A DNA stretch of 48,626 nucleotides from Thiomonas intermedia (GTDB lineage: Bacteria; Pseudomonadota; Gammaproteobacteria; Burkholderiales; Burkholderiaceae_C): positions 1-48,626 of the forward strand of contig DZDA01000008.1 in assembly GCA_022730375.1 (NCBI GenBank), in the 5' to 3' direction. Position numbers and translations under genes: made by a program. The first letter of the stretch is position 1. The number at the start of each line of letters is the position of its first letter. The notes under the pieces are model-generated. The model was not told the DNA's origin. It worked only from the letters and a program-made list of their open reading frames with translations, and ran no database searches. Below, piece after piece: positions 1 to 48,626 of this stretch.

Positions 1-169
1 CTAGGCTCAACGTCTGGCGCTTGCGCGCAAAGCTGTAATCCAGGCGCCACCAGCGCTTGCCGTCGGAGCGGACGAGGAGATACAGGCCATTGCCATCTGA
101 CAGGCGATACGGCGTGTCTTGGGGATGTGCCCGCCTGAGTGCGGCATCGGTCAGCAAGTTGGAGGCCAT
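1..169 (-). CDS. Tyrosine recombinase/integrase, N-terminal part (P4-type, DUF4102), cut by window edge
   Basis: Only the first 56 codons are in the window; the gene runs off the left edge. The translation begins MASNLLTDAALRRAHP and continues through LSDGNGLYLLVRSDGKRWW, which fits the N-terminal arm-binding domain (DUF4102) of P4-like phage and island integrases. The catalytic R-H-R-Y domain lies outside, so activity cannot be judged. The ATG at 169 is preceded by AGGAG nine bases upstream. The gene lies just beyond the 3' end of tRNA-Leu on the same strand, the typical position for an integrase that recombines into a tRNA 3' end. I infer that a genomic island or prophage extends leftwards out of the window. 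The family call rests on motif recall only. Confidence 0.8.
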   Translation of the reverse strand, partial: MASNLLTDAALRRAHPQDTPYRLSDGNGLYLLVRSDGKRWWRLDYSFARKRQTLSL

Positions 170-171
170 TT

Positions 172-217
172 GCAGTAACTCCTTCTGTGGTGCTTGAGTT
201 ACTGCCTAGGTTACTGC
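172..217 (-). promoter_or_regulatory. Inverted repeat in the integrase leader covering the ribosome-binding site
   Basis: On the minus strand GCAGTAACTC (205-196) and GAGTTACTGC (181-172) form a perfect 10-bp inverted repeat. The downstream arm overlaps the GGAG of the integrase ribosome-binding site. A further copy, GCAGTAACC, lies at 217-209. The arrangement could be an RNA hairpin hiding the ribosome-binding site, with the extra copy as an alternative partner, or an operator for a DNA-binding regulator such as an excisionase. The sequence shows the repeats; the role is inferred. Confidence 0.5.
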
Positions 218-342
218 ATGAATTCCTGGCAATGCAAGGAACTTTGTGAAACGCTACGCGACGCAGTTTTGTCACAAAGCTATGATTTTGTTATGCTTTT
301 TTCTTGCTCTGGGACGCTGTGAAAACGTCTGAAACATGCGTC

Positions 343-435
343 TGGTGCCCGGAGCGGGGATCGAACCCGCACGCCCCTTTTCAGGAAAGCGGCGGATTTT
401 AAGTCCGCTGCGTCTACCAATTTCGCCATCCGGGC
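343..435 (-). tRNA. tRNA-Leu (anticodon UAA)
   Basis: The minus strand reads a complete cloverleaf with acceptor arms GCCCGGA and TCCGGGC, anticodon loop ACTTAAAAT giving anticodon UAA, the long variable arm expected of leucine tRNAs, a T-arm with GGTTCGATCCC, and an encoded CCA end at 345-343. The 3' end faces the partial integrase at 1-169, so the 3' half of this gene is the probable attachment site of the neighbouring element. Confidence 0.95.
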
Positions 436-846
436 AAGCAGCAGCACGCGCTGCCTAGACGGCTTTGCGGGCGAAATACAGCGCCCTGCAACCCGCGCCT
501 TGACTCGTTTTCGTAGTTCTTCGCGCGGCGTTTGGAGCATTCCCGGGACCACGCGCACAAAACCGAACAGTGGTGCTTGGATTCAATTCTACTGAGTCCG
601 CCCTGGGCAATGAGCCGGTCTGGCGGTCAGGGCAGTTTTGCAGACGGCCGCCATCGTTTCACGTTGGCCACCGTGGCCACCGTTTTCGTTTCCGCTCCGG
701 CCCGCACCCTTCAAGATCCTTAAGTTCGTGCCGTTACCCCTTTAAACTGTGGATTTTTCACGCCACCACGATGCCGCGAGCAGCGTGAAGGATTTACAAA
801 ACCTCCCGGCCGCACGCATTATGGGCGGCCTATTCTCTGCAGCATC
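436..846. other. Gene-free region between tRNA-Leu and pilB
   Basis: I see no convincing gene here. It must carry the tRNA-Leu promoter (minus strand) and the pilB promoter (plus strand), but neither has a clear -35/-10 pair. The only clear local structure is a perfect tandem TGGCCACCG at 665-682. Short open frames lack ribosome-binding sites and family resemblance. Confidence 0.5.
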
Positions 847-2586
847 ATGTCCGCCACTTCGATCGCCGCGTCCGCTTCGCCGCCTTCCAAGACCTTGCCA
901 GGTCTGGCGCACGCCTTGGTGCAGGCCGAGCTGCTGCCGCGCACCCTGGTCGAACAGATCCATCAGCGTGGGCAGGAAACGCGCACAAGCTTCATTGCCA
1001 CGCTGATCGGCAGTGGATCGATGAATGCGCCTGATCTGGCGCACTGGGTCAGCAGAACATTTTCATTGCCGCTGCTGGACCTTGATGCCTATGACCCGAC
1101 CCGCCTGGCGACGGGCGCCATCGACTCGAAGATCATTCAGAGCTACAAGGTTTTGCCTCTGCTCAAGCGCGGCAACCGTCTGGTGGTCGCGACGGCCGAC
1201 CCAGCCGATCACGAGGCGGAAGACAAGATCAAGTTTCAATCGCAGGCGCAGATCGAGCTGGTCGTCGTCGAGTATGACAAGCTGACGCGCATCATCGACC
1301 AGGCCGGTCAATCTGCCAGTTCGCAGATCTCCGCCCTGGTTGGCGAAGATTTCGATCTGGGCGATCTCAGCGATGGCAGCGAAGCAACCGAGACCAAGGA
1401 GCAGACTGCCGAAGTCGATGACGCGCCGGTGGTCAGGTTCCTGCAAAAAATGCTGATCGACGCGATTAATATGCGCGCTTCCGACCTGCATTTCGAGCCC
1501 TTCGAGCATTTTTATCGCATCCGCTTTCGCGTGGACGGCGAGCTGCGTGAAATCGCGCAGCCACCGGCCTCGATCAAAGAAAAGCTCGCTTCGCGCATCA
1601 AGGTCATTTCCAAACTGGACATCGCCGAACGCCGCGTGCCGCAGGACGGGCGCATGAAGCTGCGCATCAGCCCGGAAAAATCGATCGATTTTCGGGTGAG
1701 CACACTGCCCACGCTGTACGGCGAAAAAATTGTGATGCGGATTCTGGACTCTTCCTCGGCCAAGCTTGGCATCGACGCGCTGGGCTACGAGCCGGAAGAG
1801 CGGGAAAAACTGCTTCGTGCGATTCATCGCCCCTACGGCATGATTCTGGTGACAGGCCCGACCGGCAGCGGCAAGACCGTGTCGCTCTATTCCTGCCTGA
1901 ACATCCTGAACCAGCCGGGAGTCAATATCTCGACTGCCGAAGATCCGGCTGAAATCAATTTGCCCGGCATCAACCAGGTCAACGTCAACGAAAAGGCGGG
2001 GCTGAATTTCGCCAATGCGCTGCGCGCCTTCCTGCGCCAGGATCCCGACATCATCATGGTGGGCGAGATCCGCGATCTGGAAACCGCAGACATTTCGATC
2101 AAGGCCGCGCAAACCGGCCACCTGGTGCTCTCCACGGTGCACACCAATGACGCCCCCAACACGCTGACCCGCCTGATGAATATGGGCGTGCCCGCGTTCA
2201 ACATTGCGTCCAGCGTGATTCTCATCACGGCGCAGCGTCTGGCGCGCAAGCTTTGCACCCAGTGCAAGACCCCAGTCGACCTGCCCGCACAAACCCTGCT
2301 GGAAGCCGGATTTCGCGAAGAAGACCTGGACGGCAGTTGGAAGCCCTACAAGGCGGGAAAGTGCAATGCCTGCGGCGGCTCGGGCTACAAGGGCCGTGTC
2401 GGCATCTATCAGGTCATGCCCATTACGGAAGAAATACAGCGCATCATCCTTAACCACGGCACAGCCATGGACATCGCCGAGCAAGCACGCAAGGAAGGCG
2501 TGCGTTCTCTGCGGGAGTCCGGGCTGATCAAGGTGAAACTGGGGGTCACGTCCCTGGAAGAAATCATCGCCGTGTCCAACGAGTAA
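847..2586 (+). CDS. pilB: Type IV pilus assembly ATPase PilB
   Basis: A hexameric cytoplasmic ATPase that powers pilus extension together with the platform protein PilC. The 579-residue product has the N-terminal regulatory region (about 20-180) and a GspE/PilB ATPase domain (about 190-575). Walker A is GPTGSGKT (337-344) and the Walker B region is [10 protein letters not shown] (401-410). A CTQC...CNAC tetracysteine zinc site (C470, C473, C506, C509) is typical of PilB and GspE. The gene is followed 14 bases later by pilC and then pilD, the common pilBCD order, which favours type IV pili over type II secretion. The start at ATG 847 gives the usual family length. Confidence 0.95.
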
Positions 2587-2600
2587 ACGGGGGAAGCACC

Positions 2601-3821
2601 ATGGCTACAGCAGCAGCACGGACGGCGAAGGAAGCGCTGTTTCAGTGGGAGGGCAAGGATCGGCAAGGCAAGCTCCAGCGCGGCGAACTGCGTGCGGGAA
2701 GTGAAGCCATCGTCTCGGCGTCTTTGCGGCGCCAGGGCATTCTGGTCACCAAGGTCAAGAAACGCCGCCTGACCAGCGGCAAGGCGATCAAGGCCAAGGA
2801 CATTTCCACGTTCACCCGGCAGATGTCGACCATGATCAAGGCCGGCGTGCCGCTGCTGCAATCCTTCGACATCGTGGGTCGCGGCCATCCCAACCCCAAC
2901 ATGGCCCGACTGATCATGGACATCCGCGGCGATGTGGAAACCGGCACCAGTTTGTCGAACGCCTTTCGCAAACACCCCAAATACTTCGACGCGTTGTATT
3001 GCAACCTGGTCGAAGCGGGCGAGACGGCCGGTATGCTCGAACTGGTGCTCGACCGCCTAGCCACGTATCAGGAAAAGTCGCTGGCCATCCGCAGCAAGAT
3101 CAAGAGCGCGCTCACCTACCCGATTGCGGTGATGGTCGTGGCCTTCGTGGTGGTGTCCATCATCATGCTGTTCGTCGTGCCGGTGTTCACGGACGTGTTC
3201 TCGCAGTTCGGCGCCAGCCTGCCCGCCCCCACGCTGATGGTGGTGGCTATATCCAACTTTTTCGTGCACTACTGGTACATCCTGTTTGGCACCATTTTTC
3301 TGGGCGGCTACTTCTTTATGCAGTCGTGGAAAAAGTCCATCAAGATGCAGGAGACCATGGACCGGCTGCTGCTGCGCGTGCCGGTCTTCGGCAAACTGGT
3401 TCGGCTGGGCGCGCTGGCCCGCTGGACCCGCACACTGGCCACGATGTTCGGCGCCGGGGTGCCGTTGGTGGAAGCGCTGGACGCAGTGGGCGGCGCGGCC
3501 GGCAACATCGTTTATCTGCGCGCCACCGAAAAAATCCAGCAAGACGTTTCCACTGGCACCAGCCTGACGACGTCGATGCAGACGCAGGGAGTCTTTCCGC
3601 CGCTGGTCATTCAGCTCACCTCCATCGGTGAAGAGTCGGGCTCGCTCGATTCAATGCTGAGCAAGGCGGCCGACATCTATGAGGCCGAGGTGGATGAGTT
3701 GGTGAAAAACCTCTCGGCCCTGCTGGAGCCGATCATCATCGTGTTCCTCGGCGTGATCATCGGCGGGCTGGTGGTGGCGATGTACCTGCCGATCTTCAAC
3801 CTCGGCAAGGTGGTCGGTTGA
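2601..3821 (+). CDS. pilC: Type IV pilus inner-membrane platform protein PilC
   Basis: The inner-membrane platform on which PilB acts to add pilin subunits. The 406-residue protein has two T2SSF repeats (about 69-192 and 272-394) and three hydrophobic segments (about 174-196, 223-241 and 377-399), the expected topology. The ATG follows GGGGGAAG. Its stop codon overlaps the pilD start (TGATG), suggesting translational coupling. No defects are visible. Confidence 0.94.
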   Translation: MATAAARTAKEALFQWEGKDRQGKLQRGELRAGSEAIVSASLRRQGILVTKVKKRRLTSGKAIKAKDISTFTRQMSTMIKAGVPLLQSFDIVGRGHPNPNMARLIMDIRGDVETGTSLSNAFRKHPKYFDALYCNLVEAGETAGMLELVLDRLATYQEKSLAIRSKIKSALTYPIAVMVVAFVVVSIIMLFVVPVFTDVFSQFGASLPAPTLMVVAISNFFVHYWYILFGTIFLGGYFFMQSWKKSIKMQETMDRLLLRVPVFGKLVRLGALARWTRTLATMFGAGVPLVEALDAVGGAAGNIVYLRATEKIQQDVSTGTSLTTSMQTQGVFPPLVIQLTSIGEESGSLDSMLSKAADIYEAEVDELVKNLSALLEPIIIVFLGVIIGGLVVAMYLPIFNLGKVVG

Positions 3822-4690
3822 TGCCCGATTTCGGCGCGCTACCGCTGACGTTCTGGATCGTGGCCGCCGGGCTGTTCGGCCTGGCGGTGGGCAGCTTTCT
3901 GAATGTGGTCATCTACCGTCTGCCGGTGATGATGGAGCGGCAGTGGCAGGCGGACGCCCACGCCACACTTCATCCGGACGCTCAAACCCAGCCCGCCGAG
4001 CGCTTCGATCTCATCGCGCCGCGTTCGCGCTGTCCGTCCTGCGGTCATCAGATCCAGTGGTGGGAGAACATTCCGGTGCTCAGCTATCTGTTCCTCCGCG
4101 GGCGTTGCTCGAGTTGTCACACGACGATTTCGCCGCGCTATCCGCTGGTCGAACTGATCACCGCGCTGCTGACTGCGGCGGTGGTCGTGCGCTGGGGCGC
4201 GAGCGGGGACAGCCTGGCCTACATCGTCCTGCTCTGGGCGCTGATCACCCTGGCCTTGATCGATTTCGACACCACGCTGCTGCCCGACAGCATCACCCTG
4301 CCTCTGTTGTGGCTCGGGCTGCTGTGGCACGCCTGGCTGCACCCGGAGCAGCTTTCCAGCGCGGTGTGGGGGGCAGCTGTCGGTTACCTCGCGCTCTGGA
4401 CGGTCTACCAAGGCTTCAAGCTCTTGACCGGCAAGGAGGGCATGGGCTTTGGCGACTTCAAGCTGCTGGCTGCGCTCGGCGCCTGGTTTGGCGTCGCTGC
4501 GCTGCTGCCCATCATTCTGCTGTCCAGCATTTGCGGCGCGGTTATCGGCATCACCTTGCAGTTGCTCAAACTGACGGAGCGCGGTCGCCCGATTCCTTTC
4601 GGGCCGTTTCTTGCCGCCGCCGGCATTTTGTTGCTGCTGATCGGGCCAAACACTTTGGTGGCACTGCTGCTTCCCGCCTCCGGGGCATGA
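3821..4690 (+). CDS. pilD: Prepilin peptidase and N-methyltransferase PilD
   Basis: Cleaves the leader of type IV prepilins and methylates the new N-terminus. The 289-residue integral membrane protein has the cytoplasmic tetracysteine zinc motif (C71, C74, C96, C99), the aspartate-protease motif LIDFDTTLLPD (D148/D150) and GFGDFK with D212. Multiple hydrophobic helices fill the C-terminal half. I chose ATG 3821, which overlaps the pilC stop by one base; a TTG one codon earlier is possible. Its end overlaps the coaE start (ATGA). The coaE neighbour is conserved next to pilD in many proteobacteria. Confidence 0.95.
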   Translation: MPDFGALPLTFWIVAAGLFGLAVGSFLNVVIYRLPVMMERQWQADAHATLHPDAQTQPAERFDLIAPRSRCPSCGHQIQWWENIPVLSYLFLRGRCSSCHTTISPRYPLVELITALLTAAVVVRWGASGDSLAYIVLLWALITLALIDFDTTLLPDSITLPLLWLGLLWHAWLHPEQLSSAVWGAAVGYLALWTVYQGFKLLTGKEGMGFGDFKLLAALGAWFGVAALLPIILLSSICGAVIGITLQLLKLTERGRPIPFGPFLAAAGILLLLIGPNTLVALLLPASGA

Positions 4691-5307
4691 ACCGTGCACC
4701 CCGCCTGCGCATTGGCCTGACGGGCGGCATCGGCTCGGGCAAGTCGGCAGCGGCCGATCGGTTTGCCGCGCTCGGGGCCGCCATAGTCGATGCCGACGTG
4801 CTGGCCCACCAGCTCACCGCCGCCGGGGGCGCTGCCATGCCTGCTCTCATTGAGGCCTTCGGCCCGCATATCTGCGATGCCAGCGGCGCGCTCGACCGTA
4901 CCGCCATGCGCCAACAGGTGTTTGGCGACCCACAAGCACGCGCGCGGCTCGAATCGATCCTGCATCCTCGGATCGGCGCGGCCATGCGCGAGGCCGCCTT
5001 TCAACTGGAGGGCGCTTACCTCGTTTTCGTCGTGCCCCTGCTGGTCGAAAATCTGGCGCGCTGGCGGCCGCAGATCGACCGTCTTTGCGTCGTCGATTGC
5101 CCCGTCGAGATGCAGGTCGCGCGGGTGCAAGCGCGCTCAGGTCTGGATGTTGCCGCGATCAACGCCATTCTTGCGGCACAGACCACCCGCGCGCAGCGCT
5201 TGGCAGTGGCCGATGAGGTGATCGACAACAGCGGCGATCTGCAGAGCCTGACCGGTCAGGTCGACTTGCTGCATGCGCAGTATTTGCGACTTGTGCACAA
5301 AAATTGA
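4687..5307 (+). CDS. coaE: Dephospho-CoA kinase
   Basis: Catalyses the last step of coenzyme A synthesis, phosphorylating the 3'-OH of dephospho-CoA with ATP. The 206-residue product begins MNRAPRLRIG and carries the P-loop GGIGSGKS (13-20), the conserved DAD following the second strand (IVDADVLAH), and a lid region with HPRI and VVPLL(V)E segments typical of CoaE. Start and stop fit the pilD overlap upstream. The gene ends just before a palindromic repeat element. Confidence 0.95.
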   Translation: MNRAPRLRIGLTGGIGSGKSAAADRFAALGAAIVDADVLAHQLTAAGGAAMPALIEAFGPHICDASGALDRTAMRQQVFGDPQARARLESILHPRIGAAMREAAFQLEGAYLVFVVPLLVENLARWRPQIDRLCVVDCPVEMQVARVQARSGLDVAAINAILAAQTTRAQRLAVADEVIDNSGDLQSLTGQVDLLHAQYLRLVHKN

Positions 5308-5353
5308 GTTCGGTCGCGGCTTGAAGGACAATGCGGGTAGCCGCCGCATCTCC

Positions 5354-5523
5354 CGCTAGTGCAGTGTTTTACGCTTGATGGAACCAATAAAACCGATGGA
5401 TTTGGCGTCAGGGCAAGGCGCCAACCACAGCGATACCCGTAGGTATCGCGCGGATTGGCAACGCCGCCCTGGCGGCAAAGACGCGGTTTTATGTTCCAGA
5501 TAGCGTAAAACACTGCACTAGCG
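5354..5523. repeat. MITE-like palindromic element with 22-bp perfect terminal inverted repeats (family 2, copy A)
   Basis: Positions 5354-5375 and 5502-5523 are perfect 22-bp inverted repeats beginning CGCTAGTGCAGTG. Inside, further complementary blocks occur (TGGAAC, ATAAAACCG), and the centre is a hairpin CGATACC-CGTA-GGTATCG (5431-5448). The boxes GATGGATTTGGC (5395-5406) and GGCAAAGACGC (5474-5484) are shared exactly with the element at 46323-46507. No coding capacity is visible. It lies between coaE and zapD and could be a non-autonomous mobile element or a transcribed structure. Confidence 0.8.
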
Positions 5524-5584
5524 ACAAAACCAATATCTCCCGCGCAGGGTCTTGAGCCCTTGCGGCACCAAACTGGATCGGTCC

Positions 5585-6337
5585 GTGATTCTGTACGAAT
5601 TCCCCCTGCACGAACGCGTGCGCACACTGCTCAGGCTGGAACACTTGTTCCGCCGGGTCGATGTGCTGCAGCAAAGCGCCCTGCCGGAGCATCACCATTT
5701 CGCGCTGGTCACCCTGTTCGAGATCATGGATGTCGCAAGCCGCCAGGATCTCAAGTCTGAAATCCTCAAAGAACTCGAACGCCAGCGGCAGGCCTTCATC
5801 GCCTATCGGGGCAACCCTGCGGTAGCTGAATCAGTGCTCGATACCGTGCTCGGCGAACTCGATCAGGCCTACCAGGCGCTCGGTCAGCAGCAGGGTCGCG
5901 CGGGCCAGAGCCTGCAGGACAACGAATGGCTCATGGCGATCCGCAGCCGGGCGGGCATTCCCGGCGGCACCTGCGAATTCGACCTGCCCGCCTATTACGC
6001 CTGGCAGCATTTGCCGCAGCAACAGCGCCAAAGCAATCTGGCGCAATGGCTGCAAGCCTTCGCTCCGCTGGCCAGCAGCATAGAACTGCTGCTGCGTCTG
6101 CTGCGCGACGCCGGCAGTACGCGCAAGATCCAGGCCGTCAATGGCGCCTACCAGCAACAACTCGCCGGCAAAACCTATCAACTGCTGCGACTGCGCATCG
6201 ACGGCGCTCTGGGTCTGATACCGGAAATCACCGGCCACCGGCTCATGGTTTCGGTGCGTTTCATGCACCCCGACGCCGATTGGCGCATAACCCCCAGCAC
6301 GGATGAAGTGCCTTTCGACATGACCCTTTGTCCTTGA
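5585..6337 (+). CDS. zapD: Cell division protein ZapD
   Basis: ZapD binds the FtsZ C-terminus and bundles protofilaments in the Z-ring. The product, about 250 residues, contains the family hallmarks: [21 protein letters not shown] at the start, FRGNP-like [36 protein letters not shown] and the SVRFM...FDMTLC end. I start it at GTG 5585 because family members begin with MILYE; an upstream TTG at 5552 would add eleven residues but has a ribosome-binding site too close. yacG follows 8 bases later, the usual pairing. Confidence 0.9.
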
Positions 6338-6345
6338 AATTTGCC

Positions 6346-6591
6346 ATGGACTCAGATTCTTCTCCCACCTCACGGCCCAAGGTGCGATGCCCGCAATGCG
6401 GCACGCTGACGGTTTACAGCCTGAGCAATCCCTGGCGCCCGTTTTGCAGCGAGCGCTGCAAGTCGATTGATTTCGGCGCCTGGGCCAGCGAGAGCTATCG
6501 CGTGCAGGCCAAGCCCGATGCCGCTGATATAGACGCGCTGGAACATGAACTCGAACGCAGCAACCCGCAGAACCGGGGCCAGCCCCACTGA
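6346..6591 (+). CDS. yacG: DNA gyrase inhibitor/zinc-binding protein YacG
   Basis: A small zinc-finger protein; the E. coli homologue binds GyrB and inhibits gyrase. The 81-residue product has CPQCG and [16 protein letters not shown], giving the four zinc-binding cysteines in the C-x2-C...C-x3-C spacing of the family, followed by a disordered acidic tail. The start at ATG 6346 gives the normal length; an earlier in-frame start lies inside the end of zapD. Its stop codon lies within the first of four CTGAGC repeats. Confidence 0.92.
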
Positions 6592-6642
6592 GCGCAATCT
6601 GAGCGGCCACTGAGCACACACTGAGCCGTGCGCCGCGCTCAG
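6588..6642. repeat. Four CTGAGC motifs at exact 11-bp spacing plus an inverted copy, between convergent genes
   Basis: CTGAGC occurs at 6588, 6599, 6610 and 6621, a period of exactly 11 bp. An inverted copy lies at 6637-6642, and CTGAGCGC (6588-6595) pairs with GCGCTCAG (6635-6642). The stop codons of yacG and mutT both lie inside these motifs. It may act as a convergent-transcription terminator or a protein-binding array on one helix face; both roles are inferred. Confidence 0.5.
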
Positions 6643-7052
6643 CCCCGCTCCTGCGCCAGCCACTCCAACACCGGCAGTGCGCCGGGCAGCACCGGGCTGA
6701 GCGCAACCGGCAGTGTTTGCCACGATAGTTGCTGGCCTTCGCGGCCCTGCGGTTCGCCGTCCCACGCGGTGATGCGGCAGAACTGCAGATCGACCAGGGC
6801 ATGGGGATAGTCCACGCGCAAGCTGCGCCAGAACTGGGCCTCACGCACGCGCACCCCAAGTTCTTCTTCAAACTCCCGGGCCAGCGCGTCCTGCAACGAC
6901 TCGCCGACTTCCAGCTTGCCCCCTGGAAACTCCCAGTAACCCGCATAGGGCTTGCCCTCGGGGCGCGAAGCCATGAGAAAAGCGCCGTCTGCGCGCACCA
7001 TCAGCCCGACCGCCACCGCAACGGGCGTGCGCTGAGACGGGGCCGGGTTCAC
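6639..7052 (-). CDS. mutT: NUDIX hydrolase, MutT-type 8-oxo-dGTP diphosphatase
   Basis: Removes oxidised dGTP from the nucleotide pool. The 137-residue product shows a complete Nudix box: GGKLEVGESLQDALAREFEEELGV matches Gx5Ex7REUxEExGU, with the preceding WEFPGG typical of MutT. I start it at GTG 7052, which overlaps the stop of the upstream ATPase gene (GTGA) behind a GGGAGG ribosome-binding site; longer in-frame extensions lie inside that gene. The gene order argJ-ATPase-mutT-yacG-zapD is common in Burkholderiales. Confidence 0.9.
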   Translation of the reverse strand: MNPAPSQRTPVAVAVGLMVRADGAFLMASRPEGKPYAGYWEFPGGKLEVGESLQDALAREFEEELGVRVREAQFWRSLRVDYPHALVDLQFCRITAWDGEPQGREGQQLSWQTLPVALSPVLPGALPVLEWLAQERG

Positions 7053-8014
7053 CTCCCGCCGCGCCCCGCCCAGTCGCGGGCGAACTGCCAGGCCACGCGG
7101 CCAGACCGGGAGCCGCGTTCCAGCGCCCAGACCAGCGACTCCTGCAAGGCTTTGTCCAGCTGCCTGTCGTTCACGCCGAACGCGCGCAACCAATGCTCGG
7201 CGATGCGCAGATAGTCGTCTTGACTGTAGGGATAGAAACTCACCCAGAGTCCGAAGCGCTCGGACAGGGAAATTTTTTCTTCCACAACTTCGCCCGGATG
7301 GATCTCGCCATTCTCGAGATGCTTGTAGCTCAGGTTCTCCTGCAGATACTCGGGCATGAGATGCCGCCGGTTGGAGGTGGCGTAGATCAGCACGTTGTCC
7401 GCCGTGGCGCTGACCGAGCCGTCGAGCACCGACTTGAGCGCCTTGTAGCCCGGCTCGCCTTCCTCGAACGACAGATCGTCGCTGAATACGATGAAACGCT
7501 CGGGACGATCTGCGAGCAGATCGGTGAGTTCGGGCAGATCGACCAGATCGGCCTTGTCCACCTCGATGAGACGCACCCCTTGGCGCGCGAACTTGTTCAG
7601 ACTGGCCTTGACCAGGGACGATTTGCCCGTGCCGCGCGAGCCGGTGATGAGCACGTTGTTGGCCGGTTTGCCCTGCACGAACTGGCGGGTATTGCGCTCG
7701 ACCTTGCGGCGTTGATCATCGATGCCGATCAGATCGTCGTAAGTGATGGGCGAGAGTTTGTGTACAGGCGCCAGCTGCTTGCGCCCGCCCTTGCTGATCC
7801 AGCGGAAGGCGACCGAGGCAGCCCAGTCGGGCTCGGACAACGGAGTAGGCAGCAGCGTTTCCAGCCGATCAAGTAGGCCATTGGCTCGTTGAAACAGCGC
7901 GGCAAGCTGGCCGCTCAGATCAATGGACATTGGCGCATCGGCACGGGATGCTTCAACTTCAACGCGGGCTTGGGTGCGGGCCGTCTTGCTGCGGGTTCCG
8001 GTTTGGGTCGGCAT
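7049..8014 (-). CDS. P-loop ATPase of the DUF815 family
   Basis: An uncharacterised AAA-type ATPase. The 321-residue product has Walker A GSRGTGKS (125-132), a Walker B region FIVFSDDLSF (174-183), and the family sequences LIGIDDQRRKVERNTRQF and IYATSNRRHLMPEY (sensor region). The ATG at 8014 lies 5 bases after the argJ stop; an internal ATG at 7930 would give a shorter protein. Overlap with mutT and closeness to argJ indicate one operon. I do not know its substrate. Confidence 0.88.
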   Translation of the reverse strand: MPTQTGTRSKTARTQARVEVEASRADAPMSIDLSGQLAALFQRANGLLDRLETLLPTPLSEPDWAASVAFRWISKGGRKQLAPVHKLSPITYDDLIGIDDQRRKVERNTRQFVQGKPANNVLITGSRGTGKSSLVKASLNKFARQGVRLIEVDKADLVDLPELTDLLADRPERFIVFSDDLSFEEGEPGYKALKSVLDGSVSATADNVLIYATSNRRHLMPEYLQENLSYKHLENGEIHPGEVVEEKISLSERFGLWVSFYPYSQDDYLRIAEHWLRAFGVNDRQLDKALQESLVWALERGSRSGRVAWQFARDWAGRGGR

Positions 8015-8019
8015 GGATT

Positions 8020-9255
8020 TCAGGAGCGGTAATCGGCATTGATGGACACGTAGTCGTGCGACAGATCGCAGGTCCACACCGTCGCCGCCGCCGCGCCACG
8101 GCCCAGCGCGATGCGCACGGTGATCTCGGCCTGTTTCATCACGCGCTGGCCCTCTTCCTCGCGGTAAGCGGGGTGGCGGCCGCCGCGCGTGGCGACATGC
8201 ACGTCATCAAGGTAGAGATCGACGCCCTCCACGTCGAGATCGGCCACCCCGGCGTAACCCACTGCCGCCAGAATGCGGCCCAGATTGGGGTCGCTGGCGA
8301 AGAAAGCGGTTTTCACCAAAGGCGAATGCGCCACGGCATAGGCCACCAAGCGCGCTTCGTCGCGGCTGCGTGCGCCTTCGACCCGCACGCTGATGAACTT
8401 GGTGGCGCCTTCGCCGTCGCGCACGATGGCCTGGGCGAGTTGCTGCGCCAGCGCGGTGAGCGCGGCCTGCAAGGCCTGCGCCTGCGGGCTGTCAGCGCGG
8501 GTGATCTTCGCCAGATCCGTCTTGCCCGTGGCGACGACGACGAGGGAATCGTTGGTCGAGGTGTCGCCATCAATGGTGATGCTGTTGAACGATTCGTCCG
8601 CCGCGGCGCGGGTGAGCTGCTGCAGCACGTCAGGGCTGACGGCGCAATCGGTGGCGATGAAGCCGAGCATGGTGGCCATGTTGGGGCGGATCATGCCCGC
8701 GCCCTTGCTGACGCCGCTCAGCGTCACGGTGACGCCGTCAATCACCACCTGCGCGCTGGCCGCCTTGGGCAAGGTGTCGGTGGTCATGATGGCGGCAGCG
8801 GCATCGAGCCAGCCTTCGCTGCGCGCTGCGGCAATCGCGGCGGGCAGGCCGCCAAGCAGGCGCTGCATGGGCAGCGGCTCCAGAATCACGCCGGTGGAAA
8901 ACGGCAGCACCTGCTCGGGCTGCACGCCAAGCAGGCCAGCCAGTTCCACGCAGGTTTGCCGCGCATCGGCCAGACCCTGAGCGCCGGTTCCGGCATTGGC
9001 GCAGCCGGTGTTGATGACCAGGGCGCGCACGTCCTGCCCGTTGGTGCTTTGCAGATGCTCGCGGCACATCTGCACCGGCGCGGCGCAAAACCGGTTCTGG
9101 GTGAACACTCCCGCCACGCTGGCGCCGGGTGCGATCTGGATCACGGTGACATCCTTGCGCCCCGGCTTGCGGATCTGCGCCTCGGCGACACCCAGCAAAA
9201 CGCCTTCAACGGCGTGCAGGCGACTTGGATCAGGGACTTGAAGATTCACCGCCAT
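8020..9255 (-). CDS. argJ: Bifunctional ornithine acetyltransferase/N-acetylglutamate synthase ArgJ
   Basis: Transfers the acetyl group from N-acetylornithine to glutamate, recycling acetate in arginine synthesis. The 411-residue product contains [16 protein letters not shown], in which the precursor is autocleaved between A194 and T195 into alpha and beta chains, and the C-terminal NADYRS end typical of the family. Start ATG 9255 follows GGAGAG. Whether it is bifunctional or only transacetylating cannot be told from sequence alone. It lies 67 bases after secA on the same strand. Confidence 0.95.
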
Positions 9256-9322
9256 GACAGACTCTCCACAAAGTGATGCCATTCAGGATGGGCTGCAGGC
9301 CCGACGGGCCCTGCAGCCGGGC

Positions 9323-12112
9323 TCAACTCAGCTTGCCGTGGCAATGCTTGTATTTCTTGCCGCTGCCGCAAGGGCAGGGATCGTTGCGACCGACCTTGGG
9401 GTAAGGATTCTCCGGTAGCGATGCAGCGGCGGCGCCACCTGCGACGGCCATGCCGGCCAGCGCCGCCTCGGTGCTGTCGAGCACTGAAATGCCGGATGCC
9501 GCATCGGCATGCTGGAAGTTGATGTGGATGCGCTGCGCCTGCTGCTCCATGTTCTCGGCGGCCTGTTCGGCCTGCTCCGGGCTTTGCACCTGCACGGTCA
9601 TCAGCACGCGGGTGACTTCGGACTTCACCGAATCGAGCATCATGCCAAATAGCTCGAACGCCTCGCGCTTGTATTCCTGCTTGGGCTGCTTTTGCGCATA
9701 ACCGCGCAGGTGGATGCCCTGGCGCAGATGATCGAGCGAGGACAGATGCTCGCGCCATTGCTGGTCGAGGGTCTGCAGCAGCACCACGCGCTCGAACTGG
9801 GCGAAGTTGTCGCGTCCGACCAGATCGACCTTGGTGGAGTAAGCGGTATCGGCGGCTTCGAGCACGCGCTCGAGCACGTCCTCATCGGTCATGTTCTCGT
9901 CAGACTCCAGCCACTCTTTGAGCGGCAGCTCGATCTGCCATTCATCGCGCAGCACTTTTTCGAGGCCGGGAATATCCCACTGCTCTTCCATGCTCTGCTC
10001 GGGCACATAGGCGCGCACCAGATCGGAGAAGGCGCCCTGGCGCAGTGAAGTGATCTGCTCGCTGACCTCGGTGGAGTCGAGCAGTTCATTGCGCTGCTGA
10101 TAGATGATTTTGCGCTGCTCGTTGGACACGTCGTCGTATTCGAGCAGTTGCTTACGGATGTCGAAGTTGCGCGCCTCCACCTTGCGCTGCGCGCTCTCGA
10201 TCGAGCGCGTGACCATGCCGGCTTCGATGGCCTCGCCCTCGGGCATCTTCAGCCGTTCCATGATGGCCTTGACCCGGTCGCCGGCGAAGATGCGCATCAG
10301 CGAGTCGTCGAGCGACAGATAGAAACGGGTGGAGCCAGGGTCGCCTTGCCGCCCGGAACGGCCGCGCAACTGGTTGTCCACACGGCGGCTCTCATGCCGC
10401 TCGGTGCCGATGATGTGCAGGCCGCCGGCCGAGAGCACCTTGTCGTGCAGCGATTCCCACTCGCTCTTGAGGGTGTGGATCTTGTCGGCTTTTTCCTCGT
10501 CCAAAACGTTGGGATCGGCCTCGATGATCTCGCACTGCTTTTCCACATTGCCGCCGAGCACGATGTCGGTGCCCCGACCGGCCATATTGGTGGCGATAGT
10601 GATCATGCCCGGACGTCCGGCCTGCGCCACGATTTCGGCTTCACGCGCGTGCTGCTTGGCGTTGAGCACCTGATGCGGCAGCTTTTTCTGCTGCAGCAGC
10701 ATCGAGAGTTTTTCGCTGCTCTCGATGGAGGTGGTGCCCACCAGCACCGGCTGGCCGCGCTCGTGACAGTCGCGGATGTCTTCGGCCACCGCCAGATCGC
10801 GCTCGTGCGCAGTCTTGTAAACCTTGTCCTGCGCATCCTTGCGGCGGATGGGCTTGTTGGTCGGGATGACCACGGTTTCGAGCTGGTAGATTTCCTGGAA
10901 CTCGAAGGCTTCGGTATCGGCCGTACCCGTCATGCCGCCGAGCTTGGCGTACATGCGGAAGTAGTTCTGGAAAGTGATCGAGGCCAGCGTCTGGTTCTCG
11001 CTCTGGATGTCCACGCCTTCCTTGGCTTCCACCGCCTGATGCAGCCCGTCGGACCAGCGGCGGCCCGCCATGATGCGGCCGGTGAACTCGTCCACGATGA
11101 TGACCTCGCCGTTCTGCACCACATAGTGCTGATCGCGGTGGTAGAGGTGATTGGCGCGCAGCGCCGCATACACATGGTGCATCAGCGCGATGTTGGCCGC
11201 GTCGTACAGCGTGGTGCCCGGGGGAATCAGCCCCATTTCGGTGAGAATGGCCTCGGCCTTCTCGTGGCCCGACTCGGTGAGAATCACCTGATGCGCTTTC
11301 TCATCGACGTTGAAATCGCCGGGCTTCTCCACACCCTTGCCGGTGATCGGGTCTTCTTCGCCGATCTGGCGCTCCAGACGCGGGACGATGACGTTGATCT
11401 TCTTGTACAGATCGGTGTTGTCGTCGGCCTGACCGGAGATGATCAGCGGCGTGCGCGCCTCGTCGATCAGGATGGAATCGACCTCGTCAATCAGCGCATA
11501 GTTCAAGCCGCGCTGCACCCGCTCGGCCGGCTCATACACCATGTTGTCGCGCAGATAATCGAAGCCGTACTCGTTGTTGGTGCCGTAGGTCACATCGGCA
11601 GCGTAGGCCGCCTGCTTCTCCGGCTTGGTCATATTGGGCAGGTTGATGCCCACAGTCAAACCGAGGAAGGTGTAGAGGCGGCTCATCCACTCGGCATCGC
11701 GCCGGGCCAGATAGTCATTCACCGTGACCACATGCACGCCCTTGCCTGAGAGCGCGTTGAGGTAAACCGGCAACGTGCCCACCAGGGTCTTGCCCTCGCC
11801 GGTACGCATTTCGCCGATCTTGCCGTAGTGAAGCGCCATGCCGCCAATCATCTGCACATCGAAGTGGCGCATCTTCAGCGCCCGCTTGCCCCCTTCGCGC
11901 ACCACGGCAAATGCCTCGGGTAGCAGATCGTCCAGACTGCGGCCATTTTCGACTTGCTGGCGAAACTCGGCGGTCTTGGCCTTGAGTTCATCATCGCTGA
12001 GTTTTTCGAATTGCGGTTCCAGGGCGTTGATGCGCTCGACCACGCGCCGGTACTGGCGCAGCAAACGTTCGTTGCGGCTGCCGAACAGACTGGTGAGGAA
12101 TTTGACTGGCAT
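9323..12112 (-). CDS. secA: Preprotein translocase ATPase SecA
   Basis: The motor ATPase that drives unfolded preproteins through SecYEG. The 929-residue protein starts [18 protein letters not shown] and has Walker A MRTGEGKT (102-109), the DEAD-motor segment [15 protein letters not shown], the MAGRGTDI motif and a C-terminal zinc/SecB-binding tail with [14 protein letters not shown]. Length is close to the betaproteobacterial norm. I chose ATG 12112 because the longer frame upstream has no family similarity. No secM-like gene precedes it. Confidence 0.97.
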
Positions 12113-12285
12113 GGGAAGGCGGACTCCAGGCCCGCAGTCTTTGAGTGTGGTTTTGAGGGAAGGCCGCAGCGACAGACACACGCCCGACTTTCCGAGAACA
12201 TTTCATTGTATGCGTGCGTTTTTACCGTCCGCAGGCTGGCACAATGGGGGTGGACTCCAGGATTTCCAGTCTGTTCCCTCTGCCC

Positions 12286-12726
12286 ATGCCTACCCAACGT
12301 CCATCCGCCGCCGTGTCGTCGGCGCCTTTCATCCAGAAAGGCGCCGCATCGTTATCGGCCTGGGCGCGCCTTTCTCCCCCCATAGCCGCGCTGCGCGACG
12401 CCGCCACGCTTTCGCACCAGATGTGGCAATCCGCCCGTCCGCTGCTGCCCCCGGCTTTGCTGGACGGCGTGCAGGCGGGGCGCTGGCAGGACGGGGTGTG
12501 GAGCCTGACCGCCAGTTCGAGCGCGGTGGCCGCCAAGCTCAGTCAGTTCAAGCCGACCCTGCTGCGGCACTTGCAAGACCGCGGCTTCGCCCTGCGCGAC
12601 ATGCGCATCCGGGTGCAGCCGCAGGGAGAGCGTGGGCCGCAGACGGCGCCGACAGCGACCAAGCCGCCCTCATGCCCGGCTGAGGTCAAGGCAAGGCTGC
12701 GTCAACTGCTTGAACAGGCCGACTGA
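12286..12726 (+). CDS. DUF721 domain protein, DciA-like
   Basis: The 146-residue product has a central region, LSAWARLSPPIAALRDAATL to LRDMRIRVQP, that fits the DUF721 family, whose member DciA recruits and loads the replicative helicase. The flanks are low-complexity and alanine/proline rich. The start is uncertain: ATG 12286 is preferred because the ATG at 12244 overlaps a possible -10 element CACAAT (12240-12245), but neither has a strong ribosome-binding site. The gene is divergent from secA and convergent with lpxC, whose stop is 6 bases away. Confidence 0.65.
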   Translation: MPTQRPSAAVSSAPFIQKGAASLSAWARLSPPIAALRDAATLSHQMWQSARPLLPPALLDGVQAGRWQDGVWSLTASSSAVAAKLSQFKPTLLRHLQDRGFALRDMRIRVQPQGERGPQTAPTATKPPSCPAEVKARLRQLLEQAD

Positions 12727-12732
12727 ACGCCG

Positions 12733-13659
12733 TCAAAAAGCGAAGGTGGGAACGGCGCGAAAACCCGCCGGGGCGCGAGTGGCGTCTTCAAAGCTGACGA
12801 TCTCGTAGCTGGACTCATCGGCAAAGAGTTCGCGCAGCAGCAGATTGTTGACCATGTGGCCGCTGCGAAAGGCGCTGTACGCGCCGATCAGCGCCTTGCC
12901 CGCCACGTACAGATCGCCGATGGCATCGAGCGTTTTGTGTTTGACGAACTCATCGTCGAAGCGCAGACCTTCCTGGTTGAGCACGCGGTATTCGTCCATG
13001 ACGATGGCGTTTTCCATGCTGCCGCCCAGCGCCAGGCCGTTGCTGCGCAGGGTTTCGACATCGCGCATGAAGCCGAAGGTGCGGGCCCGGGCGATGTCTT
13101 TCACATACGAGTCGCGCCCCAGATCGAACACGGTGGACTGCGCGGTCTGATCGACGGCGGGGTGATCGAAATCGATGTCGAAACTCAGCTTGAAGCCGTC
13201 GTAGGGCTCCAGCCGCGCCCATTTCTGGTCGCTGCCCTGCCCCAGCCGCAATTCAACGGGTTTACGCACCCGGATGAATCTTTTCGGTGCGTTTTGCAGC
13301 GCGATACCTGCCGATTGCAGCAAATAAACGAACGAAGACGCCGAGCCGTCGAGTATGGGGATTTCTTCGGCGGTGACGTCGATATACAGATTGTCGATCC
13401 CCAGACCGGAGCAGGCTGACAGCAGATGCTCAACGGTGTGGATCTTCACGTCATCGCGCCCCAGCGTGGTCGCCATGCGCGTATCCACCACGGCAAACGG
13501 ACTCAGCGGAATTTCGACCGGCTCGCTCAGATCGGTACGGGTGAAGACGATGCCCGTATCGGGCGGGGCGGGGCGCAGGGTGAGCTCCACCCGCTCACTG
13601 CTGTGCAGACCCACGCCGACAGCGCGGTTTACGGATTGGATGGTGCGTTGCGCCAACAT
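12733..13659 (-). CDS. lpxC: UDP-3-O-acyl-N-acetylglucosamine deacetylase LpxC
   Basis: A zinc amidase that catalyses the committed step of lipid A synthesis. The 308-residue product has the zinc and catalytic residues in place: VEHLLSAC (E77, H78), [10 protein letters not shown] (H241, D245) and SGHMVNN (H268). It is the last gene of the dcw cluster, 323 bases after ftsZ, a common position in proteobacteria. The start [10 protein letters not shown] is canonical, though no strong ribosome-binding site precedes it. The larger spacing suggests its own promoter as well as readthrough. Confidence 0.97.
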
Positions 13660-13763
13660 GTCAATAACTTATGAGAACTCTAAATTTGATTGCGAGATGC
13701 TATGCATTCTAGGCGCCAAGCCTGAATTCTGCTGACGACCCTAAAGGAGCACCGAGGCGCCTT

Positions 13764-13802
13764 TTGCCCGCGTTTTTAGCCTGCGTTGTTGGCCCGCGTT
13801 GC
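13764..13802. repeat. Three tandem 13-bp repeats in the ftsZ-lpxC interval
   Basis: On the plus strand TTGCCCGCGTTTT, TAGCCTGCGTTGT and TGGCCCGCGTTGC follow one another without gaps; the third unit runs into the hairpin at 13796. They lie in the 323-bp gap between ftsZ and lpxC. No function is evident. Confidence 0.6.
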
Positions 13803-13843
13803 TGGCCCTGACAGGGAGGTGATCTGTCAGGGCGCGGCAACGC
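13796..13843 (-). other. Long hairpin between ftsZ and lpxC with an anti-Shine-Dalgarno-like loop
   Basis: CCCTGACAG (13806-13814) pairs perfectly with CTGTCAGGG (13824-13832), and outer arms GCGTTGC and GCAACGC extend the stem with small internal loops. Read in the direction of ftsZ-lpxC transcription the loop is ATCACCTCC, the same as the 3' tail of 16S rRNA. No run of T follows, so it is not a standard terminator. A processing site or translational element is possible. Confidence 0.5.
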
Positions 13844-13982
13844 CTCGGCTCCTGCGCGGCGGCGACAAACCCATGCGGAGTCGGGTCACTCCGTCGGGGG
13901 GACGGGCAGGCCCTGCGGTACGGCCCATGCCGCCACAGTGCATCGCCGCGTCCCGTCACCGGGCGCGTTTTCGAAGAAAGGT

Positions 13983-15170
13983 TCAGTCCGCCTGCTTGCG
14001 CAGGAAAGCCGGAATTTCCATTTCTTCCATACCGCTTTGCATCAGCGCGTTCACATGCGCCGACGGTGCGCCGCGACCGCTGCGCCAGATCGCCGGGCTT
14101 TGATACGGGTCCGCGCCGGCTTGGCCGCCATAGCCCTGCGTGCGCAGCGGCATGTTGTCGGTGCCGGTGCGGATGATGGTGAGTTCCGGCGCGGCCTTTT
14201 CAGCCTTGCCGCACAAGCCCGTAGCCAGCACAGTGACGCGCAGCGAATCGCCCATGGTCGGATCGTTGACCGTGCCGAAAATGATGTTGGCTTCCGGCGA
14301 GGCATAGGCGCGGATGGCGTTCATCGCCTCGCGCGTCTCGCCCAGGCGCAGCGAGTCGTCGGCGGTGATGTTCACCAGCACGCCCTTGGCGCCCGAGAGA
14401 TCGACACCGTCGAGCAGCGGACAGACCACAGCCTGCTCGGCTGCCAGACGGGCGCGGTCGGGGCCGCTGGCCACCGCGGTGCCCATCATCGCCTTGCCCG
14501 GCTCGCCCATCACGCTCTTCACGTCCTCGAAGTCGGCGTTGATCAGACCCGGCACATTGATGATCTCGGCAATGCCGCCCGTGGCGTTCTTCAGCACGTC
14601 ATTGGCCTTGCCGAAGGCCTCTTTCTGGCTGATGTCGTCGCCATACACCTCCAGCAGCTTTTCGTTGAGCACGACGATGAGCGAATCGACATTGGCCTCC
14701 AGCTCGGCCAGGCCTTGCTCGGCGTTAGTCATGCGTTTGGAGCCCTCAAAGTCGAACGGGCGCGTCACCACGGCCACCGTGAGGATGCCCATTTCGCGGG
14801 CGATCTTGGCGATCACCGGCGCGGCGCCGGTACCGGTGCCGCCGCCCATGCCGGCCGTGATGAACAGCATGTGCGCGCCTTCGAGCGCATCGCGAATCTG
14901 GCCGCGCGCCTGATCCGCCGCCTCGCGCCCGACCACCGGCTTGCCGCCAGCACCCAGCCCCGTCTTGCCCAGTTGCAGGAACTGATGCGCTCCGGAGGTC
15001 TTGAGCGCCTGGGCATCGGTGTTGGCGCAGATGAACTCCACCCCGCGCACGCCCGAGGCGATCATGTGTTCGACCGCGTTGCCGCCGCCGCCGCCAACAC
15101 CGATTACCCTGATGTTGGTTCCCTGGTTGAACGCGCTTTGGGCGTCGTTCTCGATCATTTCAAAAGCCAT
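13983..15170 (-). CDS. ftsZ: Cell division protein FtsZ
   Basis: The tubulin-like GTPase that forms the Z-ring. The 395-residue protein has the N-terminal glycine loop VIGVGGGGGNAV, the tubulin signature GGGTGTG (109-115), the T7 loop region NADFEDVKSV and a short linker ending in MEIPAFLRKQ, the conserved peptide that binds FtsA, ZipA and ZapD. The start has an excellent ribosome-binding site, GGAGGTG. It follows ftsA by 97 bases, enough room for an internal promoter or processing site. Confidence 0.98.
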   Translation of the reverse strand: MAFEMIENDAQSAFNQGTNIRVIGVGGGGGNAVEHMIASGVRGVEFICANTDAQALKTSGAHQFLQLGKTGLGAGGKPVVGREAADQARGQIRDALEGAHMLFITAGMGGGTGTGAAPVIAKIAREMGILTVAVVTRPFDFEGSKRMTNAEQGLAELEANVDSLIVVLNEKLLEVYGDDISQKEAFGKANDVLKNATGGIAEIINVPGLINADFEDVKSVMGEPGKAMMGTAVASGPDRARLAAEQAVVCPLLDGVDLSGAKGVLVNITADDSLRLGETREAMNAIRAYASPEANIIFGTVNDPTMGDSLRVTVLATGLCGKAEKAAPELTIIRTGTDNMPLRTQGYGGQAGADPYQSPAIWRSGRGAPSAHVNALMQSGMEEMEIPAFLRKQAD

Positions 15171-15267
15171 GTCACACCTCCGTTAAAAACCGGCTGACGC
15201 ACCCTACGCCCGCCGAACACACTCTGCGCGACCGCACCCGGACCCTCCGGGCGCCGCCCCGCAGAAC

Positions 15268-16512
15268 TCAAAAATTCCCTGCAAACCACTCGCGCAAACG
15301 TCCCAGCGAGCCCTTGACCGAACTGCTCTTCTGCGCAATGCGCGCGCCGCGTTGCCGCTGGTGCAAGGCTTCGGCCAACAGTCCCATGACCGTCGCCATG
15401 CGCGGATTGCGCACCATGTCGGCCAGCGGGCCGGTGTAGCTGGGCGCGCCCACGCGCACCGGCTTGAGAAAAATGTCTTCCGCCAGTTCGACCATGCCGG
15501 GCATCTGCGCCGAACCGCCGCAGAGCACCACGCCGGAAGACAGCACATCCTCGAAGTGGGAATCGCGAATGACCTGCTGCGCCAGCGCGAAGATTTCTTC
15601 GGTACGCGGCTCGATCACGCTGGCGAGCACCTGACGCGACAGCATGCGCGGCCCGCGGTCGCCCAGCCCCGGCACCTCCAGCGTCTCTTCCGGGTTGGCC
15701 AGCACCTGCTTGGCGATGCCGTGCTCGATCTTGATGTCTTCGGCGTCGCGCGTGGGCGTACGCAGGGCCATCGCGATGTCGCTGGTGACCAGCTCGCCGG
15801 CCACCGGAATGATGGCGGTATGGCGGATGGCGCCCCCGGTGTAGATGGCGATGTCGGTCACGCCGGCGCCGATGTCCACCACCGCCACGCCGAGTTCCTT
15901 CTCGTCCTCGGTGAGCACGGCGTGGCTCGACGCCAGCGGATGCAGCACCAGTTGCTCGACCTCCAGGCCGCAGCGACGCACGCACTTCATCACGTTCTCG
16001 GCCGCGGTCTGCGCCCCGGTGACGATGTGCACGTTCACCTCCAGGCGAACCCCGCTCATGCCCACCGGCTCTTTCACTTCCTGGCCATCGATGATGAACT
16101 CCTGCGGCTCGACCAGCAGCAGCCGCTGATCCGCCGGAATGTTCACCGCCTTGGCGGTTTCGATCACGCGGGTGACGTCGGCCTGCGTGACTTCGCGATC
16201 CTTGATGGCCACCATGCCCTGCGAGTTCTGCCCGCGGATATGGCTGCCGGTGATGCCGGTGATCACATGAGTAATCTTGCAATCGGCCATCAGCTCGGCT
16301 TCCTTGAGCGCGGCCTGGATGGATTGCACCGTCGCCTCGATGTCCACCACCACCCCGCGGCGCATGCCCGCGGTCGGCGCCTGGCCCATGCCGACGATCT
16401 TGAAACCCGCCGCCGGGTTGTCGCGATCGGCCAGCATTTCGGCAACCACCACCAGCACTTTGGAGGTGCCGATGTCCAGCGCCACCACCAGATCCTTGTA
16501 GTCCTTGGCCAT
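15268..16512 (-). CDS. ftsA: Cell division protein FtsA
   Basis: The actin-like membrane tether of FtsZ. The 414-residue protein starts MAKDYKDLVVALDIGTSKV, the phosphate-1 motif of the actin/Hsp70 fold, has VVDIGAGVTDIAIY (phosphate 2) and GVVLCGGSAQMPG (adenosine motif), and ends in a basic amphipathic helix, LGRLREWFAGNF, the membrane-targeting sequence. The start lies 1 base after the ftsQ stop, so translation is probably coupled. Confidence 0.97.
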   Translation of the reverse strand: MAKDYKDLVVALDIGTSKVLVVVAEMLADRDNPAAGFKIVGMGQAPTAGMRRGVVVDIEATVQSIQAALKEAELMADCKITHVITGITGSHIRGQNSQGMVAIKDREVTQADVTRVIETAKAVNIPADQRLLLVEPQEFIIDGQEVKEPVGMSGVRLEVNVHIVTGAQTAAENVMKCVRRCGLEVEQLVLHPLASSHAVLTEDEKELGVAVVDIGAGVTDIAIYTGGAIRHTAIIPVAGELVTSDIAMALRTPTRDAEDIKIEHGIAKQVLANPEETLEVPGLGDRGPRMLSRQVLASVIEPRTEEIFALAQQVIRDSHFEDVLSSGVVLCGGSAQMPGMVELAEDIFLKPVRVGAPSYTGPLADMVRNPRMATVMGLLAEALHQRQRGARIAQKSSSVKGSLGRLREWFAGNF

Positions 16513-16513
16513 G

Positions 16514-17332
16514 TCAGTCTTTCCTCCCCGCGAGTTGCGGTGTCTTGTTCGTTGTCTTGTTCATGCCCGGCAGATCCACACCTTGCAGATGCACGGCGAA
16601 ACCGTTGGGATAGCGCAGATCGACACTGTCGATGGACCGCCCATAGCGGGCTTCGAGCTGTGGCAACAGGGTCATGAACTGTTTGAGGCGGGTCTGCGTC
16701 GCCGCGCTGTCGGGCGCACTGCCCAGGTCGATGCGCAGGCCAGAGCGGGTCTGCACGCTCCAGTTGCCGCCGCTGCCTTGCGCCAGGGTGGCGACGGTCT
16801 GATGAAATTCCTGCATCAAGGGCTGCAAGGTCTGGCTCATCTGCAAGACCTGCGCGCTGGTTCCCACCGGGCCACTGAACTGCGGCAGACCCAGCCCCTG
16901 GACTTCGCCGAGGTTGGCGGTGAACGCCTGCCCCTGCGCGTTGACCAGTTGCGGCGCGCTGCCCGGCTCGCGCCAGATGGCCACCGGCTGCTGCGCCTGC
17001 AGCGTGACGGCCAGTTGCATCGGCCACAGCCGCTGCACCACAGCGGTACGCACCCACGGCAGGCTCTCGAACACTCTCTGCGCCTGCACAAGATTGATGG
17101 TGAGGAAATTGCCCCGCAATTGCGGCAAGGCCTCGGCCCGCACCGTCACCGGGCTGATGCGCTGCAGGTCGCCCTGAAGCCGCACTGCGCGGATGTCCCA
17201 CCAGTTGCGCTGCATCAGCCAGTGCCCGGCGACGAACAGGCAGCCAAGCGCCACCAGCCAGAACAGGGCACGCGAGGTGCCTTGCATCAGGCGGATGTCG
17301 AGCGGGAGTTCGCGCGGGGCGTAGCTGCTCAT
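16514..17332 (-). CDS. ftsQ: Cell division protein FtsQ
   Basis: A bitopic division protein that links early and late divisome proteins through FtsB and FtsL. The 272-residue product has a short cytoplasmic tail, one transmembrane helix (about 21-42, [15 protein letters not shown]), a POTRA domain beginning [18 protein letters not shown] and a beta domain. The start overlaps the ddl stop (ATGA). Its ribosome-binding site AGGAG (17343-17339) directly abuts the stem of a repeat hairpin in the end of ddl, which could affect translation. Confidence 0.94.
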
Positions 17333-18387
17333 CGGTCGCTCCTCCCGCCGCCGCCGGGCCGCCCCAAGGCGGCGGGCGCCCCCTCGGGGGGCAGCGCAGG
17401 CGAAGCCGCAGCGTGGGGGTCAACAGCCTTATGCGGTTGATCGAGCGCCGCCATGCTGAGGATGAGCAGGCACAGATCGGCGTATTCCAGCCCGGCCACG
17501 CGCGCGGCCATGGGCACCAGCGAATGCGAGGTCATGCCGGGCGAGGTGTTGATCTCCAGCAGGAAGGGCTGGCGGTCGGTCGCGCGAATCATGACGTCGG
17601 CCCGCGCCCAGCCGCGGCAGCCCAGCGTGCGATAGCTGCGCAAGACCAGATCCTGAATGCGCGCTTCTTCGTCGGCAGGCAATTCGCTTGGGCAGATATA
17701 GCGGGTGTCGTCGCTGAAATACTTGTGTTCGTAGTCGTAGTTGCCGCCGGGGGCGACGATGCGGATGAGCGGCAGCGCCCGCGCCTGATCGCCCGCGCCG
17801 ATCACCGCGCAGGTCACTTCGTCGCCCTCGATGAACTGCTCCACCAGCACCCGGCTGTCGAAGCGTGCGGCTTCGAGATAGGCGGCTTGCACTTCGGCCT
17901 CGCTGTCGGCGCGCTTGAGACCCAGCGTGGAGCCTTCATGCGTAGCCTTGAAAATCAGCGGAAAGCCCAGATCGGCCGCAGCCGCTCGGGCCTCGATGAG
18001 CGTGCCCACCTCGCGCCATTTGGGTGTGGACAGGTTCTCAAAATGCCACAGCCGCTTGGTCATGACCTTGTCGATCGCCAGGGCCGAGGCCAGCACGCCC
18101 GGCCCGGTGTAGGGAATGCCGAGCAGTTCCAGCGCGCCCTGCACCGTTCCGTCCTCCCCCCAGCGGCCATGCAGATTGATGAACGCGCGCTGCGCGCCAA
18201 ACGACTTGAGCGCAGCCAGGTCGTCCACCGACGGATCGAAAGCAAAGGCATCGACCCCGCGCGACTGCAGCGCCGCCAGCACGCCCTTGCCCGACATCAG
18301 CGACACCTCGCGCTCGGCGGAAAGCCCGCCCATGAGCACCGCGACGCGGCCCAGACCGCGCGGATCGATCTGGGGCCATGTCGTCAT
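17329..18387 (-). CDS. ddl: D-alanine--D-alanine ligase, with a repeat-encoded C-terminal tail
   Basis: Makes the D-Ala-D-Ala dipeptide for the peptidoglycan stem. The 352-residue ATP-grasp protein has [26 protein letters not shown], the ATP-grasp segment [11 protein letters not shown] and [13 protein letters not shown] with the metal-binding N. Family proteins normally end near [12 protein letters not shown]; here about 35 further residues ([12 protein letters not shown]...GRPGGGG) are encoded by the repeat at 17344-17421. This tail is unlikely to be catalytic. The start overlaps the murC stop (ATGA). Confidence 0.95.
17344..17421 (+). repeat. Constant-loop/variable-stem repeat, copy 1 (end of ddl)
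   Basis: CCCGCCGCC (17344-17352) pairs perfectly with GGCGGCGGG (17368-17376) around a 15-nt loop, GCCGGGCCGCCCCAA. A CCCCC-TC-GGGGG hairpin follows, then a GC-rich tail ending TGGGGGTC. The loop is shared with copies at 20914, 22855 and 48575, while the stem sequence differs. It lies in frame in the 3' end of ddl and directly next to the ftsQ ribosome-binding site. Confidence 0.85.
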
Positions 18388-19802
18388 TTCGCGTCTCCCT
18401 CAGTGCCGCCCGCCAGCGCTGCCACTTGAGCGGCCACGACGCCGATGGAACCTGCCCCCATGCAGATCAGCACGTCGCCCTCGCGCGCCATCTCCAGAAT
18501 GGCTTGCGGCATATCGGCCACGGCTTCGACGAACACCGGCTCGGTCTTGCCAGCCACGCGCACCGCACGCGCCAGGCTGCGGCCGTCAGCCGCCACCAGC
18601 GGGGCTTCACCGGCGGCGTACACCTCGGCCAGCAGCACCGCGTCGGCATCGCCGAGCACTTTCACAAAATCTTCAAACAGATCGCGGGTGCGGGTGTAGC
18701 GATGCGGCTGGAAGGCGAGCACCAGCCGCCGCCCCGGAAAGGCGCCGCGGGCCGCCGCCAGCGTGGCGGCCATTTCAACCGGATGGTGGCCGTAATCGTC
18801 GATCAGGGTGAAGCGCCCGCCGTGGCGAGCCGCCACTTCGCCATAGCGCTGGAAGCGCCGCCCCACGCCGGTAAACCCGGCCAGCGCCCGCTGGATGGCG
18901 GCGTCGTCCACGTTCAGTTCGGTGGCCACGGCGATGGCCGCCAGCGCGTTCTGCACGTTGTGCCGCCCCGGCAGGTTCAGCGTGACGGACAGCGGCGGCA
19001 GTTGCACGCCGTTGCGACGCAGCACGGTGAAGTGCATCTGCGCGCCCTCGGCCCGCACGTCGATGGCGCGCACCTGCGCGTCTTCGGCGAAGCCGTAGCT
19101 GGTGATGGGCTTGGAAACAAACGGCATGATGCCGCGCACCGCAGCGTCGTCCACGCACAGCACCGCGGCGCCATAGAACGGCAGCCGGGCGATGAAATCG
19201 ACGAAGGCATGGCGCAACCGGGCCGGGTCGTGGCCGTAGGTGTCCATGTGGTCGGCGTCGATATTGGTGACCACGGCCATGACCGGCAGCAGGTTGAGGA
19301 AAGAGGCGTCGGATTCGTCGGCCTCGACCACGATGTACTCGCCCTGCCCGAGCTTGGCATTGACCCCGGCGCTGTTGAGCCTGCCGCCGATCACGAAGGT
19401 CGGATCGAGCCCGCCCTCGGCCAGCACGCTGGCGACCAGACTGGTGGTGGTGGTCTTGCCATGCGTACCCGCAATCGCAATGCCGCGCTTCAGGCGCATC
19501 AACTCGGCCAGCATGACCGCGCGCGGCACCACCGGAATGTGGCGCGCACGCGCTGCGAGCACCTCGGGGTTGTCGGCACGCACGGCGGTGGAAATGACCA
19601 CGGCATCGGCATCCTGCACTTGAGCCGCGTCGTGCCCGATGGCCACGCGCAGGCCCAGCTCGCGCAGTCGGCGCACGGTGGCGCTCTCGTTCAGATCCGA
19701 GCCGCTGATGGCATAGCCCAGGTTGTGCAGCACCTCGGCGATACCGCTCATGCCGGCGCCGCCTATGCCGACGAAATGAATTTTGCGAATGGCGTGTTTC
19801 AT
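18384..19802 (-). CDS. murC: UDP-N-acetylmuramate--L-alanine ligase MurC
   Basis: Adds L-alanine to UDP-MurNAc, the first amino acid of the stem peptide. The 472-residue protein has the N-terminal Rossmann motif [15 protein letters not shown], the ATP loop GTHGKTT (112-118), DESDASFL, and [13 protein letters not shown] and DDYGHHP in the central and C-terminal domains. It overlaps murG upstream and ddl downstream by four bases each (ATGA), so translation of the three is probably coupled. Confidence 0.97.
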
Positions 19803-21001
19803 CGCCCCTGCCCTTGCCTTCCTGTTCCTTGCCTCGTTTCGCGCCCAGGCAGCAGGGCGTTGCAGCCCTCTACGACAGCCTGCACCGCATCGGGCCGCGC
19901 CAGGCCGCGTGCGGCCTGCGCCAGTTGCAGCAGGCGCGGGCGGTCCAGGCTTTGCAGCAGCTCGGCCAGCCCCTGCGCGCTCAGGTCGCGTTGTTGAATC
20001 AGCAGCGCCGCATCGCGGCCTGCGAGAAATTGCGCGTTCACCGTCTGGTGGTCATCGACCGCATGAGGAAACGGCACGAACAGCGCCGCCACACCGGCGC
20101 AGGCCACTTCGGTCACGGTCGAGGCGCCGGCGCGGCAGATCACCAGATCGGCCTGCGCATAAGCCGCGGCCATGTCGTCGATGAAAGCCACGCAGTCGGC
20201 TTGCACACCGGCGTCGGCATAGGCCTGCTGCAGGGTCGGCAGATGCTTGGCCCCGCTCTGATGACGCACCTGCGGGCGTTCGCCCGCGGGCAAAAGCGCC
20301 AGCGCCTGCGGCGCCAGCGAGTTGAGCGCCTGCGCGCCCAGACTGCCGCCGACCACGAGCACCTGCAGCGGCCCGCTGCGACCGGCGTAGCGCTGCTCGG
20401 GCGAAGGCAAGGCGCAGATTTCCGCACGCACCGGATTGCCCACCCACTGCGCACCCGGCAGCACCTCGGGAAACGCGGTGTAGCTGCGGTCGGCCAGACG
20501 CGCAAGCACCTTGTTGGCCAGACCGGCAACGGCGTTCTGCTCATGCACCACCAGCTTGGCCCCAGCCCACACGCTCATCAAGCCGCCGGGAAAGGCGATA
20601 TAGCCGCCCATGCTCACCACCACATCGGCGCTAACGCGCCGCAAGCCGCGCAAAGCCTGCCAGAAGGCGCGCAGCAGGTTGAGCGGCAGCAGCAGTTTGG
20701 TCAGCAGCCCTTTGCCGCGCAGACCGCCGAAGCGCACCCAAAGCATGTCGAAACCGTGGCGCGGCGCGAGCTGCGCCTCCATGCCGGTGGGCGCGCCCAT
20801 CCAGTGCACCGTCCATCCGGCGGCGCGCAGCCCCTCGCCCACGGCAATGCCCGGAAAGATGTGGCCGCCGGTGCCTCCGGCCATGATGACAGCGACCGGG
20901 GCGCCAGCCGCAGGGAACAAGGCGCCGGGCCGTCCCAAGCCTTGTTCCGCCCCCTGGAGGGGGAGCGTCGCATCGCGGCGATCTCGGGGGGAGCTTGTCA
21001 T
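19799..21001 (-). CDS. murG: Lipid II synthase MurG, with a repeat-encoded N-terminal extension
   Basis: A peripheral membrane glycosyltransferase that adds GlcNAc to lipid I. The glycine loop GGTGGH lies at residues 42-47, later than the usual position near 15. The first 30 or so residues (RDRRDATL...[13 protein letters not shown]) are encoded by the repeat at 20914-20993. Other family motifs are normal: [10 protein letters not shown] and [11 protein letters not shown] near the nucleotide-binding site. I keep ATG 21001 because it overlaps the ftsW stop (ATGA); an internal start after the repeat is not obvious. Confidence 0.95.
20914..20993 (+). repeat. Constant-loop/variable-stem repeat, copy 2 (start of murG)
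   Basis: GGAACAAGGC (20914-20923) pairs perfectly with GCCTTGTTCC (20939-20948) around the loop GCCGGGCCGTCCCAA, one base different from copies 1 and 3. CCCCCT-GG-AGGGGG follows, then CGCGGCGATCTCGGGGGG. Compared with copy 3, several stem positions differ on both arms so that pairing is kept. It lies in frame just after the murG start codon. Confidence 0.85.
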
Positions 21002-22248
21002 ACATGCCCTCCGCGCATCAGAACCCGGTTTTCGAAATCAACGCGCAGCAGCACGGCAATGGCCATGCAGTTGAGCAGCAGCGCCGAGCCGCCGTAGCTC
21101 ATCAGCGGCAGCGTCAGCCCCTTGGTGGGCAACAGACCGAGGTTCACGCCGATATTGATGAAAGCCTGCCCGCCGATCCACACGCCGATGCCCTGCCCCA
21201 CCAGGGCGCTGTACATGCGGTCAAGCACCAGCGCCTGTCGGCCGATGTCGAAGGCGCGGCGCACGATCCAGTAGAACGCGAAGATCACCACGCCGACGCC
21301 CACCAGGCCCAGCTCCTCGCCGATGATGGCCAGCAGAAAGTCGGTGTGCGCTTCCGGCAGGTAATGCAGTTTTTCGATGCTGCCGCCGAGGCCGACGCCG
21401 AACCACTCGCCGCGCCCCATCGCAATCAGCGCGTGCGAGAGCTGATAGGCGCTGCCCAGCGCATTCGATTCCGACCAGGGGTTGAGATAGGCGAAGATGC
21501 GATCACGCCGCCAGGGCGAGAGCACGATCATCAACACAAAAGCGCCGATCACGGCCACGCTGAACACCGAAAACAGCTTGCCGTTGGCCCCGCCGAGAAA
21601 CAGGATGGCCAGCGTGATGGAAGCGATGACCAGAAAGGCGCCCATGTCGGGCTCGGCCAGCAGCAGCACGCCCACGATCATCATCACCGCCATCATCGGC
21701 AGGAAGGTCTTGAGCAGGCTTTGCTTGACCTCCTGCTTGCGCACCATGAAATCGGCGGCATAGATGAGCGCGGTGAGCTTGACCAGCTCGGAGGGCTGGA
21801 AGTTCAGCCCGCCGGGGAAGACCACCCAGCGCTTGGAGCCATTCACATCCTTGCCGATATGCGGCAGCAGCACGAGCACCAGCCCGATCAGCGAGAGGAA
21901 GAAAAAGCGCATCGACCATTTCTGCAGCTCGGCCATCGGAATCTGCACCACGATCCAGCTCGCCAGCAACGCCGCAGCGATGGAAAACAAATCACGCGCG
22001 AAATAGTGATAGGGCGACCACTGCGCGTAGCGCACCGAGTCGTGGAAGGAAATCGTGGCCGAATACACCATCACCAGGCCGTAGGCCAGCAGCAGCAGCG
22101 TGACCCAGACCAGGTTCTGGTCGTACTCCAGCATGCGCGAATTGCGCGGCGCCATATGCCCCACGCGCACCGGCAGATCGGCCGCGGCCTGGTCGCGCTT
22201 GCGGCCGAGGAAATTGCGACTGAGGAAAGGCAGCATGCGCTCAAGCAT
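20998..22248 (-). CDS. ftsW: Lipid II polymerase/division protein FtsW (SEDS family)
   Basis: A polytopic membrane glycosyltransferase that polymerises septal peptidoglycan together with FtsI. The 416-residue protein has about ten hydrophobic helices and the SEDS sequences [35 protein letters not shown] and, near the C-terminus, [21 protein letters not shown]. The start at ATG 22248 overlaps the end of murD by 8 bases; longer frames upstream lie inside murD and have no family similarity. Confidence 0.96.
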
Positions 22249-23785
22249 GGTCGGCCCCTTCGTTCCAGACTTGTCCGCGCTGCTCTGCCAGATTGCGCAC
22301 CGCAGCGACAAACACCTCGGCGCGATGCGCGTAGTTGCGGAACATGTCCAGACTGGCGCAAGCGGGTGACAACAGCGCCGCATCGCCGGTCTTTGCCAGC
22401 GTGGCGGCGCGTTGCACAGCCTGCTCCAGGGACTGCGTGAATTCGGTGGGGGCCAGCCCCTGCAGCTCCGCGGCGATGGCCTGCGCATCGCGGCCGATCA
22501 GCACCGCAGCGCGCAGCCGCGCAGCCTGCGCGCGCAGCGGCGAAAAATCCTGCCCCTTGCCGTCACCCCCGGCGATCAGCACCACCGGCGTCTCCATGCC
22601 CGCCAGCGCCGCCACCGTGGCGCCGACGTTGGTGCCCTTGCTGTCGTCGATCCAGCGCACGCCGTCGATCACCGCCACGGTCTGCATGCGATGCGGCTCT
22701 CCGCGATACTCACGCAGGGCATGCAGCATGGGCGCAAGCGGCGCGCCCACGGCATCTCCCAGAGCCAGCGCGGCGAGCGCGTTGGAAAGGTTGTGCGCGC
22801 CCTGAATGCGCAGGGCTTCGGTGGGCATCAAGCGCTGCATCTGGAGCGCGGCCTCGGGCAAGGCGCCGGGCCGCCCCAAGCCTTGCCCGGCCCCCTGGGG
22901 GGAGATCGCCGCACCGCGGCGATTTCGGGGGGGGTCTTCTGCCGGAAGTGCGCGCGCCAGCCAGTCGATGCCGCCTTCGCGCACCACGCCCCAGTCTCCC
23001 GGCTGTTGCGGCGCCGAGAGACCAAAACGCCGCAACTTGCGCCCCGGGCGTTGCATGGCCAGCACCTGCGGATCGTCGCGGTTGAGCACCATGACCCCCT
23101 GCGCGCCCTGATTCCCGAAGATGTTGGCCTTGTCGGCGGCATAGGCCGTCATGTCGCCGTGCCAGTCGAGATGGTCCTGGGTGATGTTGAGCACGGTGGC
23201 CGCGTCGGCGGCGAAGTCGGTCATGCCATGAAGCTGGAAGCTGGAGAGTTCGAGCACCCAGGCTGCGGGAAGATCGTCGGCCTGAAGCCGGGCCTGCAGC
23301 ACGTCGAGCATGGACGGCGAAATATTGCCCGCCACCGCCACGCTCCAGCCCGCGCGCTCCAGCATCAGCCCGGTCAGACGGGTGACGGTGGTCTTGCCGT
23401 TGGTGCCGGTGATGGCGACGATCTTGGGCGCATAGCCTCGCTCTTCGCGCAGCGCGTCGAGCGCCCACTGCAACAGATGCAGCTCACCGGCCATCGGCAC
23501 GCCCCGTTCGGCGGCCGCCTGTTTGAGTGCGGCAAACTCGGTCGCGTGCGGTGCAATGCCGGGGCTGCGCAACACCAGTTGCGCGTCGCCCAGTAGATCT
23601 GCGCCCAGGTTGCCGCAATGCACCTGTGCCGCAGGCACTTCGCGCTGCAGCGCAGCCAGCCCGGGCGGCGCACTGCGGCTGTCGGCCACGCGCACCTGCG
23701 CGCCTTGCGCCGCACACCAGCGCGCCATTGCCAGGCCGGATTCGCCCAGGCCGAGCACGAGAACGGAGAGTGAGTTCAGGTTCAT
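22241..23785 (-). CDS. murD: UDP-N-acetylmuramoylalanine--D-glutamate ligase MurD, with a repeat-encoded internal insertion
   Basis: Adds D-glutamate to UDP-MurNAc-L-Ala. The 514-residue protein is longer than the roughly 440 of E. coli. It has [13 protein letters not shown] at the N-terminus, the ATP loop GTNGKTT (127-133), [10 protein letters not shown] and [14 protein letters not shown], then [11 protein letters not shown] and [10 protein letters not shown]. Residues about 284-312 (PRNRRGAA...[13 protein letters not shown]) are encoded by the repeat at 22855-22936. They fall just before the IQGAHN segment of the ATP-binding domain, probably in a surface loop. The gene overlaps mraY by four bases. 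Confidence 0.95.
22855..22936 (+). repeat. Constant-loop/variable-stem repeat, copy 3 (inside murD)
   Basis: CGGGCAAGGC (22855-22864) pairs perfectly with GCCTTGCCCG (22880-22889) around GCCGGGCCGCCCCAA. CCCCC-TG-GGGGG follows, then ATCGCCG-CACCG-CGGCGAT and a G run. The length keeps the murD frame open, and the encoded peptide resembles that of copy 2 in murG. Confidence 0.85.
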
Positions 23786-24960
23786 CGCAGCTTCAGACTC
23801 GCCAGACCCACCAGACAGAGAATCATGGTGACGATCCAGAACCGCACCACCACCTGCGACTCTTTCACCCCGAGTTGCTCAAAGTGATGGTGCAGCGGCG
23901 CCATCTTGAAAATGCGCCGTCCCACGCCGTACTTCTTCTTGGTGTACTTGAAGTACGTCACCTGAATCATCACCGACACGGTTTCGGCGACGAACACCCC
24001 GCCCATGATGGCCAGCACGATTTCCTGGCGCACGATCACGGCGATGGTGCCTAGAGCGCCGCCCAGCGCCAGCGCGCCCACGTCCCCCATGAACACCTGC
24101 GCCGGATAGGCGTTGAACCAGAGAAACGCCAGCCCGGCGCCGACCATCGCGCCCACGAAAATGAGCAACTCCCCCGTTCCCGGAATGAAGGGGAACAGCA
24201 GGTATTTGGAATACACCGCATTGCCGGTGACGTAGGCAAACACGCCCAGCGAGCTGCCGACCATGACCACGGGCATGATGGCCAGGCCATCGGCGCCGTC
24301 GGTGAGGTTGACCGCGTTGCTGCTGCCCACGATGACCAGATAGCTCAGCACGATGAAGCCGGTCACCCCCAGCGGATAACTGACCGATTTGAAGAACGGC
24401 ACGATGAGGTCTGAAGCGGGGGGCAAGGGCATGCTCATGCCGCTTTGCAACCACGCCACGAACAGATGCCAGACCTCGGCGTTGCCCTTGCCCGACACGG
24501 CGAAAGCCAGGTAGAACGCGGCGGCCACGCCGATGAGCGTCTGCCAGAAGTACTTGTCGCGCGAGCGCATGCCGTTGGGGTCGCGGTACACCACCTTGCG
24601 GTAATCGTCGGCCCAGCCGATGGCGCCGAAACCGAGCGTGACCAGCAGCACCAGCCAGACGAAGCGGTTGCTCAGATCCATCCACAGCAAGGTGGACGCG
24701 CCGATGGACAGCAGGATGAGCACCCCGCCCATGGTGGGCGTGCCGGTCTTGATGAGATGAGTCTGCGGCCCGTCCTGACGCACCGCCTGGCCGACCTTCA
24801 TCGCGGTGAGCTTGCGGATGACTGCGGGGCCCGCGAGCAGACCGATGAACAGCGCGGTGAGCGTGCTCATCACCGCGCGGAAGGTGATGTAGTTGAACAC
24901 CCGGAAAAAGCGCAGATCGGGCGAGATCTCCATCAGCCACATGGCCAGACTATGCAGCAT
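23782..24960 (-). CDS. mraY: Phospho-N-acetylmuramoyl-pentapeptide transferase MraY
   Basis: An integral membrane enzyme that makes lipid I from UDP-MurNAc-pentapeptide and undecaprenyl phosphate. The 392-residue protein has about ten hydrophobic segments and the family motifs [14 protein letters not shown] (catalytic aspartates), [25 protein letters not shown] and the HHHFE loop ([10 protein letters not shown]). I start at ATG 24960 ([13 protein letters not shown]), overlapping the murEF end by 11 bases; the longer frame upstream is within murEF. Confidence 0.97.
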
Positions 24961-27877
24961 GGTGCACCTCCTGCGGGGACGCGCCATTGCCGTTCGCCGC
25001 CAGCGCGGCGATGGCCTGCACCGCGCGCTCCATGCGCATGAAGCGCGAGCCTTTGACCAGCACGGTGTCGAATTCGCGCAGCGCTGCGGCATCCAGAGTG
25101 AAGTCCATCAGGTCGGGCTGATGCCGCGCGGCCGCCAGGCCCGCCGCCTGTGCGGCCGCGACCGCCTGCGCCGTCATGGCGCCGCAGGCCCACAGCGCCG
25201 CCACGTCGCGCTGCGCCGCATACGCCCCCACTTCGGCATGGAATGCCGGGCCGTTGTCACCGACTTCGCCCATGTCGCCGAGCAGCAGAAGGCTGCGCCC
25301 GGGCAGCTCGGTCAACACGTCAATGGCTGCGCGCACCGAGTCGGGATTGGCGTTGTAGCTGTCGTCGATCAGCAGCAGCGTGCGCTCGTCGGCGCAACGC
25401 AGACGCCGCGGAACCAAACGCCCGGCCACCGGCGCGAACGTCTCCAGTCCACGGCAGATCGCATCCAGCGGAGCGCCCGCGGCCAAGGCCGCCGCAGTCG
25501 CCGCCAGAGCATTGCGCGCGTTATGCCGCCCCAGCAGTTGCAGGCCCACTTCGGCATGACCCGCTGGGGTATGCAATTGCAGACGCAACTGGCCTTGCCG
25601 GTAAAACGCATGGCCGCTGACTTCAGCTTCCACGCCCGCCTCAGCCTCTTCGCGCAGGGCAAAGCGCAACACACGCCGACCGGCGGCTTGCGCCACCCAG
25701 ATCGCGGTCTGGGCGTCGCCTGCGGGAAACACCGCCACCCCGGTCTGCGGCAACGCCGCGAGCACGGCGCCGTTTTCGTGCGCGACTGCTTCGACGCTGT
25801 GCATGAATTCCTGATGTTCGCGCTGGGCGTTGTTCACCAGCGCCACGGTGGGCTCGGCCAGACTGGCGAGCCAGGCGATCTCGCCCGGATGGTTCATCCC
25901 GAGCTCGACCACGGCGGCCTGATGTTGCGGCCGCAAGCGCAGCAAGGTCAGCGGCAGACCCACCTCGTTGTTGAAGTTGCCCTGCGTCGCCAGACGCCGG
26001 TCCTCGCCCTGCCACGCCGCCAGAATGGACGCCAGCATCTGCGTCACCGTGGTCTTGCCGTTGCTGCCGGTCACCGCGATCAGCGGCAGCGCCTGTTGCC
26101 GCCGCCAGCCTCGCGCCAACAGGCCCAATGCGCGCAGGGTGTCGGGCGCCTCGATGCCGGGCAGCCCGGAAGCGGCCACGCCTTGCTCGGCCAGCAGCGC
26201 GCGCGCGCCAGCAGCCGCAGCTTGCGGCAGAAAGTCGTGCGCGTCGAAGCGGGCGCCGCGCAAGGCGACGAACAGCGCGCCCGGCGTGAGTTTGCGACTG
26301 TCGGTCTCGATGGCGCTCACCGCCACGTCGGCCTCGCCGATAAGGCGGGCGTCAGGCCCGATCCAGTCGCGCAGTTCGCGCAAGGTACAAAGCCCGGCGC
26401 CGCACGCGGCCAGTGCCATGCGGGCATGGAAAGCGTCGCTGAAGGCCTGCTTGTGTCCGGCAATCTCCTGCGTGTTTTCGTGCCCCTTGCCCGCGATGAG
26501 CACGACGTCGTGCACCGCGGCGTGCGACAGGGTCTGGGCGATGGCGGCGGCACGGTCTTCGATCAGCAGGGCTTGCGCGGGTTGCTGCAGACCGGCGAGC
26601 AGATCTTGCAGGACTGCGCCCGGCGCTTCGCTGCGCGGGTTGTCGCTGGTCAGCACCACGCGGTCGGCGTGGGCCTCGGCGGCCTGCGCCATCAGCGGGC
26701 GCTTGCGCGTATCGCGGTCGCCGCCGGCGCCGAACACGCACCACAACTTGCCTTTACGCTTGGCGGTGACAGGCCGCAGCGCGCGCAGCGCCTTGTCCAG
26801 CGCGTCGGGGGTGTGGGCGTAGTCGATCACCGCCAGCGGCGCGCCGATGCCGCCCAGCATCTGCATGCGACCCGGCACGGCGCGCACCGTGCGCAATGCG
26901 CCGACAATGGCTGCGTCGTCCAGCCCCGTGGTGTGCAGCAGCGCGGCGACCACCAGCAGATTGCGCAGGTTGAAAGCGCCCAGCACGGGCAGATCGAGCG
27001 CGTGGCGATGGTGGTGATGCACCAGAGTGAGACGCTGGCCGGTGGAAGCCTGCACCACATCTTCCGCACACCAGTCGGCCTTGGCGATCAGCGCGGTGGT
27101 CTGCACCTGCAGCGCCCCGCTGCGGCAATCGGCGAGCAAGACGCTTGCGGCGTAGGGGTCGTCAATATCCAGTACGGCATGCTGCAGGCCCGGCCAGGCG
27201 AACAGCGCCCGCTTGGCGCGCGCATAGGCCGCCATGTCGCCGTGGTAGTCGAGATGGTCTTGCGTCAGATTGGTGAATGCGGCAGCATGAATTGCGCAAC
27301 CCGCCAGCCGATGTTCGTCCAGGCCGATGCTCGATGCCTCGATGGCGCACCAGAGCGCGCCTTGCTCGCGCAGCCGCGCCAGGATCGCCTGCAGCCGCAC
27401 CGGGTCGGGGGTGGTGAAGCCGGTGGGCTGCAGCGCGTCCGGCCATCCAGCGCCCAGCGTGCCGATCACCCCGCAGCGCTGCCCAGCCGCGTTCAGGGCC
27501 TGCGCTGCCCACAGGGCGCAGGAAGTCTTGCCATTGGTGCCGGTCACGGCCAGCAGCTTGACGGCCTCGGACGGATGTCCATACCAGGCCGCCGCAAGCG
27601 GCCCGGCCAGCGCCTTGAGCCCGTCAACGGTCAGAATGCGCGGATCGGTGAAGCCGAAATGCTGCGCGCCCTCAACCTCGACCAGCGCGGCCGCTGCCCC
27701 CGCGGCCAAGGCCTGCGCCACGAACTGACGCGGATCGCGCGCCGCCCCCGGCCAGGCGACGAACACCTCGCCGGGCTGCAGGCTGCGACTGTCGGCGGTA
27801 CACGGCGCATCGGCGGCGACGCCCAAGGCGCGCAACGCTTGCAGTACGGCATCGACCGTCTTCAAAGTCACATTCAT
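24950..27877 (-). CDS. murEF: Fused MurE-MurF ligase (bifunctional)
   Basis: A single 975-residue frame joins two ligases. Residues 1 to about 490 are MurE: ATP loop TGTNGKT (112-118), [10 protein letters not shown], and DNPR (412-415), the motif that selects meso-diaminopimelate, followed by GKGHE. Residues from about 495 are Mur[20 protein letters not shown] loop GSNGKTT (604-610), GMNHPGEI and DDSYNANP. MurE adds meso-DAP and MurF adds D-Ala-D-Ala. No frameshift sign is visible. Such fusions are known in Bordetella and related betaproteobacteria. It overlaps ftsI by four bases. Confidence 0.96.
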
Positions 27878-29664
27878 GCGCCCCCCTTCATCGCCCGGCC
27901 GGCCGGGAGTTGCAGGGCTTGCGCGGTTTGCGCGGGAACGAGATCGGGCTTGACGGGCAGATCGGGCTGTACCCCGAGAATGCGCAGCGCCTGCGGCACC
28001 ACCGCGCCGAACACCGGGGCCGACACCTGCCCGCCGAAATGCTTTCCGCCCGTCGGCTGATCGACCGAAACCGCCATCACGAGCACCGGATGATGGATCG
28101 GCGCCAGCCCGACGAACTGCGCCCGGAACAGCTTTTTGTCGTACTTGCCATCCTTGGCAATCCAGGCGGTGCCGGTCTTGCCGCCGGTGGAGTAGCCGGG
28201 CACGGCCGCTGCCGGGGCGGTGCCGCCGGGCTGCGTGACCAGCGCCAGCATGCCGCGCATTTCGCGCGCCACAGCGGGGGCGACGACCTGCACGCCTTCG
28301 GGCGCCTCATCGTGCTTGAACAGGGTGACCGGGAAGATGCGGCCACGGTCGGCGAAGATGAGATAGGCATGTGCCAGCTGCAGCGTGGAAACGCCCAGCC
28401 CATAGCCGAAGCCCATGGTGATGCGGTCGATCGGGCGCCAGCGTTTCATCGGCCGCATCAGCCCGCTGGTCGCGCCGGGAAACTCGATCTGCGGCCGCTG
28501 GCCAAAACCCACTGCGGTGTACATATTCCACTGCACCTGCGCCGGCATCTTGCTCACCACCTGCGAAGTGGCGACGTTGCTCGAATACTGGATGACTTGG
28601 GGCAGTTCGATATTGCCGTTGTTGTCGTCATCGCAGATATTGGCGCCGTAAAACTGCTGGCAGCCCGGCGCGGTATGGAACACCGTAGTCGGGGTGATGA
28701 TGCCGGCCTGCAATGCTGCGCTCAGGGTGATGGGCTTGAGCACCGAGCCGGGCTCGTAGGCATCGGTCACGGCGTAGTTGCGGATGTCCGCCTCGGTCAT
28801 GCGCTTGCGGGTATTCGGATCGAAGCTGGGGTAGTTGGCCATCGCCAGAATCTCTCCCGTTTTCGCATCGATCACCACCGCGCTGCCGTTCTTGGCCTTG
28901 TTGTCCACCACCGACTGCTTGAGCGCCTGGTAGGTGAGGTACTGGATCTTGCTGTCGATCGACAGCACCACGTCCTGCCCGTCCACCGGCGGCACGCCGC
29001 CCGACACGTCCTCGATCACATTGCCCAGGCGGTCCTTGACCACCTTGCGCACGCCCGGATGCCCGGCGAGGCGCGCTTGCAGCGCCAGCTCCATGCCGTC
29101 TTGTCCCTGGCCTTCGATATTGGAAAAGCCGATGAGCTGCGCCGCCGCCGAGCCTTCCGGGTAGTAGCGTTTGTAGCTGGGCGATTCATAAATGCCCTTG
29201 ATGCCCAGCGCCTTGACCTGCTTGGCCACGTCGATATCCACCTGCCGCTTGAGATAGACGAACTGCTTGTTGGAGTCGAGCCGGCGCTGCAGATCGGCGG
29301 CGTTCAGGCCGAGCAGCCGGGCGAGTTGCTGCACCTTGTCGTTGCCCGACTCGACCTGCGTGGGATCGGCCCAGATGGTCTTGGCCGGAATGCTCGACGC
29401 CAGAATGTTGCCATTGCGGTCGAGAATGCGGCCGCGCATCGCCGGCAGCTCGATGGTGCGCACGAAGCGCAGATCGCCCTGGTTCTGATAGAACTGCGTC
29501 GTCCACACTTGCACCCAAAAGGCGCGCAGACCCAGCGCCGCAAACGCCGCAAACAGCAGCCCCTTCACCAGCCAGGCGCGACCCGGCGGCAACTTCACAT
29601 TCAGCAGCGGGCTCTTGCCGTAGCTGGCTGCCGACTTGTGCGCACGCATGGCCGGGTTCTTCAT
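27874..29664 (-). CDS. ftsI: Peptidoglycan transpeptidase FtsI (PBP3)
   Basis: The septal transpeptidase that cross-links the strands made by FtsW. The 596-residue protein has one transmembrane helix (about 32-52), a dimerisation region and a transpeptidase domain with the three penicillin-binding motifs: SVLK (S307, K310), SSN (361-363) and KTG (496-498). Starting at ATG 29664 it overlaps the ftsL stop (ATGA). The arrangement ftsL-ftsI-murEF is the usual dcw order. Confidence 0.97.
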   Translation of the reverse strand: MKNPAMRAHKSAASYGKSPLLNVKLPPGRAWLVKGLLFAAFAALGLRAFWVQVWTTQFYQNQGDLRFVRTIELPAMRGRILDRNGNILASSIPAKTIWADPTQVESGNDKVQQLARLLGLNAADLQRRLDSNKQFVYLKRQVDIDVAKQVKALGIKGIYESPSYKRYYPEGSAAAQLIGFSNIEGQGQDGMELALQARLAGHPGVRKVVKDRLGNVIEDVSGGVPPVDGQDVVLSIDSKIQYLTYQALKQSVVDNKAKNGSAVVIDAKTGEILAMANYPSFDPNTRKRMTEADIRNYAVTDAYEPGSVLKPITLSAALQAGIITPTTVFHTAPGCQQFYGANICDDDNNGNIELPQVIQYSSNVATSQVVSKMPAQVQWNMYTAVGFGQRPQIEFPGATSGLMRPMKRWRPIDRITMGFGYGLGVSTLQLAHAYLIFADRGRIFPVTLFKHDEAPEGVQVVAPAVAREMRGMLALVTQPGGTAPAAAVPGYSTGGKTGTAWIAKDGKYDKKLFRAQFVGLAPIHHPVLVMAVSVDQPTGGKHFGGQVSAPVFGAVVPQALRILGVQPDLPVKPDLVPAQTAQALQLPAGRAMKGGA

Positions 29665-29996
29665 CGCCGCGCGCCTTTACTGGTCGGTTTCGGCTGAGAC
29701 CGCGGCATGACGGGCAGCGGCGGCAGGATGGCCTGCCCCTCGTGCACGAAGATGGTGCGCGCGGCTGTGATGGGACGCATGTCGAGCTGGGTGCGCGCGA
29801 TTCTCTCGATGCGGCCCGGCGCACTCATCGCGCGGTATTCCACCTGCTGACGATCCTTGTCCATCTGCAACTGCTCGGCCCTTTGCTGCGCCACATCCAG
29901 CGCGGCAAACGTGCGCCTGCCCTGGTACTGCGCGCGCACCACCGACATGGCGCACAGCACCACGACAAACAGGAGCAGGAAGTTGGTTCGGGTCAT
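29661..29996 (-). CDS. ftsL: Cell division protein FtsL
   Basis: A small bitopic protein that forms the FtsQLB complex. The 111-residue product starts MTRTNFLLLFVVVLCAMSVV, with the transmembrane helix at about 5-22, followed by a coiled-coil stretch (ALDVAQQRAEQLQMDKDRQQVE) and LDMRP. ATG 29996 has a good GAGGAG ribosome-binding site just after the rsmH stop; a longer frame inside rsmH is rejected. Confidence 0.9.
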   Translation of the reverse strand: MTRTNFLLLFVVVLCAMSVVRAQYQGRRTFAALDVAQQRAEQLQMDKDRQQVEYRAMSAPGRIERIARTQLDMRPITAARTIFVHEGQAILPPLPVMPRSQPKPTSKGARR

Positions 29997-30006
29997 GGCG
30001 TGCTCC

Positions 30007-30960
30007 TCAGACCCGTTGCGCCACGCGCAGCATGGCCGAGCGCGACCGCGCATTGCCGCTGATTTCCGCCGCCGAAGGCCGCATCCGCACCACCTCCTTG
30101 AATTGCGGCTGGAACTCGGCCGAGACTCCGGGGACGAAGGGCTGGCGCCGATCGACCGCCGGTGCGCGGGCATGGCGGTGAATAAAGCGTTTGATCAGCG
30201 CGTCTTCCAGCGAATGAAAGCTGATCACGGCCAGCCGCCCGCCCGGTTTCAGGCAGTCGAGCACCTGGCTCAACGCCGCTTCGATTTGCGCAAGCTCGGC
30301 ATTGACGTGAATCCGAAGAGCTTGAAACGTGCGGGTGGCCGGGTCCTGGCCCGGCTCACGACTCTTGACGGCACTGGCAACCAGTGCGGCGAGTTCGCCG
30401 CTGCGCGCGAGGGGCGCTCCGGCATCGCGGCGAGCCACAATCTTCTTTGCAATCTGGACAGCCGCCCGTTCGTCTCCATAGTCCCTCAGCACGGTTGCAA
30501 TTTCATCCACACTGGCCGTGGCCAGATACTCAGCGACGGTTTGCCCGCTGCTGGTGTCCATCCGCATATCCAAAGGTCCGTCAGCGCGGAAACTGAAACC
30601 GCGCTCGGGTTGATCGAGTTGCGGCGACGACACCCCCAGATCGAACAGCAACCCATCGGCCTGCGCCACGCCCTGCTCGTGCAGCACCCGCGCAAACTCG
30701 GAGAAGGCAGCGTGCGCGATCACAAAACGCACATCGTGAATCTGGGCCGCTGCCTCGATGGCCTGCGGATCGCGGTCGATCGCAATCAGCCGCCCGGCGG
30801 GCGACAGCCGCCGCAGAATTTCCCGGCTGTGTCCGCCACGCCCGAAAGTCGCGTCGAGGTACACCCCGTCCGGGTTGGTGATCAGTTGGTCGACCGCCTC
30901 GTGCAGCAACACGGTGCGGTGCGCCGTTTCGGCGCTGGGCATGGGAGTGGTGTGGGGCAT
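30007..30960 (-). CDS. rsmH: 16S rRNA m4C1402 methyltransferase RsmH (MraW)
   Basis: Methylates N4 of C1402 in 16S rRNA using S-adenosylmethionine. The 317-residue product has HRTVLLHEAVDQL at the N-terminus, the SAM motif DATFGRGGHSREIL, FDLGVSSPQLD and the C-terminal ISFHSLEDALIKRFI, all typical. It follows mraZ by 6 bases, the standard start of the dcw cluster. Confidence 0.97.
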   Translation of the reverse strand: MPHTTPMPSAETAHRTVLLHEAVDQLITNPDGVYLDATFGRGGHSREILRRLSPAGRLIAIDRDPQAIEAAAQIHDVRFVIAHAAFSEFARVLHEQGVAQADGLLFDLGVSSPQLDQPERGFSFRADGPLDMRMDTSSGQTVAEYLATASVDEIATVLRDYGDERAAVQIAKKIVARRDAGAPLARSGELAALVASAVKSREPGQDPATRTFQALRIHVNAELAQIEAALSQVLDCLKPGGRLAVISFHSLEDALIKRFIHRHARAPAVDRRQPFVPGVSAEFQPQFKEVVRMRPSAAEISGNARSRSAMLRVAQRV

Positions 30961-30966
30961 ACACGG

Positions 30967-31395
30967 TCACAACACAATGTCGCGCACGGCGTCGGGCATG
31001 CCTGCCTCGACCACCGCAGCCTCTTGCGCCTGATGTTTGACGCGATCCCAGATTTCGAAGTGACGTCCCATGCCGATGAGATCGACCTCGCGCTCCAGAC
31101 CGACGGCCTGACGCAATTCGGGCGAAATCAGCACGCGCCCGGTGCCGTCCATTTCGGTTTCGGTGGCGTGACCGAGATAGATGCGCTTCCAGCCCTGCGC
31201 CGACATGGGCAACTGCATCACCCGGTCGCGAAAACTCGTCCACTCATCGTCGGAAAACATCAGCAGACAGCCGTCGGGGCTCTTGGTCAGCGTGAGCCGC
31301 CCCTGCGAGCGAGCCATCAGCAGATCACGATGCCGGGCAGGCACGGTCATTCGACCTTTGCCGTCCAGAGTGAGTGCCGAAATGCCAATAAACAT
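30967..31395 (-). CDS. mraZ: Transcriptional regulator MraZ
   Basis: A DNA-binding regulator of the AbrB/MraZ fold that represses its own operon in E. coli. The 142-residue product has two SpoVT-AbrB-like halves: MFIGISALTLDGKGRMTVP, and the second with MDGTGRVLISPELRQAVGL containing the conserved DxxGR. I start at ATG 31395, matching family members. Its likely operator (31450-31489) lies upstream, overlapping the -10 element. Confidence 0.95.
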   Translation of the reverse strand: MFIGISALTLDGKGRMTVPARHRDLLMARSQGRLTLTKSPDGCLLMFSDDEWTSFRDRVMQLPMSAQGWKRIYLGHATETEMDGTGRVLISPELRQAVGLEREVDLIGMGRHFEIWDRVKHQAQEAAVVEAGMPDAVRDIVL

Positions 31396-31449
31396 GAAGT
31401 CGCCCGCGGTTGCAGTGCCCGAGTGGTGGGCCTTGAATCGCGCAGAGCC

Positions 31450-31489
31450 CTGCACAATTCCCCACTTTTCTGCACTATTCGCCACTTTA
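31450..31489 (-). promoter_or_regulatory. Probable MraZ operator: two 20-bp tandem repeats
   Basis: On the minus strand two 20-bp units, each starting AAAGTGG, stand head to tail with 17 of 20 positions identical. Within them GTG recurs every 10 bp (GTGGC, GTGCA, GTGGG, GTGCA). Known MraZ sites are short GTG-containing repeats with one-helical-turn spacing, so autoregulation is a fair inference. The last bases coincide with the -10 element of the promoter. Confidence 0.75.
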
Positions 31490-31513
31490 GGGGATGGCGA
31501 TATCTGCGGTCAA
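31484..31513 (-). promoter_or_regulatory. Candidate promoter of the dcw cluster (Pmra)
   Basis: TTGACC (31513-31508) is separated by 18 bases from TAAAGT (31489-31484) on the minus strand, a good sigma-70 match. It lies about 90 bases upstream of mraZ and overlaps the MraZ repeats, which is consistent with repression by blocking RNA polymerase. Confidence 0.6.
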
Positions 31514-31641
31514 GTCTGAAACCCTGAAATTTCTTTTACAAAACAAGGACTTAGATACTGTTTATGAAACCAGTAAATAAGCATGTTTCTTATAAAAATG
31601 AACAATTTAGAGTCAGCCTTGAATGTACTTTCTAGAAATTG

Positions 31642-31657
31642 AAGCGCATCTGCGCTT
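31642..31657 (-). terminator. Possible terminator downstream of RNase P RNA
   Basis: AAGCGCA and TGCGCTT form a perfect 7-bp stem with a 2-base loop, followed on the minus strand by CAATTTC. The stem is good but the T tract weak. It lies about 65 bases past the rnpB 3' end, in a mostly AT-rich stretch (about 31513-31640) that also carries the upstream part of the mra promoter region and no gene. Confidence 0.35.
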
Positions 31658-31721
31658 TGACGGATGACGGGCAACACCCCTCCGTACCCGGTCTGGGTTG
31701 TAAAAAACTGAGGGGAAAAGT

Positions 31722-32066
31722 GCGAAGCGGGGCTATAAGCCGGATTCTGTGCAGCGCGGGCTTGCGCCCGCACCGTGGCAGCCATTCCTCTAGGCTGGAC
31801 ATTGCTGCCCAACTCGTGCCACCTACCCGCAGACTCGCGCGGGCCGCGCTGTGCCAGCGTTGCCGCTGGCGCGTCTGCCTATTTGGTGTTGCTCCGGATG
31901 GAGGTTGCCGCGTTTCACGTCCACGCCGGTTGCCCGGCGTTTACTCGTCTCTGTGGCCCTGTTCGTCACGTCACCGTGCACGGCCGTTAGCCGTCATCCC
32001 GCCCTATGGAGTCCGGACCTTCCTCGATGCGCCTGAAGCGCACCGCGACTGCCCACCCCACTTCGC
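31722..32066 (-). ncRNA. rnpB: RNase P RNA (type A)
   Basis: The catalytic RNA that matures tRNA 5' ends. Minus-strand hallmarks: GGCAGTCGCGG near the 5' end, GAGGAAGGTCCGGACTCCAT (the conserved CR-I region), and the 3' segment CAGAATCCGGCTTATAG. The terminal helix is formed by GCGAAG...GGGG at the 5' end with CCCCGCTTCGC at the 3' end, which fixes the approximate limits. At about 345 nt it is a little shorter than the E. coli RNA (377). Confidence 0.93.
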
Positions 32067-32073
32067 AGACCGC

Positions 32074-32079
32074 ATTATG
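32074..32079 (-). promoter_or_regulatory. Candidate -10 element for rnpB
   Basis: CATAAT on the minus strand lies 7 bases upstream of the inferred RNase P RNA 5' end, the expected distance for a -10 hexamer. No convincing -35 is seen. Confidence 0.4.
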
Positions 32080-32197
32080 CGCGGCTTCCGTGAGCGCCCC
32101 ATGGAGCGCAAGCCCATTTGCGCACTGCACCGCGCGGCGTCAACCCGCAGCGCCGGACCTCGCCCAAGACCTTGATCAGAAACAATGTCCCAACGCA

Positions 32198-32228
32198 TTC
32201 ACAAGACTAGATTCATCGCCTTTATAAT
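32198..32228 (+). promoter_or_regulatory. Candidate promoter of the metallo-beta-lactamase-fold gene
   Basis: A perfect TATAAT (32223-32228) lies 27 bases before the GTG start. The best -35 is TTCACA at 32198-32203 with a long 19-base spacer. Transcription would diverge from rnpB. Confidence 0.5.
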
Positions 32229-32254
32229 CCTTGTACTGCGCAAGAGAGGCTTTT

Positions 32255-33046
32255 GTGGCGACAGAACTTTTCAACAACGGCAAGCACCTGTGCCTGATGT
32301 TCAGCGACCTGGTCGAGGAGGACGGGGATGCGGTGCAGGCCAACCAGTTTCTGCTCATTGATCATGGCCAGGGCGCCATCATCGATCCGGGCGGGAACAT
32401 GACCTTCAACGAGCTCACGCTCACCATGCGCAAATACATGGCGCCGCAAGACCTGCACTACCTGCTGGCTTCGCATGCCGATCCGGACATCATCGCCTCG
32501 CTGGATCGCTGGATGACCGCCTCGAAGGCCGAGTTGGTGATCTCGCGGCTCTGGGCGCGCTTCGCCCCGCACTTCTGCAAGCTGGGCAAAACCGACAAGC
32601 GCATCATCTCCGTGCCCGATGCGGGCGGCACGCTGCGCCTGGGCCAGAGCGACCTGATTTTGTTGCCCGCGCATTTCATGCATGCGGAGGGCAATTTCCA
32701 GTTCTACGACCCGGTCAGCAAAATTCTGTTCTCCGGTGACCTGGGCGTGTCTATGGTCAGCGGCGCGCAAGCTGCGCGTCCCGTCACCGATCTGGCCGAG
32801 GCCCTGCCGCAGATGGAAGCGTTTCACCGCCGCTATATGGTGTCGAACAAGATCCTGCGCTACTGGGCGGCGATGGTGCGCGGCCTCGACATCGACATGA
32901 TCGTGCCGCAGCACGGCGCGCCGATCAAGGGCAAGCACGCCGTGGCGCAATTCATCAACTGGGCCGAAAACCTGAGTTGCGGCATCGATCTGATGACCAC
33001 GAACAACTACCGGGTGCCCGATCTGCCGATTCCGCTGGCCGGATAG
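32255..33046 (+). CDS. Metallo-beta-lactamase-fold protein, diiron (ODP/flavodiiron-like) type
   Basis: The 263-residue product resembles the diiron domain of flavodiiron proteins. Likely metal ligands are H74, D76 and D78 (SHADPD), H140 or H143 (PAHFMH), D162 (FSGDLG) and H220 (VPQHGAPI). The usual second histidine after D78 is replaced by isoleucine. There is no flavodoxin domain, so it cannot be a complete flavodiiron reductase; it may sense or reduce O2, NO or peroxide with a partner. GTG 32255 has AGAGAGG upstream. The gene stands alone between rnpB and pyrC. Confidence 0.75.
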   Translation: MATELFNNGKHLCLMFSDLVEEDGDAVQANQFLLIDHGQGAIIDPGGNMTFNELTLTMRKYMAPQDLHYLLASHADPDIIASLDRWMTASKAELVISRLWARFAPHFCKLGKTDKRIISVPDAGGTLRLGQSDLILLPAHFMHAEGNFQFYDPVSKILFSGDLGVSMVSGAQAARPVTDLAEALPQMEAFHRRYMVSNKILRYWAAMVRGLDIDMIVPQHGAPIKGKHAVAQFINWAENLSCGIDLMTTNNYRVPDLPIPLAG

Positions 33047-33089
33047 TCCGCACAAAGCGAGATCAGACCCGGGGTCAAACTTCGCGGAG

Positions 33090-34160
33090 TCAAACTTTGA
33101 TCTGCACCTGCCACGCCATCGCCTCGCCCGCGTGCAGGGGCACGATGTCGGCGTCGGCATAGGGCAGCGTGTCGGGCACCTGCCAGCGCCGGCGTTCCAG
33201 GGTGATCGAGCCCGTATTGCGCGGCAAACCGTAGAACGCCGCGCCGAAACGGCTGGCGAAATCGTCGAGTCGGTGCAAGGCATTGCGCTGCTCGAACGCC
33301 GCGCAGTACAACTCCAGCGCGTTGGCCGCCGTGAAGCAACCGGCGCAGCCGCAGGCCGTTTCTTTGGTGTTGCGCGCATGCGGCGCGGAGTCGGTGCCGA
33401 GGAAGAAACGGTCGTCTCCGCTCGTGGCGACATCGAGCAGGGCCTGGCGGTGGGTCTCGCGCTTGAGCACGGGCAGGCAGTAGTAATGGGGCCGCATGCC
33501 GCCTTTGAACATGGCATTGCGGTTGTGCAGCAGATGATGCGCCGTGAGGGTTGCGGCCAAAAGGGGCGCGCCCTGGGCATCCCGGTCGTGCGCCTCTTGA
33601 ATGAACGCGGCGGCCTGGGCCGTGGTGATGTGCTCCAGCACGATCTTGAGCTCGGGAAAAGCGCGACGCAGTGCGATGAGATGCCGCTCGATGAACACCG
33701 CCTCGCGGTCGAACACATCCACCTCGGGGTCGGTCACTTCGCCGTGAATCAGCAGGGGCATGCCGACCCGCTGCATCGCGTCGAGCGCCGGATAGATGCG
33801 CTTGAGTTCGGTCACTCCGCTGTCTGAATTGGTCGTTGCGCCCGCCGGGTAGAGCTTGAATGCATGCACCACGCCGCTGTTCTTTGCCTCGATCACCATC
33901 GCCGGGGTGGTGTCGTCGGTGAGATAGAGCGTCATCAGCGGGGTGAAATCGCTGCCCTCGGGCAAGGCGGCCACGATGCGTGCGCGGTAGTCCAGAGCCT
34001 GCTGCAGATACACCACGGGCGGTTTGAGATTGGGCATGACGATGGCCCGGGCGAATTGCCGTGCCGTCCAGGGCAGCGCATCACGCATGGCGGCGCCATC
34101 ACGCAGATGCAGGTGAAAATCGTCGGGGCGGGTGAGGGTGAGCGTCTGGTTCGAGGTCAT
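33090..34160 (-). CDS. pyrC: Dihydroorotase PyrC
   Basis: Cyclises carbamoyl-aspartate to dihydroorotate in pyrimidine synthesis. The 356-residue product is of the class II type: [10 protein letters not shown] (H16, H18), [16 protein letters not shown] with the lysine that is carbamylated, LLIHGEV, LEHITT and FLGTDSAPH with the catalytic aspartate. I start at ATG 34160; an in-frame ATG ten codons upstream (34190) cannot be excluded, and neither has a clear ribosome-binding site. Confidence 0.95.
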
Positions 34161-34216
34161 GTCGGGTGGCGAAAACAACAACGCCGACATGCTACGCCCG
34201 CACCGTTCACCCCCTC

Positions 34217-34999
34217 TCAGTGCTGCAGGATTTTGGCCAGGAAATGCGCGGCGCGCTCGCTGCGCTGCTCTGTCGTCGAGAAAAACTGCGTCGTCGGGCA
34301 ATCTTCCACCACGCGCCCCGCATCCATGAACACCACGCGGTGCGACACCTTGCGCGCAAAGCCCATTTCGTGCGTGACCACCATCATGGTCATGCCCTCC
34401 TCGGCGAGCTTGACCATGACATCGAGCACTTCGCCCACCATCTCCGGATCGAGCGCCGAAGTCGGCTCATCGAACAGCATGGCAATCGGGTCCATCGCCA
34501 GCGCGCGCGCTATGGCCACACGCTGCTGCTGTCCGCCAGAGAGTTGGCCGGGGAATTTGTCCTTGTGCATCGAAAGACCCACGCGGTCGAGGTAGAGCAG
34601 GCCCTTCTCGCGCGCCTCAGCCTTGCTGCGCCCGAGCACCTTGATCTGCGCGAGCGTGAGGTTGTCGGTCACCGTCAGGTGCGGAAACAACTCAAAGTGC
34701 TGAAACACCATGCCCACGCGCGCGCGCAGCTTGGGCAGATTGGTTTTGGGGTCGGCGATCGAGGTACCGTCCACCACCACGTCGCCCTTCTGAAAGGGTT
34801 CGAGCGCGTTGACGCACTTGATCAGCGTGGACTTGCCCGAGCCCGACGGCCCGCACACCACCACCACTTCGCCGCGCGCAATCTGCGTGGAACAGTCGGT
34901 GAGCACCTGGAAGTCGCCGTACCACTTGCTGATCTGGCGAATATCGATCATTGGCGCTCTAACGCCCTGGGCAGAATTCTGGGTCATGGAACGATCCAT
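34217..34999 (-). CDS. gltL: Polar amino acid ABC transporter, ATP-binding protein (GltL-like)
   Basis: The nucleotide-binding subunit of a glutamate/aspartate-type importer. The product has Walker [25 protein letters not shown] (signature), Walker [12 protein letters not shown] and the H-loop THEMGFA. Family members usually begin [12 protein letters not shown], which would start at ATG 34951; the longer frame from 34999 is given because no start has a clear ribosome-binding site. It is the last gene of gltI-J-K-L. Confidence 0.93.
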
Positions 35000-35016
35000 T
35001 GAAATGGCTTATCGCA

Positions 35017-35703
35017 TTACTGCACGATGGCGATGCGCTGATGCAGGCGCTTGACGCCTTGCGACAGCAGGAGACTCAGCACGAAATACACCACGGCCAC
35101 CAGGGTGTACATCTCCACCACGCGGCTGTCGCGCTGCGCGATTTTCATGGCGGCGCCGACGAAGTCGGTGACATTGAGCAGCGCCACCAGCGACACGTCC
35201 TGGAACAGCACGATGGTCTGGGTGAGCAGCACCGGCAACATATTGCGCAGCGCCTGCGGCAGGATGATCAGCCGCATCGACTGCGCGTAGGTCAGGCCCA
35301 GCGCATAGGCCGCGCCGAGCTGTCCTTTGGGAATGCTCTGGATGCCCGCGCGCACGATCTCCGCGAAATACGCCGCCTCGAACAGAATGAAGGTGAAATA
35401 GGCCGAACGCTCCGCCCCGATCTTGGGCGGATAGTCCGATCCGGTGATCGACTGCAACATCACCGGCGCCAGGAAGTAGAACCAGAAAATCACCAGCAGC
35501 AGCGGAATCGAGCGCATCAGATTGATATAGCCCGCCGCCAGCAGGGACAGCCACTTCAGGTGGGACAGCCGCGCCAGCGCCAGCAGAATGCCCAGCAACG
35601 TACCGCCGGTGGCCGCCACCACGGTGAGTTGGAGGGTGTAGGTCAGCCCCTTGAGCAGAAAGGGCAGCACCGAGACGATGGAGCCAAAGTCAAAATCGCC
35701 CAT
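35017..35703 (-). CDS. gltK: Amino acid ABC transporter permease (GltK-like)
   Basis: One of two membrane subunits of the importer. The 228-residue protein has about five hydrophobic helices and the EAA loop with ALGLTYAQSMRLIILPQALRNMLP. ATG 35703 overlaps the gltJ stop by one base. Pairing with gltJ is the norm for the HisM/GltJK family. Confidence 0.93.
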   Translation of the reverse strand: MGDFDFGSIVSVLPFLLKGLTYTLQLTVVAATGGTLLGILLALARLSHLKWLSLLAAGYINLMRSIPLLLVIFWFYFLAPVMLQSITGSDYPPKIGAERSAYFTFILFEAAYFAEIVRAGIQSIPKGQLGAAYALGLTYAQSMRLIILPQALRNMLPVLLTQTIVLFQDVSLVALLNVTDFVGAAMKIAQRDSRVVEMYTLVAVVYFVLSLLLSQGVKRLHQRIAIVQ

Positions 35704-36431
35704 CACTTGCTCCCGCCCAAATAGCCCGGCACCGCCGTGGCGCGCTCCACCCACGCCATGATGCGGTTGATGGAAAACGCCACCGCGACATACAGCACCG
35801 TGGCCGCGCCGAAGGCCGCGAAGTAGCGGAAGGTCATCTCTCCCATCTCGCGAGTGCGGAAAAACAGTTCAGTCAGGCCGATGGAGTAGGCGACGGCCGA
35901 ATTCTTCACCAGGTTCATCGACTCGGAGGTGAGCGGCGGAATGATGATGCGGTACGCCATGGGCAGCAGCACGTAGCGGTAGGTCTGCGTCGGCGTCAGC
36001 CCCAGCGCCAGACCGGCGAAAGTCTGCCCGCGCGGCAGCGACTGAATGCCCGACTTGACCTGCTCGGCAATGCGCGCTGCGGTGAACAGCCCGAGGCAAA
36101 CCACGGCCGTGAGAATCTGGAAGGTGCCCGGATCAACCGCGTTGGCAAAACGCTTGAGCGGCGGAATCACGCTGGGCAGCACGAAATACCAGAGAAAAAA
36201 CTGCACCAGAAGGGGAATGTTGCGGAACAGTTCCACATAGCCGTTGCCCAGCGTCACCCAAAAGCGGTGCTTGGTAGTGCGCACCACCCCCAGCACCGAG
36301 CCGAGCACCATGGCGATCACCCAGGCGCAGACCACCAGCAACAGGGTGTATTCCAGCCCGGAGAGCAGCGACATGCCCCAGGTGGTGTCGCCGTCCGGCG
36401 TGTCTTCCAGAAAAATTCCTAGCCCCAGCAT
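35703..36431 (-). CDS. gltJ: Amino acid ABC transporter permease (GltJ-like)
   Basis: The first permease subunit. The 242-residue protein has ELFRNIPLLVQFFLWYFVLP and the EAA-type loop LALGLTPTQTYRYVLLPMAYRIIIPP. A terminator-like hairpin lies between gltI and this gene, which may lower permease expression relative to the binding protein. Confidence 0.93.
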   Translation of the reverse strand: MLGLGIFLEDTPDGDTTWGMSLLSGLEYTLLLVVCAWVIAMVLGSVLGVVRTTKHRFWVTLGNGYVELFRNIPLLVQFFLWYFVLPSVIPPLKRFANAVDPGTFQILTAVVCLGLFTAARIAEQVKSGIQSLPRGQTFAGLALGLTPTQTYRYVLLPMAYRIIIPPLTSESMNLVKNSAVAYSIGLTELFFRTREMGEMTFRYFAAFGAATVLYVAVAFSINRIMAWVERATAVPGYLGGSK

Positions 36432-36466
36432 GTCAGCCCCTCGTCTGCCCGCGTCATCTCACCATG

Positions 36467-36493
36467 GAAAAAAGCCGGCAAAGCTGCCGGCTT
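36467..36493 (-). terminator. Rho-independent terminator between gltI and gltJ
   Basis: On the minus strand AAGCCGGCA and TGCCGGCTT form a perfect 9-bp stem with loop GCTT, followed by a run of T (36473-36467). It stands between gltI (ends 36518) and gltJ (starts 36431). Partial termination here would give more binding protein than permease. Confidence 0.85.
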
Positions 36494-36517
36494 GGTTCCT
36501 TGCCAACCTGGCGCCGC

Positions 36518-37411
36518 TTATTCGACGCCCTTGTCGTTCGGGTGGGCGAAGGCTTCTTTGATCGCGGGGGTTTCCGGGAAGTTCAGGTTGATGCCCTTGG
36601 GCGGAATCGGGCTGGTGAACCACTTGGCGTAGATCTTGTTGATCTCGCCCGAGGTCATCACGGCGCCGACGGTCTTGTCGACCAGCGCCTTGAACTGCGG
36701 ATCATCCTTGCGCAGCATCATGCTGTAAGGCTCTTGGCGCAGCGAACCGGGCAGGATTTTGTAGGCCGCCGGATCCTTGGAGTTGGCGATCTGACCCGCC
36801 AACAGAATGTCGTCCATCACGAACGCGGATGCCCGGCCATCGGCCATCAGCAGGAAGCTCTCGGCGTGATCCTTGCCGTAGATTTCCTTGAATTCCATGT
36901 CCTTGGTCTTTTCGTACTTTTTCAACAGCGGCACTGCGGTCGTGCCCGATGTGGTGACGATGGTCTTGCCAGCCAGTTGCGCAAAATCGCTGATGCCCGA
37001 ATCTTTCTTCACCGCGGCGGTCACGTTGATGACGAAGTAGGTCGGCCCGAAAGACACCTGCTTCTGACGCGCGACCGAATTGGTGGTGGAGCCGCACTCC
37101 AGGTCGATGGTGCCGTTTTCGAGCAGGGGAATGCGGTTGCTCGACGTGACCGGGGCGTAGTTCACTTTCAGGCCGGGCATTTTCAGGTCGGCCTTGACGG
37201 CGTCGACCACCTTGCCGCACAGCTCCATCGCATAGCCGATGGGTTTGCCGTTGTTGTCGAGGTAGGAAAAGGGAATCGACGACTCGCGGTAACCGACGGT
37301 GATGCTGTTGGTTTCCTTCACTTTTTTCAGCGTGCCGGTGAACTCGGCCGCCTGGGCGCAAGACATTGCTGCCGCAGCCAGAATGGTCAAACCAAACAGT
37401 TTTTTGATCAT
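36518..37411 (-). CDS. gltI: Glutamate/aspartate periplasmic binding protein (GltI-like)
   Basis: The periplasmic substrate-binding protein of the importer. The 297-residue product has a signal peptide (MIKKLFGLTILAAAAMSCAQA, cleavage about residue 21-22), the family-3 binding-protein features ITVGYRESSIPFSY and CGSTTNSVARQKQVSF, and a C-terminal part with INKIYAKWF. Substrate is inferred from family resemblance. A GGAG ribosome-binding site and a -35/-10 pair lie upstream. Confidence 0.93.
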   Translation of the reverse strand: MIKKLFGLTILAAAAMSCAQAAEFTGTLKKVKETNSITVGYRESSIPFSYLDNNGKPIGYAMELCGKVVDAVKADLKMPGLKVNYAPVTSSNRIPLLENGTIDLECGSTTNSVARQKQVSFGPTYFVINVTAAVKKDSGISDFAQLAGKTIVTTSGTTAVPLLKKYEKTKDMEFKEIYGKDHAESFLLMADGRASAFVMDDILLAGQIANSKDPAAYKILPGSLRQEPYSMMLRKDDPQFKALVDKTVGAVMTSGEINKIYAKWFTSPIPPKGINLNFPETPAIKEAFAHPNDKGVE

Positions 37412-37454
37412 GCGAATCTCCGTGAATGTAGGAATGAGGTGAACGAATCGTACA

Positions 37455-37482
37455 AGTGTAACCGTGGGTCACAATTGCGCAA
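37455..37482 (-). promoter_or_regulatory. Candidate gltI promoter
   Basis: TTGCGC (37482-37477) and TACACT (37460-37455) are 16 bases apart on the minus strand, about 45 bases before gltI. The match is moderate. Confidence 0.4.
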
Positions 37483-37509
37483 TAGGTGGATGCAAACTCC
37501 GTTCCAGCA

Positions 37510-39348
37510 TCAGGCCATCGCCACAGACTCTCCAGGGTGAGCCGCCATATCCTGCTGCAGACTCCACATGCGGGCGTAGAGGCCGCGCGCCTGCAGCAGT
37601 TGCGCATGGGCGCCGCGTTCGACCACGCGCCCGCTTTCCACCACCAGAATCTGATGCGCATCGACCACGGTGGACAGGCGGTGAGCAATCACGATCGCGG
37701 TGCGGTCGCGCGAGGCCGCGCGTATTTCCGCCTGAATCGCCTTTTCATTGTGCGAATCAAGTTGCGAGGTGGCTTCGTCGAAGATCAGGATGGGCGGATT
37801 TTTCAGCAGGGCACGGGCGATGGCCACGCGCTGCTTCTCCCCGCCGGACAACTTGAGGCCGCGCTCGCCCACCTGCGTTTCGTAGCCTTGGGGCGTGCTG
37901 GCGATGAAGTCGTGAATATGCGCGGCGCGCGCCACCGCCTCCACCTCGGCCGCGCTGGCGCCGGGTTTGCCGTAGGCGATGTTGTAGCCAATGGTGTCGT
38001 TGAACAGCACCGTGTCCTGCGGCACGATGCCGATGGCACGGCGCACGCTGGCTTGCGTGACTTGGGCGATGTCCTGGCCGTCGATCAGAATGCGTCCGGA
38101 CTGCGGCGCATAAAAGCGAAACAACAGACGCGCCAACGTGGATTTTCCTGCGCCGGAAGGGCCGACGATGGCCACTGTTTCTCCGGCGGGCACGGTGAAG
38201 TCCAGCCCATCGAGAATGGCGCGGTCCGGGCCGTAGCCAAAGCGCACATTCTCGAAACGGACTTCGCCCCGGCCGACCTGCAAAGCCAGCGCTTGCGGCG
38301 GGTCCTTGATTTCCTGGTGCTCTTCCAGAATGGTGAACATGCGCTCCAGATCAGTGGTGGACTGGCGGATCTCGCGGTAGATCACGCCCAGAAAACTCAG
38401 CGGCGCGTAGAGCTGCAGCATGAAAGCGTTGACCAGGACCAGATCGCCCAGATTCATGCTGCCATTGACGACGCCGACGGTCGCCCGCCAGACCAGCAGG
38501 GTCACGGCGGCTGCGATGATCAGGCTCTGCCCAAGGTTGAGCAGCGACAGCGAGTTCTGCGACTTGATGGCCGCGTGCATCCAGCCTCTGAGGTTGTCGT
38601 CGTAGCGAGTCGACTCCAGCGCCTCATTGCCGAACATTTTCACCGTCTCATAATTCAGCAGCGCATCGATGGCGCGCTGGTTGGCGCGCGAATCCTGCGT
38701 GTTCATTTCGCGGCGCAGCTGCGTGCGCCATTCGGTCACGGTGACGGTGAACGCCACATACAGCACCAGCGCCACCAGCGCGATGCCGGCGAACCAGATG
38801 TCGTACTTGACCAGCAGAATGCCGATGACCAGCGCCATTTCCACCAAGGTGGGCAGAATGCTGTAGAGCGTGAACGAAACCAGGCTGGAAATGGCCCGCG
38901 TGCCGCGCTCCATGTCGCGCGACATACCGCCCGTCTGACGCTCCAGGTGATAGCGCATGCTCAGACTGAACAGATGGTCGAACACCTGCAGCGCGATCTT
39001 GCGCACCGCGCCCTGCGTCACGCGCGAAAACACCACCTCGCGCAACTCGGTAAACAGCGACACGCTCAGACGAAGCAGGCCATAGGCCACCAGCAGCGCC
39101 ACCGGCACCACGAGCACCGCACGCGGATCGCCCGGCTTGAGATCGAGCGCATTGACGATGTCCTTGAGCACGATGGGCACGCCCACGTTCGACACCTTGG
39201 CGGCGATCATCATCGCCAGCGCCAACAACACCCGGCCGCGGTATTCCCACAGATAGGGCCAGAGCGCGGAAACCACCGCCCAGCGCGAACGCGCTGCCGT
39301 GGCATGGGAGGACGGCTCGGGCAATGCAGAAGAGGATCGGGCGTGCAT
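37510..39348 (-). CDS. ABC exporter of the Atm1/HMT1 (ABCB7-like) family
   Basis: A half-transporter with fused membrane and ATPase domains. The 612-residue product has about six hydrophobic helices in residues 30-330, ERQTGGMSRDMERGTRAIS and NYETVKMFGNE (a signature of the Atm1/HMT1 group), then Walker [25 protein letters not shown] and ILIFDEATSQLD. Family members export glutathione-metal or sulfur compounds. The gene runs in the same direction as gltI but has its own spacing. The exact substrate is unknown. Confidence 0.9.
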   Translation of the reverse strand: MHARSSSALPEPSSHATAARSRWAVVSALWPYLWEYRGRVLLALAMMIAAKVSNVGVPIVLKDIVNALDLKPGDPRAVLVVPVALLVAYGLLRLSVSLFTELREVVFSRVTQGAVRKIALQVFDHLFSLSMRYHLERQTGGMSRDMERGTRAISSLVSFTLYSILPTLVEMALVIGILLVKYDIWFAGIALVALVLYVAFTVTVTEWRTQLRREMNTQDSRANQRAIDALLNYETVKMFGNEALESTRYDDNLRGWMHAAIKSQNSLSLLNLGQSLIIAAAVTLLVWRATVGVVNGSMNLGDLVLVNAFMLQLYAPLSFLGVIYREIRQSTTDLERMFTILEEHQEIKDPPQALALQVGRGEVRFENVRFGYGPDRAILDGLDFTVPAGETVAIVGPSGAGKSTLARLLFRFYAPQSGRILIDGQDIAQVTQASVRRAIGIVPQDTVLFNDTIGYNIAYGKPGASAAEVEAVARAAHIHDFIASTPQGYETQVGERGLKLSGGEKQRVAIARALLKNPPILIFDEATSQLDSHNEKAIQAEIRAASRDRTAIVIAHRLSTVVDAHQILVVESGRVVERGAHAQLLQARGLYARMWSLQQDMAAHPGESVAMA

Positions 39349-39489
39349 GGACTAACAGGATTTGGCCAATATGGGCCGATGAACTATCTGGGCGGCGCAG
39401 AGCAGCGTGGGGCACGAAGATCGTGAGCAGCCCCTAAACTTCGCAGCCTGATTATCCGCGCCGCAACGGCGCCCTGCTTGGAGCCCTTC

Positions 39490-39882
39490 ATGACCACCGA
39501 CCCTCAACTCCCCGACCGTGCACCCACGCTGCGTACCCAGGCCCGACCTGCCGACGTGAACATGCACGGCGATATTTTCGGGGGCTGGATCATGGCGCAA
39601 GTCGACATCGCCGGGGGCATCACCGCAGCCTGGCGTGCCAAAGGTCGGGTCGCCACGGTGGCGGTGAAAGAGTTTCTGTTCAAGCAGCCGGTGCTGGTGG
39701 GCGACGTGCTGTCGTTTTTCACCGAAATCGACCATGTGGGCCACACTTCGGTCACCGTGCGGGTAGAGGTCTACGCCCAGCGCACGCCATCGAACATCGA
39801 AGTCGTCAAGGTGACCGAGGCGCTGCTGACCTATGTCGCCGTGGGTGCAGACCGCCGTCCCCGACCGGTCGACCAGCCGTAA
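39490..39882 (+). CDS. Acyl-CoA thioesterase, YciA-like hotdog protein
   Basis: Hydrolyses acyl-CoA to free acid and CoA. The 130-residue product has the hotdog-helix sequence NMHGDIFGGWIMAQVDIAGG, characteristic of YciA/Acot-type thioesterases, and VKEFLFKQPVLVGD. I start at ATG 39490, seven bases after GGAG; an upstream TTG at 39478 is less likely. The gene is divergent from the ABC exporter and convergent with rplY. Confidence 0.9.
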   Translation: MTTDPQLPDRAPTLRTQARPADVNMHGDIFGGWIMAQVDIAGGITAAWRAKGRVATVAVKEFLFKQPVLVGDVLSFFTEIDHVGHTSVTVRVEVYAQRTPSNIEVVKVTEALLTYVAVGADRRPRPVDQP

Positions 39883-39907
39883 TCGCCCGAAGTCTCACCG
39901 CGATTCC

Positions 39908-39949
39908 AAAAACAACAAGGCCGCCTTCAGGATTCCCTTCAGACGGCCT
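39908..39949 (-). terminator. Terminator of prs-rplY containing a neisserial DUS-like 10-mer
   Basis: On the minus strand AGGCCGTCT pairs with AGGCGGCCT (one T-G wobble), a two-base internal loop separates a further AGG/CCT pair, the loop is GAAT, and TTGTTGTTTTT follows. It ends the rplY transcript 23 bases past its stop codon. The 5' arm contains GCCGTCTGAA exactly. Confidence 0.8.
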
Positions 39950-39971
39950 CGTCGCTAGTCAAGGCGCTGAA

Positions 39972-40580
39972 TTACTTGCTTTCGCCTTCAGCGGCAGCTG
40001 CACCTTCTTCGCCCACGCCGCCCGGAGGCGGGCTGACGGTCACGACCGCAGGATTGTCCACCCCGTGCGTGAGCACCGACACGCCCTTGGGCAGCTTGAG
40101 GTCGCTGACGTGCACGCTCTGGTGCAGGACCAATGCGCTCAGATCGACCGCGATGAACTCAGGCAGCTCGGCCGGCAGGCAGGACACTTCCACTTCGGTC
40201 ATCACATGGTTGACCAGCCCGTGGTTGAGCTTGACCGCAGGCGAATTTTCCGCGCCGGTGAAGTGCAACGGCACCTTCATGGAAATCTTGTGTCCGGCGT
40301 CCACGCGCTGGAAGTCGATGTGCAGCACCAGTTGCTTGAAGGGGTGCATCTGGTAATCACGCAGCAGCACCTGGCTGGATTTGCCAGCAATTTCCATCTC
40401 CAGAACGGAGGAGTGGAACTGCTCTTTTTTCAACGCGTGATACAGCGCGTTGTGATCGAGTTCGATCATCTGGGGCGCTTGCTCGCCACCGTAAATAATG
40501 CCGGGGGTCTTCCCGGCGCGACGCAGGCGGCGGCTCGCACCAGTGCCCTGCAAACTACGTTCGAATGCGACGACTTTCAT
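39972..40580 (-). CDS. rplY: 50S ribosomal protein L25 (CTC-type, long form)
   Basis: Binds 5S rRNA. The 202-residue product has the N-terminal L25 domain ([32 protein letters not shown]) and a C-terminal CTC domain ending in an alanine- and glutamate-rich tail. ATG 40580 follows AGGAG. It follows prs by 93 bases, the usual pair (with pth often next). Confidence 0.95.
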
Positions 40581-40645
40581 GTCGACTCCTGAAAAAAGGG
40601 GACTCGCCCCGTGGTGAACGGCGCCTGCGACCAGCGCCGTGACAA

Positions 40646-40666
40646 CCTGCCGGAACATCCGGCAGG
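40646..40666. other. Perfect hairpin between prs and rplY
   Basis: CCTGCCGGA and TCCGGCAGG form a 9-bp stem with a 3-base loop in the 93-base prs-rplY gap. In the transcribed direction only TTGTC follows, so strong termination is unlikely; a processing or stability element is possible. Confidence 0.45.
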
Positions 40667-40673
40667 CAAAAAA

Positions 40674-41645
40674 TCAGAACAACGTTTCCTGCTCGTTGAA
40701 CAACTGCAGCACCGACCCGCCGTAGGCAATGCGCTGCAGCGTCTGCGCGATGAGCGAGGCGGCAGAAAGCTGGCGAACCTTGCCGCATTCGCGCGCTTCC
40801 TGGCGCAGCGGGATGGTGTTGGTCACGACCAGTTCGTCAATGGCGCTGCTTTGCAGACGCTGGATCGCCGGGCCCGATAGCACGGGGTGCGTACAGTACG
40901 CCATGACGCGCTTGGCCCCGCGCGTCTTGAGCACCTCGGCTGCCTTGGTCAGCGTACCGGCGGTATCCACCATGTCGTCCATGATGATGCAGTTGCGTCC
41001 ATCGATCTCGCCGATGACGTTCATCACTTCCGAGACGTTCGGCTTGGGACGGCGTTTGTCGATGATGGCCAGATCGCAGTCCATCAATTTGGCCAGTGCG
41101 CGGGCGCGCACCACACCGCCGATGTCGGGCGAGACCACGATGAGGTCGCTGTAATTCTTTTCGCGCAGGTCGGAGAGCAGAATCGGCGAGGCGTAAATGT
41201 TGTCGACCGGAATGTCGAAAAACCCCTGCACCTGATCGGCATGCAGGTCCATGGTGACCACGCGCGCCACGCCTGCGGCCTGCAGCATATTGGCCACGAC
41301 CTTGGCCGTGATGGGCACACGCGCGGAGCGCGGACGCCGGTCTTGCCGCGCATAGCCGAAATAGGGAATGACCGCCGTGATGCGCTCGGCCGATGCACGC
41401 TTGAGCGCATCGACCATGATGAGCAGCTCCATCAGGTTGTCATTGGTCGGCGCGCAGGTGGACTGAACGATGAACACCTCGCGGGCGCGCACGTTTTGCT
41501 GAATCTCGACGGTCACTTCACCGTCGGAGAACCGCCCGATATAGGCCTGACCGAGGCCAATGCCGAGTTGTTCCGCAACTTCCTGGGCAAGCGCCGGATT
41601 GGCATTGCCGGTGAACAGGATGAAGTCCGCCGGATTCGGTGTCAT
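40674..41645 (-). CDS. prs: Ribose-phosphate pyrophosphokinase
   Basis: Makes PRPP from ribose 5-phosphate and ATP for nucleotide, histidine and tryptophan synthesis. The 323-residue product has the PRPP synthase motifs: [60 protein letters not shown] and [14 protein letters not shown] (PRPP-binding loop). The ispE-tRNA-Gln-prs-rplY order is typical of the group. Confidence 0.97.
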
Positions 41646-41751
41646 GGTGGAGTGTTGCGCTTATTCAGTGCGCCTGAAGTGCCGGAACTGTTCATCTCTC
41701 CGGCAGAGCCCGCGGTCTGCAGCGCCGCAAGCGAAACGCTTTCAAAAATCG

Positions 41752-41828
41752 TGGCTGGGGAGGAAGGACTCGAACCCTCGAATGCCGGAATCAAAATCCG
41801 GTGCCTTAACCAACTTGGCGACTCCCCA
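41752..41828 (-). tRNA. tRNA-Gln (anticodon UUG)
   Basis: The minus strand forms a cloverleaf with acceptor arms TGGGGAG and CTCCCCA, anticodon stem-loop CCGGATTTTGATTCCGG (anticodon UUG), T-arm GAGGGTTCGAGTCCTTC and an encoded CCA at 41754-41752. It lies between ispE and prs, about 100 bases from each. Confidence 0.96.
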
Positions 41829-41836
41829 ACTTCGTT

Positions 41837-41859
41837 CACCACCACCACCACCACCACCA
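41837..41859. repeat. CAC trinucleotide microsatellite upstream of tRNA-Gln
   Basis: Seven CAC units in a row lie 8 bases from the tRNA-Gln 5' end. On the transcribed strand they read as GTG/GGT repeats within the tRNA leader. Confidence 0.8.
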
Positions 41860-41926
41860 TCGACGATGGCGAATGATAAAAACTGTTTGTCAAAACCCAC
41901 TGCACTACGGCAGCGCAAGGCCGACA

Positions 41927-42985
41927 TTATGCGTCAATCCAATCGCGCAACGGATGCTCGCGCAAACCCTCGCACAACCGGCCCTGCCAACCCTCAGGCA
42001 ACAAGTCCGGCAAACCACCCAACACCTCATCAGACGGCCCGTGCCTGCCCGGCAAGCCAGAACGATCTGAGGCACCGATCAAAGCAAAAACCGCGCTTCC
42101 AGAACCCGTCATTCGCGCGTCGAAACACAACTCAAAACGCAACATCGGCGAGTGCGCTGCCAACGGCTCCACTGCCAACGGCTCCATCAACGCAGTACGC
42201 AAAATTTGCAGCGCCTGAGCCACCTCAGGCTCCAGCGCCTCGGCGCCGGGCTGCAAATCGTTTCTGCCCCAGACAGGGCAAAAACAGCCCTGAAAACCGC
42301 TTTGCTGGCCTTCTTGTTGACTGTTTTTGCTCTGATTTTTTTGTTGCCAATTTTTCTGCCGGCCGTCCGGAGCGAAAAATTTGCCCAGCCATTCAGCAAA
42401 GCCTGCTATTGTTTCTTCGGGTTTTTGGGTTGTCAAGTCAAGGGTGGAAAACACCGCACGCGTGGACAGGCCGCGTGCCGGATGCACCACAGCAAAACTC
42501 GGCGTGGGCAGATCGATTTCCTGCAACTTCTCGCCGACGCCCTCGGCCCAGGCATTGCGTCCGTAGATGAAAATCGGCACGTCGGCGCCGAGTTGCAAGG
42601 CGAGTTGCATCAGGGTTGCGCGCGGCAGATCGAGGCGCCAGAGACGGTTGAGGCCGATCAGCACAGTGGCGGCATCGGAACTTCCGCCGCCGAGCCCGGC
42701 CTGTTGCGGAATGCGCTTGCGCAGATGGATGTCGACCCCGCTCTCGCACTGCGTCACCTGTTGAAGCAGACGGGCAGCGCGCACGCAGAGGTCGTCTTGC
42801 GGCAGTTCGTCAGCGCCGATGCGGCGAATGAGGCCATCGTCACGCCGGATCAGATCGAGCGTGTCGCACCAATCGATGAACTGGAAGACCGTCTGCAGGG
42901 TGTGATAGCCGTCGGGGCGCTTGCCGGTGACGTGCAAAAACCAGTTGATCTTTGCCGGGGCGGGCAGGTTGAACAGGGCACGCAT
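41927..42985 (-). CDS. ispE: 4-diphosphocytidyl-2-C-methyl-D-erythritol kinase IspE, with Q/N-rich insertion
   Basis: Phosphorylates CDP-ME in the MEP isoprenoid pathway. The 352-residue product has AKINWFLHVTGKRPDGYHTL and the GHMP motif QQAGLGGGSSDAA, and ends with ARMTGSGSAVFAL. It is about 70 residues longer than E. coli IspE. Part of the excess is residues about 203-240, rich in Q, N, K and S (DGRQKNWQQKNQSKNSQQEG), absent from family members I recall; its DNA (42266-42382) is AT-richer and has a run of seven T on the plus strand. MEPLAVEPLAA is a further small duplication. It starts 20 bases after the lolB stop. Confidence 0.93.
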   Translation of the reverse strand: MRALFNLPAPAKINWFLHVTGKRPDGYHTLQTVFQFIDWCDTLDLIRRDDGLIRRIGADELPQDDLCVRAARLLQQVTQCESGVDIHLRKRIPQQAGLGGGSSDAATVLIGLNRLWRLDLPRATLMQLALQLGADVPIFIYGRNAWAEGVGEKLQEIDLPTPSFAVVHPARGLSTRAVFSTLDLTTQKPEETIAGFAEWLGKFFAPDGRQKNWQQKNQSKNSQQEGQQSGFQGCFCPVWGRNDLQPGAEALEPEVAQALQILRTALMEPLAVEPLAAHSPMLRFELCFDARMTGSGSAVFALIGASDRSGLPGRHGPSDEVLGGLPDLLPEGWQGRLCEGLREHPLRDWIDA

Positions 42986-43005
42986 GAAAAAGCCGCCGCT
43001 GCGCT

Positions 43006-43593
43006 TCAGGGAGCGGTTTGCGGCGCTGCCGTAGTGGCGGATTCGATCGCCATGCGCAGCTCCGCCGGGTCGCCCGCCAGGCGCTTCGCCTTGAGAAGCG
43101 CGAGCTGGCCGTCACGCCAGGTGGGCTGCACCTTCCAGCCCAGTTGTTCGAAACCGCCGCCAGTCAAGGATTGCGTAGGCAGGCTGGAAGCGGGTCGCCC
43201 CCGCACCCAATCCTGCAACGCGGCCTGCGGCAAGGCCACGCCCAGTGCGGCGCGGGTCATGTCGTCGAACGAGGCGTAGTGCTGTGCCTGTCGGCCGTTA
43301 TCCAGGCTGGCTTGTCCGGGGCTCCATTGCGCCTTGGCCAGCATTTGACCCAGCGGGGAAAAGACTTCGAACTCGCCGGAAACGGCCCCGCGCAACACCA
43401 ACCGGAAACCGCCGTAAAGCGCCTTTTGCGCATCGGACGTGCCGCTGACGAGCGACAGCCGCCCCGCCAGCGCGAGCGTATTGGCGGGCTCGGACGACTG
43501 CGGCAGTTGGGGCGTGGCGCAGCCGCCGAGCGCCATCGCGGTCACCCCAGCGACAGCCCCGGCAATAACACCTGCAAAGAGGCGACGCCGCAT
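43006..43593 (-). CDS. lolB: Outer-membrane lipoprotein receptor LolB
   Basis: Accepts lipoproteins from LolA and inserts them into the outer membrane. The 195-residue precursor has a signal peptide and lipobox ALGGC (C25), then LALAGRLSLVSGTSDAQKALYGGFR, the typical first strands of LolB. ATG 43593 overlaps the stop of the TPR gene by one base, so the two are probably coupled. lolB-ispE adjacency is common in proteobacteria. Confidence 0.9.
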   Translation of the reverse strand: MRRRLFAGVIAGAVAGVTAMALGGCATPQLPQSSEPANTLALAGRLSLVSGTSDAQKALYGGFRLVLRGAVSGEFEVFSPLGQMLAKAQWSPGQASLDNGRQAQHYASFDDMTRAALGVALPQAALQDWVRGRPASSLPTQSLTGGGFEQLGWKVQPTWRDGQLALLKAKRLAGDPAELRMAIESATTAAPQTAP

Positions 43594-45299
43594 CAGAATG
43601 TCACACCGTATTTGCGCAGCACCGCCTGCACCATGGTGTCGTGCGGCGCGCGCTCGATGGCCTCGCGCCAGATGGCGCGCGCCCGGTCGCGCTGGCCGAG
43701 TTGCCACAGCACCTCGCCCAGATGCGCACCGATTTCCGGATCGGGCCGCGCGTCATAGGCCTGCTGCAGCAGATCGAGCGCCTGATCGTTGCGGCCCATC
43801 TTGTGTTCCACCCAACCCATGCTGTCGAGCACGAAGGGATTGCCGGGCGAGAGTTCCAGCGCGCGGGCGACCAGCTTGCGCGCTTCGGGCAACTGCTCGC
43901 CACGGTCAGCGAGGGTGTAGCCCAGCGCGTTGTAGGCCGGTTGCGACTCGGGGTCGAGCGCAATAGCCTTTCGCAGCATCTGCAGCATGTCTTTGATGTG
44001 CCCGCTTTTGTCGGCCATCATCGAAGCTTCGTACAGCAGATCGACGTCGCCCGGCGTCTGCTTGAGGCCGGATTGCAGCAGCTTGTAAGACGCATCGAAG
44101 CGCCCGGCCTCGCGCAACACCTGCGCCCGCGCCAGCAGCCGGTCTTTGCGCTGTGCGTCGGTTGCCTCGGGCAAGGTTTCCGCCAGCTTGAGGGCGTCGT
44201 TCACCTTGCCCTGCTGCACCAGAATGGCCGCGCGGTTGCTGAGCACGGCAAGGTGGTTGCTGGCATCTGGCTCGACCTGATCGAGCCAGCGGTTGGCCTG
44301 ATCCAGATCGCCCAGTTTGCGCGAAGCCTCCGACAGCGCGATGTAAGCCGGGGTCAGCACGGGCGGCTCGGCCTGGGCGCGCGCCAGCCGCAGATAAGTT
44401 TGCAACGAGACCACCGCGCGCGCGGGCTGGCCGAATTCAGTCTGCAAGCTGCCCAATATCAGCCAGGCCGGTGCGAGATCAGGCGCATCGGCCACCAGTT
44501 TGTCGAGCGCGTTCAGCGCAATGCCGTCGCGCTGCTGCGCCAGCGCGGCCTGCGCCCAGGCCAGACGCAGGCCGCTGTCTTTCGGCTGGGCTGCGGAAAA
44601 CTTCTGCATCACGCCGTCAGCCGCCTGCGGATTGACGGTGTAGAGCTGCAGCAGCAGCGCCGCCGCCGGGGCCAGACCCGGGTTGAGCGTCAGGGCATGC
44701 AGCGCATCGGCGAAGCCCCCTTTCTGGTCTCCGGCGCGCGCGCGCAACAAACCCAGCACCACATCGGTCTGCGCGAATTGCCGCTGCCCGGCCAGCGCGG
44801 TGCGCATCATCGACAGCGTGGCGGCGGCATCGCTCGCCTGAGCGGCCAGGGGCAGCAGATCGGCAATGGCCTGCCCGCGCTGCGGTTCGGGGGTGTTGGC
44901 CAGATCTTGGGCGATGGCCGAGCCAGCCTCGCCGGTTTTTCCCATAAGCAAAAGCAGTTGCACGACCCAGGCCCCGGCCTCTCGTGAACCGGGCATGGCT
45001 TTGCGCCAGGCCTGAGCGGCTATGAGCGCCTTGTCGGGCGCCCCTGCGCGCAAGGCGATTTCTGCGGCGCGTCGGTAGAGCGGCTCGGAATCCAGTTCCT
45101 TCGCCGCCTTGAGCAACTCGGTGTAGGCCACCCCGGGATGCCCGGTATTCGCCGCAATCTCTCCAGCCAGAATGGCAAAGATTTGCCGCGCGGTTTCCTG
45201 CGCGCTGACCCGCACGGCCGACTGCTGTGCATAGGCGGCGATAGGCACGGCGGTGAGCGCCGGAAACAACAGGGCCGACACAAGAACGGCAGCGCGCAT
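43593..45299 (-). CDS. Exported TPR-repeat protein
   Basis: The 568-residue product has a signal peptide (MRAAVLVSALLFPALTAVPIAAYAQQ, cleavage about residue 24) and is mostly tetratricopeptide-like helical repeats; the clearest are near the C-terminus (PAYNALGYTLADRGEQLPEARKLV, PFVLDSMGWVEHKMGRNDQAL). TPR proteins upstream of lolB are common in Burkholderiales, and a role in outer-membrane assembly is inferred from this position only. It diverges from mutM. Confidence 0.88.
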   Translation of the reverse strand: MRAAVLVSALLFPALTAVPIAAYAQQSAVRVSAQETARQIFAILAGEIAANTGHPGVAYTELLKAAKELDSEPLYRRAAEIALRAGAPDKALIAAQAWRKAMPGSREAGAWVVQLLLLMGKTGEAGSAIAQDLANTPEPQRGQAIADLLPLAAQASDAAATLSMMRTALAGQRQFAQTDVVLGLLRARAGDQKGGFADALHALTLNPGLAPAAALLLQLYTVNPQAADGVMQKFSAAQPKDSGLRLAWAQAALAQQRDGIALNALDKLVADAPDLAPAWLILGSLQTEFGQPARAVVSLQTYLRLARAQAEPPVLTPAYIALSEASRKLGDLDQANRWLDQVEPDASNHLAVLSNRAAILVQQGKVNDALKLAETLPEATDAQRKDRLLARAQVLREAGRFDASYKLLQSGLKQTPGDVDLLYEASMMADKSGHIKDMLQMLRKAIALDPESQPAYNALGYTLADRGEQLPEARKLVARALELSPGNPFVLDSMGWVEHKMGRNDQALDLLQQAYDARPDPEIGAHLGEVLWQLGQRDRARAIWREAIERAPHDTMVQAVLRKYGVTF

Positions 45300-45418
45300 G
45301 GGAATCCTGAAAGTCTGAATAGAAAGCCGTATCTGTACCGGCAGAAAGCCAGCAGACAGGGGCGAGAATCGTGCGGATTGTAGAAGTCTGCCATTTCCCC
45401 CTGCGGCACAATGCCGCC

Positions 45419-46294
45419 ATGCCTGAACTGCCCGAAGTCGAAGTCACCCGCCAGGGTCTGGAGCCCGCCTTGCTGGGCGCCCGCCTGACTGGCCTGCGCC
45501 TGGGTAAACCGCTGCGCTGGCCGCTGAACATCGACCCGCAAACGCTTGTCGGTCTGCGCATCACGGCGCTTGAGCGGCGCGGAAAATATCTGCTGCTGCG
45601 ACTGTCGCAGACCGCCGCCGCGCCGAACACCGCTGGCGTGCTGATCGTGCATCTGGGCATGTCGGGTTCGCTGCGCTGGACGCCGGCTGCGCAAGCGCCC
45701 GCCCTGCTTTCGCCGCACGAGCATGTGGAATGGCTGACCGACCGCGGGGTGCTGCGCCTGCGCGATCCGCGCCGCTTCGGCGCGGTGCTCTGGCATGCGG
45801 GTAACGAGGTGCAGCGCCATCCCCTGCTGCGCGTGCTCGGGCCCGAGCCGCTGGGTGCCGACTTCGACGGCGCCACGCTCTGCCGCGCGCTGGCCGGGCG
45901 CAAGGCGGCGATCAAACCGCTGCTGCTGTCGCAGCACATCGTCGCCGGAATTGGCAATATCTACGCCTGCGAGGCCCTGTTTCGCGCGCAGATCGACCCG
46001 CGCACACCGGCTTCGCATCTGCGCCCTATCCATTGCGATCGTCTGGCCGCGGCGGTGCGCGAAACATTGCAACAGGCGGTGGCGCTGGGAGGCAGCAGCC
46101 TGCGCGACTTTGCCCACAGCGACGGCGAACTGGGTTATTTCCAGATGCAGGCGCTGGTTTACGGCCGAGCCGGGCAGCCTTGTCGCGTCTGCGCCACGCC
46201 CATCCGGCAGATCGTACAGGGGCAGCGCAGCACCTATTTCTGCCCCAAGTGCCAAAAAATTCTCAAACCCAAGCCCAAGGCGGGGATACGCTGA
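45419..46294 (+). CDS. mutM: Formamidopyrimidine-DNA glycosylase (MutM/Fpg)
   Basis: Excises 8-oxoguanine and formamidopyrimidines. The 291-residue product has the N-terminal PELPEVE (catalytic P2, E3), the helix-two-turn-helix region IVAGIGNIYACEALF and a C-terminal zinc finger with CRVCATPI and FCPKCQ. ATG 45419 is fixed by the need for proline at position 2. A CACAAT (45408-45413) just upstream may be a -10 element, but lies close to the start. Confidence 0.96.
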   Translation: MPELPEVEVTRQGLEPALLGARLTGLRLGKPLRWPLNIDPQTLVGLRITALERRGKYLLLRLSQTAAAPNTAGVLIVHLGMSGSLRWTPAAQAPALLSPHEHVEWLTDRGVLRLRDPRRFGAVLWHAGNEVQRHPLLRVLGPEPLGADFDGATLCRALAGRKAAIKPLLLSQHIVAGIGNIYACEALFRAQIDPRTPASHLRPIHCDRLAAAVRETLQQAVALGGSSLRDFAHSDGELGYFQMQALVYGRAGQPCRVCATPIRQIVQGQRSTYFCPKCQKILKPKPKAGIR

Positions 46295-46322
46295 TCGAAA
46301 TTCAGAGTGCGCTGTGTTTTAC

Positions 46323-46507
46323 TTTTAACCCAGATTTTTCATTAGGACACGGGATGATGGCGAGGCGGGTTGGGGATGGATTTGGCCGTGCGCGACAAGC
46401 CCATAGCCGTAGCTATGGGCGCGAAGCGCGGGGGCAAAGACGCCCCAAACCGACCGCCAGCGCCCGTGTAGAGGCGAAGCCCCGCCTCATGAACAAACTG
46501 GGTTTAA
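46323..46507. repeat. MITE-like palindromic element (family 2, copy B)
   Basis: The ends TTTTAACCCAG (from 46323) and CTGGGTTTAA (to 46507) are imperfect inverted repeats. The centre is CCCATAGC-CGTA-GCTATGGG (46400-46419), a perfect 8-bp stem with the same CGTA loop as the element at 5354. GATGGATTTGGC (46375-46386) and GGCAAAGACGC (46433-46443) are identical to it; the ends are not. It fills the gap between mutM and the GTPase gene, where I see no gene. Confidence 0.75.
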
Positions 46508-46532
46508 TCAGTTAATCCACGCGCCCCAAGCG

Positions 46533-48458
46533 ATGAATCCGCACGTCGAAGCCCCCATCCTCACCGCCGGTCTGTTTGACTACGCCGAATGGCGCGCTGA
46601 AGCGCTGCAGCGCGTCAAAGCGCTGCTGACTTGGCTCGAAGAAAGCGGGCTCGATCTCGATCAGGCGCGGCCGCTGCTGCAGCGGCAGATCCATCGGCTC
46701 GACAACGACCGCATGACCCTGGCCTTCGTTGCCGAGTTCTCGCGCGGCAAGTCCGAGCTGATCAACGCCATCTTTTTCAGCGGACACGGCCAGCGCATCC
46801 TGCCTGCCGGGGCCGGGCGCACCACCATGTGCCCGATGGAACTGTTCTCCGACCCCGCGCAGCCCCGCGGCCTGCGGCTGCTGCCCATCGAAACCCGCTT
46901 GCAATCGCAAACCCTGGCGCAATGGAAATCGAGCCCGCAGGTCTGGACGCATTTCGAGCTGTCCTCCCAGGATGCGCAGGGGTTGGCGCAGGCGCTCACC
47001 CATTTGTCCGACACCCAGCGCGTACCGCTTCAGCGCGCCCAGGAGTTGGGCTTCTTCCACGATGCCGAAGACCTGGCGCAGCTCAATACCGATTCCCAGG
47101 GCGAAGTCGAAATTCCGCTATGGCGTCATGCACTGGTCAACTTTGCCCATCCGCTGCTCGATCAGGGCCTGAGCATTCTCGATACGCCGGGGCTCAACGC
47201 CGTGGGCGCCGAGCCCGAGCTGACTCTCTCGCTCATCCCCTCGGCCAACGCCGTGGTCTTCGTGCTCGGCGCCGACACCGGGGTCACGCGCAGCGATCTG
47301 GAGATCTGGAACCGCCACATCGCGACCACCAGCGGCGCGCAAACCCTGGTGGCGCTCAACAAGGTCGATGCGCTGTGGGACCCGCTGCTCACCGCGCCGC
47401 AAATCGCCGCCAGCATCGACCATCAATTGCAAACCACCGCACAAACGCTGCATCTGCCGCCCGAACGGGTGTTTCCCGTCTCGGCGCACAAAGCCCTGCT
47501 GGCGCGCATTCAGGGTGACGGCCCGCTGCTCGCCCGCTCGGGCTTGGGCGCGCTGGAAAACGCGCTCAATCGCGCGGCCAATATCGACCGCCGCAGCCTG
47601 CTCGACGGCGCCGTGCGCGATGCGGTCGGGCAAGTGCAGTCCGAACTTTCGCAGCAACTGCGCAAACAACTGCACGATGCCCAGGGACAGCTCGACGAAC
47701 TGCTGGGACTGCGCGGCAAGAACGCCAATATGGTGGTGCTCATGCTGCAGCGCCTAGCCGCAGAACGCAACGAATTCGACGCCGGCATGGCGCAGGTGCT
47801 GGCGCTGCGTGCCGTCAACAACCGCATGCTTGAGCAGTTGCGCGAGCGCTTCGCCGCCAAATCGGTGCTGCACGATCTGGAGCAACTTGAGTCGCGCATG
47901 GGCGGCGCGCTGCTGAAAGTCGGGGTGAAGGGCGAACTCGCCCGTATCGGCGCCGATCTGCGCAAGCGGCTGGTGGATGCCGAAACGCAGATCGAAGAAA
48001 TCCGCCAGATGCTCGCTGCCGCCTTCACCCGCGCCAACAGCGAATTCGGCTTCACCGTCACCGCGCCGCGGGTGCTGCGTCTCAGCGGGTTGATGCAGGA
48101 GTTCGACCGGGTGGTCAATGCCTATACCGAGCATCTCTCCGGCGTGAACTGGCTCAAACTGCAGAACAACGCCTACACCCTGCGCACCTTGCGTACCCTG
48201 TCATCGCGGGTGCGCGATCTGTTCGAGCGCGCCCTGCGCGATATCGAAAACTGGGACCGCTCAGCCATCGCGCAGCTCGACAGTCAGGTGCGCGAGCGCA
48301 AGAAGCAACTCAACCGCCGACTCACCACGCTGCAACGCATCGAAGAGACCAAAGACAGCCTGCACGACCGCATTGACGAATTGCAGAAGCAAATCGCCCA
48401 GATCGACGTGCTGCAACGCGGGCTGAGCGATCAGATTCATCGCTTGATCGCCGCGTAA
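46533..48458 (+). CDS. Dynamin-like GTPase
   Basis: The 641-residue product has a GTPase domain followed by long helical regions (about 370-460, 490-570 and 590-640) with coiled-coil character, the layout of bacterial dynamin-like proteins. G1 is AEFSRGKS (67-74): the first glycine of GxxxxGKS is alanine. G2 is GRTTMCP, G3 DTPG (217-220) and G4 NKVD (276-279). Such proteins remodel membranes, but I cannot assign a process. No partner GTPase gene is adjacent. The ATG at 46533 follows palindromic element B. Confidence 0.85.
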   Translation: MNPHVEAPILTAGLFDYAEWRAEALQRVKALLTWLEESGLDLDQARPLLQRQIHRLDNDRMTLAFVAEFSRGKSELINAIFFSGHGQRILPAGAGRTTMCPMELFSDPAQPRGLRLLPIETRLQSQTLAQWKSSPQVWTHFELSSQDAQGLAQALTHLSDTQRVPLQRAQELGFFHDAEDLAQLNTDSQGEVEIPLWRHALVNFAHPLLDQGLSILDTPGLNAVGAEPELTLSLIPSANAVVFVLGADTGVTRSDLEIWNRHIATTSGAQTLVALNKVDALWDPLLTAPQIAASIDHQLQTTAQTLHLPPERVFPVSAHKALLARIQGDGPLLARSGLGALENALNRAANIDRRSLLDGAVRDAVGQVQSELSQQLRKQLHDAQGQLDELLGLRGKNANMVVLMLQRLAAERNEFDAGMAQVLALRAVNNRMLEQLRERFAAKSVLHDLEQLESRMGGALLKVGVKGELARIGADLRKRLVDAETQIEEIRQMLAAAFTRANSEFGFTVTAPRVLRLSGLMQEFDRVVNAYTEHLSGVNWLKLQNNAYTLRTLRTLSSRVRDLFERALRDIENWDRSAIAQLDSQVRERKKQLNRRLTTLQRIEETKDSLHDRIDELQKQIAQIDVLQRGLSDQIHRLIAA

Positions 48459-48485
48459 ACGCTCGCCGCAAAGGGCTGGCACAAT

Positions 48486-48512
48486 GCGGCGCTCAATTCG
48501 TTTGAGCGCCGC
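48486..48512 (+). other. Perfect 11-bp hairpin downstream of the dynamin-like gene
   Basis: GCGGCGCTCAA and TTGAGCGCCGC form an 11-bp stem with a 5-base loop 27 bases past the gene end. No T run follows. CACAAT (48480-48485), a possible -10 element of the next gene, abuts it. Confidence 0.45.
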
Positions 48513-48538
48513 CGCGCCGCAGTGTCGATCTGCCCACC

Positions 48539-48626
48539 GTGCCCGATTCAGCCCCAGCCGCCCCCCACACCCTCATGAGAAAACGCAGGGCCGCCCCAAG
48601 TTTTCTCATCCCCCTCGGGGGGCCTG
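48539..48626 (+). CDS. Possible start of the next gene, cut by window edge
   Basis: A frame opens at GTG 48539 (VPDSAPAAPHTLMRKRR) and stays open to the edge for 29 codons. No clear ribosome-binding site and no family can be recognised. If real, it would contain repeat copy 4 in frame, as ddl, murD and murG do. Confidence 0.25.
   Translation, partial: MPDSAPAAPHTLMRKRRAAPSFLIPLGGP
48575..48626 (+). repeat. Constant-loop/variable-stem repeat, copy 4 (truncated by window edge)
   Basis: ATGAGAAAAC (48575-48584) pairs perfectly with GTTTTCTCAT (48600-48609) around the loop GCAGGGCCGCCCCAA, one base different from copies 1 and 3. CCCCC-TC-GGGGG follows. The AT-rich stem shares almost nothing with the stems of the other copies. 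Confidence 0.85.

Follow-up and report, generated by a model that had tools for sequence, protein, structure and literature searches.

Two similar peptides in the cell-wall enzymes MurG and MurD of a Thiomonas genome raise the question of whether they form a shared functional surface or stem from a DNA repeat that came to be translated within these genes. The window, i.e., the whole stretch of DNA analyzed here, comprises 48,626 bases of genome G000 (139 contigs, 83% complete) and carries a division and cell-wall cluster on its minus strand. Its closest named relative, as judged by MurG, is Thiomonas bhubaneswarensis (86%). These cell-wall enzymes are essential in other bacteria. We regard as highly probable, and as the best explanation, that a dispersed palindromic element is tolerated in these genomes and that its in-frame copies are kept as what are predicted to be translated, disordered linkers.

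A repeat shared by murG and murD

The genes concerned and the copies of the element in the window are the following:

murG, 19799..21001, minus strand: 400 aa, with Pfam PF03033 and PF04101
Element copy in murG, 20918..20991, minus strand: codes for residues ~4-28, predicted to be disordered
murD, 22241..23785, minus strand: 514 aa, the sole murD match in the G000 assembly (83% complete)
Element copy in murD, 22859..22932, minus strand: residues ~285-309, between predicted strands 273-280 and 315-321
ddlB, 17329..18387, minus strand: ends in an element-encoded tail
Element copy in the C-terminal tail of DdlB, 17345..17418 (approximate limits), minus strand: core 17352-17368, near the ftsQ overlap
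Fourth element copy, 48541..48626 (approximate limits), minus strand: core 48584-48600 with one mismatch, near the window end

A repeat search of the window retrieved the murG and murD copies as a 74-nt pair, 86% identical and in the same orientation. They are read in the same frame and give 24-letter peptides that both include PRxRRxA, in agreement with the original prediction of similar repeat-encoded peptides after the start of MurG and within MurD. The ATG of murG overlaps the ftsW stop codon (ATGA), and the alignment with the E. coli MurG structure 1f0k begins at residue 38. In MurD, the insert site is a beta-hairpin loop. The best match of the murG copy in its own genome is the murD copy (86%, E 2.8e-19), the next one having an E of 2.4e-4. 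The repeat copy that the original prediction numbered first is most likely the tail of DdlB (core 17352-17368), where the end LDQPHRSVSR of G001, G002, and G008 is replaced in G000 by element-encoded sequence. When up to three mismatches to the core are allowed, the window has six matches (two of them with three mismatches), a number reached in none of 100 shuffles (mean 1.7, largest 5). At the gathering score, Rfam gives only RNase P and two tRNAs in the window and nothing in five further loci, and an identity with an Rfam RNA family was rejected.

A dispersed element with a covarying stem

The element is about 80 nt long, GC-rich, palindromic, hairpin-forming, and dispersed. We counted its exact core, CTTGGGRCGGCCCGGCG, in 80 genomes including G000. 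There are 53 exact cores in G000 and 103 in G010, and at least one in 44 of the 80 genomes, namely in 41 of the 48 of its own family (Burkholderiaceae) and in 3 of the 32 from the rest of the order. The control with the core written backwards had 3 matches in total over the 80 genomes. Several subfamilies are visible among the copies. Those of murG and murD are 86-93% alike over at least 73 nt and, among the matches listed, no other fetched exact-core copy exceeds 82% local identity to this subfamily. Going beyond the original prediction, the comparison of copies thus places those of MurG and MurD in one subfamily of a much larger dispersed repeat. Empty and filled sites are strongly diverged, and the limits of the element are approximate. 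By eye, there was no consistent GTAG foot over the listed copies. A search of the mostly open-access literature did not find this element described; the terms Burkholder- and Thiomonas are absent from the available part of PMC12306157, as they are, together with Acidovorax, from that of PMC3733652.

The loop is common to the copies, whereas the sequence of the stem is almost free. Over ten stem positions in 160 distinct copies, 78.6% of the pairs are Watson-Crick, against 35% (maximum 40%) with shuffled partners, a control that ignores subfamilies. All four types of Watson-Crick pairs occur at each stem position, the outermost ones pairing less. Hence, the stems covary. The same holds for the 34 copies inside candidate ORFs (80.3% Watson-Crick stem pairs). 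The covarying stem is about 9 bp long and is accompanied by further hairpins, including a CCCC-GGGG hairpin just 5' of the stem-loop in 122 of 151 distinct copies.

In-frame capture across the genomes

We examined 174 distinct copies, from G000 (47 of its 53), G006 (25/25), G005 (32/32), G011 (46/63), G010 (17/103), and, for the remaining 7, from the mur clusters of G001, G003, and G007. Of these, 35 lie in ORFs with a coding signal in one frame on both sides, according to a 180-nt coding test that was correct for 434 of the 505 windows of its own training ORFs. We compiled by hand a list of 22 in-frame sites, and the element is mostly found outside them:

In-frame sites 1-11: MurG, MurD (2), MurF, NeuB, two NRPS, HemD, HrpA, RecD, RecB
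In-frame sites 12-22: CheA (2), YhdP, TilS, ComEC, fatty-acid desaturase, biotin carboxylase, solute-binding protein, TamB (2), P-type ATPase

Pfam domains span or flank the insert at 17 of the 22 listed sites. With HemD and the desaturase, Pfam counts two stretches, of which only the one after the insert is printed and the other probably lies before it. In YhdP, the domain preceding the insert (DUF748) scores below its cut-off. The five sites without two-sided Pfam support are MurG, whose place in the list rests on the comparison of orthologues, the N-terminus of the P-type ATPase, both TamB, and one NRPS condensation site. The sites in CheA (L142), the solute-binding protein (L235), and RecB (L199) come from a looser screen. 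The second TamB site was read within the ORF and is outside the 174 copies because it has a variant of the core. The 35 candidate copies correspond to 34 ORFs, of which 14 (15 copies) were left out of the list. Eleven of these have no Pfam match and look like shadow ORFs (L271, L295, L133, L197, L242, L279, L284, L322, L326, L335, and L338), L127 has a weak match below the cut-off, and L190 and L330 have matches only after the element. Tandem copies occur in frame in MurG of G010 and MurD of G003. Spacing by a multiple of three holds for all five arrays that were flagged as lying inside ORFs, but it is also seen in 11 of the 17 remaining arrays, which include coding ones. As far as the reading frames tell, in-frame capture is a genome-wide habit of the element.

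The copies are not read at random. At 17 of the 22 sites (14 of the 17 supported by Pfam), the element is read in a single codon register, whose codon boundaries coincide on the two strands and which occurs on either of them, whereas the share of stop-free copies predicts 33% (P = 2.5e-5, or 7.4e-5 after allowing for the choice among three registers; the MurG and MurD sites are not fully independent in this test). Stop codons were ruled out as the cause, given how many of the 137 copies outside candidate ORFs are stop-free in each frame (s0 99, s1 88, s2 82, a0 101, a1 86, a2 74). The peptides of the favoured register have 10.6 and 13.4% of Arg/Lys and 1.9 and 1.5% of Trp/Cys. Every other frame is high in one of these pairs or intermediate in both (Arg/Lys and Trp/Cys, respectively: s0, 22.7 and 4.1%; a0, 22.6 and 1.5%; s2, 13.3 and 8.3%; a2, 15.6 and 3.4%). 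As the bias is genome-wide, the frame shared by MurG and MurD is part of a general trend.

Empty, filled, and decayed alleles in Thiomonas

We compared G000 with 12 congeneric genomes (13 in all). Two of these, G005 and G006, are in two contigs and rated 100% complete (the larger contig of G006 has 3.74 Mb). In G002 neither the MurG start nor MurD was readable (an empty search, without positive control), leaving 12 readable genomes for each. The start of MurG has a full element in six of them: G000, G003, G006, G007 (several copies around an assembly gap), G010 (two in tandem), and G011. G008 retains a clear remnant and G012 possibly one as well, whereas G001, G004, G005, and G009 have neither element nor remnant. 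The loop of MurD has the element in four of the 12 genomes (G000, G006, G010, and G003, where it is present twice in tandem), and the remaining eight have a native linker of similar length. At a second site in MurD, G001 carries a copy from a different subfamily, and G011 a short stretch that resembles a remnant. The alignment across relatives that the original prediction called for therefore separates genomes with and without the peptides. Together with the dispersed nature of the element, these empty alleles support its claim that the peptides were acquired from a DNA repeat. The alternative of an ancient protein feature, i.e., of homologues that all have the peptide and lack the DNA repeat, was looked for and not seen in the congeners and relatives compared, and we rejected it.

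In a tree made from six gene segments, G007 is the sister of G006 (support 90). On this tree, the MurG insert would most simply be old in the genus and later lost in some lineages. The MurD insert appears patchy, as it is missing from G007 despite the sister relation of this genome to G006; G007 is also 95.4% identical to G000 over the six segments compared. Other genes of the cluster vary too. MurF of G003 has two units, the second of which is degenerate. Among 11 readable genomes, DdlB has an element-encoded tail in six (G000, G005, G006, G007, G010, and G011), within which a different repeat is nested in G006, G007, and G010, and a short end in five; in all 11, the frame continues to the ATGA overlap with ftsQ.

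These data bear on two other explanations. The window comes from a fragmented, 83%-complete genome of 139 contigs and there is a contig break inside murD of G010, which could hint at an artefact of assembly or binning; the same inserts in MurG and MurD are present in the two-contig G006, and we give this explanation practically no weight. It could also be that the murG copy is an untranslated intergenic element and that MurG starts inside or after the repeat. There is indeed an in-frame TTG at the end of the repeat, and in Variovorax (L037) a similar element precedes a plausible ATG. Yet, the ATG that overlaps the ftsW stop is kept with and without the insert. The distance from this ATG to the motif AGGTGG takes very different values (33, 45, 69, 72, 120, 123, or 210 nt) and is a multiple of three in 11 of 11 gap-free genomes, the frame of G007 being unreadable because of a 100-N gap in its array. 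Moreover, such an explanation leaves MurD unaffected, where the copy is internal. We thus find an untranslated murG copy improbable.

Constraint on the peptide and on the DNA

Both inserts are predicted to be disordered. AlphaFold2 gives pLDDT values of 42-56 over the first 30 residues of MurG and of 56-74, without secondary structure, over residues 281-310 of MurD, and elsewhere in the two proteins the block means fall below 70 only at the C-terminal ends. The best-matching solved MurD chains (8dp2 and 7sy9) lack the residues where the insert falls. These low values, and the presence of the full element in 6 of 12 genomes for MurG and in the loop of 4 of 12 for MurD, agree with the original suggestion that the sites are tolerant.

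We then compared the MurG insert with the rest of the gene in six genomes, pooling 15 non-independent pairs over 24 codons of insert (for G007, an upstream unit of its array). Pooled pS and pN are 0.091 and 0.071 in the insert, and 0.324 and 0.047 in the rest. Silent divergence is thus about 3.5-fold lower in the insert, whereas amino-acid divergence is not lower, and the pooled pN/pS is 0.78 against 0.14. Taken pair by pair, the insert shows the lower pS in 14 of 15 comparisons (the exception is G000-G006) and the higher pN in 14 of 15. Positions of the MurG stem that form an A-T pair in one species form a G-C pair in another, mismatches and G-T pairs occurring as intermediates, and these changes alter residues on both arms. 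Because pS is low without a low pN and the stems covary, constraint or homogenisation seems to act on the DNA rather than on the peptide, although the low silent divergence could instead reflect a recent origin or conversion. Between G003 and G000, the MurD elements share 97% identity and their flanks 72-83%; this fits upkeep at the DNA level and could also be explained by selection on the peptide. We conclude from these comparisons that upkeep of the DNA itself, or renewal by copying, probably accounts for the preserved sequence and hairpin of the element. Template switching has been reported elsewhere to restore stems, in the available part of PMC8794818, and by analogy is one possible cause of the upkeep of the hairpin here.

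The original prediction left open whether the shared peptide is neutral or gives MurD and MurG a shared interaction surface. The first part, in the sense of tolerance, stands. The second, a surface selected to link the two enzymes and possibly others, could draw on the peptide being common to two enzymes of one pathway and on the strong conservation of the MurD copy between G000 and G003. It is not supported, because the peptide is duplicated, shortened, or lost among species, with G007 lacking that of MurD and several congeners having it absent or reduced, because of the pN/pS of 0.78 of the MurG insert, and because unrelated proteins also contain inserts encoded by this repeat family, read in several registers and from either strand. 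The inserts are also predicted to be disordered. We consider such a surface very improbable.

We therefore return to the tolerated dispersed element. Where a copy that lies within a gene is stop-free and has a length that is a multiple of three, it would be kept as a predicted translated and disordered linker. The insertion in murG probably came first, and the murD copy would derive from the subfamily of the murG copy, either copied nearby or passed between lineages. Copies may then amplify in tandem and decay by in-frame deletion, giving variable linkers. The peptides would be tolerated and not selected for function, while mobility, gene conversion, template switching, or selection are candidates for the upkeep of the DNA sequence and its hairpin. 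Since the element lies inside essential genes without breaking them, the enzymes are predicted to carry extra floppy peptides. Tentatively, one may go further: the favoured register, being low in Arg/Lys and Trp/Cys, would provide benign linkers, the hairpin would be actively maintained even in essential genes, and the element would be a translation-tolerant parasite. If so, the turnover of copies would be a main source of linker-length change in the proteins of this family.

Relation to RAYT transposases

The element could be a REP/REPIN-type sequence moved by a RAYT (Y1) transposase, as it consists of short and abundant hairpins and a RAYT is present in some of the genomes. Five Thiomonas genomes, namely G003, G007, G010, G011, and G012, each have one RAYT-like Y1 gene, and they include the three highest copy numbers of the genus (G010, 103; G007, 63; G011, 63) as well as lower ones (G003, 19; G012, 12). 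Against this, we did not find the gene in G005 (32 copies), G006 (25 copies), and G000 (53 copies, in an 83%-complete genome), nor a core-like copy in the fetched flanks of the five Thiomonas RAYT genes (~1.5 kb; 0.8 kb on one side in G011). Beyond Thiomonas, a related gene without any exact core occurs in seven genomes of the family, and G068 and G069 have cores and no such gene; over the 80 genomes the presence of a RAYT-like gene does not predict the element. The element is also longer than REP/REPIN sequences and has several hairpins. A clear link with RAYT was rejected on the basis of gene presence, flanks, and the 80-genome comparison, and the REP/REPIN origin seems rather unlikely to us. 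The survey of RAYT genes in the 80 genomes and of the five flanks did not identify the mobiliser. The Y1 gene present in G004 belongs to a different and shorter kind, with an open frame of 151 aa.

Comparison with known systems

In-frame palindromic repeats are best known from the obligate intracellular Rickettsia and Wolbachia, where weak selection is a usual explanation, whereas Thiomonas and its relatives are free-living. By analogy, the Rickettsia palindromic elements (RPE) are the closest counterpart of the Thiomonas element. The available parts of PMC2229807 and PMC10969869 describe RPE as dispersed palindromes that occur both within genes and between them, many conserved genes having them in frame, and report that an RPE-bearing guanylate kinase was tested and is still active, with a changed substrate affinity. 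The Thiomonas element is likewise palindromic, dispersed, and in frame inside conserved protein genes beside copies elsewhere. The likeness to what these sources describe is at the level of description, and there are differences: the Thiomonas element is shorter (~80 nt versus 105-150), has a Burkholderiales host, and shows a near-free stem, a fixed loop, and in-frame tandem and nested arrays. ERIC, YPAL/RU-2, and RU-3 of enterobacteria are given in the available part of PMC2229807 as small mobile repeats fused in frame to genes; they have 103-168 bp, occur in other bacteria, and are again alike at the level of description. Coding palindromes, with inverted repeats kept inside coding sequence, are reported for the mitochondria of Nematomorpha in the available part of PMC6649704, but the arms described there encode conserved native protein whereas the Thiomonas element adds a peptide. 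The best reading of the inserts is that they are tolerated by-products of a palindromic element that would work like RPE.

Repeat DNA becoming protein in frame is a known but rarely described route, found here in a new bacterial group. Empty, single, tandem, nested, and decayed alleles within one genus provide a series for selfish DNA becoming protein, which lets constraint on the DNA be told apart from constraint on the peptide. They also call for caution, as peptides of this kind in the proteins of this family derive from a repeat and are not to be taken for conserved motifs.

The family offers further cases outside the genus. Two Acidovorax genomes (L022 and L043) and a Comamonadaceae genome (L060) have an in-frame copy at a third MurD site, with the same architecture and the loop variant TTCGGGCGGCCGGGC. 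In Hydrogenophaga (L077), an exact-core copy lies in the MurD loop used by Thiomonas in the opposite orientation, and is therefore an independent insertion. Finally, L060 has a weaker relative of the element at the N-terminus of MurG.

RAYT-like transposases

A RAYT-like Y1 transposase gene, considered as a mover of the dispersed hairpin element, was found in one copy in each of the Thiomonas genomes listed below, with open frames of 285-297 aa, and a search for it in G005 and G006 did not find it.

RAYT-like Y1 transposase loci
L210, G007
L212, G010
L213, G012
L214, G011
L215, G003

Further observations on the element and its surroundings

The DdlB tails of G006 (L112), G007 (L113) and G010 (L114) have a different second repeat nested in frame within the element, encoding a peptide like IPTPALPTSGEGANTPPPRRGGGWEGEKP. 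An element-encoded insert also occurs in a NeuB-family protein of G006 (a genome in two contigs), where it lies inside the region that the NeuB domain match covers:

L291:921-2228, minus strand, NeuB-family protein with element insert (NeuB domain match)

In G000, the genome of the window, several contigs have an element core no more than about 50 bases from their start or end, and murD of G010 is divided over two contigs (G010:C393 and G010:C72) whose ends overlap. Finally, murE and murF, read by eye, apparently form a single fused frame of 975 aa:

Window 24950-27877, minus strand, apparent murE-murF fused ORF
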